Under the pieces are notes generated by a model. That model worked only from the letters and a program-made list of their open reading frames with translations, ran no database searches and was not told the DNA's origin. A program made the position numbers and the translations under genes. From Kangiella geojedonensis (GTDB lineage Bacteria; Pseudomonadota; Gammaproteobacteria; Enterobacterales; Kangiellaceae), in contig NZ_CP010975.1 of the NCBI RefSeq assembly GCF_000981765.1, positions 1,488,001 to 1,552,000 of the forward strand: a stretch of 64,000 nt of DNA. Direction: 5' to 3'. Of the stretch, positions 1 through 64,000 are shown piece by piece. Each line of letters starts with the position of its first letter. The first letter of the stretch is position 1.

Positions 1-92
1 TGCCAATCAACCAGCTCGCGTAGAGCCTCTAGATCAAGCTGACCTTCATCGGTCATTGGTGTCACAATTGCTACAATACTGCCTGAAAACAT
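1..92 (-). CDS. dapA: 4-hydroxy-tetrahydrodipicolinate synthase, N-terminal fragment
   Basis: Only the first 30 codons lie in the window; the gene runs off the left edge. The reverse-strand translation starts MFSGSIVAIVTPM and continues with an acidic stretch and LEALRELVDW, the typical DapA N-terminus that begins the TIM barrel. A GAGAGG ribosome-binding site precedes the ATG. DapA condenses pyruvate with aspartate semialdehyde in lysine and diaminopimelate synthesis. It is divergent from bcp. Identification rests on a short fragment, but the motif is characteristic. Confidence 0.82.
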   Translation of the reverse strand, partial: MFSGSIVAIVTPMTDEGQLDLEALRELVDW

Positions 93-220
93 CTCTAATT
101 CCTCTCATTACGCGTCGCTATGTTAGCCAGCAACAGCGTTAAAAACAACCTAAAAAGGAAAAATCACTGGGATAACTTGCGACAATAAAAATTCTAACGT
201 AAAGTGATATTAAACGATGT

Positions 221-253
221 TAACGTTCATATTAGCTCAATAAAAGAACGTTA
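221..253. promoter_or_regulatory. Inverted repeat in the dapA-bcp divergent region
   Basis: TAACGTTC at 221-228 and GAACGTTA at 246-253 form a perfect 8-bp inverted repeat separated by 17 bp. A further TAACGT lies at 195-200. The repeat sits between dapA and bcp, so it could be an operator or the stem of a 5' UTR structure. No transcription-factor family is recognised. The rest of 93-345 is AT-rich; TATAAA at 320-325 could be a -10 box for bcp but has no convincing -35. Confidence 0.35.
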
Positions 254-345
254 CTCTAGTTTCATATAACCAATTGATGTAGTTTGCATTTTGCAAGCGC
301 TCAATAAACAGACAGATAGTATAAAAAGCATACAGGAGGCTGAGC

Positions 346-813
346 TTGAGCCAACCGCAGCTGAATAAGAAAGCACCACATTTTGATCTACCCGCGACAG
401 GGGAACAAAACCTCTCTCTTAAAGACTTCAAAGATAAAAACCTCGTTATCTACTTTTACCCAAAAGACAACACTCCTGGCTGTACCACTGAAGGCCAAAA
501 CTTTCGTGATCTTTTCGATGAATTTCAAAAGCATGACACAGAAATACTGGGCGTATCTCGCGATAGTGTTCGTGTACATGAAAATTTCAAGAAAAAGCAT
601 GAATTTCCTTTTGACTTACTAAGCGACAAAGAAGAAGACATGTGTAATGCCTACGATGTCATCAAACTCAAGAAGTTGTACGGTAAAGAGTATATGGGCA
701 TTGAGCGTAGCACTTTCTTAATTGATAAAAGTGGCAAGTTACGTCAAGAGTGGCGCAAGGTAAAAGTTAAAGGTCATGCCGACGAAGTACTAGAAGCAGT
801 AAAAGCACTATAA
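346..813 (+). CDS. bcp: Bcp/PrxQ-type thioredoxin-dependent peroxiredoxin
   Basis: This 155-residue cytoplasmic peroxidase would reduce H2O2 and organic hydroperoxides. The peroxidatic cysteine is C46 in the TPGCTTEG motif after the FYPKDNT strand, as in Bcp. The partner cysteine usually found five residues later is glutamine here (Q51); the only other visible cysteine is C100. It may therefore use C100 or act in a 1-Cys manner. The start is TTG at 346, chosen because AGGAGG lies at 334-339 with 6-nt spacing and the protein begins correctly from there. It is followed after 39 bp by the PhoH-like gene, so they may be co-transcribed. Confidence 0.92.
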   Translation: MSQPQLNKKAPHFDLPATGEQNLSLKDFKDKNLVIYFYPKDNTPGCTTEGQNFRDLFDEFQKHDTEILGVSRDSVRVHENFKKKHEFPFDLLSDKEEDMCNAYDVIKLKKLYGKEYMGIERSTFLIDKSGKLRQEWRKVKVKGHADEVLEAVKAL

Positions 814-852
814 CTTCTGTCTTTTCCAAAGGAGCCTATAGAAGGAGCCCAA

Positions 853-2277
853 ATGGTAAAACCGAAAATTGCTGGTAAACGTCTTTTTGTATTAGACACA
901 AACGTGCTGATGCACGATCCTACCGCCCTATTTCGCTTCGAGGAACACGACATATTAATACCCATGGTGGTCCTCGAAGAATTAGATGCCGGGAAAAAGG
1001 GGCTCTCGGAGGTGGCCCGAAATGTTCGGCAAGTAAGCAGATACCTTGATGACCTTCTCTCTATCGCCGAAGATGATAAAGATCCTATGAAAGAAGGTAT
1101 TCCAATTGGAATGCTCCAACAAATACAAGACCCATCGAAACACGGAAAAATCTATTTCCAGACTAAAGATCATATCGACCGACTTCCCGACTCACTCCCC
1201 AGTAGCAAAGCTGACAATACCATTTTAAACGTCGCCCTAGCCTTACAGACTAAAAACGACGATAAAACCGTAACCTTAGTGTCTAAAGACATCAACCTTC
1301 GCATTAAAGCGAATATTGTCGGCGTTCACTCAGAGGACTATTACAACGATAAGGTACTTGATGACGTTGAACAGCTCCATACCGGTTTCTATGAACTGCC
1401 GGAAGATTTCTGGGACACCCACAGTCGTGACATCGACTCATGGCAGGAAGAAGGCCATACCTTCTATAAGATCAAAGGTCCTTTGGTAAAAGAGTGGTTT
1501 ATCAATCAATGCCTTTACCAACCTCAAGACAAGTTTGAAGCTATTGTCCGTGACATTGATGATGCCGATAGTGATAGCCCTACCGCGCTTATTGAGTTGC
1601 TAGTGGATTATCGCAATGACAGCCATAACATCTGGGGCATTACCGCGCGCAATCGCGAACAAAGTTTTGCCCTCAACCAATTGATGGATCCCAATATCGA
1701 CTTTGTCACCTTACAAGGCCCTGCAGGTACCGGTAAGACATTGCTTGCGTTAGCTGCAGCGCTCGAACAAGCCATTGAGATGAAGCGCTATAAAGAAATC
1801 ATTGTCACTCGTGTCACGGTTTCAGTAGGTGAAGATATTGGTTTTTTACCGGGTACTGAAGAGGAAAAAATGACCCCGTGGATGGGAGCCTTAATGGATA
1901 ACCTAGAAGTCCTCTCGCCCACCGATAATGATGAATGGGGTGTAGCCGCCACCCATGATCTGTTACGTAAGTGGATCAAGGTGCGCTCACTAAACTTTAT
2001 GCGTGGCAGAACCTTTCTTAACAAATTCATTATCATTGATGAAGCTCAAAATTTGACCTCTAAGCAAATGAAAACCTTAATAACGCGCGCAGGGCCAGGA
2101 ACTAAAGTAGTTTGTATGGGTAACGTTGCGCAAATTGATACACCTTACCTTACGGAAACCACTTCAGGGATTACTTTTGTGGTCGATCGATTTAAAAACT
2201 GGAAACACTCTGGACATATCACCCTCAAACGTGGCGAGCGCTCTCGCTTGGCGGACTATGCTTCGGAACTCCTTTAA
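853..2277 (+). CDS. PIN domain-PhoH-like ATPase (PhoH2 type)
   Basis: This 474-residue protein joins an N-terminal PIN nuclease-like domain (residues 8 to about 150, with acidic residues in LDTNVLM and LEELD) to a C-terminal PhoH/RecD-like ATPase. Walker A is GPAGTGKT at 289-296 and Walker B is IIIDEAQN around D396-Q399. Proteins of this fusion class have been described as RNA helicase/ribonucleases; the cellular target here is unknown. AAGGAG lies just upstream of the ATG. The gene follows bcp closely and ends at a strong terminator. It differs from single-domain PhoH (ybeZ type), which lacks the PIN domain. Confidence 0.9.
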   Translation: MVKPKIAGKRLFVLDTNVLMHDPTALFRFEEHDILIPMVVLEELDAGKKGLSEVARNVRQVSRYLDDLLSIAEDDKDPMKEGIPIGMLQQIQDPSKHGKIYFQTKDHIDRLPDSLPSSKADNTILNVALALQTKNDDKTVTLVSKDINLRIKANIVGVHSEDYYNDKVLDDVEQLHTGFYELPEDFWDTHSRDIDSWQEEGHTFYKIKGPLVKEWFINQCLYQPQDKFEAIVRDIDDADSDSPTALIELLVDYRNDSHNIWGITARNREQSFALNQLMDPNIDFVTLQGPAGTGKTLLALAAALEQAIEMKRYKEIIVTRVTVSVGEDIGFLPGTEEEKMTPWMGALMDNLEVLSPTDNDEWGVAATHDLLRKWIKVRSLNFMRGRTFLNKFIIIDEAQNLTSKQMKTLITRAGPGTKVVCMGNVAQIDTPYLTETTSGITFVVDRFKNWKHSGHITLKRGERSRLADYASELL

Positions 2278-2298
2278 CCCTAACGACTGAAAACAAAG

Positions 2299-2321
2299 AA
2301 GGCTCCTGACGGAGCCTTTTT
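2299..2321. terminator. Bidirectional intrinsic terminator
   Basis: AAGGCTCC and GGAGCCTT flank a short TGAC loop, followed by a T-run on the plus strand and preceded by A's, so it can also serve the minus strand. It lies between the converging PhoH-like and PerM-like genes. Confidence 0.85.
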
Positions 2322-2339
2322 CATAACAGTTATTCTGCT

Positions 2340-3446
2340 TTACTCGGTTTCAGCTTGGTGCTCTAGCTCTAACGTCTCGTCATCCTCAGTGCTCTGTTTT
2401 TTATGCTCCTTAACCGCATCAAGCGTGGCATTTACCAACACCGCTAAAGGAATGGCAAAGAACACGCCCCAAAAGCCCCACAGACCACCAAACAACAGAA
2501 TCGCACCAATAATGGCCACTGGGTGTAAGTTAACCGCTTCAGAGAAAATTAACGGCACCAGAACATTACCGTCTAAGATTTGAATAATGAAGTATGCCAC
2601 CATCAAAATATAAAAATCTTGGGTAAGCCCCCACTGGAAGAAAGCGATTAGCGCCACGGGTATGGTCACCAACGCCGCGCCGACGTAAGGTATCAGCACC
2701 GATAGGCCAACACACACGCTGAGTAAGAGTGCGTAATTTAACCCCATTATGGCAAAAGTAATGTAAGAAACAGCACCAACGATGATAATCTCCACCACCT
2801 TGCCACGGATATAATTACCAATTTGACGATTTACTTCTGACCAGACGCGCTCCGCTAAGTGTCTATCTTGTGGCAACCATTGGCTGCACCAGCCAAAAAT
2901 CTTATGGCGGTCTTTCAAGAAAAAGAAAACTAATAGTGGCACTAAGATAATATAAACCAACAAGCTCGCGATACTGATTAAAGAGCTAAAAGATGCGCTT
3001 AGTAAAGCTTCGCCTAAACTGCCTAACTCAGAATTCAGGCTGTTAACAAAGCCATCAACTTGCTCGGTTGAGACAAAGTTTGGATATTTAGTAGGAAGCT
3101 CAAGCACCTGCTCTTTAAGCTTGAGCATAATATTCGGTAACTCGGCGATCAGCCTTGATCCTTGCTTCCAAATCAAAGGCACTAGGCCCAAAAAGATAAC
3201 GATCGATATGCCTATAAAAGCTGTAAACACCATCAAAACCGAGGTTAAGCGGCCTAATCCTTTTTTCTGTAACGCTGTAACGCCCCACTCCAACAAATAA
3301 GCGATGACCAATGCCCATAATATAGGCGCCAGAATATCTCCAACCGTTAAAATAATGAAAAAGCCAACAATGATGAGCATTGTAAGCACAATAGTCGCAG
3401 GGCTTGAGAAATTGCGTCTAAACCAACGAGTAAAGATTGATGTCAT
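2340..3446 (-). CDS. AI-2E transporter/PerM family membrane permease
   Basis: A 368-residue polytopic inner-membrane protein with about seven or eight hydrophobic segments. Paired helices lie near the N-terminus and a long hydrophobic C-terminal half includes LSVLIPYVGAALVTIPVALI and LFGGLWGFWGVFFAIP, signatures of the AI-2E exporter/PerM superfamily. The tail is acidic and hydrophilic. Family members export quorum signals or act as Na+/H+ antiporters; the substrate here cannot be told from sequence. It is divergent from bepA, and the perM-bepA pairing is conserved in gammaproteobacteria. Confidence 0.85.
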   Translation of the reverse strand: MTSIFTRWFRRNFSSPATIVLTMLIIVGFFIILTVGDILAPILWALVIAYLLEWGVTALQKKGLGRLTSVLMVFTAFIGISIVIFLGLVPLIWKQGSRLIAELPNIMLKLKEQVLELPTKYPNFVSTEQVDGFVNSLNSELGSLGEALLSASFSSLISIASLLVYIILVPLLVFFFLKDRHKIFGWCSQWLPQDRHLAERVWSEVNRQIGNYIRGKVVEIIIVGAVSYITFAIMGLNYALLLSVCVGLSVLIPYVGAALVTIPVALIAFFQWGLTQDFYILMVAYFIIQILDGNVLVPLIFSEAVNLHPVAIIGAILLFGGLWGFWGVFFAIPLAVLVNATLDAVKEHKKQSTEDDETLELEHQAETE

Positions 3447-3598
3447 GAGCTACTCACGAGTTCTTAAGGTGATATAACAAGCAATAATGATTACTTTTTA
3501 TACTAGCTGAAAGTACGTTCAGCTAAAACAGACTTGTGATTGAACTTTTACCACACAAGCCCCATCATATACAGTAACTTAACATATATTTTAGCATA

Positions 3599-5077
3599 AT
3601 GAGCATAAGCCCCATGAAACCAGTTTTATCCTTTCTTGCCACTAGCATTCTTACGGCAGGGGTTGCTTTTAATGCTCATTCGGCTCAAAGCAATAAAATA
3701 GACCTTCCTAAAATCGGAGAAACTGCTGGTTCGACCTTATCGATTGCCCAAGAGCAACAAATTGGCGATGACATCATGCGCCAAATTCGTCGCAGTGAAT
3801 TCCTCATGAAGGACCCCATCGTCACAGAGTACATACAACATCTAGGTTATAAGTTGGTAGCCGCAAATCCAGACGCCCTAGGCCGTCAGTTTCGTTTTTT
3901 TGTCATCCAAGATAACTCCATCAACGCTTTTGCCTTACCCGGTGGTTATATCGGCTTACATTCAGGGCTGATTAACGCATCGCGAAGCGAAAGTGAATTA
4001 GCTTCTGTATTAGGTCATGAGGTCGCACACGTCACTCAACGTCACCTAGCTAGACGCCTAGAGAAACAAAGTGAACTATCACTACCCAGCATACTAGGCC
4101 TTATAGCATCAGTATTAGCAGCAACACAAGATCCTGAAGCCGGTATGGCTGGTGTTGCTGCAACTCAAGCTGCTGGGCAACAAAGTATTATCAACCACAC
4201 TCGCGATAATGAAAAAGAAGCAGATCGGATAGGTATTAGCATGTTATCTGCTGCAGGGTTTGATGTCAGAGCTGCAGCTGACTTTTTTGAAACACTACAA
4301 CAATCAAGTCGATACACCTTTAAGCCACCCGAAATATTATTGACACACCCACTGTCACGAAACCGTATTGCCGCAGCGAGAGAACGAGCAGAACTTTACC
4401 CCAAAGTAACTCACGAGGACTCACTAGATTACAGCCTAGTAAAATCAAGGATCCAGAGTAAAACATTAATTAATGACAAAGAAGTGTTTCGTGACCTATT
4501 AAACAAATATCAGAGTAACAAGCTTAAGACTACAGAAGAAAAGTACTTACTCGCAGAATTGCTCAAAAGTAAAAGCAGAAATGAGCCAGCCATCCATATT
4601 CTGACACAGCTGTATAATGACCACCCTGGCAACCAGCTATTGCTATTCACTCTAGCAGAAGCGCACTTAGCCCACGGCTCTGGACGAAAAATGTTACCTA
4701 TGCTGGAAGAGCAGTTATCGAAAACACCTGATTCAACCAAGCTCATTCTTGCGACTTCAGAAATTTACCTGAACGCCGATCAGCCTGAAAAAGCAGAGTC
4801 ACTGCTGCTTCGTTATGCCGATCTAAATCAGAAAAACCCAACCTATTTAAGCCTTCTAGCTAAAGCGCAAGCTGATGCAGGGCATACTCCAGAAATGTAT
4901 GAAACAACAGGGCAATATTTGTTACTGCTAGGAGATTTGAGGACAGCTAAAAAACACTTTGAGTTAGCACTACATGCTACGTCTGAAGATCCTTATGCCC
5001 AAACTCGGATTCAGGCGCGCCTAGAGGATGTTCGATTAAAAATACGCGCCATGATTGAAGAAGGCTCCAAGCGCTGA
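3599..5077 (+). CDS. bepA: BepA-like periplasmic M48 metalloprotease with TPR domain
   Basis: This 492-residue protein has an N-terminal signal peptide with likely cleavage after AHSA near residue 29. Its M48 zinc-protease domain carries HEVAH at 140-144 and a third ligand in the NEKEAD motif around 204-209. The C-terminal half is helical TPR-like (about 320-490). BepA assists outer-membrane protein (LptD/BamA) assembly and degrades misassembled forms in the periplasm. Its length matches the family. An internal ATG (MKPVL) five codons later is an alternative start that would also leave a good signal peptide. It ends 2 bp from the converging TlpA-like gene. Confidence 0.92.
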   Translation: MSISPMKPVLSFLATSILTAGVAFNAHSAQSNKIDLPKIGETAGSTLSIAQEQQIGDDIMRQIRRSEFLMKDPIVTEYIQHLGYKLVAANPDALGRQFRFFVIQDNSINAFALPGGYIGLHSGLINASRSESELASVLGHEVAHVTQRHLARRLEKQSELSLPSILGLIASVLAATQDPEAGMAGVAATQAAGQQSIINHTRDNEKEADRIGISMLSAAGFDVRAAADFFETLQQSSRYTFKPPEILLTHPLSRNRIAAARERAELYPKVTHEDSLDYSLVKSRIQSKTLINDKEVFRDLLNKYQSNKLKTTEEKYLLAELLKSKSRNEPAIHILTQLYNDHPGNQLLLFTLAEAHLAHGSGRKMLPMLEEQLSKTPDSTKLILATSEIYLNADQPEKAESLLLRYADLNQKNPTYLSLLAKAQADAGHTPEMYETTGQYLLLLGDLRTAKKHFELALHATSEDPYAQTRIQARLEDVRLKIRAMIEEGSKR

Positions 5078-5079
5078 GG

Positions 5080-5538
5080 TTACCGCCCTTCCACCTTCTG
5101 AATAATTTCTAATATCTTAGAGCGGTCTATTTTTCCTAAAATTGGCCCCATCGTTTGCCCACTGGGGCTGATCAAATAGGTCCCAGGTAAGCTTTGTGGT
5201 TTTGCAACCGGAAGGTATGGCATTGGTTCAGTTGCTACAATCGGGTATTTAATATCAAGCTTTTTAACCAACGCCTCAAGTTCATCATTCGATAACTTAT
5301 CGTAACTTACGCCAATAACCGCAATATCTGGGTTTTCCTCGACCAACTTGCCTAACTCAGGAATTTCCTCCAAGCAAGGCGGACACCATTCAGCCCAAAA
5401 ATTAATCACTAGCCACTGCCCACGATAATCATCAACGTTTTTTTCTTCTCCCGAAAGAAAGTGAAAACTGTTTTGATTCGAACAAGCGGTTAGGAAACTC
5501 AACGCAACCAGTAAGCTTAGGGCAATAATTTTTTTCAT
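5080..5538 (-). CDS. TlpA-like thioredoxin-fold lipoprotein
   Basis: This 152-residue protein has a lipoprotein signal (hydrophobic stretch then LTAC, lipidated C19) and a thioredoxin fold with active site WCPPC (C52, C55). It resembles TlpA/ResA disulfide reductases that act on periplasmic proteins or apocytochromes. A TlpA-like gene in the bepA/yihY neighbourhood is seen in other gammaproteobacteria. No cytochrome maturation genes are nearby, so the substrate is unknown. Confidence 0.85.
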   Translation of the reverse strand: MKKIIALSLLVALSFLTACSNQNSFHFLSGEEKNVDDYRGQWLVINFWAEWCPPCLEEIPELGKLVEENPDIAVIGVSYDKLSNDELEALVKKLDIKYPIVATEPMPYLPVAKPQSLPGTYLISPSGQTMGPILGKIDRSKILEIIQKVEGR

Positions 5539-5682
5539 GAGATATCAACTTAAATCAATCACTTAAACCAGATACAGCCCACAAAAAAGTGGACTATGTC
5601 ACATAATTTGGGCATTATTATACAGACAAAGCTTTGTAAGCCGAAAGTAGTTTGCAACAGATTTATTGGTAAAGGACTTTTA

Positions 5683-7281
5683 ATGGAATCGATACAGTTA
5701 ACCTACCCTTCAACCCAGCATGGGCAAGAGTTTATGATGGATCATAAACCTAGCTCAGTAAAAAGCTGGTTAGCCAATTTATCTTTTACTGATACCAACA
5801 AGTCACTTGATCAACTTCTACAAGCAGCTCGCACCCTAAACCGTACCGAACAAAAGCTTAGCCAGCGTGAAGAAAACCTTAGCACGCTAGAGCAAGGTTA
5901 TCTTCGGATGAGCCGTCATTTTCGACAACATAATGACCAACGACTCGTTATCGCTACTGAGAATCAAGCAAAATTACTCAGTAACTTAACAGCCGAAATG
6001 GCCTATGGTTATAAACGCGTGGTTCATGAGCTTGCTGAACAAAAAGTTCTTTTGAAGAAGCAACGCAGAATGGCCAGCGCGATTAACCAAGCTTTACACT
6101 ATCTCGGACTGCATCTAATCGAGCATTATCAACAATATTCGCCAATACCAAGCTATATATGGCATGAGCTTCATAAGCTCTATCACTTTGCTGAATTACT
6201 TAAGCTACAAGCAGTCAAAATTAAAAAACAAACGGATAGCTTATTATCGTTAGACACCATAGAGAACACCTATAAGCGAAATTGCTTAATGTCGGTCATT
6301 AATCCTTACCATGTAGAAGGCAACCAACATTGGCATCTCTATAAATACTTCAGTCACTGGGCCAGAATTACAACGCTGTCCAGTGATCTCAAAAAGTTTG
6401 CTCACAGTGAGTGTTTTGTGATCGATCTCACAAGTGGTAAGCGCCCAGAATATGCAGCATCAGACAATGAGTACGAGGAGCACCCCTTTTATCGCTTGCT
6501 GATAACATCTGAGCTCTTGAAGCGCCTCCATAAACAACTTAAGCACTTTTCGGCTCACCAAACTCTGCCTAACCCTGGTTTTTACTCAGTAATTGAGCCA
6601 AGTATTGGCCACAAGCTGCTACAACAGATTTACGCCTACTGCGATCATCACATCGAACGAAAAGACGCACGCTACCCCGTCATTAGTAACGTTAATTTGG
6701 TGTGGGGACTAGCGAATATAGTGAAAGTATTACAATCAACATCCCTTTCTAACGATGACAGCGTAGAACTTGAAACATCACTGACAAAAATTCTAGGTAA
6801 AAGCTATAAGCAGATGCTGCACTGGCAAGCGGTGAATTATAGTAACGGTGGCATTTGCGTACGCCAGCCTAAAGAAGACATTACTCAGCTGAACGTTGGG
6901 AATTTAGTGTTACTAAAGCGTCATATTAACAATCAGCCACAAAAAACTTGGCAATTAGGGATCGTACGTTGGCTTAATGGTAATAAGAATACCGGGGCTA
7001 CTATGGGACTTGAGTATCTACATGGCCAAAAAACCCCAGCACATTACCTGACCAAGAATAATCACAGTGAAGTGCTAAAACATAATATTTTACTGGTAAC
7101 TCCTTTCGACAATCATGAAACGTTACTCATAGCACCGAAGCACCTCATTGGTAACAGAAAGAAAGTGAGCCTAGAGCTTAATGGAAAGCCCGTCGAACAC
7201 CATATTATCTCGTCTAAGGAGTCCAACTCCTTAATCGCTATCTTCGAGGTTACGACTGTCGCTGATGATGGAGACGTCTAA
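5683..7281 (+). CDS. Large PilZ-like, coiled-coil cytoplasmic protein of unknown function
   Basis: The reading frame opens at 5596, but I place the start at ATG 5683 (MESIQL) because AAAGGA lies at 5671-5676 with 6-nt spacing; this gives 532 residues. Residues about 60-200 are helical and charged, coiled-coil-like, with a conserved-looking LHKLYHFAEL stretch. Residues about 404-450 (VLLKR, WQLGIVRWL, MGLEYL) resemble the beta-barrel of PilZ-related domains. No signal peptide or membrane segment is seen. A c-di-GMP or signalling role is inference, and the canonical RxxxR binding motif is not obvious. Its 3' end overlaps the converging yihY by 51 bp. Confidence 0.65.
   Translation: MESIQLTYPSTQHGQEFMMDHKPSSVKSWLANLSFTDTNKSLDQLLQAARTLNRTEQKLSQREENLSTLEQGYLRMSRHFRQHNDQRLVIATENQAKLLSNLTAEMAYGYKRVVHELAEQKVLLKKQRRMASAINQALHYLGLHLIEHYQQYSPIPSYIWHELHKLYHFAELLKLQAVKIKKQTDSLLSLDTIENTYKRNCLMSVINPYHVEGNQHWHLYKYFSHWARITTLSSDLKKFAHSECFVIDLTSGKRPEYAASDNEYEEHPFYRLLITSELLKRLHKQLKHFSAHQTLPNPGFYSVIEPSIGHKLLQQIYAYCDHHIERKDARYPVISNVNLVWGLANIVKVLQSTSLSNDDSVELETSLTKILGKSYKQMLHWQAVNYSNGGICVRQPKEDITQLNVGNLVLLKRHINNQPQKTWQLGIVRWLNGNKNTGATMGLEYLHGQKTPAHYLTKNNHSEVLKHNILLVTPFDNHETLLIAPKHLIGNRKKVSLELNGKPVEHHIISSKESNSLIAIFEVTTVADDGDV
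7215..7233. other. Perfect hairpin at the yihY stop codon inside the convergent overlap
   Basis: TAAGGAGT (7215-7222) and ACTCCTTA (7226-7233) form an 8-bp perfect palindrome with a 3-nt loop. The yihY stop codon is within it and the same bases code the PilZ-like protein. No T-run follows, so it is not a standard terminator. Confidence 0.5.
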
Positions 7282-8439
7282 TATTTCGTCTATAGACTCG
7301 TTTGCACTTTCAACATACTCAGCAAAATAGTTAGCTTTATCAACCTCTAAAGCTTGATTATTATTAGGTAAACGCCATGGTCCCTCTCGGTAGACACGAC
7401 CAACGGTAAGCTCCATAGCATTCACCTTCAAACAGTATTGGCTGCTCTCTAGTTTAGCCACGTAATTAAGGTTGAGTAACTGCTCTACAAGGTGTCTTAA
7501 GGTTTGTCCATGCAAATATGGAAACTTACTTCTTAGCTGATCAATGGTTAACGAGCTTTCGTTGGATTGCGCTTGGGCGAACACCTGTAATATTTTCAGA
7601 ATGGATATAAAGTCATGCTCCGTCTTCTCACGCTTCATTTCGAAACGATGGAGCGCGAAACAAAACACCGCGCCTAGCAATAAAATTATCCACGATAGGA
7701 ACACCCACAAGAAAAATAATGGAATAGCCGTAATGGCTCCGTAGATAACTTCATAGGTTGAAAATTTCGCCACAAACAGGGCAAACCCATACTTAGCTAT
7801 TTCGAATAGTAGGGCTGTAATCGTTGCCGCGATAATCGCTTTGCGAAACCTGACATGACTAAAAGGCGCAACCATGTAAAGTGCACTGAAAGCTAAAACA
7901 ATTAACACAAACGGCAAACCAAAAGTCAGAATGCCGTTAATACTCGACACTAGTGGCAACGCAGCAAAGTATGATGATGCGGCTAGGCTGGCTGCAATTA
8001 ATATTGGCGCCATTGTCAACATGGCCCAGTAAGAAATCCACTTTTGGATACCTCGACGCCGATTCTTAGTTTCCCAAATCGTATTAATGGCGCGATCAAT
8101 GGCACGCATTAACATCATTGACGTGAGGAATAAAAAAGCAAAACCGACTGCCGATAAATTTTTAGACTTTGACACATACTCATTGAGATGATCTTGAACC
8201 GCTAAGCCAGTCTCAGGCAAAAAATTCTTAAAAATTAACTCCTGAACTTCAACATTGAGCTTCTCAAATGCTGGGAAAATTGCCATTAAACTCACGGCCA
8301 CTGTCATCAGAGGAACTAATGCCAGCATTGTATTTAAGGTCAACTCAGCAGCCATCGAGCTACTGTTTTTCTTTGCGAACTCACCAAATACAAACTTAGT
8401 GAACGCTTTTAACCATTTAATCCTTTTTTCTAACATCAA
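7231..8439 (-). CDS. yihY: YihY/BrkB family inner-membrane protein
   Basis: A 402-residue protein with about six transmembrane helices in the first 270 residues. These include the family's amphipathic opening (MAAELTLNTMLALVPLMTV) and the FLFLTSMMLMRAIDRAINTIW region. They are followed by a soluble winged-helix-like domain (about 285-370) and an acidic tail. It was historically mis-called RNase BN; it is a membrane protein of uncertain, probably transport-related, function. The last 51 bp are antisense to the end of the PilZ-like gene. It is divergent from the arsC-like gene. Confidence 0.88.
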   Translation of the reverse strand: MMLEKRIKWLKAFTKFVFGEFAKKNSSSMAAELTLNTMLALVPLMTVAVSLMAIFPAFEKLNVEVQELIFKNFLPETGLAVQDHLNEYVSKSKNLSAVGFAFLFLTSMMLMRAIDRAINTIWETKNRRRGIQKWISYWAMLTMAPILIAASLAASSYFAALPLVSSINGILTFGLPFVLIVLAFSALYMVAPFSHVRFRKAIIAATITALLFEIAKYGFALFVAKFSTYEVIYGAITAIPLFFLWVFLSWIILLLGAVFCFALHRFEMKREKTEHDFISILKILQVFAQAQSNESSLTIDQLRSKFPYLHGQTLRHLVEQLLNLNYVAKLESSQYCLKVNAMELTVGRVYREGPWRLPNNNQALEVDKANYFAEYVESANESIDEILDVSIISDSRNLEDSD

Positions 8440-8482
8440 TTATGCCTAGAATAGTCGCATGAATTTATAAACTGACACTATT

Positions 8483-9438
<956 letters not shown>

Positions 9439-9476
9439 CTTTAGCCCCTAGAATACCTTTTATTAGCGATTTATAT

Positions 9477-9878
9477 ATGAATATCCATTTAAAGAAGGCC
9501 CTTAGAGCCAGATTAATAGCCGTCGCCAGCTTCTTGGCGATTGCCCTTATTCTTCCTGTATTTATCTGGTTGAATCATGACAATCCCGCTCTACGCTGGG
9601 TATCGTTAGTAGTATGGTGGTTGCCTTTGATGTTTGCCATTCCAGGAATGTTTAAGGGCAAGACTTATACCTATGGTTGGACTGGCTTTGTGATTCTTCT
9701 TCCTTTTTTCTATGCTTTTTTCTACATCACAGAACCTGAAAAAATCGTATGGTCGTCGGTCATCGTCGTGCTATCAGTCATCTACTTTCTCATGTCCGTC
9801 AGTTACGTCAAACAATTTGCTTTGTCGCAAGGAGTTAAGACCAATGCTGATGCAAAGAAAGTCAAAGGAATAGAGTGA
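9477..9878 (+). CDS. DUF2069 family small membrane protein
   Basis: A 133-residue protein with four predicted transmembrane helices (about 14-31, 38-55, 65-85 and 90-108) and a short basic C-terminal tail. Residues such as FYAFFYITEPEK fit the DUF2069 family, whose genes often follow wrbA in gammaproteobacteria. Its function is unknown. It is probably the last gene of the arsC-wrbA transcript, ending before a bidirectional terminator. Confidence 0.75.
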   Translation: MNIHLKKALRARLIAVASFLAIALILPVFIWLNHDNPALRWVSLVVWWLPLMFAIPGMFKGKTYTYGWTGFVILLPFFYAFFYITEPEKIVWSSVIVVLSVIYFLMSVSYVKQFALSQGVKTNADAKKVKGIE

Positions 9879-9903
9879 TTGGTGAAAGAACGTTTCTAAA
9901 CGA

Positions 9904-9932
9904 AAAAGGCTGGTTACTCACCAGCCTTTTTT
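9904..9932. terminator. Bidirectional intrinsic terminator
   Basis: AAAAGGCTGG and CCAGCCTTTT flank TTACTCA, with T's following on plus and A's preceding. It separates the converging DUF2069 gene and aroC. Confidence 0.88.
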
Positions 9933-9942
9933 AATGTCTGCG

Positions 9943-11037
9943 TTATAGGTCAAATAAGTTTTTATAGGCTCTAAAACGTAAGAAATGATCGCATAATACC
10001 AGTGCAGCCATTGCCTCAACGATTGGCACTGCCCTTGGTAATACGCAAGGATCATGGCGTCCACGCCCATGAAACACCACATCCTTTCCCTCTAGGTTAA
10101 CCGTCTCCTGCTCACGAATAATGGTTGGCGTTGGCTTAAAAGCTACTCGGAACACAATCGGCATACCATTAGAGATCCCGCCCTGCACACCACCAGAGTA
10201 ATTAGTCTTGGTAATAACGGAGCCATTGTCGTCGAAGAAAACATCGTTATGAGTTGAGCCTTGCATTAAGGTGCCTGCAAAGCCAGAACCAATTTCGAAG
10301 CCTTTACTAGCGTTTATCGACAGCATTGCTTTTGCCAAGTCAGCTTCCAGCTTATCGAATACAGGCTCTCCTAACCCTACAGGGACCTTACGCAGCTGAC
10401 ACTCAACGACCCCACCGAGAGAATCTCCAGCTTTACGAGCAGCTTCTATCTTCTTCACCATCTTTTCAGCTAGCTCGGGCTCAGGACAGCGCACAAGGTT
10501 GGTTTCAATCAGATCTGAATTCACGTCTTCTGGGGGTGTCTGTAACTCTAAATCTTGCACACTTTTAACATAGCCGAAGATATCCACACCAAGCGCTTGA
10601 GTTAAGACTTTACGTGCAACAGCTCCAGCAGCGACATGCCCAGCCGTTACGCGAGCAGAGCTACGACCACCACCAGCAACATCTCGAATACCGTACTTTT
10701 GTTGATAGGTATAATCCGCATGACTGGGACGATACAGTTTCGCCATTTCTGAATAATCTTTGCTTTTTTGGTCTTTGTTACGAATGAATAAGGTCAGTGG
10801 TGTCCCGGTGGTAATACCGTCCACCGTACCAGACATGATTTCCACTGCATCAGCTTCATCTCTGCGCGTGGTGATAGAGCTTTGTCCAGGTCGGCGCTTA
10901 TCCAAATAGGGTTGAATATCTTCTTCCGTCAGCTTCAAACCAGCTGGGCAGCCTTCAACAACGACGCCAATGCCCTTTCCGTGGGACTCGCCCCAGTTAC
11001 TAATTTTAAATAATGTTCCGAAGCTATCACCCGCCAT
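9943..11037 (-). CDS. aroC: Chorismate synthase
   Basis: A 364-residue protein of full family length that converts EPSP to chorismate, the last common step of aromatic biosynthesis, using reduced FMN. Visible signatures are [18 protein letters not shown] at the N-terminus, [34 protein letters not shown] and [20 protein letters not shown]. It lies 25 bp downstream of aroA on the same strand, and chorismate feeds the adjacent trp operon. Confidence 0.97.
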
Positions 11038-11062
11038 TTACCCTTCTCCCAATCTATTCAGT

Positions 11063-12355
11063 TTAAGAGGCATCCACAACCTGTGTTTGAATACCAATGG
11101 TCTCTAAAAACTCCCAGTATCTTGGGAATGACTTTTCTACAGCTTGAGCATCCGTTACGACAATACCTGGCATCTTAATGCCTAATAGCGCGAAACTCAT
11201 CGCCAGCCGATGATCATGGCAACTCGATAATTTGTGCAATGTCAGTTTCTGTCCACCAGTCACTCGAATGCTATCGTCGTCATATTCAATATTGGCACCG
11301 AGTTTGTTGAGCTCATCACATAGGTCGACGATGCGGTTCGACTCTTTGAATGCCAAATGTGCAATATTAGTAATATAGGTTTGACCTTGAGCAAACATCG
11401 CAAGCACCACCAAAGTAGGCACCACATCGGGCATATCGCCCATATCGACCTCAATCCCTTTAAGTGGCTGTTGGTACCTTAACGTTAATTGACTGTCGGT
11501 GCGCTCAATATCAGCACCCATCTGCTGCAACACTTGGTAAAACTTGGACTCGCCCTGTGGGGAGTTAAAATCAAAAGCCTTTAAAGTGACGCTAGTTTCA
11601 GCCAGAAGCCCCGCCACCATGAAATAACTGCTACTCACCACATCACTGGCAATATCAATACTCGCTGCACTAACCGACTGCTCGGCAGGAATCTTGAGTT
11701 CGGTATTGGAAACCTCTTCAACTACGCCACCAAACAATGAAATAGCATTTTTCGTCAGCTGGATATAGCTTGAGGAGACCGTTTTCCCCTTGAGCCTTAG
11801 TGTCGTGTCGGCCTTGGCTTTAAGGCAAGCAATCAACAAACCACTTAAATATTGGCTACTGCGACTGGTATCCAGTTCCACATACCCGCCCTTAATTGGC
11901 CCTTTAAGTTTAATGGGTAAAGTATCGCTGCCCACCTCCACTCCAAGCTCACGAAGGCTCTGTGAGACCTCCTGCATTGGCCGCTGACGCATTTGCTGAC
12001 TGGCATCTATCACAACTTCAGTACTCAAGTTACTGGCAACCGCAGTAATAAATCGGCTGAGTGTGCCACTATCACGGCAATTAATTTCAGCAGTTTGAGC
12101 AAGGCTGTAATGTTTAATCCCTTCAATATCAACAACACCTGGGCTTATCTCAGTCACGCTCGCACCCAGCTGAGTGATAGCATCAAGCGCCGCTTCAATG
12201 TCATCGTTTTGCGGTAAGTTGCGCAACTGAGTGGTGCCAGTAGCAATAGCCGCCAGTGCAATATAACGATTCGCCAAGTACTTGCTACCAGGCACAGTAA
12301 CTATCGGAGACTGGATATTATGGGTAATAACTTGTCTATTTGACATACTTTCCAT
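11063..12355 (-). CDS. aroA: Divergent 3-phosphoshikimate 1-carboxyvinyltransferase (EPSP synthase)
   Basis: A 430-residue enzyme joining shikimate-3-phosphate and PEP. I start at ATG 12355, with AGGG about 9 nt upstream; a TTG two codons earlier and an ATG three codons later are alternatives. Conserved features are the N-terminal lysine and arginine (PGSKYLANR), QRPMQ, SSQYLSGLL, the catalytic aspartate region GDMPDVVPTL, KESNR, HDHRLAM and EKSFP. Unusually, the serine after SK that binds substrate in E. coli is tyrosine, and the usual NAGT loop reads DSGT. Gammaproteobacterial aroA normally sits between serC and cmk, so this location is also atypical. It is probably still functional. Confidence 0.88.
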   Translation of the reverse strand: MESMSNRQVITHNIQSPIVTVPGSKYLANRYIALAAIATGTTQLRNLPQNDDIEAALDAITQLGASVTEISPGVVDIEGIKHYSLAQTAEINCRDSGTLSRFITAVASNLSTEVVIDASQQMRQRPMQEVSQSLRELGVEVGSDTLPIKLKGPIKGGYVELDTSRSSQYLSGLLIACLKAKADTTLRLKGKTVSSSYIQLTKNAISLFGGVVEEVSNTELKIPAEQSVSAASIDIASDVVSSSYFMVAGLLAETSVTLKAFDFNSPQGESKFYQVLQQMGADIERTDSQLTLRYQQPLKGIEVDMGDMPDVVPTLVVLAMFAQGQTYITNIAHLAFKESNRIVDLCDELNKLGANIEYDDDSIRVTGGQKLTLHKLSSCHDHRLAMSFALLGIKMPGIVVTDAQAVEKSFPRYWEFLETIGIQTQVVDAS

Positions 12356-12391
12356 ACTCAAAGACCCTAAGAGCCTATTAGGCTTAAGATC

Positions 12392-12634
12392 TTAAGGTTG
12401 TAACTCTTCTATTAATTCAGACAGCAGTTCAATATCGCGGTCACTTAACCCATCTGACTCCACCGCATCCTCAACAAATAGCGCAAATTCAGCAAACCAT
12501 TGCTCATCGGTTAAATCATCTACTGGAATTAAGTCCACCATCGGGATTAAATACCCGACTAAAAATAACTTCTCTTCTTCAACGGTTTGTTCTAGCTCTA
12601 ATAGCTGTTGCTTAATTTGTTCTGCAATCGGCAT
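12392..12634 (-). CDS. yfcL: YfcL-family small protein
   Basis: An 80-residue acidic protein without signal or membrane segments. EEKLFLVGYLIPMVDLIPV and the C-terminal GLSDRDIELLSELIEEL parallel E. coli YfcL, which is also encoded near aroC. Its function is unknown. It lies upstream of aroA and aroC and is likely in the same transcript, downstream of trpA. Confidence 0.65.
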   Translation of the reverse strand: MPIAEQIKQQLLELEQTVEEEKLFLVGYLIPMVDLIPVDDLTDEQWFAEFALFVEDAVESDGLSDRDIELLSELIEELQP

Positions 12635-12672
12635 AACCCACTCTCTTCTTCAAATTAGTACTCATGCTAACA

Positions 12673-13494
12673 CTAAGCCGTATCAGCATGATTCGTGTGT
12701 GCAGCTTGAGCGATTGAGCGCACATAGTCGCCAATCCGTTCCAGCATTATTTGAGGGTTATTATAGTGTTGATTGATTAAGTTAACTATGGCTGAGCCCG
12801 TAATAATTCCATCAACGCCAGCATTTGCAGCATCAAAGACATGCTTTGGCTCTGAAATACCAAATCCCTGCACCAAGGGAGGGCTGTTGAACTCTCTCAG
12901 CTTACCTAAAAAGTCCGTTTTAGCTTTAGTTGCCGCGACTTCTGTGCCAGTAATGCCCTTTCGACTTAACACATAAGTGTAACCTTTACTGTTATCAGCA
13001 ATCTGGCGCAACGTCTCGTCACTGGCATCAGGCGGCGCAATAAATACCAACTGCAAACTACAGTCCTCAGCTGTTTGAGCGAATAACTGTGACTCTTTTA
13101 CTGGGCAGTCAGCAACCAGCACCGAATCGATACCTACTTTGTGGCACTTATTAAAAAAGGTTTCAACGCCCTGAGCAAAGACCAAATTAGCATAAGTCAG
13201 TAGACCAATCGGTAGGTCAGGATATTTTGCTCGTACTTTACCAATCAGGTTTAGCCCTGCTTCAATCGAAAAGTTATTTGCTAAAGGCCTTAACGCAGCC
13301 TGCTGGATAACGGGACCATCCGCCACAGGGTCAGAAAAAGCTAAGCCCAACTCAAGGCCGTCTGCACCGTTCTCAACTAATTGATCAATAATGTGTAATG
13401 ACAATTCTTCATTCGGGTCACCAACGATCACAAAAGGAATGTAAGCTAAATGATTGTTAGCTGAGCTCTTGTCGAACATAGTTTGATAACGCAT
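12673..13494 (-). CDS. trpA: Tryptophan synthase alpha subunit
   Basis: This subunit cleaves indole-3-glycerol phosphate to indole, which is channelled to TrpB. I choose ATG 13494 (MRYQTMF, 273 residues) because GGGAG is 5 nt upstream; an in-frame ATG at 13506 is also possible. The catalytic Glu of LELG and Asp of VADGP are present, as is QGFGIS. The last gene of the trp operon, it begins within a few bases of the trpB stop. Confidence 0.96.
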   Translation of the reverse strand: MRYQTMFDKSSANNHLAYIPFVIVGDPNEELSLHIIDQLVENGADGLELGLAFSDPVADGPVIQQAALRPLANNFSIEAGLNLIGKVRAKYPDLPIGLLTYANLVFAQGVETFFNKCHKVGIDSVLVADCPVKESQLFAQTAEDCSLQLVFIAPPDASDETLRQIADNSKGYTYVLSRKGITGTEVAATKAKTDFLGKLREFNSPPLVQGFGISEPKHVFDAANAGVDGIITGSAIVNLINQHYNNPQIMLERIGDYVRSIAQAAHTNHADTA

Positions 13495-13507
13495 ACTCGC
13501 TCCCATC

Positions 13508-14725
13508 CTAAATGTCTCCGTCTTTCTCTAAAATACTCATGACGTGGCTTAAGTCTTTATCACCACGACCCGATAAGTTGACTAATAACACCGTTGGTTG
13601 CTTAACCTCCTGACTCACCTTTTTTGCATAAGCAAGTGCGTGCGACGACTCCAAAGCAGGGATGATTCCTTCTGCGTGGGACAACTCCTGAAAAGCCTCT
13701 AAGGCTTCGTCATCAGTGACGCCAACGTATTCAGCACGACCACTGGTCATCAGATGTACATGTTCTGGCCCAACAGCAGGGTAATCCAATCCCGCTGAAA
13801 TTGAGTGCGACTCTATAATTTGTCCCTCATCAGTTTGCAGAGTGTGCGTTCGTGCACCATGAATAATACCTTCGGTGCCTTTGAGTAACGTCGCACCATG
13901 AGCATCTGAGTCTAAGCCATGTCCCGCAGGCTCAACACCAATAAGCTTCACATGCTCTTCTTTAATAAAATCTGCAAAGATTCCTATAGCATTAGAGCCA
14001 CCACCGACACAGGCAATGACCGCATCAGGAAGTTGTCCTGTTTGCTCCAGCATTTGTCTTTTGGCTTCCTCTCCAATCACTTGTTGAAACCTTTTCACCA
14101 TTTTCGGGAATGGATGTGGCCCAGCAGCGGTACCCAGTAAATAGTGAGTATCATCATAACTTGCAGCCCAGTCGCGTAACGCTTCATTGATAGCATCTTT
14201 TAAACTAGCGCTACCATTATCAACGGGAATCACTTCAGCGCCCATTAAGCGCATTCTAAAAACATTTGGCGCTTGGCGGTCACAATCCTTCTTGCCCATA
14301 TAAACCGTCACTTTCAAACCTAACAGTGCACACGCCAGTGCCGTCGCCACGCCGTGTTGGCCGGCACCAGTTTCAGCAATGATTCGTGTTTTACCCATAC
14401 GCTTTGCTAATAAGGCCTGCGCTAATACCTGGTTAGTTTTATGGGCGCCGCCATGGAGTAGGTCTTCACGCTTTAAAAACACACGACAGTTTTCAGTACG
14501 CCCAAAAGTTTTACATTCCGTTAGTGGCGTAGGCCTGCCCGCATAATTATTCAGTAGCGAATTAAGTTCGCTTAAAAACTCATCATCCGTGATAGCACTT
14601 TCGAAGGCATCTTCTAGCTGCTCAAGTGCTGGGACTAAAATTTGAGGAACGAACTGACCACCATATTGCCCAATATAAGCGCCATCGTATTCAAATTTAG
14701 TTGAATTAGTATCATTCAGTGACAT
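13508..14725 (-). CDS. trpB: Tryptophan synthase beta subunit
   Basis: A 405-residue PLP enzyme that condenses indole with serine. The PLP lysine is K96 in HGGAHKTNQ, and the glycine-rich phosphate loop is [10 protein letters not shown]. The N-terminus ([12 protein letters not shown]) matches the TrpB1 class that pairs with TrpA. It starts 2 bp after the trpCF stop, indicating tight translational coupling. Confidence 0.98.
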
Positions 14726-14727
14726 GT

Positions 14728-16128
14728 TTAACCTCTTTGATCATTTCTAGGCGTGTCGCCTAGATGACTTCTGCCAGACAATGCTCTGGCATTAGCAAAT
14801 AATTTTTCAATTCGTTCTTGTGACTTAACACCTGGCGAAGCTTCGGTACCACCACAGACATCAACTGCACAGATACCAAAAGACTTTAGTTGTCGAATAT
14901 TATCGGGCGTGACGCCACCGGCCACCCGAAATTTAAACTGCGGGTACTGCTTCTTTAATTCAGTAATGATCGACCAATCAAAAGGCTTTCCAGTACCACC
15001 CTTTAAACTACCAACCTGAGTATCCAGCAAAATTTCATCAACTGAATACTCAGGAATTACCGGTAGACTACCCCCTTCTCGGATAGAAATAACCTTTGAA
15101 ATAAGACAAGAGCTTGGAAGTTTTTTCCTAAGAGTCTCGACGTACTCAGTACTTTCATCGCCATGCAGTTGCACACCTGAAAGTTGATGCTGAATAACCG
15201 AATCATTAACGTCCTCAATGCTGTGGTTTTGAAAAACCCCGATAGTAGGATTGTTTGATGTGAAACCAGCTTCCACAACTCTGCGAGGCGAAGCGTCTAC
15301 GAAGATCTTACCAAGAGATGATACCGGTAATTCACTCAATATGTCGGCTGAGGGCTGGTCTTTAACACCACAAACTTTTATATCCCCATAAACCAACTGT
15401 TTCGCTGCCAACTCTAAATCATTCTGACTCATTAGACTGCTACCGACCAAACAGGCATCAGCTAATGGCGACAGCGTTAACACATCATCATGAGTAGCGA
15501 TGCCTGACTCGGTAACCACGATAGTATCGCTGGGAATGGCCGCTACCAATCGTTCAGTATGGGTAAGATCAATACTTAAGTCTTTTAAATTACGATTATT
15601 GATACCAATAATGTTTGCTTCAAGAGCCAAGGCTCGCTCAAGCTCTTCCTCATTATGAACTTCTGTCAAAATATCTAAGCTGTACTTCTCAGCTTCTTTC
15701 TGACACGCCGTATATTCTTGATCATTCAACACCGACAACATCAATAAAATTGCATCAGCACCATAAAATCGAGCTTGGCGTACTTGCTTAGGTTCCAGAA
15801 TAAAGTCTTTGCATAAAACAGGCTTGTCCGTATGCTCACTCACATATTGTAAATTAGCGTAACTACCACGGAAAAAGCGGTCTTCGGTCAATACAGAGAT
15901 AGCATCCGCATACTGGTTGTAGATCGGCACTATTTCTTCTAAATTAAAATCTTCGCGAATTAACCCCTTCGATGGCGATGCCATTTTACACTCCATAATA
16001 AAGCCGAAATGAGGCTGTTTCAGTGCATCATAAAAGCTTTTGGTGCTAGGGGATAAGCCCGACACGTCTGGGCTATTAGCAAGCGTTTCACGACGATGCT
16101 CGACAATGGCTTGCAGCACATTAACCAT
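14728..16128 (-). CDS. trpCF: Bifunctional indole-3-glycerol phosphate synthase/phosphoribosylanthranilate isomerase
   Basis: A 466-residue fusion carrying out two consecutive Trp steps. Residues about 1-250 are the IGPS barrel ([31 protein letters not shown]). Residues about 255-455 are the PRAI barrel ([13 protein letters not shown] with the catalytic cysteine, [28 protein letters not shown]). The TrpC-TrpF fusion is the enterobacterial/Vibrio arrangement, whereas pseudomonads keep separate genes. The start overlaps the end of trpD by 8 bp. The last dozen residues form a short polar tail beyond the barrel. Confidence 0.97.
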
Positions 16129-17128
16129 GTGATAGCTCCTTAATCTTGTTCAAGTGATTCAAACCTTGGCCACTTTGAATAATATGCTTTGCCTTGTCAT
16201 AACCTTCTTTAAAATCAGCAACCAAGCCATTAAGCACGAATAGCGCAGAACAATTAACCGCGACCATATCCACATGCGCCTCAGGCGCTTTGCCACTGAG
16301 CAATTGAAGGGCTGCTGTTTTGTTATCGACGCCTTCACTAACTTGTATCGCACTTAAATCGTGACGTTTAGCTGAAAAGTCCTCGGGAGAAAGCTCTAAC
16401 TTATCGATAACGCCATCATTAAGCATGACCGCTTTTGTTGGGCCGTGAACAGCAATTTCATCCAGCCCTGAACCATGAACAATCAAAGCTCTTTTTGTAC
16501 CCAGCAAGTCTAAAATTTTAGCAAAAGGTTCTAAATATTGCTCATCATACACACCGAGTAACTGAGTATCAGGCAAAGCAGGATTCGCTAACGGGCCAAT
16601 AAGGTTAAAGATGGTACGGGTCTTTAATGAACGACGGACCGGCATGACATGCTTCACGCCCTGATGGTAATCGGGAGCATATAAAAAACAAAAGTTTGCC
16701 TGGTCGAGCAGTGATTTACTCTTAGCGGCATTTAAGTCAATGGTAACGCCTAACTGTTCCATTAAATCAGCTGAGCCACATTTAGAAGACACGGAGCGAT
16801 TGCCATGCTTAACAATCTTGACACCAGCAGACGCCGCCACAATGGCCACTAATGTGGACACATTGATGGTATTTAAGCCATCTCCTCCAGTTCCACAACA
16901 ATCGCTGACCGAGTATTCGGCTGGCGGAAAGTATTGGGCTTCCTGTCTCAGTGCAGCGGCAGCTCCGGCAATCTCTTCAACCGTCTCGCCCTTTGTTTTA
17001 AGTGCCGCTAACATAGCAGCAACCACTGGCAGCTCTATATCACCCTGCAATACTTGACGGAAAGAACCGCTGGCCTGTTCGAAGTTTAGGTTCTGCCCTT
17101 GGTAGACATTCTCAAGCAAATTCAGCAT
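16121..17128 (-). CDS. trpD: Anthranilate phosphoribosyltransferase
   Basis: A 335-residue enzyme attaching phosphoribose from PRPP to anthranilate. The PRPP-binding loop CCGTGGDGLNTINVST and the downstream KHGNRSVSSKCGSADL segment are clear. It is a stand-alone TrpD, not fused to TrpG as in E. coli. It overlaps trpG by 17 bp upstream and trpCF by 8 bp downstream. Confidence 0.97.
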   Translation of the reverse strand: MLNLLENVYQGQNLNFEQASGSFRQVLQGDIELPVVAAMLAALKTKGETVEEIAGAAAALRQEAQYFPPAEYSVSDCCGTGGDGLNTINVSTLVAIVAASAGVKIVKHGNRSVSSKCGSADLMEQLGVTIDLNAAKSKSLLDQANFCFLYAPDYHQGVKHVMPVRRSLKTRTIFNLIGPLANPALPDTQLLGVYDEQYLEPFAKILDLLGTKRALIVHGSGLDEIAVHGPTKAVMLNDGVIDKLELSPEDFSAKRHDLSAIQVSEGVDNKTAALQLLSGKAPEAHVDMVAVNCSALFVLNGLVADFKEGYDKAKHIIQSGQGLNHLNKIKELSHG

Positions 17129-17726
17129 AAGACACTCCTTCTTTTTTGCTTTTTTTATTCAATGCCAATTCAATAAAGTTCTTTAGTACTTTTGTACCGT
17201 CACGAGTCATAATGCTTTCAGGGTGAAACTGTAAGCCAAATACAGGGTATTCAATATGTGAAATAGCCATAATCTCATCATCTTCAGTCACCGCATCCAC
17301 TCGTAAATCCTTGGTTAGATGGGTGGCAGCTAAAGAATGATAGCGAGCAACTGTAATTTTTGAACTTAAAACATCCAATAACCCCGACTGATACGAATAA
17401 ACATTAGCCGCTTTTCCATGCACAATATTTTTTGCTGTGCCGACTTTCCCGCCAAAGGCTTCAACGATGACTTGATGGCCCAAGCAGACGCCAAGTATCG
17501 GTTTTTCTGCCGATAGCTCTCTAACCAGTTTAATGCAGTGCCCCGCCTCTTTGGGGGAACCCGGCCCAGGCGACAGCACAATCGAATCAACGGTTTTTGT
17601 CAGCTTCTTTAATTCCTCGTAAGGAATATCATTACGACAAACAGTCACCTCGACACCTGCAAGCTCAAGTTCATACTTAAGGTTGTAGATAAAGGAATCA
17701 TAGTTATCGATCAATAACGTTTTCAT
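17112..17726 (-). CDS. trpG: Anthranilate synthase glutamine amidotransferase subunit
   Basis: A 204-residue class I glutaminase supplying ammonia to TrpE. The catalytic triad motifs are LGVCLGHQ (Cys), and FGLQFHPESI (His and Glu); SPGPGSP and YHSLA are also typical. The ATG overlaps the trpE stop in an ATGA arrangement. With trpE adjacent, its role is anthranilate synthesis, although some TrpG homologues also serve PabB. Confidence 0.96.
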   Translation of the reverse strand: MKTLLIDNYDSFIYNLKYELELAGVEVTVCRNDIPYEELKKLTKTVDSIVLSPGPGSPKEAGHCIKLVRELSAEKPILGVCLGHQVIVEAFGGKVGTAKNIVHGKAANVYSYQSGLLDVLSSKITVARYHSLAATHLTKDLRVDAVTEDDEIMAISHIEYPVFGLQFHPESIMTRDGTKVLKNFIELALNKKSKKEGVSYAEFA

Positions 17727-19288
17727 GACAATAGCTCCGAATTTGGTGGGTTATTGCGACAAGCATCAATCACAGCTTTGGCTTTATTGACCGTTTCTAA
17801 TGCTTCAAGATTTGGCTCAGAATCATGAACAATACCCGCACCGGCAGATATCTTTGCAACACCGTCACTCACTACTGCCGAACGGATTATAATGGCACTA
17901 TCAAACTCATCATTGGCATTCAGCACACAAACCGCGCCACCATAATATCCCCGCCCTTCGGATTCTTGCTCGCGGATGATTTCCATGGCTTTAATTTTAG
18001 GTGCACCCGTTAACGTCCCCATATTGGCACAAGCTCGATAAGCAACCAGTGAATCAATCTCAGGCTTCAACACCCCTTTAATCTCTGACACCATGTGTTG
18101 AACGTGAGAATATTTAACAATGCGCTTTAATTGAATAACTTCACGGCTACCAGGAACAACGACTTTTGCTAAGTCGTTACGAGCAAGGTCAACTAACATC
18201 ATATGCTCAGCAGACTCTTTCTTGTCCTCTATTAACTCGAACTCGACTCTGGAGTCATGATCATGGTTAATCTCACCGGTAAGCTCATCGATTGCACGCT
18301 TACGAGTGCCTGCAATTGGGTAAAGATAAACCTCACGCTTTTTATTGACCTTAAGAGCACTTTCTGGGCTTGCACCAAAGAGCTCTTTATCGCCAAAGTT
18401 AAGGAAATACATATAAGGGGATGGATTGGTTAAGCGTAACTTGCCGTATGCTTTATAGGCGTTCGAGCAAGATACATTGAACGTTCGAGCTAGCACCACT
18501 TGGAAAATGTCACCTTTTACGATGCGCTCCTTGGCTCGGTCAACAAATTCATAGTATTCATTATCAGAAATGTTTAAAGCTATCGAAGAGTTTTCCTGCT
18601 GTTCATCAAAACTTAAGAGTTCATTCGATTGCTGACTTACTAGAACTTCATAGATGTTTTCTAACTCAACGCCCAATCTAACAGTATTCTCAGCATTATC
18701 ACCAAAACCTTTCACCACCACTTTTGCCGACTGACTTTCACGATGTTGAATCACCAGTTGATCTGCCACATAAAAGCAATAATCTTCTTGGGATTTGCTA
18801 ATGCTGGGTAATTTCTCATACTGCTCAACCACCTCATAACTAAAAGCACCAATGAGCATAGAGGTTTCGTTATCAGCAGTATTATCCTTTAGTAAGTCCC
18901 TCAGGTATTGCAGCACCGTCACTGTCGTCGTTTCTGACAAGCGTTGCGCTTCGTTGCTTGCGGACTGCCTCTTTCCTAATACTAAGTTTAACTCTTGCCC
19001 CTTCTCATTGATGGCAAAGTTTTGACATAAGAACTCTAGCGACTTAATAGACTTCAGCAGCTCTTGACCATTTGGGTTTAAAGCTGTCATTGTTACAACA
19101 TTATCCAGCGCCTTTATCTGAAGCGCAGCAGATACCATCACAACGCTACGCTGATGTTCGTGAGTTCCAGCCTCTGCCGTTTCTAACAAAGCAGTGTGCT
19201 TTAGCTGCCCCTTGTCCGCCAATACACCATAGACCTGAAACGGGTTAAGGCTCAAAGGTAGCTTACGGGTTAACGTCTTAACTTGCAT
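17723..19288 (-). CDS. trpE: Anthranilate synthase component I
   Basis: A 521-residue protein from ATG 19288, chosen because AGGAGG lies 6 nt upstream; the frame extends further to 19315 without a better site. The chorismate-binding domain carries FQVVLARTFNV, NPSPYMYFLNF, GASPESALKV, PIAGTRKRA and GTLTGAPKIKAMEII. The N-terminal LLETAE corresponds to the LLES motif that binds feedback tryptophan. It converts chorismate to anthranilate with TrpG. Its first codons overlap the end of the DAHP synthase gene by 11 bp. Confidence 0.96.
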   Translation of the reverse strand: MQVKTLTRKLPLSLNPFQVYGVLADKGQLKHTALLETAEAGTHEHQRSVVMVSAALQIKALDNVVTMTALNPNGQELLKSIKSLEFLCQNFAINEKGQELNLVLGKRQSASNEAQRLSETTTVTVLQYLRDLLKDNTADNETSMLIGAFSYEVVEQYEKLPSISKSQEDYCFYVADQLVIQHRESQSAKVVVKGFGDNAENTVRLGVELENIYEVLVSQQSNELLSFDEQQENSSIALNISDNEYYEFVDRAKERIVKGDIFQVVLARTFNVSCSNAYKAYGKLRLTNPSPYMYFLNFGDKELFGASPESALKVNKKREVYLYPIAGTRKRAIDELTGEINHDHDSRVEFELIEDKKESAEHMMLVDLARNDLAKVVVPGSREVIQLKRIVKYSHVQHMVSEIKGVLKPEIDSLVAYRACANMGTLTGAPKIKAMEIIREQESEGRGYYGGAVCVLNANDEFDSAIIIRSAVVSDGVAKISAGAGIVHDSEPNLEALETVNKAKAVIDACRNNPPNSELLS

Positions 19289-20312
19289 CGAGTGCCTCCT
19301 GATAAGTACGACCACTCGCTTTAATAAAAGGAACCAGTTGTTGCATCAACTGCGAAAAGTCATCTGCTGATAATGCCTGGGCTGCATCAGAGACAGACTC
19401 GCGAGGATTACGGTGCGACTCAATGATCAAGCCATCAGCGCCACATGCCACCCCAGCTTTGGCCATTGGACCAACTAAGGTTCTTACTCCGGTACCGTGC
19501 GAAGGATCAACGATAACTGGCAAGTGACTTTTCTCTTTAATAAATGCCACGGCATTTAAATCTAACGTATTCCGAGTGGCTGTCTCGAAGGTTCGAATAC
19601 CGCGCTCGCAGATCATAACGTTCGGATTGCCCGTCGCCACAATGTACTCTGCAGCCAGCAGTAGCTCTTCGATAGTTGCCGATAAACCACGCTTCAGCAG
19701 TACAGGATGCTTAGTTTCACCAACCGCTTTTAGCAATGTATAGTTTTGCATATTACGTGCGCCAATTTGGAAAGCCGATGTATAACGCGCGACATCATCT
19801 AGATCGTTAACATCCATAATTTCAGTAATGGTATCCATGCCAACTTCTTTACCGACTTGCTCCATAATTTTTAAACCTTCAACGCCTAAGCCTTGAAACG
19901 AATAGGGGCTAGTTCTAGGTTTAAAAGCACCACCGCGAAGTACCGTTGCACCCGAGGCTTTAACCTGCTGAGCAGTTTCAAGCAACTGCTCATAACTCTC
20001 AATAGCGCATGGGCCAGCCATAATGGTGAATTGATCACCTCCGACAGGCGTGTTACCAACATCAATCACTGTGTCATGTGGGTAAATCTCACGACTCACC
20101 AGCTTATATTTGCTTAAGACAGGCTTTAAATGCTCAACCTGTGGGTGATTATCAAAATGGAGTGACTGTAAAATACGTTCGTCACCTAACGCCCCAATAA
20201 CGGTTCGCTCAACACCTGGCATATGTAATGGTTTTAACCCTGCTTTTTCAATCTGGGCTAAAATTTCTTGTGCATCTGCTTCTGTTGCTGTTGGTTTTAA
20301 AATAATAATCAT
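19278..20312 (-). CDS. aroF: 3-deoxy-7-phosphoheptulonate (DAHP) synthase with N-terminal regulatory-type domain
   Basis: The first structural gene of the trp operon, 344 residues from ATG 20312, with AAGGAA 7 nt upstream; the longer frame to 20360 overlaps the attenuator. Residues about 1-70 form a small ferredoxin/ACT-like domain as in Thermotoga DAHP synthase. The catalytic barrel carries [36 protein letters not shown] and VDPSHGTG. This is the AroA-I-beta/KDOPS-like class, unrelated in N-terminus to E. coli AroFGH. It commits carbon to the shikimate pathway. Its place behind two Trp attenuators suggests a Trp-responsive isozyme; aroF is used as a generic symbol. Confidence 0.93.
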
Positions 20313-20360
20313 GGTTGTTTCCTTAAGTTTAAAATCGTTAAATTCAAATTCTGTAGACAC

Positions 20361-20387
20361 AAAAAAACCCGCTCAATGGCGGGTTTT
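20361..20387 (-). terminator. Trp attenuator 2, Rho-independent terminator
   Basis: On the minus strand AAAACCCGC, loop CATTGA, GCGGGTTTT form a 9-bp stem continuing into seven T's (20367-20361). It lies 49 bp before the DAHP synthase ATG and after leader peptide 2. Its 5' arm can instead pair with the segment after the trpL2 stop codon, as expected of an attenuator. Confidence 0.9.
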
Positions 20388-20414
20388 GTCATTTCACATA
20401 GACAATATCCCGCC
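20378..20414 (-). promoter_or_regulatory. Trp attenuator 2, antiterminator segment
   Basis: GGCGGG (20414-20409) pairs with CCCGCC (20383-20378), and TTGTC (20405-20401) with GACAA (20390-20386). This sequesters the 5' arm of terminator 2. ATTGTC (20406-20401) is also complementary to GACAAT near the start of trpL2 (20472-20467), supplying the 1:2 pairing of classical attenuation. The segment begins right at the trpL2 stop codon, so a ribosome reaching the stop would mask it. Structure was paired by eye. Confidence 0.8.
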
Positions 20415-20474
20415 CTAGCAGATCCACCACCATTGATGTTGAGTCATTTCTGTTGCTAAGTTGATGATTGTCAT
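20415..20474 (-). CDS. trpL2: Second trp leader peptide, 19 residues with three tandem Trp
   Basis: The reading frame MTIINLATEMTQHQWWWIC ends in TAG and carries three consecutive TGG codons at 20432-20424. AAGG lies about 10 nt before the ATG; an internal ATG at 20447 would give a 10-residue version. Ribosome stalling at the Trp codons when charged tRNA-Trp is scarce would free the antiterminator just downstream. The name trpL2 is mine. Confidence 0.88.
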   Translation of the reverse strand: MTIINLATEMTQHQWWWIC

Positions 20475-20516
20475 GTTGCTATTACCTTGGTTAATCAATT
20501 CATTTTATTGGCGCAT

Positions 20517-20543
20517 AAAAAAAGCCCGCATAATGCGGGCTTT
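20517..20543 (-). terminator. Trp attenuator 1, Rho-independent terminator
   Basis: On the minus strand AAAGCCCGCA, loop TTA, TGCGGGCTTT form a perfect 10-bp stem followed by a run of seven T's (20523-20517). It lies between leader peptide 1 and leader peptide 2. Its 5' arm is complementary to the segment following the trpL1 stop. Confidence 0.9.
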
Positions 20544-20585
20544 ACAATTCTTTTTTCGCTTTATATCAAACGCAAAGAAGCCCGC
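20535..20585 (-). promoter_or_regulatory. Trp attenuator 1, antiterminator segment
   Basis: GCGGGCTT (20585-20578) is perfectly complementary to AAGCCCGC (20542-20535), the 5' arm of terminator 1. It starts four bases after the trpL1 stop codon, so a ribosome at the stop would cover it while one stalled at the Trp codons would leave it free. Confidence 0.8.
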
Positions 20586-20588
20586 TAC

Positions 20589-20636
20589 TTAAGTAACGTG
20601 CCACCACCAAACGTTTTTTACGTATAAAGTTTTCAT
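20589..20636 (-). CDS. trpL1: First trp leader peptide, 15 residues with three tandem Trp
   Basis: The reading frame MKTLYVKNVWWWHVT ends in TAA and has three consecutive TGG codons at 20609-20601. No clear Shine-Dalgarno is visible, and the best promoter would make the mRNA start almost at the ATG, so it may be translated as a leaderless or near-leaderless message. The terminator and antiterminator downstream are spaced as in classical trpL. The name trpL1 is mine. Confidence 0.87.
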   Translation of the reverse strand: MKTLYVKNVWWWHVT

Positions 20637-20643
20637 GTGAGCT

Positions 20644-20672
20644 AAGTTAATCCAATTCTAAATGTGGGTCAA
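20644..20672 (-). promoter_or_regulatory. Candidate sigma-70 promoter of the DAHP synthase-trp operon
   Basis: TTGACC (20672-20667) and TAACTT (20649-20644) are 17 bp apart on the minus strand, upstream of both leader peptides and just after the parA stop. The -10 is a weak match. Transcription would start within a few bases of the trpL1 ATG. No convincing TrpR operator is visible. Confidence 0.5.
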
Positions 20673-20686
20673 GTGTTTATTTGAAC

Positions 20687-21397
20687 TTATTTTTCTTTTA
20701 CAAACTTTTCAACTTGAGCTTCGGTCTTTAATCGGGTCGCGCCTTGCGATGATAGCAAACGCTCGATGCTGGAAGTTAAAGCCCAAATTTCGAGCTTTGC
20801 TGCTGGATCGTGCCACTCCGCAACGGTTAAGCCATCCGCAAAAGAATCTAAATATGCCACTCGATTGCCCAGTTTGGTTGGAAAGTCTTCTAAGTTAAGC
20901 GCTTTTTTCGCTTTAGAGACCACATCTTCAGCAGAATTAGTTCTAACTCGATAACGATTCCAGCAAATTCTGGCCTCAAGGTTTTTGTTGATCTGCTTAG
21001 CTTCTTCGATAATCTCAGCTAAATGTTTAGTAGACCAGACCTCAACTTGAGACGGTGCCATAGGAATGAGCACCAAGTCAGAAAGTAGGATAACAGCTCG
21101 GGTTAAATTCGTGATTCGAGGGTGGCCGTCGATCAAAATATAGTCGTAATCTTTAACGTTATCACGCACAAGTTTTTGTAAATGTGTGACGTTCTTTGCG
21201 ACTAAAACATCAAGGTTTTCAATAACATAATTTTCACTTCGTATTTCAAACCATGTTTTAAGGGAGCACTGAGGAACGTCCGTATCAATAATGAGAACTT
21301 TTCCTGAATCGGACAAGGTAGAAGCAATGTTAGAGCATAGAGTCGTCTTACCGGCACCACCCTTCATCTGAACAAAACTTAATACTTTTGCGCGCAT
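20687..21397 (-). CDS. Orphan ParA/MinD-like ATPase
   Basis: A 236-residue protein from ATG 21397 (an upstream in-frame TTG has no ribosome-binding site). It has the deviant Walker A KGGAGKTT at residues 12-19, the LIIDTDVPQCSLKTW A' region and a YILIDGHPR Walker B. It belongs to the ParA family that positions DNA or large complexes on membranes or nucleoids. No ParB, parS-like repeat or replication gene is nearby, so a plasmid partition role is unlikely. Its place between the trp leader and the pilus cluster gives no firm clue. Confidence 0.82.
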   Translation of the reverse strand: MRAKVLSFVQMKGGAGKTTLCSNIASTLSDSGKVLIIDTDVPQCSLKTWFEIRSENYVIENLDVLVAKNVTHLQKLVRDNVKDYDYILIDGHPRITNLTRAVILLSDLVLIPMAPSQVEVWSTKHLAEIIEEAKQINKNLEARICWNRYRVRTNSAEDVVSKAKKALNLEDFPTKLGNRVAYLDSFADGLTVAEWHDPAAKLEIWALTSSIERLLSSQGATRLKTEAQVEKFVKEK

Positions 21398-21492
21398 AAC
21401 AAACAGCCCCAAATTCCGTTATTTTGATTTAAGCATTCTACATGAGGTAGGTTATTGATTCTAGTGACTTTATCTGCAAGCACAATAAGCAT

Positions 21493-21520
21493 AAAAAAAG
21501 CCGCTTAAAAGCGGCTTTTT
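21493..21520. terminator. Intrinsic terminator after the pilin cluster
   Basis: AAAAAAAGCCGCT, loop TAAA, AGCGGCTTTTT. On the minus strand it follows the PilE-like stop codon and ends in seven T's, closing the minor-pilin operon before parA. Confidence 0.88.
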
Positions 21521-21530
21521 AACTTAAAGG

Positions 21531-21950
21531 TTAGCAACTATTACCTGATTCTGGCCAACAGTTATTACCATTCCAGGTTTTTACGCCGTTCTGATTAACT
21601 GTCAAAGTACCATCAGAAGCCGGTTGAGAGCCTGTAGGTGTGGCTATTAGAGTATAGGTTGTAACTGTTGGATCACCCTGGAACCCAATAGTATAGTAAG
21701 CATCACCTCCATCGGAAGGTACTTGCGTCGGTATAACATTAGCGTCCTCAACACCATCATAGCTAAAGTTATTATTTGACTTATAACGCTCTACAGCCTG
21801 TGAAGCTGACATTAAAGTCCCCATCGCATCGGCTCGCTTAGAGCGTACTACATATTGATTGTAGGATGGGATTGCAATAGCGGCAAGAACCGCTACAACA
21901 GCAACCACAATCATGACTTCTATTAATGTAAAACCATTATTTTGTTTCAT
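21531..21950 (-). CDS. pilE: Type IV pilin-like protein (PilE family)
   Basis: A 139-residue prepilin: short leader MKQNNG cleaved before FTLIEVMIVVAVVAVLAAIA, with the Glu at mature position 5. The C-terminal pair of cysteines (CWPESGNSC) forms the D-region loop typical of PilE/minor pilins. It is the last gene of the fimT-pilV-pilW-pilX-pilY1 cluster, matching the Pseudomonas minor-pilin order. It is probably a minor or tip-associated pilin rather than the major subunit. Confidence 0.9.
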   Translation of the reverse strand: MKQNNGFTLIEVMIVVAVVAVLAAIAIPSYNQYVVRSKRADAMGTLMSASQAVERYKSNNNFSYDGVEDANVIPTQVPSDGGDAYYTIGFQGDPTVTTYTLIATPTGSQPASDGTLTVNQNGVKTWNGNNCWPESGNSC

Positions 21951-21953
21951 ATA

Positions 21954-24900
21954 TTACTCTTTTTGTTTCCATTTGATAGTTCTAGCATTTTTTCGGAAGA
22001 AATCACAGTCATCGCCACTACAAATTGTCTGAGTACCGACTAACAAAGCCGCATCCGTATCTTCAGGGAACAAGACTGTAGCACCCGGTGCAATACCGAC
22101 GTATTTAACGTTGGTGTAGCGATCTTCAATACTAGCAATATCACCGACAGCGAAACTATCTACATCGGGTTTACCATCTAACAGGCTCACACCATATAAC
22201 CTATTGACACCTGAGGTTACACCACAGCCAGGAGGTCCTGGAATATAGGTCGTAAATAAGGTGGTAAAGTCAATTGTGGTTGAGCTCGCTAGAACTTTTT
22301 CAGCGGGCTGCAGATTAAAATACCACCCTTTCTTAGTATTACCCTCTTCAAAAATATCCGAAACTGTCGCAAAACTCACATCTCCTGTATCAGGGTCTGT
22401 TGTCGTATTAGTAACATCTAATAGAGATGAAGCCTTTAGAGGATCATAGTCATCGCCTTTTTCATACTCCGAAATCTCGAAATCATAAAAGGCGTAATAA
22501 CGATCACTAGTTGCCGTTGCTTTAGGATTTGAGCGATGGCCAGAGCCTAAGTTCACAACAGCAAACGGTATGCCGTTATAGATAGCAAAAGCTACGTCAG
22601 GTTTACTATAAAAACGGTAAGGACCATCTACAGTGCCGTCATAAACATCAGCAAAAAGCTCAATTTTTGCGGCATTTGATTTCTTAGTAAAGTCAATTCT
22701 ATAAATCTTCCCACCAACATCAGCAGCGTAAATATGATCCACAGTCGAATCATTATCCAAATCAATAAATGTTAAATCGCCAGCAAAACTATTATAAATA
22801 TCACTTTCGCTTGCGATAGTGCTATAGGTAGATGAACCCTTGTAAGGAACAGAATAAATACCATCGCCTTTGATTACATTATCAGCAGGGTTGATAGCAT
22901 TAGCACGATCATCGTAATAGTCGTCGTAACCACCAGCTAGCACAAGACGCTTTTCTGTGCCGTTTATAGTATGCATATTTACTACAAACGGTTTACTCCA
23001 GCTTTGACCAAGGTTAGGAATTTCAGTACGTACTTCATCATCATAATTGAGTTCTGCTTTAGTAAACTCAAAGTCATCTGCGACAGTAAACATCATACTT
23101 GGTTTATTCACATTAGAAACGTCTAAAGCAAATACTTCGCTACCGCCTCTTCGAGAACCTACGTATAGATAATGTTTCTTTACGCCATTGTCGACTTCGG
23201 TGTGAATAGTAATGGTTCCATCAACACCATATTCACGAAAATCAGTTTCATGATCGACAATCGCATTGGTGTACCACTCTGGAACTTTTTTCATCATTTG
23301 GCGAGGGAAGAATGCCCAGCGCTCTTTACCAGTCGCGATGTCTATAGCATGAATGTAGCCTTGGTTCGTTGCCACAAACGCTGTAGCTGAGCCATCAGCA
23401 TACTCAAGAATCTCTGGTTTAGAGTGTAAGACATCACCGAAACGATTAATATCTTGCCCATCTAGCTGAGTAACCCGATGCTTAATCCACTGGTAATAAT
23501 TCTTCAGTTGTTCACTCGAAATATCAGGAACTAAAAATGTTTTATTTTCTCCGAACAAACGATCTTGGAAGTCAACTTTTAAGGCGTTTTTAGAAATATA
23601 ATCACTGATAAAATCATCAGTCAGTTGGTTAAGATTGTTTGATGTTAAGTTAGTATAAACAACCGGATCGGCGTCAACAGAAAGGTAAGGAAGTGCACCT
23701 CCTGCTTCTACTTTATTACCATCTTCCACATCACCCCAGAAACTTTTTGACTCTTCAATAAATGTACCTGTTTCCGTATTTACAGCGAGGTTACCATCTT
23801 TATCGATAATTCGCCCCTGCGACAATTGATACTTTTTGAGGTTACCAAACCAAGTTTCTTGAGTAGCCGGTTTAAACATACCCATGTAGAGGTTATTACT
23901 ATGCCGTAGGCGGTTTGATTGGCTCAAAGGAATACTAGGTGCAACAAACGATGTTGTGTCTTGAATGGCATTTAGCGACTCGTCAAAAGAGCGCACTAAA
24001 GACTCAACATTTGTTGGTTCGAAGAATAACTTTTTACCGTTAACCGTTGAAGCCGTATTCTTCAAGAAGTCTGTAGCCACTTTATCATTTAGTGCAAATG
24101 CAACGGTTGATGTCTGAACAGTCGATCCTGGGAAGTTCTTTTTAACATCATTAATAAAGTAATAAGAAGACAGCTTTTCAGTACACTGCTTACCATTATT
24201 TGTGGCGTTTTGACTACCGTCTTCTGAAGCGTCACAAGTATCTACAATTTTATCAATATCGTCATAGGTAGCCTGATCAAAAACTGTCGGCAAACCATCG
24301 GTTAGTAATACAATCGAACTGTTATAACCACAGGCACCATCAAGAATTGGCGACGGCAGAGCTGGCCCATTTTGCGTGTAAGCTCCACCAAGGTATTGAG
24401 TCGCTTGATAGTAACCTTCAGCTGTTGGAGTACCAAAGTGCGGTTGAATTTCGTCAAGTGAATCGATTAAGTGCTGACGGTGTGTTTTACCCGCGGTCGT
24501 TTTATCAAGCGGTCTAATCTCTTGAATGACTTTAGTCTGTGGTGTACGTCCGCCAGAATATGTAAGGATACCAATTTGATTATTGTCTTTAGTTTTTTCA
24601 GACGTTAAAAATTGGTATAAAGCTTCTTTAAGACGAGTAATGCGGTTGTCTTTATAAATCCAGCGATAATAAACATCTTTATAGGCGCGAGTTAAATCCC
24701 AACCTGCTAATCTGTCATTAAACTGAGTGTTATAAGGCACATAATCAGTCCAGCCTGCTCTTGTGTACGCCTGTAATGTAGCAAAGCGTGCTTTATCTTC
24801 AGCCACACCCACTAGACGGGCACGAAGGTTCTCAACCTTCTCTGTTCTACGCTGTTGCCAGTAGTTCACAAGAACTTCATCAGCGGCTGCATCACTATCT

Positions 24901-25085
24901 TTAAAGCTCATCGAGCCCGATTCATCTAATACCAATAATAGGTTAGCTGTTTTAGCTTCACCAAAGAAAATCTCGGTATCATCAGCATAAACAGTATTCG
25001 GAGCAGCTGATAAACCTAAACCTATCGCTAAAGATATTGCTATAGAACCACCAGCAACTTTTAGCTTTTTCATTAATATACTCAC
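21954..25085 (-). CDS. pilY1: PilY1-like type IV pilus tip/adhesin protein
   Basis: A 1043-residue exported protein. GTG 25085 is chosen as start because GAGGAG lies 6 nt upstream; the ATG four codons on is too far from it. After the signal peptide, a von Willebrand A-like domain carries the metal-binding DESGSMS motif. The C-terminal half (about 520-980) is the PilC/PilY1 beta-propeller with repeated GxxRWAFFPR-like strands and a calcium loop of the form DLDNDSTVDHIYAAD. PilY1 controls pilus extension and adhesion with the minor pilins. It lies 15 bp after pilX and 3 bp before the pilin gene. Confidence 0.93.
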   Translation of the reverse strand: MSILMKKLKVAGGSIAISLAIGLGLSAAPNTVYADDTEIFFGEAKTANLLLVLDESGSMSFKDSDAAADEVLVNYWQQRRTEKVENLRARLVGVAEDKARFATLQAYTRAGWTDYVPYNTQFNDRLAGWDLTRAYKDVYYRWIYKDNRITRLKEALYQFLTSEKTKDNNQIGILTYSGGRTPQTKVIQEIRPLDKTTAGKTHRQHLIDSLDEIQPHFGTPTAEGYYQATQYLGGAYTQNGPALPSPILDGACGYNSSIVLLTDGLPTVFDQATYDDIDKIVDTCDASEDGSQNATNNGKQCTEKLSSYYFINDVKKNFPGSTVQTSTVAFALNDKVATDFLKNTASTVNGKKLFFEPTNVESLVRSFDESLNAIQDTTSFVAPSIPLSQSNRLRHSNNLYMGMFKPATQETWFGNLKKYQLSQGRIIDKDGNLAVNTETGTFIEESKSFWGDVEDGNKVEAGGALPYLSVDADPVVYTNLTSNNLNQLTDDFISDYISKNALKVDFQDRLFGENKTFLVPDISSEQLKNYYQWIKHRVTQLDGQDINRFGDVLHSKPEILEYADGSATAFVATNQGYIHAIDIATGKERWAFFPRQMMKKVPEWYTNAIVDHETDFREYGVDGTITIHTEVDNGVKKHYLYVGSRRGGSEVFALDVSNVNKPSMMFTVADDFEFTKAELNYDDEVRTEIPNLGQSWSKPFVVNMHTINGTEKRLVLAGGYDDYYDDRANAINPADNVIKGDGIYSVPYKGSSTYSTIASESDIYNSFAGDLTFIDLDNDSTVDHIYAADVGGKIYRIDFTKKSNAAKIELFADVYDGTVDGPYRFYSKPDVAFAIYNGIPFAVVNLGSGHRSNPKATATSDRYYAFYDFEISEYEKGDDYDPLKASSLLDVTNTTTDPDTGDVSFATVSDIFEEGNTKKGWYFNLQPAEKVLASSTTIDFTTLFTTYIPGPPGCGVTSGVNRLYGVSLLDGKPDVDSFAVGDIASIEDRYTNVKYVGIAPGATVLFPEDTDAALLVGTQTICSGDDCDFFRKNARTIKWKQKE

Positions 25086-25100
25086 ATCAATCTCCTCGAA

Positions 25101-25646
25101 TTAACTGTTGCCGCAGGCAGAAACCAATAATGACCACTGCTCAATTTGGGTTTTAGCTTCATTAGCGTCTTCGACACCATCACGATCGGCATCGACCCAA
25201 GCTTCACCTTGATGCTGAAAAACATTGCAGCCAACACTATTTTGATTATTCATACCCGCTGAGTTGCCCACACACTTGAATGCTTTAGGACATCCACGGT
25301 AAGTAGTGTCCGTACCACCTTTTAGCACACCCGTTGCGCTATCAATGGTCGGTGTTGTGTCGCAATCCGTGGTGACGCTACCAGTATAATCAACACAGGT
25401 TTTAATTTTTAAATCTTTAGCATTCAGCGTCTGCGCTAGAATAGTTTGATCATAACGATACGTTTCTATCACACTGTTGTTAGAGCTTTGAGCTCCATGG
25501 AAAGAAACGCTTTTTTCTTGGATGTTGGATGCTTGCTTTTCAGACAAAACGCCCGAGCGCATAATCGATAGTCCAATGATGGTTAAAGTCATTAGTAACA
25601 ACAATGAAATGACCAATGAAAAACCTGACTCTTTATTCATATTCAT
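25101..25646 (-). CDS. pilX: Minor pilin PilX
   Basis: 181 residues from ATG 25646 (MNMNKESGFSLVISLLLLMTL). The frame extends upstream, but only this start gives the short prepilin leader cleaved before FSLVISLL. PilX-type minor pilins have this form and help initiate pilus assembly and present PilY1. Several cysteines in the C-terminal half suggest disulfides. The start falls one base after the pilW stop. Confidence 0.87.
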   Translation of the reverse strand: MNMNKESGFSLVISLLLLMTLTIIGLSIMRSGVLSEKQASNIQEKSVSFHGAQSSNNSVIETYRYDQTILAQTLNAKDLKIKTCVDYTGSVTTDCDTTPTIDSATGVLKGGTDTTYRGCPKAFKCVGNSAGMNNQNSVGCNVFQHQGEAWVDADRDGVEDANEAKTQIEQWSLLVSACGNS

Positions 25647-25647
25647 G

Positions 25648-26388
25648 TTAAATCCCACTCGGTCTATTGTGGATAACGACAGTCGTTTCATACTTTAAAT
25701 GAAGCTTTTTATCGTTAACGCTAATATCCTTTCCTAATAAATTAATATTACGAGAAATATTCGAATCAGATGTGTTTTTTTCCGAGGTTAGTAACAAACC
25801 AAATCGAATACTGCGGATATTGGAAACATTAGTGATATTATCAGCGGTTACATAATTAAGGCTGGAACCGTTTAGTTCACCAAACAACACTTGGAAGTCT
25901 TCTACATTGCTGATTAGTGGTTGGTCATTACAAGTTAATACGCCACCATTTACTTCATAAACATTAGTAATTGTATCTCCGGGCGTAACCGCTACTCCAT
26001 TACAGTCAGCACTGTCTATCGCAGCACCAATACATTCATTAATCGCTTGGCTACTATCACAAGACTCATAATGGATTTTTAACATATCAATTCCGGCGCC
26101 ACCCTCATAGGTTTTATAATCTGCCGGAAGAGGACTATTCATAGTGTATGTAATGGATGAGTTGTTAACCCATCCAGCTCTAGCGATATCTTCTTTCATA
26201 AAGCTTAGCGCTAATTGAGCATCACTCTGTGCACTAATAACACCTTCAGCAGTGTTATTGGTTTTTTTAGTCGATAAATAGACGGTAAAAACACCAGCAA
26301 TCAAGATTAAGCCTAATAGCATTCCAACCATCAGTTCAACTAATGTAAAACCCTTTTCTTGCTTTATCTTTGTCATAATCATAGTCAT
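25648..26388 (-). CDS. pilW: Minor pilin PilW
   Basis: A 246-residue prepilin with leader ending in QEKG before FTLVELMVGMLLGLILIAGVF, the PilW N-methylation motif. AAGG overlapping the pilV stop lies 7 nt before the first of three close ATGs. It belongs to the initiation complex of minor pilins with PilV, PilX and FimT/U. Confidence 0.9.
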   Translation of the reverse strand: MTMIMTKIKQEKGFTLVELMVGMLLGLILIAGVFTVYLSTKKTNNTAEGVISAQSDAQLALSFMKEDIARAGWVNNSSITYTMNSPLPADYKTYEGGAGIDMLKIHYESCDSSQAINECIGAAIDSADCNGVAVTPGDTITNVYEVNGGVLTCNDQPLISNVEDFQVLFGELNGSSLNYVTADNITNVSNIRSIRFGLLLTSEKNTSDSNISRNINLLGKDISVNDKKLHLKYETTVVIHNRPSGI

Positions 26389-26397
26389 AAAAAAGCC

Positions 26398-27000
26398 TTA
26401 TGGGATAATTTCTACTATTGCGCATGAATAGCCAACACTGGCATCCGTCCCGTCTGGCAATACACCATCACAACGGCTTGTAGTGACTTGCTTATCGCCA
26501 AAATCAGAACGCTCAATTTGTGGCCAAGCGGCATATAACGTTAACTTAGAGCCGGTACTACAAGCATCTGCATCAGCAACTCGATCATTACAAGCAACGC
26601 CTACTTGCGCCCCTTGAATGCCCGAACTATCAAGACTCATGCAAATAGAGTCAATATCAGCTTGCGCTAACGCTTCTCCCGAACACGAGTCACCGCAGGT
26701 ACTTTTTGCTTCATAAGGAACACCGGTTACTTCGCACCACTGTACAAAAGTTCCTGAGTCAGCGCCTCCGGTGTAAAACGAGCCAGGATCATCAGCAAAA
26801 AACTCTCTATTTGCCATAATGCGTGAGCTAGCATCAGTTAACCAAGAAACAGCCTGCGAGCGTGCATAACTTTCTTGAGTTGATGTAAGCGTTTTAACTT
26901 GTAGCGCTGCCATTCCAAGCATACCAATGGCAACAACCAAAACAGTAATAAGTACCTCGATTAAGGTGAGTCCCTGAATTTGTTTTTTAGAAATAATCAT
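26398..27000 (-). CDS. pilV: Minor pilin PilV
   Basis: A 200-residue prepilin (MIISKKQIQG, then LTLIEVLITVLVVAIGMLGMAALQ). The GMLGMAALQ segment after the helix is characteristic of PilV. It contains many cysteines in the globular part. Its start overlaps the fimT stop by one base (TAATG). Confidence 0.9.
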   Translation of the reverse strand: MIISKKQIQGLTLIEVLITVLVVAIGMLGMAALQVKTLTSTQESYARSQAVSWLTDASSRIMANREFFADDPGSFYTGGADSGTFVQWCEVTGVPYEAKSTCGDSCSGEALAQADIDSICMSLDSSGIQGAQVGVACNDRVADADACSTGSKLTLYAAWPQIERSDFGDKQVTTSRCDGVLPDGTDASVGYSCAIVEIIP

Positions 27001-27479
27001 TAACAGCCCACCTTCTCAACTTTGGACGAACCCGATGGTGACACATCAATCTTCCTTCCTTTGCCACTTTTGTCGCAAAACACGACCCCGTTTGAACCTA
27101 AGTGCTTATTTTTACTATAACCAGTTGCATCGAAAACTACTGAGTCTTTAGATGATGAACTGCCTAGTGAAATCCCTGTACCCACTTTACCCTGGTTCAA
27201 TAACTCAACTTTAGAGCCACCATCAATGTAAGAAACGACCCAGCCATTAGCCCATGAGCCACTCACTGGAGCAACCGTAACATCAGTTTTAAGCTTTACG
27301 GCTTCACTGCGTGCCGATACGAGTGTTGCATTGAGGTTATTAGCTTCACCCGTTAAACGATTATTGTTAATAAAGCTACTAAGCGATGGAATAGCCATTG
27401 TTGCGACAACAGCTAAAATCGCAACAGTGATCATCAGCTCAATCAGGGTCATACCTTTTGAATATTTTGATCCAAGCAT
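27000..27479 (-). CDS. fimT: FimT/GspH-like minor pilin
   Basis: A 159-residue prepilin, first gene of the minor-pilin operon. Leader MLGSKYSKG precedes MTLIELMITVAILAVVATMAIPSL, followed by the NNRLTGEANNLNATLVSARSEAVK segment typical of the GspH/FimT/FimU family. The terminal cysteine pair (VVFCDKSGKG...VGC) is also typical. Only one FimT/FimU gene is present here. Confidence 0.9.
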   Translation of the reverse strand: MLGSKYSKGMTLIELMITVAILAVVATMAIPSLSSFINNNRLTGEANNLNATLVSARSEAVKLKTDVTVAPVSGSWANGWVVSYIDGGSKVELLNQGKVGTGISLGSSSSKDSVVFDATGYSKNKHLGSNGVVFCDKSGKGRKIDVSPSGSSKVEKVGC

Positions 27480-27505
27480 TTATTTTTACACCTATTATTT
27501 GTCGA

Positions 27506-27535
27506 CTTATACGTTATACGACATCTTACTGTCAA
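27506..27535 (-). promoter_or_regulatory. Sigma-70-like promoter of the minor-pilin operon
   Basis: On the minus strand TTGACA (27535-27530) and TATAAG (27511-27506) are 18 bp apart, about 27 bp upstream of the fimT ATG. Minor-pilin operons are often sigma-54 or two-component controlled; no such site is seen. Confidence 0.6.
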
Positions 27536-27563
27536 AAGCATACTAATCTTGGATAAACGGTAC

Positions 27564-27596
27564 AAAAAAGCCGATAAGCGGTCACTTATCGGCTTT
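27564..27596. terminator. Intrinsic terminator after ispH
   Basis: GCCGATAAG, loop CGGTCA, CTTATCGGC with a six-T run on the minus strand. It closes the ribF-ileS-lspA-fkpB-ispH operon upstream of the fimT promoter. Confidence 0.87.
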
Positions 27597-27645
27597 AACT
27601 AATTAATTTCTAAGACGTTTAATGCAGATTAGACTTTAGAGCGAC

Positions 27646-28581
27646 TTAACTTGGACGTAACTCACTCGGTAGGACAAAGACAATATTCTCTTCCACGCCG
27701 TCTGACTCTTTAGGGTTTGTACCGCCTTGAGATTCAAGATACTTGATCACATCCTGAACTAAAACTTCTGGGGCAGATGCACCAGCGGTAACACCGACTT
27801 TATCAACCCCTTCAAGCCAAGCAGGATCAATCTCGCCGGCATTATTAATAAGGAATGAGCGAGTACCTTCATTTTCAGAAAGTTCTTGAAGTCGGCTTGA
27901 GTTAGAGCTGTTTTGCGCGCCAACCACAAGGATTAAGTCGCATTCAGCGGCAAGTTGCTTAACGGCATCCTGGCGGTTTTGGGTCGCATAACAAATGTCG
28001 TCTTTCTTAGGGCCTTGAATTTTCGGGAATTTTTCCTGAAGTGCTTTCACAAGGCGCTGGGTATCATCAACCGACAAAGTCGTTTGGGTAACATAAAACA
28101 ACTGCTCAGGATTCTTAACGTGAAGCTTAGCAACATCTCGTTCATCTTCGACTAAATAGATACCTGAGTCAGGGTTATCATACTGCCCCATAGTGCCTTC
28201 AACTTCAGGGTGTCCCTTATGACCTATTAAAATACATTCTTCATCACGACGACTGTGTCGAGCAACCTCCATATGCACTTTAGTCACTAAAGGGCAAGTT
28301 GCATCGAATACTTTAAGATTACGCGCTTCGGCATCACGACGAACCTGTTGAGAAACGCCGTGAGCACTGAATATTAGGGTCGAATCTCTTGGCACATCAT
28401 TCAAATCTTCAATGAATACAGCACCCTTTTCGCGCAAGCCGTCTACGACAAATTTGTTATGCACCACCTCATGCTTCACATAAATAGGCGCACCAAACAA
28501 CTCAATCGCACGATTCACAATATCAATCGCTCGATCGACACCAGCGCAGAAGCCACGGGGATTTGCTAATACTATTTCCAA
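27646..28581 (-). CDS. ispH: 4-hydroxy-3-methylbut-2-enyl diphosphate reductase
   Basis: A 311-residue iron-sulfur enzyme for the last step of the MEP isoprenoid pathway. The N-terminal motif [14 protein letters not shown] carries the first cluster cysteine (C12); FDATCPLV and [11 protein letters not shown] carry the other two. The SAHGVS and TAGASAPE motifs fit. It is the last gene of the ribF-ileS-lspA-fkpB-ispH cluster. Confidence 0.97.
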
Positions 28582-28617
28582 GAGATTACCTACAGCAGTT
28601 CAGTATGGATAACGGCT

Positions 28618-29067
28618 CTATTGTCTCACTTCGACAATTTCAATTTCAAGGATTATATCTTGATCGGCCAATGGATGATTAAAGTCAACTTTGACGGAAT
28701 GCCCTTTCACCTCACGAATCATGCCAGGAACAGTACCACCCATCATATCTTCAAAGGCGATGATTGCTCCCTCTTCCAGCTTCACGTCAGCGGAAAACTG
28801 ATTAATATCCATGAAATGCACATCGTCGGGATTCGCTGGGCCAAAAAAATCTGAGCCATGAATGCTTAGCTTTCTTTCATCGCCCGCTTTAAGGCCTAGT
28901 AATGACTTTTCAATCACGTCAGTTAAACTTCCGTCGCCCATAATAAACCACACAGGCTTACCATTGACGCGGGTGCTATCAGCCGCCGAACCATCCTTGA
29001 GCAAGACGTTAAAGTGTACCAATGCTTTTGAGTTAGCATTAACGGTGTTGTCTGTTTCAGTAGTCAT
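28618..29067 (-). CDS. fkpB: FKBP-type peptidyl-prolyl isomerase, SlpA/FkpB type
   Basis: A 149-residue cytoplasmic FKBP with an inserted IF domain (about 75-120; FFGPANPDDVHFM), as in SlyD/SlpA. It lacks the His-rich metal-binding tail of SlyD. Its gene position between lspA and ispH is the conserved fkpB position. Confidence 0.93.
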   Translation of the reverse strand: MTTETDNTVNANSKALVHFNVLLKDGSAADSTRVNGKPVWFIMGDGSLTDVIEKSLLGLKAGDERKLSIHGSDFFGPANPDDVHFMDINQFSADVKLEEGAIIAFEDMMGGTVPGMIREVKGHSVKVDFNHPLADQDIILEIEIVEVRQ

Positions 29068-29099
29068 AAAGCCTTTTCAGGGTTGGGGTGAGAAGCAAA

Positions 29100-29621
29100 C
29101 TAGTTAGCTTTTTGCTCATCTTTTTTGGGCTCAGGGTTCTTGAAAGTATCGATGATCAGCAAGCCAACACCGATTAAAATCACACTATCCGCAATGTTAA
29201 AAGTTGGCCAGTGATAGCCATCTTTTGAGACATACCAATCAATAAAATCAATCACATAGCCGTAAGCTAAGCGATCATAGAGGTTGCCAATAGCGCCACT
29301 CAATATCAAAGCCATACCAATATTCGCTAACTTATGGCTCTTCGGCGTTTTATACATCCACACTAACAAAGCCACGCTGATACCAAGCGCAATCACAGTA
29401 AACAACCAACGCTGCCAGCCACCGGCATCGCCCAGAAAACTGAAGGCAGCGCCATAGTTATAAGCGAGATTCAGATCAAAATGTGGCATGACTTCTATAA
29501 TAGGTCCGCCATAAACTGGTGCTAAATTTGCGTCAGCCCAGATTTTGGTTGCCTGATCAAGAATCAACAAAATCACCGTAATCCATAACCACACTAAGCC
29601 TGACTGTTTGAATTTATCCAA
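29100..29621 (-). CDS. lspA: Lipoprotein signal peptidase II
   Basis: A 173-residue inner-membrane aspartic protease with four transmembrane helices. The two catalytic aspartates lie in SGAIGNLYDRLAYG and FNIADSVILIG. It cleaves prolipoproteins, such as the several predicted in this window. It follows ileS by 23 bp. Confidence 0.96.
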   Translation of the reverse strand: MDKFKQSGLVWLWITVILLILDQATKIWADANLAPVYGGPIIEVMPHFDLNLAYNYGAAFSFLGDAGGWQRWLFTVIALGISVALLVWMYKTPKSHKLANIGMALILSGAIGNLYDRLAYGYVIDFIDWYVSKDGYHWPTFNIADSVILIGVGLLIIDTFKNPEPKKDEQKAN

Positions 29622-29644
29622 TGCTAAGTTCCTCGCTATGATTC

Positions 29645-32440
29645 TTATGCGTAATGACGGACTTCACCGTCACCGACGACATTTTCGACACAACGATTAC
29701 AAATCGTCGGATGGTCGCTATTAGAGCCAACATCGTCACGGTAGTGCCAGCAACGCTCACACTTTTCAGCATCTGACGCATTAATGGTTAATTTCAAGCC
29801 CTCAATATCAGTCGCTTCACCAGCATCATCGTTAACCAGCTTTGCCTGAGAGGTAATAAAGACAAAACGAAGCTCGTCTTCTAACTTGCTTAATACAGCA
29901 TGCAGCTGTTCATCGGCATGAATGGTCACTTCTGCTTGTAGTGAGCCACCAATCACACCTTCTTTACGCTTCACCTCGATCGCTTTATTGATTGCGTCCT
30001 TAACGTTAGAAATACGATCCCAATCTTCCGTAGTAATGTCTGCATTTTCCATTGGGAATAAACCTTCATACCACTCAGAAATGAACACACTCTTCTCGCG
30101 CTCACCATTTGCAGGTTGTGGTAGCAATGGCCAAATCTCGTTAGCCGTAAAGCTCAAGATAGGCGCCATCCAGCGAACTAAAGCTTCAACGATATGATAC
30201 AAGGCAGTTTGACACGAGCGCTGAGCTTTGGAGCCGCGCTTAGCCGTGTACTGACGATCTTTAATGATATCTAAGTAGAAGCTACCCATATCAATTGAGC
30301 AGAAATGGTGGATCTTCTGAGCCACTACCCAGAAGTTGTAATTCTCATAGGCATCAATAATGGCAGCTTGTGCTTGATAAGCTACATCTACGGCCCAACG
30401 ATCCAGCGGTAACAACTCATCTTTAGCTAATAAGTCCATTGATGGCTCGAAACCTTCAAGGTTCGCTAGCAAAAATCGAGAAGTATTCCGCAAGCGACGG
30501 TAAGTATCACCGGTACGCTTTAGAATTTCATCAGAAACCGCCATTTCGCCACGGTAATCTGCTGAAGAAACCCATAGACGCAACACGTCCGCACCCAGTT
30601 TATTAATCACATCATTCGGCGCCATGACGTTGCCTTTCGACTTCGACATTTTCTCGCCTTTGCCATCAACCACAAAACCGTGGGTTAAGCAGTGCTTATA
30701 AGGCGCATGACCGTGAATACCCACCGACGTTAATAATGACGACTGGAACCATCCACGATGCTGATCCGAGCCTTCAAGGTACAAATCTGCTGGCTGACTC
30801 AAGTAATCACGAGCAGATAGCACACAATAATGCGTCACGCCTGAGTCAAACCAAACGTCCAACGTATCATCAATTTTTTCATACTTGTCGGCGTCAACAT
30901 AGTCAGCTGCATCCAAGTCATACCAGGCCTGAATACCCTTCTCTTCAATCAACTGAGAAACCTTTTCCATAAGCTCGGCTGCGTCAGGGTGAGGCTGACC
31001 ATCTTTCTTATCAATAAATAAGCACAATGGGACGCCCCAAGTACGCTGGCGTGAAATACACCAGTCAGGACGGCTCTCAACCATAGACTCGATACGTGCC
31101 TGGCCCCAGTCTGGAACCCACTTAACCTTTTTGATTTCCTGCATCGCCGTCGATTGCAAACCATTTTGCGACATGGAAATAAACCACTGAGGGGTAGCAC
31201 GATATATCAATGGGGTTTTTGTACGCCAACAATGCGGATAGCTGTGACGAATTTTGTCTTGGTGTAATAACTTACCGTTCTCAACCAAGTGCTCAACGAT
31301 CGGCTGGTCGACTTTATACACGTGCTGGCCATTGAAAATAGGCGTGTCGTCGGAGAAGACACCATTAGCCATGACATAATTCAATAAGCCAATTCCGTAC
31401 TTTTTGACTACTTGGAAGTCGTCTGGACCATGGTCTGGCGCTGTGTGAACCAAACCAGTACCGGCATCAGTAGTCACGTGATCACCCACAATCACGGGTA
31501 ATGTTTTGTCGTAAAAAGGATGATTAATCTGTAAGTTTTCTAATCTGTCGCCAGTCGTCGTAGCGATAACGTCATAGTCAGTGATTTCAGCCTCTTCCAT
31601 CACCTGCTTATACAAGTCTTCAGCTAACACAAACTGTTCATCACCCGCCTTTACCAATACATAACGGAAGTCAGCATGCACCGTGACCGCTTGGCTTGAC
31701 GGTAATGTCCAAGGTGTTGTCGTCCAGATAACTACCGAGGTATTCTTGCAGGCAGCACCATCAAACGCTTTTTCGAAGCCTTCGATATCAGCCAGCGGAT
31801 AGCGCACATAAATCGAGAACGAAGTCTTGTCCTGATACTCAACTTCCGCTTCAGCCAACGAGGAACCACCCACCACGCTCCAGTACACAGGCTTCTCGCC
31901 CTTGTGCATGTGACCGTTTTTCACCAGCTTCGAGAGCGCACGAACGATATTCGCCTCAAAACTAAAATTCATGGTTTTATAGGGATTGTCCCACTCGCCA
32001 AGAACCCCCAGACGAACGAAATCCTTCATCTGACCATCAACTTGTTTTTCAGCATAGTCACGGCATTTTTGACGGAAGTCCGCGTGGGACACTTTCTGAC
32101 CTGCTTTACCGACTTTCTTCTCAACTACGTTTTCGATTGGCAGACCATGACAGTCCCAACCTGGAACGTACGGGCTATCAAAACCACTGATGGTTTTGCT
32201 CTTTACCACAATATCTTTCAGAATTTTATTGACTGAGTGACCAATATGAATATTGCCGTTTGCATACGGAGGGCCGTCGTGCAAAATGAATTGCTCACGC
32301 CCTGCTCGTGCTTTACGAATTTCGCCGTATAAATCGTTTTTATCCCACTCCGCCAACATTTTTGGCTCACGATTAGGCAAGTTACCACGCATCTCAAACT
32401 TAGTTTTCGGTAAGTTTAGTGTGTCTTTATAGTCACTCAT
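29645..32440 (-). CDS. ileS: Isoleucyl-tRNA synthetase
   Basis: A 931-residue class I synthetase of full length. The HIGH-type motif is [14 protein letters not shown], and the KMSKS loop is [10 protein letters not shown]. The editing CP1 domain includes [16 protein letters not shown], and the C-terminal zinc finger is [10 protein letters not shown] with CNRC. It lies between ribF and lspA as in E. coli. Confidence 0.98.
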
Positions 32441-32503
32441 CGAAATGATTACTCTGTTTAGTTAATTCTGAAGGTTATGTTCTGCTAGCTACTTTATTAA
32501 AAA

Positions 32504-33484
32504 CTACAATCTATCAAAAATCGCTCTTGCTGCCTCAATATCAGCAGCAATTTGCGCCTTTAACTCAGCTACCGATGAGAACTTTTGCTCACCACGAAGC
32601 TTCGCTATCGGCTCAATATGAATCTGTTGTCCGTACAAATCGCCTTTAAAGTCCAAAACATGAACTTCCAAACGCTCTGGACTTTGCTTCAATGTTGGCT
32701 TTTTGCCCACATTTGCAACGGCTAGAAAGCGTTTCGGAGACTGTTGAGATAACTGACATTGGGGCGAACTAGCACTTATACCATACACCCAAACCGCATA
32801 CACCCCTTTTAAAGGACTTTTCAGTCGTTTCAATGGAATATTCGCGGTGGCAAACCCTATTTCGCGCCCCTGCTTATCGCCATGAGCAACTTTACCGCTT
32901 AATTGATAAGGCCTATTGAGGTATCGCTCCGCCAATTCAAAGCGGTTATTCGCGATGGCCTCACGCACCAAGCTACTGCTAATGCGCTGTTGTTCCCCGT
33001 CAATATCAAGCGTAACGGACTGGTTAGCCTCAACCGTAAAAAAACCGTCGCCACGTTCTTTCAACATTTCAAAATCACCTTGGCGCTGATAACCAAAGCG
33101 GAAATCATCACCAATGAACAAATGTTGAACATTCAAACGTTCAATCAATACGCGACGAATAAAGTCTTCTGCTTTTAACTCAGCGAACTCTTGATTAAAA
33201 CGAAAACACAAGACGTAATCAACGCCCAAAATTTTAAGAGCTCGTACTTTATCAGTAAGCTTGAACAGTCGAGCTGGCGCGTCATCGGGGCGAAAATATT
33301 CTTGAGGATGCGGCTCGAACAAGACCACCACACTCGGTAAATCAAAATGAGCAGCCTTCTCGGTCAGACGCTGGATAATCGTTTGATGACCAATGTGTAC
33401 CCCATCAAAGTTACCAATAGTCGCCACACAGCCCTGATTAAACAGTGCTTTAGGACAGTTGTAGAGGCCACGCAGTAAACGCAT
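32504..33484 (-). CDS. ribF: Bifunctional riboflavin kinase/FAD synthetase
   Basis: A 326-residue enzyme making FMN and FAD. The N-terminal nucleotidyltransferase has ATIGNFDGVHIGHQ and ISSSLVREAI. The C-terminal flavokinase (about 185-326) has GREIGFATANI and VANVGKKPT. It is the first gene of the ileS-lspA-fkpB-ispH cluster. Confidence 0.97.
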   Translation of the reverse strand: MRLLRGLYNCPKALFNQGCVATIGNFDGVHIGHQTIIQRLTEKAAHFDLPSVVVLFEPHPQEYFRPDDAPARLFKLTDKVRALKILGVDYVLCFRFNQEFAELKAEDFIRRVLIERLNVQHLFIGDDFRFGYQRQGDFEMLKERGDGFFTVEANQSVTLDIDGEQQRISSSLVREAIANNRFELAERYLNRPYQLSGKVAHGDKQGREIGFATANIPLKRLKSPLKGVYAVWVYGISASSPQCQLSQQSPKRFLAVANVGKKPTLKQSPERLEVHVLDFKGDLYGQQIHIEPIAKLRGEQKFSSVAELKAQIAADIEAARAIFDRL

Positions 33485-33672
33485 CGTCAGTCGGTATTTC
33501 CGTTAGGCTTTTGCCAAAGGCGGCAATTATAGCGGACTATGGGCTAAGAATTAACCATAAATCATTGATTAAGCTTATAGAAAGAGTAAATGCAAGGATA
33601 ATAAAGACTTAGCGACTTGCCTGTGGCTTAAAAATCAGTAACTATATTCAAAATTATGACGGATAACGACTC

Positions 33673-34260
33673 ATGAAAAAAGTATTGAAACTCATCACTA
33701 GCCTAATATTAGCCACCTTAATCACGGCCTGCGCCTGTAGCAGCTGTGCTCCTGCTCAAGATATAGAGGACTATATTGGCCCACAACAAGCAGCGTTTTT
33801 CAACAACCTAAAATCCTTATGTGGGAAAACCTTCGTCGGTGAAACCGTTTACCCAGAAGATCCTGATCATGACTTCGCTGGAAAAAAGTTAGTCGCCACC
33901 GTGGAAAATTGTGGCGCTCGGAATATCGCTATTCCTTTTAGTGTTGGCGAAGATACGTCAAGAACCTGGGTCATTACAGCCACTTACGATGGTTTATTGT
34001 TCAAACACTTCCACCAGAACCCTGATGGTAGCCATCATGATGTAAGTTTTTATGGCGGATTTGCGAGCGACTATAAAGGCCAAAAAGGCACTGCTTATAA
34101 GCAATACTTCCCCGCTGATGAGCAAACTGCCGAAATGATACCAGCCGCTAAAACCAACGCCTGGATGATGGAGTTCAACCCAGAAACAAAAGAACTGACT
34201 TACTACTTAGAGCGTCACCAGAAGCCACGTTATAAAGCAGTTTTGACCTTACAGGAATAG
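33673..34260 (+). CDS. Predicted lipoprotein of unknown function
   Basis: A 195-residue protein with a lipoprotein signal peptide ending LITAC (C20), followed by further cysteines (ACSSC). The mature part has a DFAGKKLVATVENCG strand region, a His-rich HFHQNPDGSHHD segment and a YLERHQKPRYKAVLTL C-terminus. The family is not recognised. It lies on the opposite strand between ribF and murJ, whose genes are often near each other, so it may be a lineage-specific insertion. Confidence 0.75.
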   Translation: MKKVLKLITSLILATLITACACSSCAPAQDIEDYIGPQQAAFFNNLKSLCGKTFVGETVYPEDPDHDFAGKKLVATVENCGARNIAIPFSVGEDTSRTWVITATYDGLLFKHFHQNPDGSHHDVSFYGGFASDYKGQKGTAYKQYFPADEQTAEMIPAAKTNAWMMEFNPETKELTYYLERHQKPRYKAVLTLQE

Positions 34261-34269
34261 ATATATAGA

Positions 34270-34287
34270 TACCCGCCTCCGCGGGAA
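34270..34287. repeat. Short REP-like palindrome
   Basis: CCCGC (34272-34276), CTCC, GCGGG (34281-34285), inside TACCCGCCTCCGCGGGAAT. The shape resembles short dispersed extragenic palindromes (TTCCCGC...GCGGGAA) of many proteobacteria. It sits between the converging lipoprotein gene and murJ and lacks a T-run. Repetitiveness cannot be judged from one copy. Confidence 0.45.
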
Positions 34288-34318
34288 TCTCACATCGTCA
34301 GAACAGAAGTCACACAAA

Positions 34319-35854
34319 CTAACGCTGAATCTTAAAGTCTCTAGGGCGCAAGCCTAGTATCACGAGCAAAGTAACGTAGGCTGTAATCGTTGCGGCGATA
34401 ATGATGGTGATCATGCCGATAGCTTCGAAGCGCGCCCATGATTGCCATTGGTCGATACTGAAGTCGGTATACCAAAGACCGAGCAGCAACAAGCCGCTGG
34501 CAATAATCAGCTTTAAAATCCAAAGCTTACTTTTTCGTGACAACTGCAAGTGCTGCTCTTTGTGCAAAAAGCGATAAAGGAATATCGCATTAATGAAAGC
34601 GGAGGCGCTGGTGGCAATAGCTAGACCTACGTGACCAAACGGTTTGAACAGTGCCAAATTCAAGACAATATTGCTGACGATAGCAAACAAAGCGATTTTG
34701 ACAGGAGTTTTGGTATCTTGGCGCGAATAAAACCCGGTTAAAAAGACTTTGACCATCATAAAGCCAATCAAGCCTATTGAGTACGCCTGCAAGCTCTGCC
34801 CTGCTTTGAACGAATCTTCGGCTGTAAAAGCGCCATGCTGGAATACGGCTATCATGATCGGCTCTGCTAACCAGAAAAGACCGATACCTGCAGGGATGCC
34901 GATCATTAACACCATGCGGAGGCCCCAGTCCAAGGTGTCCGAAAAATGCTCCATGTCCTTTTTCGAGAAGAATTTAGACAAGGTCGGCAATAACACAGTA
35001 GCAATAGCGATGCCGAAAATCCCTAACGGAAACTCCATCATGCGGTCGGAATAGTAAAGCCATGAGATACTGCCTTCTTCAAGAAACGAAGCGATTTGCG
35101 TGTCAACCAACAGATTGATCTGACTCGCCGACGCACCAATGATGACAGGGACCATCAGTTTGATAATGCGCTGTACTGCAGAATCTTTCCAAGCCCATTG
35201 TGGCTTCGGTAAATAACCTGCTTTCCATAAGAAAGGAAAATGCAAAAAGAGCTGCAAAGCACCTGCAATAAATATCGCCCAAGCTAATGCAACGGTTGGC
35301 TGCTCCATAGTGGGCGCCCAAATTATCGCAGCAGCAATGATGGATAAATTTAATAAGATTGGCGCAAAAGCTGGCACGGCGAACTTATCCAATGTATTCA
35401 GTACCGAGCTATACATGGCCACCAGCGATATAAAGAAGATATAAGGGAAGGTGATTTTCAACAAGTCACTACCAAGCTGGAATTTCTCTGGGTCGCCAAT
35501 AAAGCCGGCACCAAATAGCGCGATAACGCCTTGTGAGCCAAGCACACCTATAATTGTGAAAAAGGCTAAGAAGCCACCCAAGGTGCCTGAGACTTTGCTA
35601 AGGAGCGATACCGTCTCTGCTTTAGTACGGTTAGAGTAGTACTCTGAGAATACAGGGACAAACGCGGTGGCGAAAGCGCCTTCACCGAAAAGGCGCCTAA
35701 AGAAATTCGGGATTTTCTGGGCTACTAGGAACACATCAGCCTGGCCACTGGCGCCGAGCAGGTTTGCTAACACCACATCTCTGGCCAGCCCCATAAAGCG
35801 GGAAATCATGGTCCAAAAGCTAACTATCGTACTTGAGCGTAAAAGACTGGCCAT
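34319..35854 (-). CDS. murJ: Lipid II flippase MurJ (MviN)
   Basis: A 511-residue polytopic protein with about 14 membrane helices of the MOP superfamily. The N-terminus includes SRFMGLARDVVLANLLGASGQADVF, and FRRLFGEGAFATAFVPVFSEY is diagnostic. It flips lipid II across the inner membrane for peptidoglycan synthesis. It is divergent from rpsT, the usual neighbour. Confidence 0.97.
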   Translation of the reverse strand: MASLLRSSTIVSFWTMISRFMGLARDVVLANLLGASGQADVFLVAQKIPNFFRRLFGEGAFATAFVPVFSEYYSNRTKAETVSLLSKVSGTLGGFLAFFTIIGVLGSQGVIALFGAGFIGDPEKFQLGSDLLKITFPYIFFISLVAMYSSVLNTLDKFAVPAFAPILLNLSIIAAAIIWAPTMEQPTVALAWAIFIAGALQLFLHFPFLWKAGYLPKPQWAWKDSAVQRIIKLMVPVIIGASASQINLLVDTQIASFLEEGSISWLYYSDRMMEFPLGIFGIAIATVLLPTLSKFFSKKDMEHFSDTLDWGLRMVLMIGIPAGIGLFWLAEPIMIAVFQHGAFTAEDSFKAGQSLQAYSIGLIGFMMVKVFLTGFYSRQDTKTPVKIALFAIVSNIVLNLALFKPFGHVGLAIATSASAFINAIFLYRFLHKEQHLQLSRKSKLWILKLIIASGLLLLGLWYTDFSIDQWQSWARFEAIGMITIIIAATITAYVTLLVILGLRPRDFKIQR

Positions 35855-35995
35855 AGTGCTAAAAAAGTATCCTAGATAGTGTTAGAATGTTGCTCTTATG
35901 GGTCGCAAGTTTAAGCCAAAAACAGGCTTGTCACCATAGATATGCTAGAAAAGCCCTAAAATTGACAGAATTCTTCGGTTTTTCGCTGTTTTCAC

Positions 35996-36024
35996 TTGAT
36001 ACACAACCTTAAAACAGGTATATT
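35996..36024 (+). promoter_or_regulatory. Sigma-70 promoter of rpsT
   Basis: TTGATA (35996-36001) and TATATT (36019-36024) are separated by 17 bp, giving a 5' UTR of about 48 nt before rpsT. A second TTGACA at 35962-35967 has no good -10. Confidence 0.65.
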
Positions 36025-36078
36025 TCGCGACCTTAAATTTGTGATTATTGTTTATTAACCAGTTGTTAGGAGTTCACC

Positions 36079-36339
36079 TTGGCTAACATTAAATCTGCCA
36101 AAAAACGTGCTCGTCAAGCTGAAGCTCGTCGCCAGCACAACGCTAGTCGCCGCTCAATGATGCGTAGCTACATTAAGAAAGTTATTTATGCCATTGATGC
36201 AGGCAACAAAAAAGACGCAGAAGCTGCGTTCGAACGTGCTGTATCTGTGATTGATAAAGCCGCTAATAAGGGCCTTATCCACAAGAATAAAGCTGCACGT
36301 CATAAGAGCCGTTTAAACGCTCGAGTTCAAGCACTTTAA
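36079..36339 (+). CDS. rpsT: 30S ribosomal protein S20
   Basis: An 86-residue very basic protein ([20 protein letters not shown]). Translation starts at TTG 36079, with AGGAG at 36068-36072. The same rare UUG start occurs in E. coli rpsT, where it is tied to autoregulation; conservation here suggests similar control. S20 binds 16S rRNA early in 30S assembly. Confidence 0.97.
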
Positions 36340-36367
36340 TTAGAGCTTGAAGTAGCACAGATTCTTG

Positions 36368-36395
36368 AAGCCGCTGCTGAAAAGTAGCGGCTTTT
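36368..36395 (+). terminator. Intrinsic terminator of rpsT
   Basis: AAGCCGCT and AGCGGCTT flank a 10-nt loop, followed by TTTT. It lies about 30 bp after the rpsT stop. Confidence 0.8.
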
Positions 36396-36449
36396 CTGTG
36401 CTTGATATGTAAGTTCTAATTTATTGAATTATCAGTAATTACTACTCTT

Positions 36450-36860
36450 CTAAAGAATAGTCTTTAAAGCTTTCGCCAATACATCGATATCGTTCTTATC
36501 CCTATCCTGTAATAACTCATCGATATACTTCTGTTGCTGTAACCTTAACGCCTCAAGCACTTGCTGACTTTTTCTCGTCGGTGCAACAAACACTACGCGT
36601 TGATCCGTTTTAGAGCGAGACTTGATGACATACCCTTGCTTTTCTAAGCCCTTAATCGTCCGTGTAATGGCCGGCGCACTAACCGCTTCTTGCTCAGCTA
36701 ACTGATTAATGGTTTTTGGGCCTAAATTCACCAATTGCTTTAGAATGTCTAAGCGCTCTAAAGTAAGCCCAGTCGCTTTCTCGAACTTTTTGCTTTTATT
36801 ATGGAAGTCATTAAGAATCTGGTAGAGCTTTTGGGCTGCATCTTGTTGATAATTAATCAT
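36450..36860 (-). CDS. MarR-family transcriptional regulator
   Basis: A 136-residue winged-helix protein. Helices 3-4 and the wing are visible as INQLAEQEAVSAPAITRTIKGLEKQGYVIKSRSKTDQRVV, with the conserved D and R of the wing. The C-terminal helix supports dimerisation. It is divergent from the DUF1329 gene, the standard arrangement for a local MarR repressor; matching inverted repeats lie between them. The ligand is unknown. Confidence 0.9.
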   Translation of the reverse strand: MINYQQDAAQKLYQILNDFHNKSKKFEKATGLTLERLDILKQLVNLGPKTINQLAEQEAVSAPAITRTIKGLEKQGYVIKSRSKTDQRVVFVAPTRKSQQVLEALRLQQQKYIDELLQDRDKNDIDVLAKALKTIL

Positions 36861-36900
36861 TATTCTGTATTTTTTGGTTGTCTATCGAAATACCGCACTT

Positions 36901-36926
36901 TGGTTAACACTGGTTAACCATTAACC
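36901..36926. promoter_or_regulatory. Candidate MarR operator, marR-proximal
   Basis: A perfect palindrome TGGTTAACCA lies at 36911-36920, flanked by TGGTTAAC (36901-36908) and TTAACC (36921-36926). It is 41-75 bp upstream of the marR start. It shares the TGGTT...ACCA shape with a second repeat near the DUF1329 promoter. Confidence 0.55.
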
Positions 36927-36982
36927 TGGCTAAAGTATCATATTTCCAAGCATAAGTTCTAGTATTGATTAAATTGTAAACT

Positions 36983-36995
36983 CTGGTTGTACCAG
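36983..36995. promoter_or_regulatory. Candidate MarR operator, DUF1329-proximal
   Basis: CTGGTTGTACCAG is an interrupted palindrome abutting the -35 box of the DUF1329 promoter. Binding there would block RNA polymerase. It resembles the TGGTTAACCA site 60-70 bp away. Confidence 0.5.
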
Positions 36996-37023
36996 TTGAC
37001 AGTGGCCGGCTTGTGTGTAAAAT
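36996..37023 (+). promoter_or_regulatory. Sigma-70 promoter of the DUF1329 gene
   Basis: TTGACA (36996-37001) and TAAAAT (37018-37023) are separated by 16 bp, about 43 bp before the chosen ATG. Confidence 0.7.
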
Positions 37024-37066
37024 GCGCTCAATCTTAATTCTAGTGTATGTTATTGGATCCGTGATT

Positions 37067-38407
37067 ATGAACAAAAGTATCATCATACCAATCATTCTTG
37101 CTGGTGTTTTCTCTACATCAGTTGAAGCAAAAGTAAGCCCTAAAGAAGCCGCGAAACTACATGTCGAACTGACCCCGATGGGTGCAGAGCGCGCAGGCAA
37201 TAAAGAAGGAACTATTCCAGCTTGGAGCGGTGGTATTCAGCAAATTCCACAAGACTACAAGCCTGGCGAGCATCACGTTGATCCTTATGCTGATGAAGAA
37301 CCGATGCTTACGATCACAGGAGAGAACTACCAGAATTACGCTGAGAAGTTATCTGAGGGACAAATTGCGATGTTAAAGCAATATCCTGATTATAAGTTGA
37401 AAGTCTATCCGACTCACCGTAGTGCATCTTTCCCTCAAAAAATCTATGATTTCAGTGTTAAGAATGCGACCTCTGCAGAATTAACACAAGATGGTGCAGG
37501 CCTTCGTAACGCAGCTGTTGGTGTACCCTTCCCTATTCCAGCTAACGGCCTAGAAGCTATCTGGAACCACCTTACTCGTTATCGTGGCGAAGCCATTAAG
37601 CGTGAATATGTACAGGTAAGCCCTCAAGTAGATGGTAGCTTCAATCCTGTTAAGTTCGAACAAGAATCTTTGCAGTATTACGCACAGGAACATCCTGAAA
37701 AGGAAAATTTCTTGTTCTTGTACAAGCAACGTATTACATCGCCTTCGAGCATGGCTGGTGAAGTTCTGCTGGTCCATGAAACATCAAACCAAGTGGTAGA
37801 CCCACGTCGCGCTTGGCGCTATGACCCAGGTCGCCGTCGAGCCATGCGTACCCCTACAGTGGCTTACGATGCGCCAGCTTTAGCTTCTGACGGTTTATCA
37901 ACCATCGACAACTTTGATATGTTCAGTGGCTCACCTGATCGCTATAACTGGACTTTAAAGGGCAAAAAAGAAATGTTTGTTCCTTACAATGCTTATCAGC
38001 TACACAGCGACCAACTTAGCTATGAAGACATTGTTAAACCAGGCCATATCAACCAAGACTATGCGCGCTACGAATTGCACCGTGTTTGGGTGGTTGAAGC
38101 GACATTAAAGGAAAATAAAGAAAACATTTATAGCCGTCGTACCTTCTACTTAGATGAAGACAGCTGGCAAGCACTATTGGTTGACCATTATGATGATAAA
38201 GGTGAGCTGTGGCGTGTCGCAGAAGCACATGCTCTAAACTACTACGAAGTGCCAGTGCTGTGGTCAACTTTAGACGTTATCCACGATTTACGCGCCAAGC
38301 GCTATATCGCTTTCGGCCTTGATAACCAAGAAGACATGTACGATTTCTCTGAGAGAATGAACTATCGTCAATTTACCGCCTCAGCGTTACGTCGCGAAGG
38401 TCGTTAA
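37067..38407 (+). CDS. DUF1329 periplasmic/outer-membrane protein
   Basis: 446 residues from ATG 37067 (MNKSIIIPIILAGVFSTSVEA), a good signal peptide; the longer frame from 37013 overlaps the promoter. The mature protein begins KVSPKEAAKLHVELTPMGAERAGNKEGTIPAWSGG, typical of DUF1329. Aromatic and charged residues recur in YDPGRRRAMRTP and RRTFYLDEDSWQ. Related proteins are LolA/LolB-fold and are often encoded with RND exporters; none is present here. Expression is probably controlled by the divergent MarR regulator. Confidence 0.85.
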   Translation: MNKSIIIPIILAGVFSTSVEAKVSPKEAAKLHVELTPMGAERAGNKEGTIPAWSGGIQQIPQDYKPGEHHVDPYADEEPMLTITGENYQNYAEKLSEGQIAMLKQYPDYKLKVYPTHRSASFPQKIYDFSVKNATSAELTQDGAGLRNAAVGVPFPIPANGLEAIWNHLTRYRGEAIKREYVQVSPQVDGSFNPVKFEQESLQYYAQEHPEKENFLFLYKQRITSPSSMAGEVLLVHETSNQVVDPRRAWRYDPGRRRAMRTPTVAYDAPALASDGLSTIDNFDMFSGSPDRYNWTLKGKKEMFVPYNAYQLHSDQLSYEDIVKPGHINQDYARYELHRVWVVEATLKENKENIYSRRTFYLDEDSWQALLVDHYDDKGELWRVAEAHALNYYEVPVLWSTLDVIHDLRAKRYIAFGLDNQEDMYDFSERMNYRQFTASALRREGR

Positions 38408-38431
38408 TCGATGGTCTCGCTGTTATAGACT

Positions 38432-38457
38432 AAGCCACTCATAGAGTGGCTTTTTTT
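38432..38457 (+). terminator. Intrinsic terminator after the DUF1329 gene
   Basis: AAGCCACT, loop CATAG, AGTGGCTT, then a run of T's. Confidence 0.9.
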
Positions 38458-38504
38458 ATGCACCTAATCTGCTAAGCTTCCTACAAACCAAAGCGGAGTT
38501 CACA

Positions 38505-39041
38505 ATGCGCACACTACTACTGACCACGATTATTGTATTAACAAGTTTTTCATCATTTGGTAAAGAGAAGCCACTTTATGGACCAGCGATAGCCGACTAC
38601 GGCCCTTACTTTAAAATCGAGAACCGTGATGTTGAAATCGTAAAAAATGAAACACTCAAAGTTGTATTTGATGTCACAAAAACGGATGACAATAAAGCCA
38701 GCCATAATCGTTATATCGAAAGTGTTGCACGTTACATGAACATGCATGCAGCCAATGGTGTTCCGGTCGAGAATATGGACATTGCTGTGGTGATGCATGG
38801 CGCTTCAACTAAAGACACCCTAAGCCATAAAGCCTATAAAGAGCGTCACGGCACAGATAACCCTAATAGTGAGCTGATAAAAGCTCTGACGAATAAAGGC
38901 GTAAAGTTCTATCTATGCGGACAGTCAGCAGCATTCAGTAAGATAGATAAGAATGAGTTAATGCCAGAAGTCAGCTTGGCTTTATCCGCCATGACAATGT
39001 TAGTGACATTACAGCAGGACGGCTATGCTTTACTGCCTTAA
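38505..39041 (+). CDS. Exported DsrE/DsrF-like protein
   Basis: A 178-residue protein with a signal peptide (MRTLLLTTIIVLTSFSSFG). Its mature domain resembles DsrE-like sulfur-relay folds: VVFDVTK, MNMHAANGVPVENMDIAVVMHG, and the VKFYLCGQSAA motif with one conserved cysteine. Periplasmic DsrE-like proteins are common but mostly uncharacterised. It lies alone between two terminators. Confidence 0.78.
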   Translation: MRTLLLTTIIVLTSFSSFGKEKPLYGPAIADYGPYFKIENRDVEIVKNETLKVVFDVTKTDDNKASHNRYIESVARYMNMHAANGVPVENMDIAVVMHGASTKDTLSHKAYKERHGTDNPNSELIKALTNKGVKFYLCGQSAAFSKIDKNELMPEVSLALSAMTMLVTLQQDGYALLP

Positions 39042-39080
39042 AAAGAACTATAATTACTGGGCTATGTTGATCTTACCCAC

Positions 39081-39107
39081 AAAAAAGCCGCAAAAAGCGG
39101 CTTTTTT
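39081..39107. terminator. Bidirectional intrinsic terminator
   Basis: AAAAAAGCCGC, loop AAAAA, GCGGCTTTTTT between the converging DsrE-like gene and obgE. It can act in both directions. Confidence 0.9.
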
Positions 39108-39127
39108 AATTCAGTTTTGACCAACGA

Positions 39128-40363
<1,236 letters not shown>

Positions 40364-40409
40364 TCACCAAATATCCTAACTGAATATCTGGTCATCAGCT
40401 ATACAATAC

Positions 40410-40440
40410 AAAAAAGCCCCAGCAAAGGCTGAGGCTTTTT
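40410..40440. terminator. Hairpin with T-runs between rpmA and obgE
   Basis: AAAAAGCC and GGCTTTTT form the base of an imperfect stem with an inner CAGC/GCTG pairing. On the minus strand it follows rpmA and would reduce read-through into obgE. Confidence 0.75.
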
Positions 40441-40457
40441 CTTAAACTCAAGCTTGA

Positions 40458-40712
40458 TTAAGCTTCGATAGAAACAAAACGACGTTTGTCTTTACCTTTA
40501 ACTTCAAACTTAACTTTACCATCAACTTTTGCAAAAATTGTATGGTCACGACCAAGACCAACACCGTTACCAGCGTGGAACTTAGTACCACGTTGACGAA
40601 CGATAATGCTACCCGCGCTTACTTCTTCACCACCAAAGCGTTTAACACCAAGGCGTTTACTTTCGGAATCGCGGCCGTTACGAGTACTACCACCAGCTTT
40701 CTTATGAGCCAT
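40458..40712 (-). CDS. rpmA: 50S ribosomal protein L27
   Basis: An 84-residue basic protein starting [16 protein letters not shown], as in classical L27 without the cleaved N-terminal extension of Firmicutes. It lies 3 bp after rplU. Confidence 0.97.
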
Positions 40713-40715
40713 CGT

Positions 40716-41300
40716 TTACTCTCCTTTCATCAATTCTTTAGCTTGGTCAATCCAGTTTTCACGCTCGATACGACCTTTAAAGCTTAATTCTTCGTCAAAG
40801 TGCGCTACATCTTCAGCAGTCCACTCAGCGATTTGTTTAAATGTAGTGATTCCAGCTTCGTTCAATTTTTTAACGATAACTGGACCTACGCCTGATAATT
40901 GAGTTAAATCATCACCGTCTGTTTTTGCTGCAGCTTTCTTCGCTGGAGCTTTTTTAGCTTCTGCTTTCTTAGCAGGCTTTTTAGCGCCATCAAGAGCAAT
41001 ACCGTTGATTTTCACTTCCGTGAACCACTGACGATGACCTTGACGCTTCATGTGATGCTTACGACGCTTGAACTTAATGATGTTCACTTTCTTAGCACGA
41101 CCGTGGTTAACAACTTCACCTGATACCACAGCACCAGAAACAACTGGTGTACCTAAAGTAACGTTATCGCCGTCAGCGACCATTAAAACGTCTTCAAAAT
41201 CGATTGTTGCACCAGTTTCCGCCTCGATCTTCTCAAGACGCACTACCTGGCCTTCTTTTACGCGGTGTTGCTTACCACCACTTTTAATTACTGCGTACAT
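40716..41300 (-). CDS. rplU: 50S ribosomal protein L21 with a C-terminal helix-hairpin-helix extension
   Basis: A 194-residue protein, about twice the usual length. Residues 1-104 are complete L21 ([28 protein letters not shown]). A Lys/Ala-rich linker (105-128) leads to a compact domain (129-194) with [20 protein letters not shown] and [12 protein letters not shown], like the helix-hairpin-helix module of ribosomal or NuoE-tail extensions. A similar tail occurs in some alphaproteobacterial L21. The frame is uninterrupted, so this is a real fusion rather than an error. Confidence 0.93.
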
Positions 41301-41694
41301 ATTGATTCTCCGGTTATAGACCCTCTTATATATCTCAACAAGAAGGTTAATATGTATTGCTCAATGGCTTTCATATTTGAGGGCGCGAATTTTAAGCGAA
41401 AACCACCTGCAAAGCAAGGCTTTAAGGCCAAAAAAGGAGGAAACGACTGTTTTACCCTGAATTTAGGCCTTTTAGCCAAAAGTCTCGCGCCTCAAGAGCT
41501 TCCGACGGGTCACGAATGCCTGAAAAATATCACTAGAAAAGCTTGACCCGAAGGCCTCCCCTAACTAGGATTGCCAAGCAATTATTTTAAAGCAGTTGGC
41601 AGTTTCAGCGTGACCCAAGTCTTAGGATTTACGATCTTAACACTTTTTTACCGTCACATTGAACGGCAATTGTCGATAAATTATAAGGTAGACA
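41301..41694. other. 394-bp divergent region between rplU and ispB
   Basis: No credible gene is seen. It holds two long-range inverted repeats: GGCTTTAAGGCC (41418-41429) with GGCCTTTTAGCC (41466-41477), imperfect, and CGGGTCA (41506-41512) with TGACCCG (41544-41550), perfect. They may belong to the rplU mRNA leader or be regulatory. A 5'-proximal ispB promoter is noted separately. Confidence 0.4.
41659..41687 (+). promoter_or_regulatory. Candidate ispB promoter
   Basis: TTGAAC (41659-41664) and TATAAG (41682-41687) are 17 bp apart, but the start would be almost at the ispB ATG. AAGG inside the -10 could instead be the ribosome-binding site of ispB, making this promoter doubtful. Confidence 0.3.
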
Positions 41695-42663
41695 ATGACT
41701 CTGGACGATATCCGTGCCTTGGTAGAAGCTGACTTCGAGGCCACTAACCAAATGATTTTAGACCGCCTCAAGTCTGATGTGGTTTTGGTTGATCAAGTGG
41801 GACACTATATTGTTGCTGCAGGCGGCAAGAGACTGCGCCCCATGCTCGTTCTTTTAGCTGCAAAATCATTAGGTTACGAAGGTTATGACCACGCCAAGCT
41901 AGCGGCTGTCATAGAGCTTATTCACACCTCCACTTTACTTCATGATGACGTCGTGGACGAGTCCAGCATGCGACGTGGCCGTGAAACCGCCAACGAACTG
42001 TTTGGCAATCAAGCGTCTGTCTTAGTCGGCGATTTCCTATACAGCCGCTCGTTCCAGATGATGGTCGAAGTCAACAATATGAAAGTATTGAACATTTTAG
42101 CCGACACCACCAATGAGGTGGCTGCTGGCGAAGTGTTACAGCTGATGAACATCAACGATCCCAAAGTCAGTGAAGACTCATACTACCAAGTTATTGAGCG
42201 CAAGACCGCAATCCTTTTTGCCGCAGCAACTCAGCTAGGCGCAGTACTGTGTGGCGCATCGGAGCAAGTTGAAAAAGGATTACGCCAATATGGACTACAA
42301 TTAGGCATTGCTTTTCAGCTTATCGATGATGCGCTTGACTATGCGGCCAACGCTGAAGACATGGGAAAGAATGTGGGCGATGACCTTGCCGAAGGCAAAC
42401 CAACGCTTCCATTAATCTATGCCTTAACTCAGTCTAACGATTCCGACCAAGCAGTCATCCGCAAAGCTATCGAGCAAGGCGGTTTGGACGATCTGGAGCA
42501 AGTCCTGAGCATTGTAAAGGCAACTAATGCCATCGAATACACATATCAAGCTGCTGAAAAGGCCGTTAAAAAAGCTATTGACGCATTAACGCCATTGCCT
42601 AATACCGAATTCAAAACCGCTTTAGTGGAGCTTGCCAAGTTGTCCCTTTCAAGAAACGGCTAA
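41695..42663 (+). CDS. ispB: Octaprenyl/polyprenyl diphosphate synthase
   Basis: A 322-residue trans-prenyltransferase making the quinone side chain from IPP and FPP. The first aspartate-rich motif is in LLHDDVVDES and the second in QLIDDALDYA; GGKRLRPML is typical. It is divergent from rplU, as in E. coli. Confidence 0.95.
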   Translation: MTLDDIRALVEADFEATNQMILDRLKSDVVLVDQVGHYIVAAGGKRLRPMLVLLAAKSLGYEGYDHAKLAAVIELIHTSTLLHDDVVDESSMRRGRETANELFGNQASVLVGDFLYSRSFQMMVEVNNMKVLNILADTTNEVAAGEVLQLMNINDPKVSEDSYYQVIERKTAILFAAATQLGAVLCGASEQVEKGLRQYGLQLGIAFQLIDDALDYAANAEDMGKNVGDDLAEGKPTLPLIYALTQSNDSDQAVIRKAIEQGGLDDLEQVLSIVKATNAIEYTYQAAEKAVKKAIDALTPLPNTEFKTALVELAKLSLSRNG

Positions 42664-42682
42664 CTTCCCTTAACATCCCCGA

Positions 42683-42715
42683 TAAAGCCCTAATTTCGCT
42701 AAGAATTCAGGGCTT
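42683..42715 (+). terminator. Weak hairpin after ispB
   Basis: AAAGCCCTAATT and AATTCAGGGCTT form a mostly paired stem with an 8-nt loop. There is no strong T-run, so termination is uncertain. Confidence 0.4.
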
Positions 42716-42921
42716 ATGTCATTAGAAAAATTATCTATCATCGGGATATGAGCGCTTAAAATTCGAGACATTCGAAAAAACCATCGAAATATTGCAAATA
42801 AGTTTCATTTAACCTCGCCAGTACCCAATTTTTTTGGCATAATTACGTGCAATTTTCAAATAGCAAATTGTTATTAAACTATTGCAGCGCAAAGCCAAAC
42901 TTTGCAAACGAGGAGTACCAC

Positions 42922-44523
42922 ATGTCGCGCGATGTTGACTTGAGCCAATATGGCATCCATTCAGTCCACGAAATCGTTTACAACCCTTCCTACGACACAC
43001 TTTACGAAGAAGAAACCCGAGATGACATTAGCGGCTATGAGCGCGGCACTGTCACCAATATGGGTGCAGTAACGGTCGATACAGGCATTTTCACGGGCCG
43101 TTCTCCAAAAGATAAGTATATCGTTGAAGATGATATTACTCGCGATACTGTTTGGTGGTCTAAGAACGGTGTTAACGATAATAAACCGATTACTCCTGCT
43201 GTTTGGGATGATTTAAAAGGAACGGTCACAGAACAGTTGTCTGGGAGCCGCCTATTCGTCGTAGATACCTTCTGTGGTGCAAACGAGGACACTCGTCTTA
43301 AAGTTCGCTTCATTACTCAGGTCGCTTGGCAAGCGCACTTCGTGAAGAACATGTTTATCCGCCCTAGCGATGAAGAGCTTAAAGATTTTGAGCCAGACTT
43401 TGTCGTCATGAACGGCTCTAAAGCCGTGAATGACAAGTGGCAAGAGCATGGCTTGAATTCAGAAAACTTCGTGGCCTTCAACTTAACTGAAAAAATTCAG
43501 CTGATAGGCGGCACATGGTACGGCGGAGAAATGAAAAAAGGCATGTTCTCAATGATGAACTACCTACTTCCGCTAAAAGGCATTGCTTCAATGCATTGTT
43601 CAGCAAACGTCGGTAAAGACGGCGATGTTGCGATTTTCTTCGGCCTATCTGGCACCGGTAAAACAACCTTATCAACAGACCCTAAGCGCGCACTCATCGG
43701 TGATGACGAACACGGCTGGGATGACAACGGTGTGTTTAACTTTGAGGGCGGTTGTTATGCTAAAACAATTAACCTGTCAGAAGATAATGAGCCCGATATC
43801 TATCGTGCTATTCGACGCGACGCATTGCTAGAAAATGTCGTTGTTGATAAGAAAGGTAATATCGACTTTGATGATAATAGCAAAACAGAAAACACACGTG
43901 TTTCCTATCCGATTTATCACATCGACAATATCGTCAAGCCAGTGTCTAAAGCTGGTCACGCCAACAAGGTTATTTTCCTAAGCGCTGACGCATTTGGTGT
44001 TTTGCCGCCTGTGGCTAAGCTAACGCCAGAGCAAACGCAGTATTACTTCCTTTCAGGATTTACCGCTAAATTAGCCGGTACTGAGCGTGGTGTTACTGAA
44101 CCAACACCAACCTTCTCATCCTGCTTTGGTGAAGCCTTCTTAAGCTTACACCCAACACAGTATGCAGAAGTCCTAGAGAAGCGCGTAAGAGCATCTGGCG
44201 CTGAGGTATACTTGGTGAATACAGGCTGGAACGGCTCAGGTAAACGAATTTCAATTAAAGACACTCGCGGTATTATCGATGCCATCATGGATGGTTCTAT
44301 CGAACAGTGTGAGTTTGCGAACTTGCCATACTTTAATTTAGCCATTCCAACGGAACTGAATGGTGTCGATACAGGTATTTTAAATCCTAGAGACACTTAC
44401 AAAGATCCAAGCCAATGGGAAGTTAAAGCAAAAGAGTTAGCCTCTATGTTCATCAAAAACTTCAACCGTTTTGCTGACAACGAAGCAGCTCAAGAGTTAA
44501 TCAAAGCAGGTCCAAAGGTTTAA
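42922..44523 (+). CDS. pckA: Phosphoenolpyruvate carboxykinase (ATP)
   Basis: A 533-residue gluconeogenic enzyme from ATG 42922, chosen because GAGGAG is 7 nt upstream; the longer frame at 42847 has no site. The ATP-binding loop [12 protein letters not shown], the metal site in [11 protein letters not shown], and [10 protein letters not shown] are ATP-PEPCK signatures. It converts oxaloacetate to PEP, supplying the same PEP used by the DAHP synthase. It ends at a strong terminator. Confidence 0.97.
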
Positions 44524-44549
44524 TCTTGATTAACTAATACTGGAAATCG

Positions 44550-44576
44550 AAAAAGCCGCTAAAAAGCGGCTTTTTT
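44550..44576. terminator. Bidirectional intrinsic terminator
   Basis: AAAAGCCGCT, loop AAAA, AGCGGCTTTT with further T's. It lies between the converging pckA and the TolB-like gene. Confidence 0.9.
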
Positions 44577-44598
44577 GTATCTGGTGTATTTACTCGAA

Positions 44599-45507
44599 TT
44601 ATTCAGATCGATTATAAACAATCGTCACAGTCTTCTTATCAGGACTTAAGGCAAGCCGAGTAATACCTGACACGCCTAACTCTCCAAGATCAGCCAGCTC
44701 CTTGGTCGTAGCAGCATCAACAAGTAATAACTTCGAGTCTTGCCCCACCACCACGTGGGTTTGGTCTAACCAAGTATAATCCTGCACACCTTCAGGAAGC
44801 TTGATATTAGCGGAAGTTAAGTCCCCTTCATCATTTAGCGTATACAGGTGATGAATCCCCTCTTCTTCAATGGTAAAGGTTACCAAGTCAGTGGCTACGG
44901 CTTCGAAACAACGCCCTATATTTTCGGCAAGAACACGCGGTTGCTCATTGGACTCCGTATCAAGAATCTGTAGCGTCATAATGTCACCAAGTACAAACAC
45001 GCCGGCTTTGGTAGAGTTTAACCAGCCATAATACCCAACCGGCTCAATGTCTTCGCGTAAAACCTTTTGTTCTTGGTTAACAGTGCTCACTAGCCTCAAG
45101 TGCTGCTGCCCTTTTGGATTAACCGCTACAACTGAGATATAGCCTTCCGAAAATGGTGTCGCGGAATACTCACTAATATCATCCGTCTGGGTTACGTTAG
45201 TAAAGGAAGCGTCCGACAGTTGGTATTTGAAAATATCAGTTTGTTGGCCTTCACCTGACTTCTTATCAAGCATACGCGTAAAATACAAAACATCACCCTT
45301 TGGGCCAAACTTGGGTTGGTTGTCATAACCATCCCGCTCGGTAACATGCGTTGGTTCTAAAGACACATACTTTCCGTTAGGGCCGTCCATTAGCGGTAAA
45401 ATCATAATGTCTTGCGACTGCGAAGAAGCGACCTGAGTAAAGCCAAGAGCTGACAAAAACCCACAAGCCAAAGAGAACTGTTTTAACAAATTAGGCAACC
45501 GCTGCAT
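44599..45507 (-). CDS. Exported TolB-like beta-propeller protein
   Basis: A 302-residue protein with an N-terminal signal peptide. The mature part contains WD40/TolB-like strands: DNQPKFGPKGDVLYFTRML, DIFKYQLSDASFTNVTQ and LALSPDKKTVTIVYNRSE. It is probably periplasmic. It lies 3 bp after the cyclase gene and is almost certainly co-transcribed with it; any functional link is inference. It is not the tolB of the Tol-Pal system, whose partners are absent. Confidence 0.75.
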   Translation of the reverse strand: MQRLPNLLKQFSLACGFLSALGFTQVASSQSQDIMILPLMDGPNGKYVSLEPTHVTERDGYDNQPKFGPKGDVLYFTRMLDKKSGEGQQTDIFKYQLSDASFTNVTQTDDISEYSATPFSEGYISVVAVNPKGQQHLRLVSTVNQEQKVLREDIEPVGYYGWLNSTKAGVFVLGDIMTLQILDTESNEQPRVLAENIGRCFEAVATDLVTFTIEEEGIHHLYTLNDEGDLTSANIKLPEGVQDYTWLDQTHVVVGQDSKLLLVDAATTKELADLGELGVSGITRLALSPDKKTVTIVYNRSE

Positions 45508-45510
45508 TAT

Positions 45511-47259
45511 TCACTGTTCCTCTAACGTGTTCGTTGAGCTATAACACACGATCGTGTCGCCAGCTTGCTTATCGCCAACAGCCTTTTTCAGGGCTAAACG
45601 ATGCTCTTTAAAGTTAAACGGCGCGTCAGACTGAATGGCATAGTGGCGTACATTCTCGGAAACAAGTACCTGCCCAGAATCAGCCATGCCCTCTAGGCGT
45701 GCCGCAAAGTTAATGGCATCACCCTCAATATCAAGCTGCTCAGTAATTTCATTGTGTGTGATCTTAACTTCACCAATGTCTAAGCCAATACGCAGCGAGA
45801 ACCCCGCTCCAGCCAATACTCGTTGCATCATCGCAGCACAATGTAGCGACTGCTCAACCGACTGGAATGTCGCTCTCAATGAATCACCTTCCATATTAGG
45901 ATAACTGGCGTTCCATTTCTTAAGTACGGGCTTTAACAAACCTCTGAACAAGGATAATTTGTCGGTTCGTTCATCTTCGTTCCAGTTAGAAAAACCTTTT
46001 AGATCGGTAAATAGTACAGCTAAACGACGAGTTTTAGCATCACTATCTATTTCCGACAGTTCCAACAGCTTTGGCCAGTACTTATCTTTAATCGCCTGAA
46101 GTGATTCACGAATTTCAAACTGAAGTTTTCGCTCTGACTGCAAACTAATTTGAATAGACTGAAGCTTATCCGCTTCTTGTTGTAAGCTACTTTCAAGCAC
46201 GGATGGATTCAAACCGCCCGTATCCTCTACCACTAATATTGCTCTCGTATCGCCAGGCTCATTTCGAATATCACGAATCCGTAACTTACAGCCCCAGTAG
46301 CTCGCTTCGAGATGCTCAATCAAAAACGGCAAAGTCGCCAAGTCTTGATAAGACAGCATTCGCTGGTAACGAAGGGTAAAAGTAATTTTGTCAGAGAATA
46401 ACTTCTCAAACTGATTAGGCGAATAATGAGTAAAGTCTCGACCGCGCTGATCCCAACTTGCATGAGAGCACTCAATGTTGCGAATAGACCAACCGTTAGT
46501 TTGAACTTGCCACAGCTTACTAGAACTTAATTTGGCGCCATCAAGATTGGCTTTTGATAAATTCGCACTGCGCAGATCAGCGCCCTGCAAATTTACTTTA
46601 GACAAGTTAAAGCCCGCTAAATTTTGCGAGGATAAGTTAACATTACTTAAGTTAGCATTCTTAAATGTAACGCCATCAATATTACAGTTTGAAAGGTCAA
46701 CATCCGATAAATCGGCGCCATTCAGGTTAGTATCACGAAGGTTAACTCGCTCCATTTTGGTGCCGATTAATTTGGCACCGTGCATATCCAACCCTTCAAG
46801 GTTTTGTCCCCGCAAATCAGCACCACTCAAATTGGCTTCACGCAAATCCTGACCTCTAAGATCATGATCGCGTAAATCAACGTTGGACAAGTCCGTACGA
46901 TGACAAATTGCCGTCAGCAAATTGGCATGCAGTAAGTTAGCATGACTCATGTTTGCTTGCTTTAGATTGGCGGCAATTAATTTAGCATTAGAAAGGTTAC
47001 AGTAACAAAGATTAGCATCGGTCAAATTACTTGCAATTAATACAGAATTCTTCAAATCTGCATAGGCGATGTTCGCTCCAACAAAGCTGGCCTCCGACAA
47101 ATCACAATCCGACAAGTCGAGTCCTCGTAGATCCAATCCATCTAAAATAATTTCTTCTTTTGCATTGTCCTTGCGCCACTTATTCCAAACATCGGCGCCT
47201 TGAACTAAAATTTTATAGAGTTCTTCTTTTGCGTCACTCATACGAGCAATTTTCCTCAT
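45511..47259 (-). CDS. Pentapeptide-repeat protein fused to a class III nucleotide cyclase
   Basis: 582 residues from ATG 47259, with GGGAG about 5-6 nt upstream. Residues about 41-250 are roughly 40 tandem A(N/D)Lxx-type pentapeptides forming a beta-helix. Residues about 290-345 form a small unrecognised domain. A helical linker (355-400) precedes a class III adenylate/guanylate cyclase domain (410-582) with metal-binding aspartates D419 (FTDLKGFS) and D459 (EGDSL), and GDAINFAARLEG with the transition-state Asn517 and Arg521. No membrane segment is seen. Substrate residues suggest cAMP more than cGMP but this is not certain. The pentapeptide part probably acts as a scaffold or sensor. Confidence 0.87.
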   Translation of the reverse strand: MRKIARMSDAKEELYKILVQGADVWNKWRKDNAKEEIILDGLDLRGLDLSDCDLSEASFVGANIAYADLKNSVLIASNLTDANLCYCNLSNAKLIAANLKQANMSHANLLHANLLTAICHRTDLSNVDLRDHDLRGQDLREANLSGADLRGQNLEGLDMHGAKLIGTKMERVNLRDTNLNGADLSDVDLSNCNIDGVTFKNANLSNVNLSSQNLAGFNLSKVNLQGADLRSANLSKANLDGAKLSSSKLWQVQTNGWSIRNIECSHASWDQRGRDFTHYSPNQFEKLFSDKITFTLRYQRMLSYQDLATLPFLIEHLEASYWGCKLRIRDIRNEPGDTRAILVVEDTGGLNPSVLESSLQQEADKLQSIQISLQSERKLQFEIRESLQAIKDKYWPKLLELSEIDSDAKTRRLAVLFTDLKGFSNWNEDERTDKLSLFRGLLKPVLKKWNASYPNMEGDSLRATFQSVEQSLHCAAMMQRVLAGAGFSLRIGLDIGEVKITHNEITEQLDIEGDAINFAARLEGMADSGQVLVSENVRHYAIQSDAPFNFKEHRLALKKAVGDKQAGDTIVCYSSTNTLEEQ

Positions 47260-47379
47260 AGCTCTCCCAGACCACCCCCTTTTATACCATAGAAAACCCA
47301 CTGAAAACAGTTTCCAGCATGGCTTTTACTTGTGCTTATAAACCAAGTTTGTACAATGACTTTTTTAGGTTTTGGATGA

Positions 47380-47751
47380 ATGAATATGTCTGACAAGAAT
47401 CTCCACCCTTTTGAACAGTTTCGCGCCGAGCGTGAAGCGGGAAATGAAAAAGCTTTAGATACTGATAGTTTGTTGATTAAGCGTTTTTTTGGGCTCGATA
47501 AAACAGCCTATGGTGAAGGACAGCTTGATAGTAAAACCAAAGAACTTCTTGGCCTCGTCGCCTCGATGGTTTTACGTTGCAATGACTGTATTGATTACCA
47601 CTTAGAGCAATCGGTCAAACAAGGCTGGAATAAAGAGCAGTTGGATGAAGCCATGGGCGTGGCGATGTTAGTCGGTGGTTCTATTGTTATTCCACATTTA
47701 CGCCATGCGAAAACAAGTCTAGAATTTTTATTCGAAGAAGCAAACAGCTAA
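47380..47751 (+). CDS. Carboxymuconolactone decarboxylase/AhpD-like protein
   Basis: A 123-residue all-helical protein. The CxxC motif RCNDCIDYH is the AhpD-type thiol active site, pointing to peroxidase-like redox activity rather than lactone decarboxylation. EAMGVAMLVGGSIVIPH follows as usual. The first ATG (MNMSDK) is used; ATG two codons later is an alternative. It overlaps the converging hda by 4 bp. Confidence 0.85.
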   Translation: MNMSDKNLHPFEQFRAEREAGNEKALDTDSLLIKRFFGLDKTAYGEGQLDSKTKELLGLVASMVLRCNDCIDYHLEQSVKQGWNKEQLDEAMGVAMLVGGSIVIPHLRHAKTSLEFLFEEANS

Positions 47752-48443
47752 AGTTCTAAAACCTGCTTGACGAATGGAATCGTTAAGCGTCGTTGTGCTT
47801 GTAAAGATGCTTGGTCCAGGGTTTCTAACATCCCCAAAAGGTAAGGTAAGTCTCTTTGCTGGCGAGATAGTAAAAAAATAGCCACTTCTTCTGTTAGCTC
47901 TAAACCTCGTTCTTCGGCTTTCTTTTGAATTAACAACCGCTTATCTACATCAGAGAGCGGTTGAATTGCATGAATTAACATGGCACTCAAGCGCGATTTC
48001 AAATCTGCTAAACCTACCTTAAGTTGCTGCGGAGCTTCCATACCAGCAATAATAAAGGTCTTATTTTGTTCCTTAAGCTGGTTATAGAGATTAAATAACG
48101 CAGTCTCCCACGCTTTATCCCCTAAACAGCGTTCTAGTCCATCAATACAAACAGCGTCAAATCCGGCTAACCCCTCAACCATATCAGGAACCAGTTGCAT
48201 ATTATCAAGTGGGATATAAGCGATTAAGGCTTGCGGCAGACACTCAGAATAGCGCTGCGCAAAAGCTTGCAAAAGATGGCTACGCCCAGTGCCAGTTTCA
48301 CCATATAAATAAACAAACTCAGACTCACCCTCTGCTACTTTCTCCAGCATAGATACCAATTGGGCGTTATCGTCACCACCGGTCACAAAGTTGCCGAAAG
48401 TGGCGTCAGCTTTAATTTCAATATCGAGAGGAAGTTGTTGCAT
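47748..48443 (-). CDS. hda: DnaA regulatory inactivator Hda
   Basis: A 231-residue AAA+ protein. The N-terminal QLPL (residues 3-6) fits the beta-clamp-binding motif. Walker A is GETGTGRSHL, with arginine in place of lysine as in E. coli Hda. It stimulates ATP hydrolysis by DnaA after initiation. It lies 17 bp downstream of the CDP-alcohol phosphatidyltransferase gene. Confidence 0.93.
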   Translation of the reverse strand: MQQLPLDIEIKADATFGNFVTGGDDNAQLVSMLEKVAEGESEFVYLYGETGTGRSHLLQAFAQRYSECLPQALIAYIPLDNMQLVPDMVEGLAGFDAVCIDGLERCLGDKAWETALFNLYNQLKEQNKTFIIAGMEAPQQLKVGLADLKSRLSAMLIHAIQPLSDVDKRLLIQKKAEERGLELTEEVAIFLLSRQQRDLPYLLGMLETLDQASLQAQRRLTIPFVKQVLEL

Positions 48444-48460
48444 GATGATCAGTTCCTGAA

Positions 48461-49087
48461 TCAGCTTTTCTCAACGGCTTTTCCTGCAGCTTTACCTGAT
48501 ACTTCGTCATTACTTTGAACCTGTGACTTGAGTGAGCTTCGACTGTCACGAGTTCGGTAATGACAAATACCTAACCAGGTATAGTGCAGACCGCTAATAA
48601 TGCAGGTCAAGATAACTGATATTTCTAATACTTCTAATAATTGAACAGGTAAAGCAAACCATGCCAGATGCACCAACACTAGCAACACTAAAAGTATCAT
48701 AAGTGCCGTGTTCCATTTGGAAATCAATGATGGACGCATTTCATAAGGCTCGACCAAATAATGATAGGCCGTCGCTCCACCCACAATAAAAATATCGCGC
48801 CCAGTAGAAATCCATAATAGCGACCAAGACAACTGTCCTTTCATAACCAACAGTAAAATGGCCACAAATAATAAGATTTTATCTGCCAAGGGATCGGTTA
48901 TAGAACCAAAACGACTTTGCCAATTAAAACGCTTGGCCAAAAGCCCATCTAGGCCATCTGAGACACCAGCAATAAGAAATATAACCAATGCAGTGACATA
49001 TTCCTGCTGCCACATAAAATACGCGAACGGTACGATAAGCACCACTCGCATAACGGTTATAATGTTTGGAATTGTATTTAAACCCAT
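48461..49087 (-). CDS. CDP-alcohol phosphatidyltransferase (PgsA-like)
   Basis: A 208-residue inner-membrane enzyme with several transmembrane helices. The CDP-alcohol motif is SDGLDGLLAKR with SITDPLADK, containing the four conserved aspartates; lysine replaces the usual arginine after DGLLA. It is likely a phosphatidylglycerophosphate-type synthase, possibly a paralogue of the main PgsA. It lies between DUF2066 and hda, as in some pseudomonads. The C-terminal tail is charged. Confidence 0.83.
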   Translation of the reverse strand: MGLNTIPNIITVMRVVLIVPFAYFMWQQEYVTALVIFLIAGVSDGLDGLLAKRFNWQSRFGSITDPLADKILLFVAILLLVMKGQLSWSLLWISTGRDIFIVGGATAYHYLVEPYEMRPSLISKWNTALMILLVLLVLVHLAWFALPVQLLEVLEISVILTCIISGLHYTWLGICHYRTRDSRSSLKSQVQSNDEVSGKAAGKAVEKS

Positions 49088-49110
49088 GTTTTTATTAACT
49101 TATTTTTATA

Positions 49111-50208
49111 TTAAGGCTGGCCCCAAACAAAGTGGAAGTCGCCTCTTAACTGCTCATTAGTCGTGTCGTAACCACCAAAACTAGGTTCAGACCGCTGCAG
49201 ATTATTCCCTAATTTTATCGCTTCGATCAAGTTTTGTGGAGAAGTAAGTGATTCTACCTTAAAAAGGACTCTGTCATTCGACACTTCAACTGCGCTTGCC
49301 GAGCGAACCATGCCTAATGAATTTAGGAATGTTTGTGCTTTCGCGAATGATTCAAAATCCTGAATATTTTCAATCGAAATCAAAACCTCTTGTGCTTGTT
49401 CCGACAACACTACAGCGAGTTTGGAAGCTAAAGCATCAGCAATACGGTTCACCGCACCTTGAATCGCTTCATAAGCTGACAACCCACTTGTAGTAAAGGT
49501 TTGAGTTTGCCCATAAAGATTCACTTTCCAAGTAGCTTGCCACTGATTAGAGCCTTCTGACAAGCTTGCTGCAACCCAATAGTCGCTGCCATAACGCTTA
49601 CTCGCGGCTTCAACAGGCGCTTCAAAGCGCCCCCAAACATCAGCAACCTCAAGTGCCGACTGGTCATCAATATCCATCAGAGGCAAAGAGACTGGTAGTC
49701 CACGGCTTTGAGCCGCAATATCCAAAGCAGCTACAATTGATCGGGTCTGATCGCTTGCTATTCGACGCTCTCCACCATTATCTAATGCGATCCAAAAAAT
49801 GCCTGACGGTCTATCTTCGCCCCATATAGGCAATGACGCGGATTTCAGCAAGTTAACGATCGACTGTTGATCAAAGGTTGCTTTCAGCAACAACGGCTTT
49901 TCATAAATCATCTGTTCAGCAGCTGATAAACGCTGATACGAATAGCGACGGAGATAACTTTCAGCGTCTGATAAAGCCGACTGAATAGCTGGCGCTCGCA
50001 CCACATCTTTACTACCGCTGGCTCGAATCAGGACTTGCTGAAGGCTGTTTTTAATAGCTTGAGTTCGAGCTGATGTTGCCTGACTGTCTACTGGCCAAGT
50101 GGCGGTATATAAATTACTTAACTTTTCAGCTTTAGCAGGCATAGCCACTAAGCATGCTATAAATGTCACGCTGGCCACGAATAATAGCTGTAAGCGAGAA
50201 TATGTCAT
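49111..50208 (-). CDS. DUF2066 exported protein
   Basis: A 365-residue protein with a signal peptide (LLFVASVTFIACLVAMPAKA). It begins with LYTATWPVDSQATSARTQAIKNSLQQVLIRASGS, the DUF2066 signature, and has no catalytic residues I recognise. Its function is unknown; the neighbours hda and purMN are conserved with this family. Confidence 0.82.
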   Translation of the reverse strand: MTYSRLQLLFVASVTFIACLVAMPAKAEKLSNLYTATWPVDSQATSARTQAIKNSLQQVLIRASGSKDVVRAPAIQSALSDAESYLRRYSYQRLSAAEQMIYEKPLLLKATFDQQSIVNLLKSASLPIWGEDRPSGIFWIALDNGGERRIASDQTRSIVAALDIAAQSRGLPVSLPLMDIDDQSALEVADVWGRFEAPVEAASKRYGSDYWVAASLSEGSNQWQATWKVNLYGQTQTFTTSGLSAYEAIQGAVNRIADALASKLAVVLSEQAQEVLISIENIQDFESFAKAQTFLNSLGMVRSASAVEVSNDRVLFKVESLTSPQNLIEAIKLGNNLQRSEPSFGGYDTTNEQLRGDFHFVWGQP

Positions 50209-50455
50209 ATCCCTTATCCTAGCGGTTTTGCTCTTTGATTGGCGGGGCTAATTATTTGAAATAGTGGGTAAAACTAGCCAACAAGCCCGAATTTACCGGC
50301 TATTTTATCAGCTTTTAGGTTTGACGCTAGGCCATGCTAGTCGATCTTTAAATTTATTACGCTTTCTTTACTCATAAATTAACCGTCGAAGCTTAAGCAT
50401 GGGTTGTTTATACTAGCCCCATGACACTACATCACCAAGACACCTAATAAATACC

Positions 50456-51028
50456 GTGAACCAAAAAGAAACACTAAACCTTAATTTAGAAACCGAAGTT
50501 GACCTGATCATCAGTGAAGCCAAGATTGACCAAACTATCGAAGCACTGGCAAAGCAGCTGAATGATTATTTCAAGCAACCAGAATTTAGCAATCAGCCGA
50601 TTATTGCTTACTGTGTAATGAACGGAGGACTCTATTTCTCCGGTCAGTTACTGCGTTATTTGAGCTTCCCTCTGCAGTTGAGTTACCTGCACGCTTCGCG
50701 CTATGGCAACAACACCAGTGGCTCAGAGCTCAACTGGACTGTTCGTCCAAACAAAGAACAAATCGAAGGTCATCATGTGATATTACTGGATGACATTTTT
50801 GATCAAGGGTTAACGCTAGAAGCCATTGATAATGAATGCCGAAAGCTTGGTGCCACCAGCGTTCACTCCGTCGTGTTAACTGATAAGCTACATGATATAA
50901 AGCCTGATAGCGGATTTAAGCCTAACTTTGTTGGATTAGAAGTTGAAAATCGCTATATCTTTGGTTGTGGAATGGATTACCAGGGCTTATACCGAAACCT
51001 GCCTGCCATTTATGCTTTGAAGCCCTAA
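50456..51028 (+). CDS. hpt: Hypoxanthine/guanine phosphoribosyltransferase
   Basis: A 190-residue purine-salvage type I phosphoribosyltransferase. The PRPP loop is VILLDDIFDQGLTLEAI, and YCVMNGGLYFSGQLL provides the PPi loop. The start is GTG 50456 with no obvious ribosome-binding site; upstream ATGs are out of frame or run to stops. A TCGAAG-17-TATACT promoter-like pair lies near 50386-50414. Substrate preference cannot be read from sequence. Confidence 0.82.
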   Translation: MNQKETLNLNLETEVDLIISEAKIDQTIEALAKQLNDYFKQPEFSNQPIIAYCVMNGGLYFSGQLLRYLSFPLQLSYLHASRYGNNTSGSELNWTVRPNKEQIEGHHVILLDDIFDQGLTLEAIDNECRKLGATSVHSVVLTDKLHDIKPDSGFKPNFVGLEVENRYIFGCGMDYQGLYRNLPAIYALKP

Positions 51029-51158
51029 CTTCTTGAAATTGTGTAAATTCAGAGGGGTGTTTTGTGGCCTGCGTCACAGTTAACCTTTTGTTACCACATA
51101 ATTTTCACGGTCAATTGATATAGTAAGTTCAATTCAGTTTGCATTCACTTAATTTTTT

Positions 51159-51164
51159 TATAAT
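51159..51164 (+). promoter_or_regulatory. -10 box of the OmpA-like lipoprotein gene
   Basis: A consensus TATAAT follows a T-tract, with only a weak AGTTTG -35 at 17 bp spacing. It sits 37 bp before the ATG. Confidence 0.5.
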
Positions 51165-51200
51165 GCAATCAAACTTTGGGGAAACACGAGGATATTACCA

Positions 51201-51866
51201 ATGAAGAAATTTACCTCTATGAAGAAAACATTTGTTACAGCTTCGCTGGCAGCACTAGTTGCATCAGGCTGTACCGTACTAGACCCATACACGGGCGAAG
51301 AAAAGACCAGTAAAGCAGTAAAATATGGTGCTGTTGGCGCCGTAGTTTGTGGCTTAATTGGCGCGACAGAAAACAGTAAGCACGCTCGTAACGCAGCCCT
51401 TGGTTGTGGTGCTATCGGTGCTGGTGTTGGTGCTTACATGGACCATCAAGAAGCTGAGCTTCGTGAAGAATTAGCCGGCACAGGCGTTGGTGTTCAGCGT
51501 AACGGCGATAAAATTCAATTAATTATGCCAGGCGACATTACCTTCGACACTGACCGCCATGACGTCAGTGCAGACTTCTACCCAGTATTAGACTCTGTCG
51601 CTAAGGTTCTATACAAATATGTTGATACAGACCTTGAAGTAGCAGGCTTTACAGACTCTGTGGGCTCAGACGCATACAACCAAACATTATCTGAAAAGCG
51701 TGCTTCAAGTGTAGCAAGTTATTTACGTCAGCGTGAAATTCAAGCAGGTCGCTTACACGTTAAAGGTTTCGGTGAGCGTTACCCTATCGCTTCAAATGAA
51801 AACGCAAGCGGGCGTTCAAAGAACCGTCGAGTTGAATTAACGATCATTCCTCAAGAACCCCGTTAA
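51201..51866 (+). CDS. OmpA-family lipoprotein with glycine zipper
   Basis: A 221-residue outer-membrane lipoprotein. The signal peptide ends VASGC (C24). A glycine-zipper segment (AVGAVVCGLIG and AIGAGVGAY) is followed by an OmpA-like peptidoglycan-binding domain (about 105-215) with DITFDTDRHDV, VAGFTDSVGSDAYNQTLSEKRA and FGERYPIASNENASGRSKNRRVEL. It resembles YiaD-type proteins that link outer membrane and peptidoglycan. GAGGAT lies about 9 nt before the ATG. It ends at two hairpins. Confidence 0.9.
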   Translation: MKKFTSMKKTFVTASLAALVASGCTVLDPYTGEEKTSKAVKYGAVGAVVCGLIGATENSKHARNAALGCGAIGAGVGAYMDHQEAELREELAGTGVGVQRNGDKIQLIMPGDITFDTDRHDVSADFYPVLDSVAKVLYKYVDTDLEVAGFTDSVGSDAYNQTLSEKRASSVASYLRQREIQAGRLHVKGFGERYPIASNENASGRSKNRRVELTIIPQEPR

Positions 51867-51892
51867 TTCAGACATACTAAGCAATCACTGAA

Positions 51893-51927
51893 AAAGTCTG
51901 GCGACTACCCCTGTAAAACCAGACTTT
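51893..51927 (+). terminator. Hairpin downstream of the OmpA-like gene
   Basis: AAAGTCTGG and CCAGACTTT form a 9-bp stem with a 17-nt loop, without a strong T-run. It precedes a stronger terminator by 10 bp. Confidence 0.55.
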
Positions 51928-51936
51928 CTCCCCCTT

Positions 51937-51961
51937 AAAAGCGGCTTCGGCCGCTTTTTTT
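51937..51961 (+). terminator. Intrinsic terminator with UUCG tetraloop
   Basis: AAAAGCGGC, TTCG, GCCGCTTTT followed by T's. The very stable tetraloop hairpin closes the OmpA-like transcript before purM. Confidence 0.92.
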
Positions 51962-52053
51962 ATGTATCTTTCTTCTTATCTGGCTTTCTATAGCCGCCCG
52001 CTTCTAGTAAAATTGCGACTTTACTCTACAGTCATTAGTTTTTAGGAAATTCA

Positions 52054-53091
52054 ATGAGCGACAAAAAGTCTCTAAGTTACAAAGATGCGGGTGTTGATAT
52101 CGATGCTGGAAATGCCTTGGTTGACCGCATTAAAGACGTTTGTAAAAAAACTCACCGCCCAGAAGTATTAGGTAATATCGGCGGGTTTGGCGCTCTTTTT
52201 GATCTACCGCGTGGATATGAAGAGCCAGCGTTAGTAGCCGGAACTGATGGCGTAGGAACAAAATTACGCTTGGCATTAGACTTGAATAAACATGACACGG
52301 TGGGTATCGATCTTGTCGCTATGTGCGTTAATGATCTTATCGTTCAAGGCGCAGAGCCACTGTTTTTCTTAGATTATTATGCTACAGGCAAGCTTGATGT
52401 CGACGTCGCCGCAGATGTTGTTACCGGCATTGCTGAGGGTTGCCAGCAGTCTGGCTGCTCACTCATCGGTGGCGAAACTGCTGAGATGCCAGGCATGTAC
52501 GAAGGTGACGATTACGATTTAGCCGGCTTTTGTGTGGGAATCGTTGATAAGAAAAAAATCATCGATGGTAGTAATGTTAAATCTGGCGACGTGTTACTAG
52601 GTTTAGCTTCTAGCGGCCCTCACTCTAATGGTTATTCGCTTATCCGCAAAATCCTTGAAGTTAGTGGCGCTGATGTAAACCAAGAGTTCGACAACGGCAA
52701 GACATTGGGCGAAACCTTGTTAGAGCCAACTAAAATTTATGTAAAACCACTGCTTCGCCTCTTCAAAGAAGTTGAGATTAAAGCTCTATCACACATTACT
52801 GGCGGTGGTTTACAAGAAAACTTGCCTCGCGTTTTACCAAAGCAAGCCAAAGCAGTGGTGAATACCAATGCTTGGAGCTTACCTAAAGTCTTCCAATGGT
52901 TACAGCAAGAAGGTAATGTCGACCGTTTAGAAATGTATCGCACCTTTAATTGTGGTATTGGAATGATCTTGGTGGTCAGCCAAGACAATGCTGAAAGAGC
53001 AAAAGACATGCTGGAATCGATGGGCGAAACGGTTTATAACGTCGGCCATATCGAATCACGTGAAGACGGCGAAGACTCAGTCATTCTATAA
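52054..53091 (+). CDS. purM: Phosphoribosylformylglycinamidine cyclo-ligase
   Basis: A 345-residue enzyme making aminoimidazole ribotide. [13 protein letters not shown] at the N-terminus, [24 protein letters not shown] and [16 protein letters not shown] are PurM signatures. It lies 12 bp upstream of purN, as usual. Confidence 0.98.
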
Positions 53092-53103
53092 CGGTAAACT
53101 CCA

Positions 53104-53751
53104 TTGGCAGCCCAAAACACTAGCTCGATTGACGTTAAGCGGATTGTTGTCTTAATTTCAGGTAGCGGTTCAAACATGCAAGCCTTAATTGACGCCATTG
53201 AGCTGGGCGCCATTAATGGTCAAATTGTCGGCGTCATCAGCAATAAGCCTGACGTTCAAGGTCTTGCTCGAGCAGCTCACGCCAATATCCCTTCAGTGGT
53301 TATCGACCATCGCCAATTTGATGGTCGTGAACCTTTTGAAGCTGAACTATCTAAAACCATTGATGAGTTTAAACCTGACTTGATTGTGCTGGCTGGATTT
53401 ATGCGTATCTTAAATTCAGAGTTCGTTCAGCCATACGAAGGTAAGATGCTCAATATACACCCTTCTCTATTACCTAAATACAAAGGCTTGCATACACACA
53501 GGCGAGCATTAGAGAATGGTGACAAGGAACATGGTGTCAGCGTTCACTTTGTCACTGCCGAACTTGATGGTGGCCCAGTGATCGCTCAACGAACAGTTAA
53601 GGTGGAAGACAGTGATACTGAGCAAATTTTACAGCAGAAAGTACAAAGGCAAGAGCATCAGCTCTATCCAGAAGTGGTCGCGCGATTCTGCAATGACCGA
53701 CTCAGCTACCAAAATGGCAAAGCCTATTTGGATGGAAAGCCCATTCAATAA
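53104..53751 (+). CDS. purN: Phosphoribosylglycinamide formyltransferase
   Basis: A 215-residue formyl-THF-dependent enzyme. LISGSGSNMQALID, LAGFMRILN, MLNIHPSLLPKYKG and GVSVHFVTAELDGG with the catalytic Asn-His-Asp residues are present. The start is TTG 53104 with only a weak GGTAAAC site; no ATG exists before the conserved first strand. It is translated from the purM message. Confidence 0.96.
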   Translation: MAAQNTSSIDVKRIVVLISGSGSNMQALIDAIELGAINGQIVGVISNKPDVQGLARAAHANIPSVVIDHRQFDGREPFEAELSKTIDEFKPDLIVLAGFMRILNSEFVQPYEGKMLNIHPSLLPKYKGLHTHRRALENGDKEHGVSVHFVTAELDGGPVIAQRTVKVEDSDTEQILQQKVQRQEHQLYPEVVARFCNDRLSYQNGKAYLDGKPIQ

Positions 53752-54469
53752 CCGCTTTTACTCGCTTAGTAGCTTATTACTCTTTGTAATTGCACTACTC
53801 ATCGCTCCATCAGGACAAGCGCAAGAATCCCCTTCGGCACTAATACCCTATTCAATTAAATACCAAGTAATACACGACGATGACGACGTGGGCATGGCTT
53901 CACGCCAGCTTACTCAGCTCAGCAATGGCCAATGGCAAATTTCGATGGAATCCGACATTAGCTATTACTTTTTGTCCGACAAGCGCCAAGAAACCAGTCG
54001 ATTCGCATTAGATGAAGATGGACAGATTTTGCCTCTGGTCTATCAGCGTAACTCAGAAACGAGCTTACGATCGGATACGACTTTGCTGCAAAATTTTGAT
54101 TGGGACAACTTAATTGAACAAGGTTCTTATAAAGATGATCAGTGGACTCAACCCTTAAAGCTTGGTTACTTGGATCAGCTAACCCAAATCACTCTAGTTC
54201 GCGAACATTTGCTGACTCAAAAGCCTGTCCCTGCGATTGATATTAGTTATCGAGGCAGTATCCGCCACCATGAATTCAAGGTTATTGGACAAGAGGTCAT
54301 AAAAACGGGCAAAGGCGACGTTATGACTGCTAAAGTTCAACTGAACGAAAAGAAACGAGATCGCCAAACCAACTTCTGGTTTGCTTTAGAACACAATATG
54401 CTACCCGTACAAGTACAACGAATAAAAGAAGGTGAAGAACAAGCAAAACTGATTGCCACTGACTGGTAA
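53732..54469 (+). CDS. DUF3108 exported protein
   Basis: 245 residues from ATG 53732; the frame extends back into purN but this start opens a signal peptide (FYSLSSLLLFVIALLIAPSGQAQ). The mature domain, YSIKYQVIHDDDDVGMASRQL through FWFALEHNMLPVQVQRIKEGE, fits DUF3108. It overlaps purN by 20 bp, suggesting coupling, as seen near purN in Pseudomonas. Its function is unknown. Confidence 0.8.
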   Translation: MESPFNNRFYSLSSLLLFVIALLIAPSGQAQESPSALIPYSIKYQVIHDDDDVGMASRQLTQLSNGQWQISMESDISYYFLSDKRQETSRFALDEDGQILPLVYQRNSETSLRSDTTLLQNFDWDNLIEQGSYKDDQWTQPLKLGYLDQLTQITLVREHLLTQKPVPAIDISYRGSIRHHEFKVIGQEVIKTGKGDVMTAKVQLNEKKRDRQTNFWFALEHNMLPVQVQRIKEGEEQAKLIATDW

Positions 54470-54494
54470 AAGATAGCTTTAGAAGGAGACAATA

Positions 54495-54905
54495 ATGAAG
54501 AATAGCATCACTCTCACCTTAGGAACCTTACTTTTTGCATCACTAACTCATGCCAACACCTATGACCGCGATGCATTAACCATCGATAAAAGTGTCAACC
54601 AAGACTTAGAGTTCCAGTTCCCCAATGACAATAACATTTACCCAGAGGTTAGTGACTTTGAAGTGGTGAATTACGTCACCATGAGCAACGAGTACGGTGA
54701 GCGCAAAGTCACGATCACGTTACACAACAGTTCAACAGGCAACCGTATTTTTGTCAGTGATCAAGTCATGGCGCTTTATGCGAATGGTAAAAGAGTAACT
54801 CCTTACGAAGAAAAAGTGAGCTTCAAAGGTAAAGAAACTCAAACGCTCACGCTAACCTTCAACAGCAGTAAATACCCTATTCTTAAAGTCTACACTCGAA
54901 ACTAA
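54495..54905 (+). CDS. Small exported protein of unknown function
   Basis: A 136-residue protein with a signal peptide cleaved after THA (about 20) and a strong AAGGAG upstream. The mature part is beta-rich with alternating hydrophobic residues (KVTITLHNSS, TQTLTLTFNS) like an immunoglobulin-type or adhesin-like sandwich, without cysteines. The family is not recognised. It lies 25 bp after the DUF3108 gene. Confidence 0.7.
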   Translation: MKNSITLTLGTLLFASLTHANTYDRDALTIDKSVNQDLEFQFPNDNNIYPEVSDFEVVNYVTMSNEYGERKVTITLHNSSTGNRIFVSDQVMALYANGKRVTPYEEKVSFKGKETQTLTLTFNSSKYPILKVYTRN

Positions 54906-54991
54906 AGCGACATAACAACGGCGGCTGCTATAATTGAAATCAGTCGCCTATCACTTTATTATCTAGGTGACTACTTTAGGGAAGCATCTAG

Positions 54992-55543
54992 ATGACAATA
55001 ACGATAATCATACTCGTCGTAATAGCGCTATGGGCTCTATGGACTTACAACACAATTATTACACTGAAAAATCAAGTGAGCTCGGCGTGGAGTGATATTG
55101 ACGTACAGCTGACTCGTCGCCACGACCTTATTCCACAACTGGTCAAAACGGTTCAAACCTATAAGAATTACGAACAGGAAACTCTAGAGCTTACGACCCT
55201 GCTTCGTAGGGCGGAAGATAACAACTCCCCTTCATCACAAGAGTCTTTGGAAGCTAAGATAAACCAGAAGCTTGATAAACTTATCCTGCTTCAAGAAGCC
55301 TATCCTGAGCTCAAAGCAAACAACTCTTTTCTAGAACTAATGAAGGCGCTAGCTGATACCGAAGACAAACTCCAATACGCCCGCCGCTACTACAACGGCA
55401 GCGTAAAAGTCTATAACACCAAACTCCAGCAAGTACCCGACAACCTTATCGCCAGCCTGTTTCGCTTTAAAGAAGCAGAGTTTTTTACATTGAAATCACC
55501 TGAAATGGCGAAAGCAGTCACCGTTGATTTAAAGGATTCATAG
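54992..55543 (+). CDS. lemA: LemA family protein
   Basis: A 183-residue protein with an N-terminal membrane anchor (TITIIILVVIALWALWTYN) followed by the LemA helical domain: SSAWSDIDVQLTRRHDLIPQLVKTVQTY and DTEDKLQYARRYYNGSVKVYN. Its function is unknown, but it is repeatedly paired with DUF2207 proteins. Its stop is immediately followed by the ATG of the next gene. Confidence 0.92.
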   Translation: MTITIIILVVIALWALWTYNTIITLKNQVSSAWSDIDVQLTRRHDLIPQLVKTVQTYKNYEQETLELTTLLRRAEDNNSPSSQESLEAKINQKLDKLILLQEAYPELKANNSFLELMKALADTEDKLQYARRYYNGSVKVYNTKLQQVPDNLIASLFRFKEAEFFTLKSPEMAKAVTVDLKDS

Positions 55544-57298
55544 ATGACCCGAGTCTTTAATCAAATACTTATCCTTTTTATCATGGCCGCCTTTACATGC
55601 TGCATAAAGGCTGATGAACGAATTTTAAATTTTGACAGTGTTATAGATGTTCACGCAGACTCGACACTCACCGTCACTGAAACGATTATCGTCAAAGCTG
55701 AAGGTGTAAACATACGCCGAGGTATTTACCGCGAGTTCCCTACGAATTATCAAGATAAATTTGGTAATAACTATCAAGTAACTTTTGATATTGACTCGGT
55801 AACTCAAGATGGCCGAGATGTAGATTGGTCCACTAGAGATTTACGAAACGGTGTGCGCTTGTACATTGGCGACCCTGATAAATACCTCAAAGAAGGCGTA
55901 TATACCTATAGAATTAAATACAACACCAATAATCAGTTAGGTTTTTATGACGATGTTGACCAGCTCTACTGGAACGTCACGGGGAATGACTGGAAATTCA
56001 AAATACTTAACGCCTCGGTTACCGTCAACTTTCCATCAGAAATCCCCAAGGAAACCATAAAGCACCAAGCTTTCACCGGTTATTACGGCAGTAACGATAG
56101 CCACGTCCAGTTGACGTCTTTGAGTAAAACTAGCATCAGCTTAGAAACAACTAGAGTCCTACTACCAAGCCAAGGCCTTACAATCCAAATAGGACTACCT
56201 AAAGGTTATATCTCAGCACCAAGCGGAATTGAACTATTACTCAGAGTTCTTTCACAAAATAGACACCTCATTATTTTCTTACTAGGAACGCTGTTTACTT
56301 TCGCATATTACTACTACGTCTGGTCGAAACACGGTCGCGATCCAAAGCCCGGCATCATTATTCCGCTTTACGATCCACCAAAGAAGGAGTCTCCAGCAGC
56401 AATGCGCTACATTCTTAACAATGGTTATGACTCCAAGACCTTCACAACGGGCTTATTATCTCTTGCCGTTAAAGGCTACATCACAATCCAAGAATTAGAT
56501 GACGACAACTATGTCATCAGAAGACATAAAAAGAATTCATTCGTAAAATTCTCAGCAGGCGAGTCAAGTTTAGAGAAAGCTTTATTTAATGAAAGCCATG
56601 AGGTTAGTACAAAGTCATCTACCAATAAAGAAGCTTTTAGAGCAGCGATGGTGGCACACAAAAAATCATTGGCTTCAGACTATAAGTCCACCTATTTTAA
56701 GATTAATGGGCAATATATCGCTTGGGGATTAGCCTTGTCCGCGGCCACTATTCTACTGGGTATTAACTTTAAGCATCCTTTCGCCTCTATCCCAATATCG
56801 TTTATCGTAACCGGCGGAATCCTCATGCTAATGAATATCGTCTTTGGAATATTACTTAAAGCCCCAACGGCTATCGGTAGGCAGTTTATGGATAAAGCCG
56901 AAGGCCTAAAACATTACTTAACAATTGCGGAAACTGATGCCTTGAGAAGCCGTTACCCACTCGATAAAACTCCGCAAACATTTGAACGTTATTTGCCCTA
57001 CGCCTTCGCGCTTGATATTGAAAAAACATGGGGTGACATGTTCAATGATGTTTTATCACCACAATTACAGCCAGAAGCAAAAGACACTGCAAAAACAGAC
57101 ATGATTCCAACATGGTACCTCGCTTCCTCAACAACTGGATTTGGCATAGGCAACCTAACTCACAGCCTTTCCGATAGTTTCTCTGCGACAGTATCTTCCG
57201 CAGCAGCACCACCTAACTCAAGTTCAAGCAGTGGCTTTTCTGGAGGCGGAGGCTTCTCTGGTGGTGGCGGAGGCGGCGGCGGAGGTGGCGGCTGGTAA
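55544..57298 (+). CDS. DUF2207 membrane protein with glycine-rich tail
   Basis: A 584-residue protein with a signal peptide and an exported beta-rich N-terminal domain (about 25-220; VTETIIVKAEGVNIRRGIYREFPT). A transmembrane helix lies near 240-260 and two more near 395-440. A cytoplasmic-type middle region includes RSRYPLDKTPQTFERYLPYAFALDIEKTW. The tail is a long glycine run ending in GGW, typical of these DUF2207/LemA partners. Transcribed with lemA; function unknown. Confidence 0.88.
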   Translation: MTRVFNQILILFIMAAFTCCIKADERILNFDSVIDVHADSTLTVTETIIVKAEGVNIRRGIYREFPTNYQDKFGNNYQVTFDIDSVTQDGRDVDWSTRDLRNGVRLYIGDPDKYLKEGVYTYRIKYNTNNQLGFYDDVDQLYWNVTGNDWKFKILNASVTVNFPSEIPKETIKHQAFTGYYGSNDSHVQLTSLSKTSISLETTRVLLPSQGLTIQIGLPKGYISAPSGIELLLRVLSQNRHLIIFLLGTLFTFAYYYYVWSKHGRDPKPGIIIPLYDPPKKESPAAMRYILNNGYDSKTFTTGLLSLAVKGYITIQELDDDNYVIRRHKKNSFVKFSAGESSLEKALFNESHEVSTKSSTNKEAFRAAMVAHKKSLASDYKSTYFKINGQYIAWGLALSAATILLGINFKHPFASIPISFIVTGGILMLMNIVFGILLKAPTAIGRQFMDKAEGLKHYLTIAETDALRSRYPLDKTPQTFERYLPYAFALDIEKTWGDMFNDVLSPQLQPEAKDTAKTDMIPTWYLASSTTGFGIGNLTHSLSDSFSATVSSAAAPPNSSSSSGFSGGGGFSGGGGGGGGGGGW

Positions 57299-57326
57299 GC
57301 TCACCTTTAAACTTAATTGCAAAGCA

Positions 57327-57353
57327 AAAAAAAGCAGCCGAAGCTGCTTTTTT
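57327..57353. terminator. Bidirectional intrinsic terminator
   Basis: AAAAAAGCAGC, loop CGAA, GCTGCTTTTTT, between the converging DUF2207 gene and the outer-membrane barrel gene. Confidence 0.92.
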
Positions 57354-57371
57354 CATGAAACTAAAAACTAC

Positions 57372-57959
57372 TTAGAAGTCGAAACGAGCTTCTAGAGCAT
57401 AGATGTTGACATCACTCTCAAACTTACCTTCTAAACCAATTGAGAAAGTATCAGTAAAGAAATAACGACCTTCAAGGTTTAAGAACGTTAGTGAGTCATC
57501 AAAATCCATATGTTGAACCGATGCACCCCATTCAAAGTTATCCGTCGCCATTCCACGGAAACCTAGTACCGCGTTAGCAGCGTTGTCATCTTCCGAAGAT
57601 GTAAAGCCACCAAAAGTTGCTTCAACATCAGAGCGTGCATAACCCAACTCGGCGATGAAATCTGTATTAGCAGAAACTGCGGTGTTGAAACCAAAGTTTA
57701 CGGTTGTTAGATCCATGTCTAAATCAATTCCAGCTTCTTCACCACTTTGCTTCGTTGCATCAAGCTTTAAGTACCAGTTCTTGGCTAAATCAAAAGACAA
57801 GCCACCGCTGATACCATCTAAATCAACGTCAGAGCCGCCGTCTACGTCAAATTGAGACTGAGCCCAGCCGATGCTTGCGTTGTTATAAGATACGTCTTTC
57901 GCTGCTACGCTGCCCGCAAAAGTTGCGGCAACTACAGCTGTCATTAGCTTAAATTTCAT
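57372..57959 (-). CDS. Small outer-membrane beta-barrel protein
   Basis: A 195-residue protein with a signal peptide cleaved after VAA (residue 20). The mature part has about eight amphipathic strands (DVSYNNASIGWAQSQF, LSFDLAKNWYLKLDATK, FIAELGYARSDVEATF) and ends in an aromatic residue (ALEARFDF), the BAM signal. It resembles OmpA-N/OmpX-like porin-type families. Function is not known. Confidence 0.83.
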   Translation of the reverse strand: MKFKLMTAVVAATFAGSVAAKDVSYNNASIGWAQSQFDVDGGSDVDLDGISGGLSFDLAKNWYLKLDATKQSGEEAGIDLDMDLTTVNFGFNTAVSANTDFIAELGYARSDVEATFGGFTSSEDDNAANAVLGFRGMATDNFEWGASVQHMDFDDSLTFLNLEGRYFFTDTFSIGLEGKFESDVNIYALEARFDF

Positions 57960-58048
57960 ATTATTTTCTCCATCAATTAACTGACCAATTCAGTAGCTGC
58001 CATTATGGTGAGGCTACATGAATGAAAACTGAACTAAGAAACAAAAGT

Positions 58049-58615
58049 TTATGTTTTTGGCAATGTGACGCCACGCTGTCCTTGGTACTTTCCACCGCGA
58101 TCTTTATATGACGTTTCACACACCTCATCTGACTCATAGAACAGCATTTGTGCTACGCCTTCATTAGCATAAATTTTTGCTGGTAGTGGTGTTGTATTCG
58201 AGAACTCAAGCGTGACGTGCCCTTCCCACTCAGGCTCTAGCGGCGTAACGTTAACGATGATGCCGCAACGCGCGTAAGTCGATTTACCTAAACATACCGT
58301 CAAAACGCTACGCGGAATACGGAAGTACTCAACAGTACTCGCTAGAGCAAATGAATTCGGGGGAATGATGCAGACATCGCTCTTAACGTCCACAAAGCTA
58401 TTCTCATCAAAGTTCTTTGGATCAACTACGCTCGAATGAACGTTGGTGAAAATCTTAAAATGATCCGAGCAACGAACGTCGTAACCATAGCTAGATGTGC
58501 CATAAGACACGATCTTTTGATCATTAATATGACGAACCTGGCCTGGCTCATACGGGTCAATCATCCCCTCATTCTCCGCCATGCGACGGATCCATTTATC
58601 TGATTTTATGCTCAT
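58049..58615 (-). CDS. dcd: dCTP deaminase
   Basis: A 188-residue homotrimeric enzyme converting dCTP to dUTP. Key residues lie in [50 protein letters not shown], containing the conserved Ser-Arg and Glu. It lies downstream of apbC, a conserved pairing. Confidence 0.96.
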
Positions 58616-58703
58616 AATCTATCTACTCTATTTTTAGTCTTTATTCTTTACTGTAATTAAAAATGTGAATTTTTGCTGCTAGAACGCGAAAGCGACGCAC
58701 ACA

Positions 58704-58736
58704 GAGCAGGAGTGTATGTGAAATACATGACTGCTC
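58704..58736. other. Compound hairpin in the dcd-apbC intergenic region
   Basis: GAGCAG (58704-58709) pairs with CTGCTC (58731-58736), and TGTAT (58713-58717) pairs with ATACA (58722-58726) inside it, giving a two-step stem with a GTGAA loop. No T-run follows, so it is unlikely to be a terminator. It may be an RNA element in the apbC-dcd message or a repeat. Confidence 0.45.
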
Positions 58737-58781
58737 GAGTACGGAAAGCTGACAAAGTTATAGCGCAAAAAGGCCATTTTC

Positions 58782-59870
58782 CTAAGTATTTTCAATACTA
58801 ATGCTAGGAAAACTCGCCTTAAAATCTTTCGCTTCCAACGACAGCTTCGCCGCCATACGTTGTGCGATATCGACATAACGCTTAGTCACATCTGATTCTG
58901 GCTCTTTAACCACCGTCGGCTCGCCAGCATCCGTCTGTTCACGAATGTTAAGCGATAGCGGTAAGCTACCCAGCAATTCCACACCAATTTCTTGTGCTAA
59001 GGTCTCGCCGCCACCCTGTCCAAAAATATGCTCTTCGTGGCCACAGTTTGAACAGGTATGCATGGCCATATTTTCTACCACACCTAACACCGGAACGGAA
59101 ACTTTATTAAACATGGTCACGGCTTTTCGTGCATCAGCCAGAGCAATATCTTGTGGCGTGGTCACGACTACAGCAGCTGTTACTGGTATTTTTTGCGCCA
59201 TTGTCAACTGTATATCGCCTGTTCCTGGCGGCAAGTCAATAATCAAGTAATCGAGGTCTTTCCACTGGGTATCGTTGATCAACTGCTGCAAGGCTCCGCT
59301 CGCCATAGGTCCGCGCCATACCATCGCTTGTTCAGGTTTGACTAGGTAACCAATCGACATAGACTGAAGGCCATGGCTCTCAATCGGTAGTATCGATTTT
59401 TTATCGATGGTTTCTGGGTTCTTACCTTGCATACCCAACATGATCGGCATGCTAGGCCCATAAATATCTGCATCAAGAATGCCCACATTGGCGCCTAACG
59501 CACTCAGAGCTAGAGCTAAATTGACCGATGTCGTGGATTTACCAACGCCCCCCTTGCCTGAAGCCACAGCGATAATGTTCTTCACATTAGGCATCGCCTG
59601 AACTTTTGCCGGATGAACGTGCGCATCCACACGCCAGCTGATGTCGATCTCTATATCAATTGAGCTATCTTTCTCACTCAAAAACTGTGTCAAGTCTGTT
59701 TCAAGCTGCTTTGCGTACTCTCCCAAAGGAAAACCAAGCTTTAATGAAATATGGGCTATGTCTCCCTTAATCTCTATATTTTTCAGAACCTTAGCGTCGA
59801 CCAAGTCCTCTTTAAGAAATGGGTCTCGATACTCGGAGAGGTATTCGCGGATCTGCTCTTCAGTCACCAT
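58782..59870 (-). CDS. apbC: Mrp/ApbC iron-sulfur carrier ATPase
   Basis: A 362-residue P-loop ATPase. The N-terminal DUF59/MIP18 domain (about 5-85) is followed by ASGKGGVGKSTTSVNLALAL, the deviant Walker A, GILDADIYGPSMP, and the CSNCGHEEHIF CxxC pair that holds a bridging [4Fe-4S] cluster. It loads clusters onto target proteins. It is divergent from metG, as in E. coli. Confidence 0.95.
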   Translation of the reverse strand: MVTEEQIREYLSEYRDPFLKEDLVDAKVLKNIEIKGDIAHISLKLGFPLGEYAKQLETDLTQFLSEKDSSIDIEIDISWRVDAHVHPAKVQAMPNVKNIIAVASGKGGVGKSTTSVNLALALSALGANVGILDADIYGPSMPIMLGMQGKNPETIDKKSILPIESHGLQSMSIGYLVKPEQAMVWRGPMASGALQQLINDTQWKDLDYLIIDLPPGTGDIQLTMAQKIPVTAAVVVTTPQDIALADARKAVTMFNKVSVPVLGVVENMAMHTCSNCGHEEHIFGQGGGETLAQEIGVELLGSLPLSLNIREQTDAGEPTVVKEPESDVTKRYVDIAQRMAAKLSLEAKDFKASFPSISIENT

Positions 59871-60034
59871 AAAGTCGCAACGATTAGAATTTTGAATAAT
59901 TGAGTCAAAGTCTAAGTCTTTTGGGGCATAAAACCAAGGATTAAGGCCAATTAGTTAATGAAAAATCTGCATAAAACCAGTAAGATTCACCGCTATAACT
60001 GTAATTAACCGATTGAATCGACGAAGTATTGTTC

Positions 60035-62107
60035 ATGACTGCTGAAAACCAACAAAAGCAACGAAAAATTTTAGTCACAAGCGCCCTGCCGTACGCTAAT
60101 GGTGATATCCATATCGGGCACTTACTTGAATACGTACAAACTGATATTTGGGTGCGTTTTCAAAAGTCTCGTGGTCACCAGTGTATCTATGTTTGCGCTG
60201 ATGACACTCACGGCACGCCAGTCATGCTTCGTGCGCAAAAAGAAGGCAAAACGCCTGAAGAATTCATTCAAGAAAGTCATGCAGCACACGAAAAAGACTT
60301 CGCTGATGCGTTGGTCGGTTTTGATAACTACTACACGACACACAGCGAGGAGTCGAAAGAGCTGACTCAAGATATCTACCTCAAACTCAAAGAAAAAGGT
60401 CATATCAGCTCAAAAACGATTAATCAGCTGTACGATCCTGAAAAGAATATGTTTCTGCCGGATCGCTTTGTTCAAGGTACTTGCCCTAAGTGTGATGCGG
60501 AAGATCAATACGGTGATAACTGCGACAACTGTGGTGCTACCTATACTCCAGCTGAGCTTAAGAATCCTAAATCAGCGGTTTCTGGCGCAACACCCATCAC
60601 TAAAGAGTCAGAGCACTTTTTCTTTGACCTAAAAGAGTTCGAAGGCTTTCTACGCGAGTGGTTAAGCACTGGCACGCGCGAAGGCGTACCACACGTTCAA
60701 GCCGAAGTTCAGAACAAAATGAACGAATGGCTAGACGATCTTCGTAAATGGGACATATCACGTGACGCACCTTACTTTGGCTGGGAAATCCCTGGCGAAG
60801 AAGGCAAGTACTTCTACGTCTGGCTGGATGCACCAATCGGCTACATGGCGAGCTTCAAGAATCTTTGCAGCAAGCGTGATGACCTTAACTTTGAAGACTT
60901 TTGGGGCAAAGATAGTGATGCTGAGGTCTACCACTTCATCGGTAAAGACATCATTTATTTCCATACGCTATTCTGGCCTTCGGTCCTGAATGGCGCGGGC
61001 TACCGCACGCCAAGCGCGGTATGGGCGCACGGCTTTGTGACCGTTAACGGCAACAAAATGTCGAAATCGAAAGGCACCTTTATTAAAGCCAGAACCTACT
61101 TAGAACACTTCCGTCCCGAGTTCTTGCGTTATTATTACGCGGCCAAGCTCTCGAGCCGTATTGATGACTTCGATTTAAACCTCGAGGATTTCGTACAGCG
61201 CGTTAACTCTGACTTAGTCGGTAAGCTGGTCAATATCGCGAGCCGTTGCGCAGGCTTTATTACCAAGCAATTCGATGGCACTTTAAGTAATGACATTATT
61301 GAACCTGAGTTATTAAGTGAATTTACTGGTGCATCGGAAGAACTTGCTCAGCACTATGAAAACCGTGAGTTTGGCCGTGCCATAAAACACATCATGTCAT
61401 TAGCTGACAAAGCCAACGCTTACATCGCTAACGAAGAGCCTTGGAAACTGGCTAAGAATGACGATACCAAAGAGCGTGCGCATCAAGTATGCAGTCTAGG
61501 CATCAATATGTTTAAAGTCCTAGCGACTTATTTGGCACCAGTATTGCCAGAGCTCGCAGACAAGGTACAAGACTTCTTGAAAGTTGATAGTCTGGACTGG
61601 GCAAGTGCACAAAATGTGCTCACAGGCCACGAAATCAATAAATTCAAACCGATGATGCAGCGCATCGACATGAAACAGGTTGAAGCCATGATTGAAGATT
61701 CTAAAGAAGATTTACAAGAAGAGGCCCAACTTGATGAAAATCAGGCTGACGAGCCTCAGCTGGACGATCCAATCAAAGATGAAATTGAATTTGGCGACTT
61801 TGATAAGATTGACTTAAGAATTGCCAAAATCGCCAAAGCGGAACACGTAGAAGGCGCTGATAAACTATTAAAACTTCAGTTAGACTTAGGCAAAGGCGTT
61901 ACCAAGCAAGTGTTCGCGGGCATAAAATCCGCTTATAACCCTGAAGATTTAGAAGGCAAGCTAACCGTGATGGTGGCGAACCTAGCGCCACGCAAAATGC
62001 GCTTTGGCATGTCAGAGGGCATGGTTTTAGCCGCAGGTCCGGGTGGCAAAGACTTATGGATAATGAATCCGGATGAGGGCGCGCAACCGGGCATGCGCGT
62101 CAAGTAA
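60035..62107 (+). CDS. metG: Methionyl-tRNA synthetase
   Basis: 690 residues from ATG 60035; the frame opens two codons earlier at TTG. Signatures are [19 protein letters not shown] (HIGH), the zinc fingers [28 protein letters not shown] (KMSKS), and a C-terminal tRNA-binding OB fold (about 580-690; [11 protein letters not shown]). It is the long dimeric form, as in E. coli. Confidence 0.97.
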
Positions 62108-62154
62108 TTGACTTATAGTATAAGCCTTAGCGAGAACAGCATAAGAGAATAGCC

Positions 62155-62673
62155 ATGATTAATGATTCTACTCAACCAATGCAGCTAGAAGCTGAAACCG
62201 TTATCACGACTTTTGAAAACTACGGTATGGCTTGGGGGCTATATATTGGGTTAACGTTGTTACTCGCGGGCTTGGTTTGGTTTGCATTCCGCAAGCAACA
62301 TTTCTTGCTAAAGTGGTTTTTCGCCTCTGTGATTTTGGCTGGAGCTTTATGCTTCGGCCATCCCGCAGAAAATGTTGAAACCTACTCCCCTCTTATCCTC
62401 AACACCATGGTCGAATTGTTTGATGGCAACACTGAACAATTCATGAGCGACATCAAGTTTATAGTTCTGGTATGGGGAATATTGTTTATTGTAGGTGTTG
62501 GCGTTTGGTTACTGGTTCGTTACCTACGCAAGGATAAAGACGACTCTGGTAAAGCTGAAAGGCAGCCACGAAAGCCAGCCAAAGCTAGAAAAGAAAAAGC
62601 CTCCAAAGAAACATCGAATAAAGATAAGCCAATGGCGACTCCTGTAGAGCCAACCATCGGCGATGACGTCTAA
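62155..62673 (+). CDS. Small membrane protein of unknown function with charged tail
   Basis: A 172-residue protein with three transmembrane segments (about 25-45, 50-67 and 100-122) and a Lys/Arg/Glu-rich C-terminal tail. The family is not recognised. It lies 47 bp after metG on the same strand and ends 3 bp from the converging ggt. It could be a membrane tether, but this is speculative. Confidence 0.65.
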   Translation: MINDSTQPMQLEAETVITTFENYGMAWGLYIGLTLLLAGLVWFAFRKQHFLLKWFFASVILAGALCFGHPAENVETYSPLILNTMVELFDGNTEQFMSDIKFIVLVWGILFIVGVGVWLLVRYLRKDKDDSGKAERQPRKPAKARKEKASKETSNKDKPMATPVEPTIGDDV

Positions 62674-62676
62674 TTA

Positions 62677-64000
62677 TTAATACCCTGTGGCTTCAGCATT
62701 AGGCCTTCTCGGATCTGCAGCACCGTAAATATAATCTTCAATCTGTATCGACTGAGTGGCACCGATGGTGCTGCTACGTTTGACTTTGTAGCCCATAGTT
62801 TCTAGCAAATCGACGGTATCTTGATTGAGCTCCTTTTCGACAAATAGTACGTCAGGGAGCCATTGATGATGAAAACGTGGCGTATGTGTCGCTGAAGCAA
62901 TATTCATATCATGGTCAATGACGTTGCTGATAATTTGCAGTACCGCCGTGATAATACGGCTTCCGCCCGGACTTCCCGTTACTAGTTTCAGCTTTCCATC
63001 TTTAAACACCATCACTGGCGTCATAGAGCTAAGTGGTCGCTTATTCGGTTCAATAGCGTTTGCCTCACCACCAATCAGTCCATAGCCATTCGGCGTGCCA
63101 GGTTTCGCGGAAAAGTCATCCATCTCGTTATTCAAGAGAATACCTGTGCCATCAGCGACTAGGCCAGTCCCGAACGAATAGTTTAGTGTGTAAGTATTAG
63201 AAACCGCATTACCCCACTGATCGACGACGGATATTTGGGTTGTTTCAGGGCTTTCTGACGCAGATGGAACGCCCGGCTGAATATCAGTTGACGGAGTTAC
63301 TTTATCAAGACTGATCTTCTTGGCAATTTTACTTCCGTATTCTTTGCTGGTTAACCATTCGACAGGAACATCGTAAAAGTCGCTGTCGCCTAAATGCTTA
63401 CTTCGATCGGCATACGCATACTTCATGCTTTCAGCCATTAAGTGAATCGTTTTAGCGGTATTTGAGCCCAGCTCAGCCAATGGGAAGTGCTCCAACACAT
63501 TGAGCATTTGGACAATATGCACACCGCCTGAGCTCGGCAGAGGCATGGCGACAATATCATGATCACGATATCGCCCTCGGATTACCTCACGGATGCTCGG
63601 TTGATAACTCATCAAGTCTTGCTGAGTAATAATCCCACCATGCTTTTCCATAGCCGCAACTAACTTTTCGCCAACCTCGCCTTGATAAAAAGCTTTCGCA
63701 CCATGTTGCTGGATCTGTTTTAAAGACCAAGCAAGATCAGGCTGCGTGAAGCGCTCACCAAGTTTATAGGTTGAACCATCACTCTTGTAAAACACTTGCT
63801 TAGTCGCTTCCGCTTGACTTAAGTGAGTTCTCCGCCTTTCGAGCTTCGAAGCCAAGTCCCAGTTCATAACAAAACCATCTTCAGCCAGTCGAATCGCAGG
63901 CTCCACCAGATCTTTCCATGGTAATTTGCCATACTTTTTATGCGCTAATTCAAAACCAGCTACTGTTCCTGGAACGCCGACTGATAAATAACTAAAGCGA
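62677..64000 (-). CDS. ggt: Gamma-glutamyltranspeptidase, C-terminal part (5' end off the window)
   Basis: The open frame continues to the right edge (SVGVPGTVAGFELAHKKYG near the edge), so the N-terminus and any signal peptide lie outside. The catalytic nucleophile threonine is in ETTQISVVDQWGNAVS, and SPGGSRIITAVLQIISNV and LNNEMDDFS are typical. The proenzyme is autocleaved before this threonine into two subunits. It acts on glutathione, probably in the periplasm. Confidence 0.93.
   Translation of the reverse strand, partial: RFSYLSVGVPGTVAGFELAHKKYGKLPWKDLVEPAIRLAEDGFVMNWDLASKLERRRTHLSQAEATKQVFYKSDGSTYKLGERFTQPDLAWSLKQIQQHGAKAFYQGEVGEKLVAAMEKHGGIITQQDLMSYQPSIREVIRGRYRDHDIVAMPLPSSGGVHIVQMLNVLEHFPLAELGSNTAKTIHLMAESMKYAYADRSKHLGDSDFYDVPVEWLTSKEYGSKIAKKISLDKVTPSTDIQPGVPSASESPETTQISVVDQWGNAVSNTYTLNYSFGTGLVADGTGILLNNEMDDFSAKPGTPNGYGLIGGEANAIEPNKRPLSSMTPVMVFKDGKLKLVTGSPGGSRIITAVLQIISNVIDHDMNIASATHTPRFHHQWLPDVLFVEKELNQDTVDLLETMGYKVKRSSTIGATQSIQIEDYIYGAADPRRPNAEATGY

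Follow-up and report, generated by a model that had tools for sequence, protein, structure and literature searches.

The leader of the tryptophan operon of Kangiella geojedonensis raises the question whether one operon can be preceded by two complete attenuators that read the same signal in series, and what such a pair would do. The leader was analysed within a window, the whole stretch of 64,000 nucleotides studied here, and all leader and operon features given below are on its minus strand. The first gene of the operon encodes a type I DAHP synthase with a ferredoxin-like domain (19278-20312; PF00793, PF18152). It is followed by trpE for anthranilate synthase component I (17723-19315; PF00425, PF04715; the start codon is not fixed and the gene as listed overlaps the DAHP synthase gene), trpG for the glutamine amidotransferase (17112-17726; PF00117), trpD for anthranilate phosphoribosyltransferase (16121-17128; PF00591, PF02885), a trpCF fusion (14728-16128; PF00218, PF00697), trpB (13508-14725; PF00291, PALP family, named by family and position) and trpA (12673-13506; PF00290). 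Downstream of trpA, a gene for an 80-residue protein with no Pfam match (12392-12634) precedes an EPSP synthase gene. On the other side, a ParA/MipZ-like ATPase gene (20687-21412) on the same strand ends immediately upstream of the leader, and the reading frames at 21531-26388 presumably encode a large PilY1-like protein as well as proteins resembling type IV pilins. trpE follows the DAHP synthase gene in 54 of 58 loci of the order, the remaining four stretches ending too early.

Between 20672 and 20313, direct reading of the minus strand revealed two full ribosome-mediated attenuator units upstream of the operon, in the order promoter, peptide 1, terminator 1, peptide 2 and terminator 2, with the ATG of DAHP synthase at 20312. 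The candidate sigma-70-like promoter (20644-20672) is composed of a -35 element TTGACC (20672-20667), a spacer of 17 nt and a -10 element TAACTT (20649-20644). Leader peptide 1, MKTLYVKNVWWWHVT (20589-20636), has its ATG at 20636, which is also the predicted transcription start, three TGG codons at 20609-20601 and its stop codon at 20591-20589. A putative pause or protector hairpin 1:2 (20583-20598), CGTTAC/GTAGCG, spans the HVT and stop codons. The 5' arm of the antiterminator (arm 2), GCGGGCTT (20585-20578), is perfectly complementary to AAGCCCGC within terminator 1 (20517-20543), which consists of a 10-bp hairpin (20543-20521) and a run of seven T (20523-20517). Ahead of peptide 2 lies a weakly conserved region (20475-20488) with a Shine-Dalgarno-like AAGG (20488-20485) and its spacing. 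Leader peptide 2, MTIINLATEMTQHQWWWIC (20415-20474), a small ORF also found by the detector described below, starts with an ATG at 20474 and carries three TGG codons at 20432-20424 and a stop codon at 20417-20415. The antiterminator of unit 2 (20386-20414) is formed by arm 2, GGCGGG (20414-20409), which is perfectly complementary to CCCGCC of terminator 2, and by a second helix of TTGTC (20405-20401) with GACAA (20390-20386). Terminator 2 (20361-20387) has a 9-bp hairpin (20387-20364) and a run of seven T (20367-20361). The stop codon lies 3 nt from arm 2 in unit 1 and 0 nt in unit 2. The first-pass annotation of this DNA had proposed two leader peptides, each with an antiterminator/terminator pair, three tandem TGG codons, a stop codon adjoining the arm, perfect pairing and a seven-T run. 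Every one of these elements was seen in each unit at coordinates that differ by a few bases at most, and the two units were borne out by the direct reading, by the detector and by shuffled sequences.

The detector searched for a small ORF with clustered Trp codons followed by an intrinsic terminator, with an arm 2 pairable with the 5' arm of the terminator. All unit counts come from its final form, as a narrower terminator rule missed terminators flanked by long A/T. Dinucleotide shuffling of the 20 leaders of the genus gave not even one unit in 6000 shuffled sequences. Of the real sequence of the window, 1106 stretches of 460 nt were scanned, and units were detected in only four, all overlapping the trp leader. 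A looser pattern, TGGTGG-N-GCGGG-N-CCCGC, matched the 2.5-Mb genome twice, at the two units, and the reversed control pattern matched once. An Rfam scan of the window at the gathering score and a plasmid search both gave no match. The Trp_leader family (RF00513) scored 38.1 bits for unit 1 and 27.3 bits for unit 2, both below its gathering score of 41, and 26.8-34.5 at five other places in the genome among the matches listed. It passed the gathering score in 0 of 369 genomes of the class and in 1 of 14 control genomes. Use of this profile for counting pairs was rejected; many of the weak matches listed resemble ordinary terminators, several of them lying on both strands at a single place.

The promoter ahead of unit 1 is a constant feature of the genus. 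TTGAC[CG]-17-TAnnTT was found in 20/20 leaders with 6-7 nt between the -10 element and ATG1, taking the first ATG after the -10 element and with a scoring that leans a little towards TTGA and a spacer of 17 nt. This spacing would put the start of transcription at or within 1-2 bases of ATG1, so peptide 1 is predicted to be translated from a leaderless RNA. Among 32 first or only units outside the genus, the same 6-7 nt separate a promoter of the TTGAC type from the ATG in 10 (L022, L031, L032, L034, L036, L042, L044, L048, L049 and L164), and several others are clearly without it. A stricter consensus scan detected no promoter-like site before unit 1 or between the units; since it misses the proposed promoter, its negative result between the units weighs little.

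On this anatomy, the leader very probably contains two attenuators of the E. coli type, ribosome-mediated, in series on one transcript and both reading charged tRNA-Trp, in a genome with no recognisable TrpR. The pairings and the geometry are computed, and we infer the responses from what is established for E. coli. With charged tRNA-Trp at hand, the ribosome would move past the UGG codons, reach the stop codon and cover arm 2, arm 3 would pair with arm 4 and RNA polymerase would terminate. A ribosome stalled on UGG would leave arm 2 free to pair with arm 3, and the polymerase would continue. The geometry was modelled on the assumption that the leading edge of the ribosome lies 12 nt downstream of the A site. 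With this footprint, arm 2 in both units of the window would be freed on stalling and covered at the stop codon. Across the genus, a ribosome whose A site holds the first Trp codon was predicted to leave arm 2 free in 40/40 units; once the stop codon is in the A site, it would cover arm 2 in 20/20 copies of unit 1 and 14/20 copies of unit 2. In 6/20 genus genomes the unit-2 peptide extends 18-23 nt beyond arm 2, leaving it uncovered at the stop codon, and in 7/20 a ribosome stalled at the final Trp codon of its cluster would extend into arm 2. Because the polymerase must pass both units, read-through would be the product of two fractions, and the log sensitivities of the units would add if they are independent. 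Multiplied repression and a sharper response, as proposed in the first-pass annotation, are likewise predictions. The sensitivity measure follows PMC1183508; serial or tandem attenuators are not mentioned in the portions of that paper drawn on here.

Peptide 2 of seven genus leaders (L010, L011 and L017-L021) reads through arm 2, for example as WWxWxxRAFVREF, and in six of the seven arm 2 would be uncovered at the stop codon.

The two units may work unequally. An untranslated unit 1 would terminate by default and unit 2 would read on, so that the pair would also report translation initiation. This is a tentative reading, which falls short of an even chance; it refines series attenuation and is compatible with it. 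The calculated structures point in this direction. For the stretch between the Trp codons and arm 2, the folding energy is -8.7 to -12.3 kcal/mol in unit 1, where arm 2 is paired in 20/20 leaders, and -2.5 to -7.5 kcal/mol in unit 2, where arm 2 is entirely unpaired in 5/20. Hairpin 1:2 is clear in unit 1 and weaker or absent in unit 2. The antiterminator was more stable than the terminator in 19/20 copies of unit 2 and in 5/20 copies of unit 1, and unit 1 is predicted to be leaderless, unit 2 not. However, these energies were computed for isolated stretches at 37 C, from which co-transcriptional folding may differ, and in L005-L009 the unit-2 hairpin reaches -5.0 to -7.5 kcal/mol with most of arm 2 paired.

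By analogy with rnTrpL/peTrpL of Sinorhizobium meliloti, the attenuated RNA or the peptide of unit 1 might also act in trans, which is improbable here. The layout in S. meliloti is alike, with an RNA starting at the trpL ATG according to PMC7298713, and the part of peptide 1 ahead of its Trp codons shows fair conservation (column values of 0.83-0.96 in three subgroups). This conservation, however, may be accounted for in large part by RNA structure and the Trp codons.

Column by column, the mean majority fraction was 0.57-0.67 in the spacer between the units, compared with 0.83-0.98 in the terminators and in the segments running from Trp codons to arm 2 of both units. The core was aligned in 97 units (96 with CCC and one with CTC); the detector requires pairing, so the tally leans toward pairing. 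Arm 3, arm 4 and arm 2 read CCCGC/GGGCG/GGGCG in 71 of the 97, and the G-U form of arm 2 (GGGTG) was found in 10. CCCGT together with GGGCA in arm 4 was observed in seven units, four of them with GGGCA in arm 2 also and three with only partial pairing there. One unit each had CCCGT with GGGCG (G-U) and CCCAC/GGGTG/GGGTG, and the rest showed partial pairing or CTCGC. Judged from these alignments, three-way base changes tend to preserve the pairing of both antiterminator and terminator. In hairpin 1:2 of unit 1, where the detector does not demand pairing, 120/120 cells were paired over 20 sequences, with 22-52% in slid controls. It has one two-sided change, and 24/500 shuffles matched the observed covariation, so covariation alone is modest. 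The unit-2 antiterminator of 13 genus leaders had 99.3% of cells paired, with no two-sided change and a covariation not above shuffles; in terminator 2, GC alternates with AU at one pair (8 and 5 of 13 sequences, respectively). The alignment of orthologous leaders suggested by the first-pass annotation thus gave both conserved Trp codons and compensatory changes. The related terminator cores, which it took to suggest duplication of one unit into the other, do not support that reading, as the CCCGC core was also present in 15/17 single units.

The distribution of the units was examined in the genus, the family Kangiellaceae and the order. The order was sampled by 295 genomes, of which 46 had a match at E <= 1e-80 and 43 of these a full-length one, and all 40 family genomes examined carry the DAHP synthase. 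Three carriers whose contigs end in or near the leader were left out (L037 and G031 of the family, L165 of f13). Two units were detected in 20/20 genomes of the genus, each with 2-3 tandem Trp codons (40/40 units), and arm 2, the terminator and the T-run were retained in both units in all 20. Among 18 usable genomes of other Kangiellaceae, the detector found two units in 11, one in 4 and none in 3. Similarly, among 18 usable loci of other families of the order it found two units in 9, one in 6 and none in 3. Outside the family, two units were present in 5/5 loci of f15, 3/3 of f14 and the sole usable locus of f13. Single units were found in f6, three of four f7 loci and both f25 loci, and no unit in f4, f23 and one f7 locus. 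A single unit precedes the same operon in each of Salinivibrio, Enterovibrio and Ferrimonas (L053-L055). Inspection by eye added units missed by the detector rules: two in L043 (f4), one in L160 (f7) and one each in L038 and L040 of the family. Relatives without one of the units had been named beforehand as an observation that would speak against the pair. None was found within the genus (20/20), but a second unit was undetected in 7/18 family and 9/18 other-family genomes.

These undetected second units bear on the possibility that only one unit regulates and the other is a passenger, for example a vestige being lost as in related genera. By eye, all that is left of the second unit in L022 and L048 is a peptide with one Trp, and other sequence takes its place in L038, L040 and L046. 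Against it, both units keep their tandem Trp codons, arm 2, terminator and T-run in 20/20 genus genomes and are better conserved in these segments than the spacer in the column fractions given above, which makes a passenger highly improbable. A second promoter between the units, by which most operon mRNA would carry unit 2 only and unit 1 would yield a short separate RNA, is very unlikely. Isolated weak matches occur in single genomes (e.g. TTGACA with a 19-nt spacer in L004), but the spacers of the 20 genus leaders, variable in length and sequence, have no recurring hexamer pair or promoter position. A start between the units had also been named as evidence against the pair; with no recurrent promoter there and one before unit 1 in 20/20 leaders, both units most likely lie on one transcript, as far as sequence can tell. 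On these two counts together the outcome largely favours the pair.

Other elements were observed in some relatives. In L038, L040 and L046, of family genus g4, repeated GGATGGACTGTATG-like motifs were seen by eye upstream of DAHP synthase at the expected site of unit 2. In f7 (L159-L162, L183 and L184), the single attenuator is followed by a conserved, Trp-rich uORF of 20 residues (MLTTKVKSWFIWWLQPIYAG and near copies), about 60 nt ahead of DAHP synthase or immediately before trpE, and no terminator was seen 3' of it. Over the six copies, 8 of 20 codons vary synonymously only, 5 change the residue and 7 are fixed. The pattern was found in 6/295 genomes of the order, every one from f7, and this uORF is possibly a translational attenuator or an arrest peptide. 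In f25 (L157 and L158), a second Trp-rich uORF (MKPMKLTWRWR...) comes after the single attenuator about 80 nt before DAHP synthase, and a terminator was not detected.

The series of two attenuators was compared with the occurrence of TrpR (PF01371). No match over the cut-off was found in the 40 family genomes or in the nine genomes from other families that have two units, so that none of the 40 two-unit genomes (20 of the genus, 11 of the family and 9 of other families) has one. G014 of the family gave a match of 25.1 bits, under the cut-off of 27, and two of the 40 two-unit genomes are less than 90% complete (G002 55%, G003 86%), in which absence is weak evidence. The carriers of the operon with TrpR are G068, Salinivibrio, Enterovibrio and Ferrimonas, with one unit each. 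A rule equating lack of TrpR with two attenuators was rejected. Of the 19 carriers tested in which the detector found one unit or none, 15 are also without TrpR, so absence of TrpR is not sufficient for two units, and the TrpR results cluster by family and are not independent events. In relatives that bear TrpR and have a single unit, operator-like palindromes, scored against a TrpR-operator consensus, matched 16/18 positions at -246 from DAHP synthase in L054, 14/18 at -374 in L053 and 14/18 at -230 in L035, and only 9 in L055 of Ferrimonas. By the same consensus, no two-unit leader exceeded 12/18, and the best match in the source genome, which has no PF01371 match, was 10/18. The pair would most likely serve to provide a range of regulation that elsewhere comes from the control of initiation by TrpR.

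In E. coli the trp attenuator is single and is combined with TrpR. The units described here share with E. coli trpL and RF00513 the short peptide with tandem Trp codons, the alternative hairpins 2:3 and 3:4 (with 1:2 clear in unit 1 and weak or absent in unit 2), the T-run and the GCCCGC/GCGGGC core of the Rfam consensus. They differ in being two in series, with no TrpR over the cut-off and a first peptide predicted to be leaderless. Attenuation in E. coli acts together with TrpR and is graded without it and switch-like with it, according to PMC13178558, which makes the prediction for tandem attenuators testable. PMC3641672 describes tandem attenuators in Salmonella mgtCBR, with ATP and proline as signals, as a singular example and contrasts it with metE, which has two terminator sites. 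Two translated short ORFs there share one leader and one operon, as predicted here for translation and for the single transcript, whereas the mgtCBR ORFs sense two different signals and both ORFs here carry Trp codons, with a terminator for each unit. T-box riboswitches occur before trp operons in series of two or even three, with a pseudo-cooperative response expected (PMC12452182). They are likewise serial sensors of tRNA charging upstream of trp genes, but the T-box RNA binds tRNA directly and the sensor here would be a ribosome on a leader peptide, in Gammaproteobacteria. The S. meliloti trpL RNA starts at the leader ATG, as predicted for Kangiella, in an operon without repression of initiation; in contrast to Kangiella, it has one attenuator, before trpE(G), and belongs to Alphaproteobacteria (PMC7298713). 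Salinivibrio, Enterovibrio and Ferrimonas have the same DAHP synthase-trpE order and unit anatomy; they differ in having one unit and TrpR, and two of them also have an operator-like palindrome (14 and 16 of 18 positions). A search by title and start of abstract found no tandem ribosome-mediated trp attenuator in the literature covered, the key comparative trp surveys lying outside that search. Tandem attenuators and tandem T-box trp leaders are already known, and a serial ribosome-mediated trp pair may be new.

The whole arrangement could, as a more speculative proposal with less than half of our belief, be a two-stage switch after initiation that replaces TrpR. A leaderless, default-off unit 1 and a default-on unit 2 with its own ribosome-binding site would test each transcript twice for tRNA-Trp charging, and the product would give a repressor-like range and a sharp threshold with no DNA-binding regulator. 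If so, it would be the ribosome-mediated counterpart of the tandem T-box trp leaders. The trp attenuator is the textbook single switch, and a natural pair for the same signal lets the combination of sensitivities be asked directly. It opens the questions whether two attenuators can replace TrpR and why lineages keep two units, one, or a Trp-rich uORF without a terminator.
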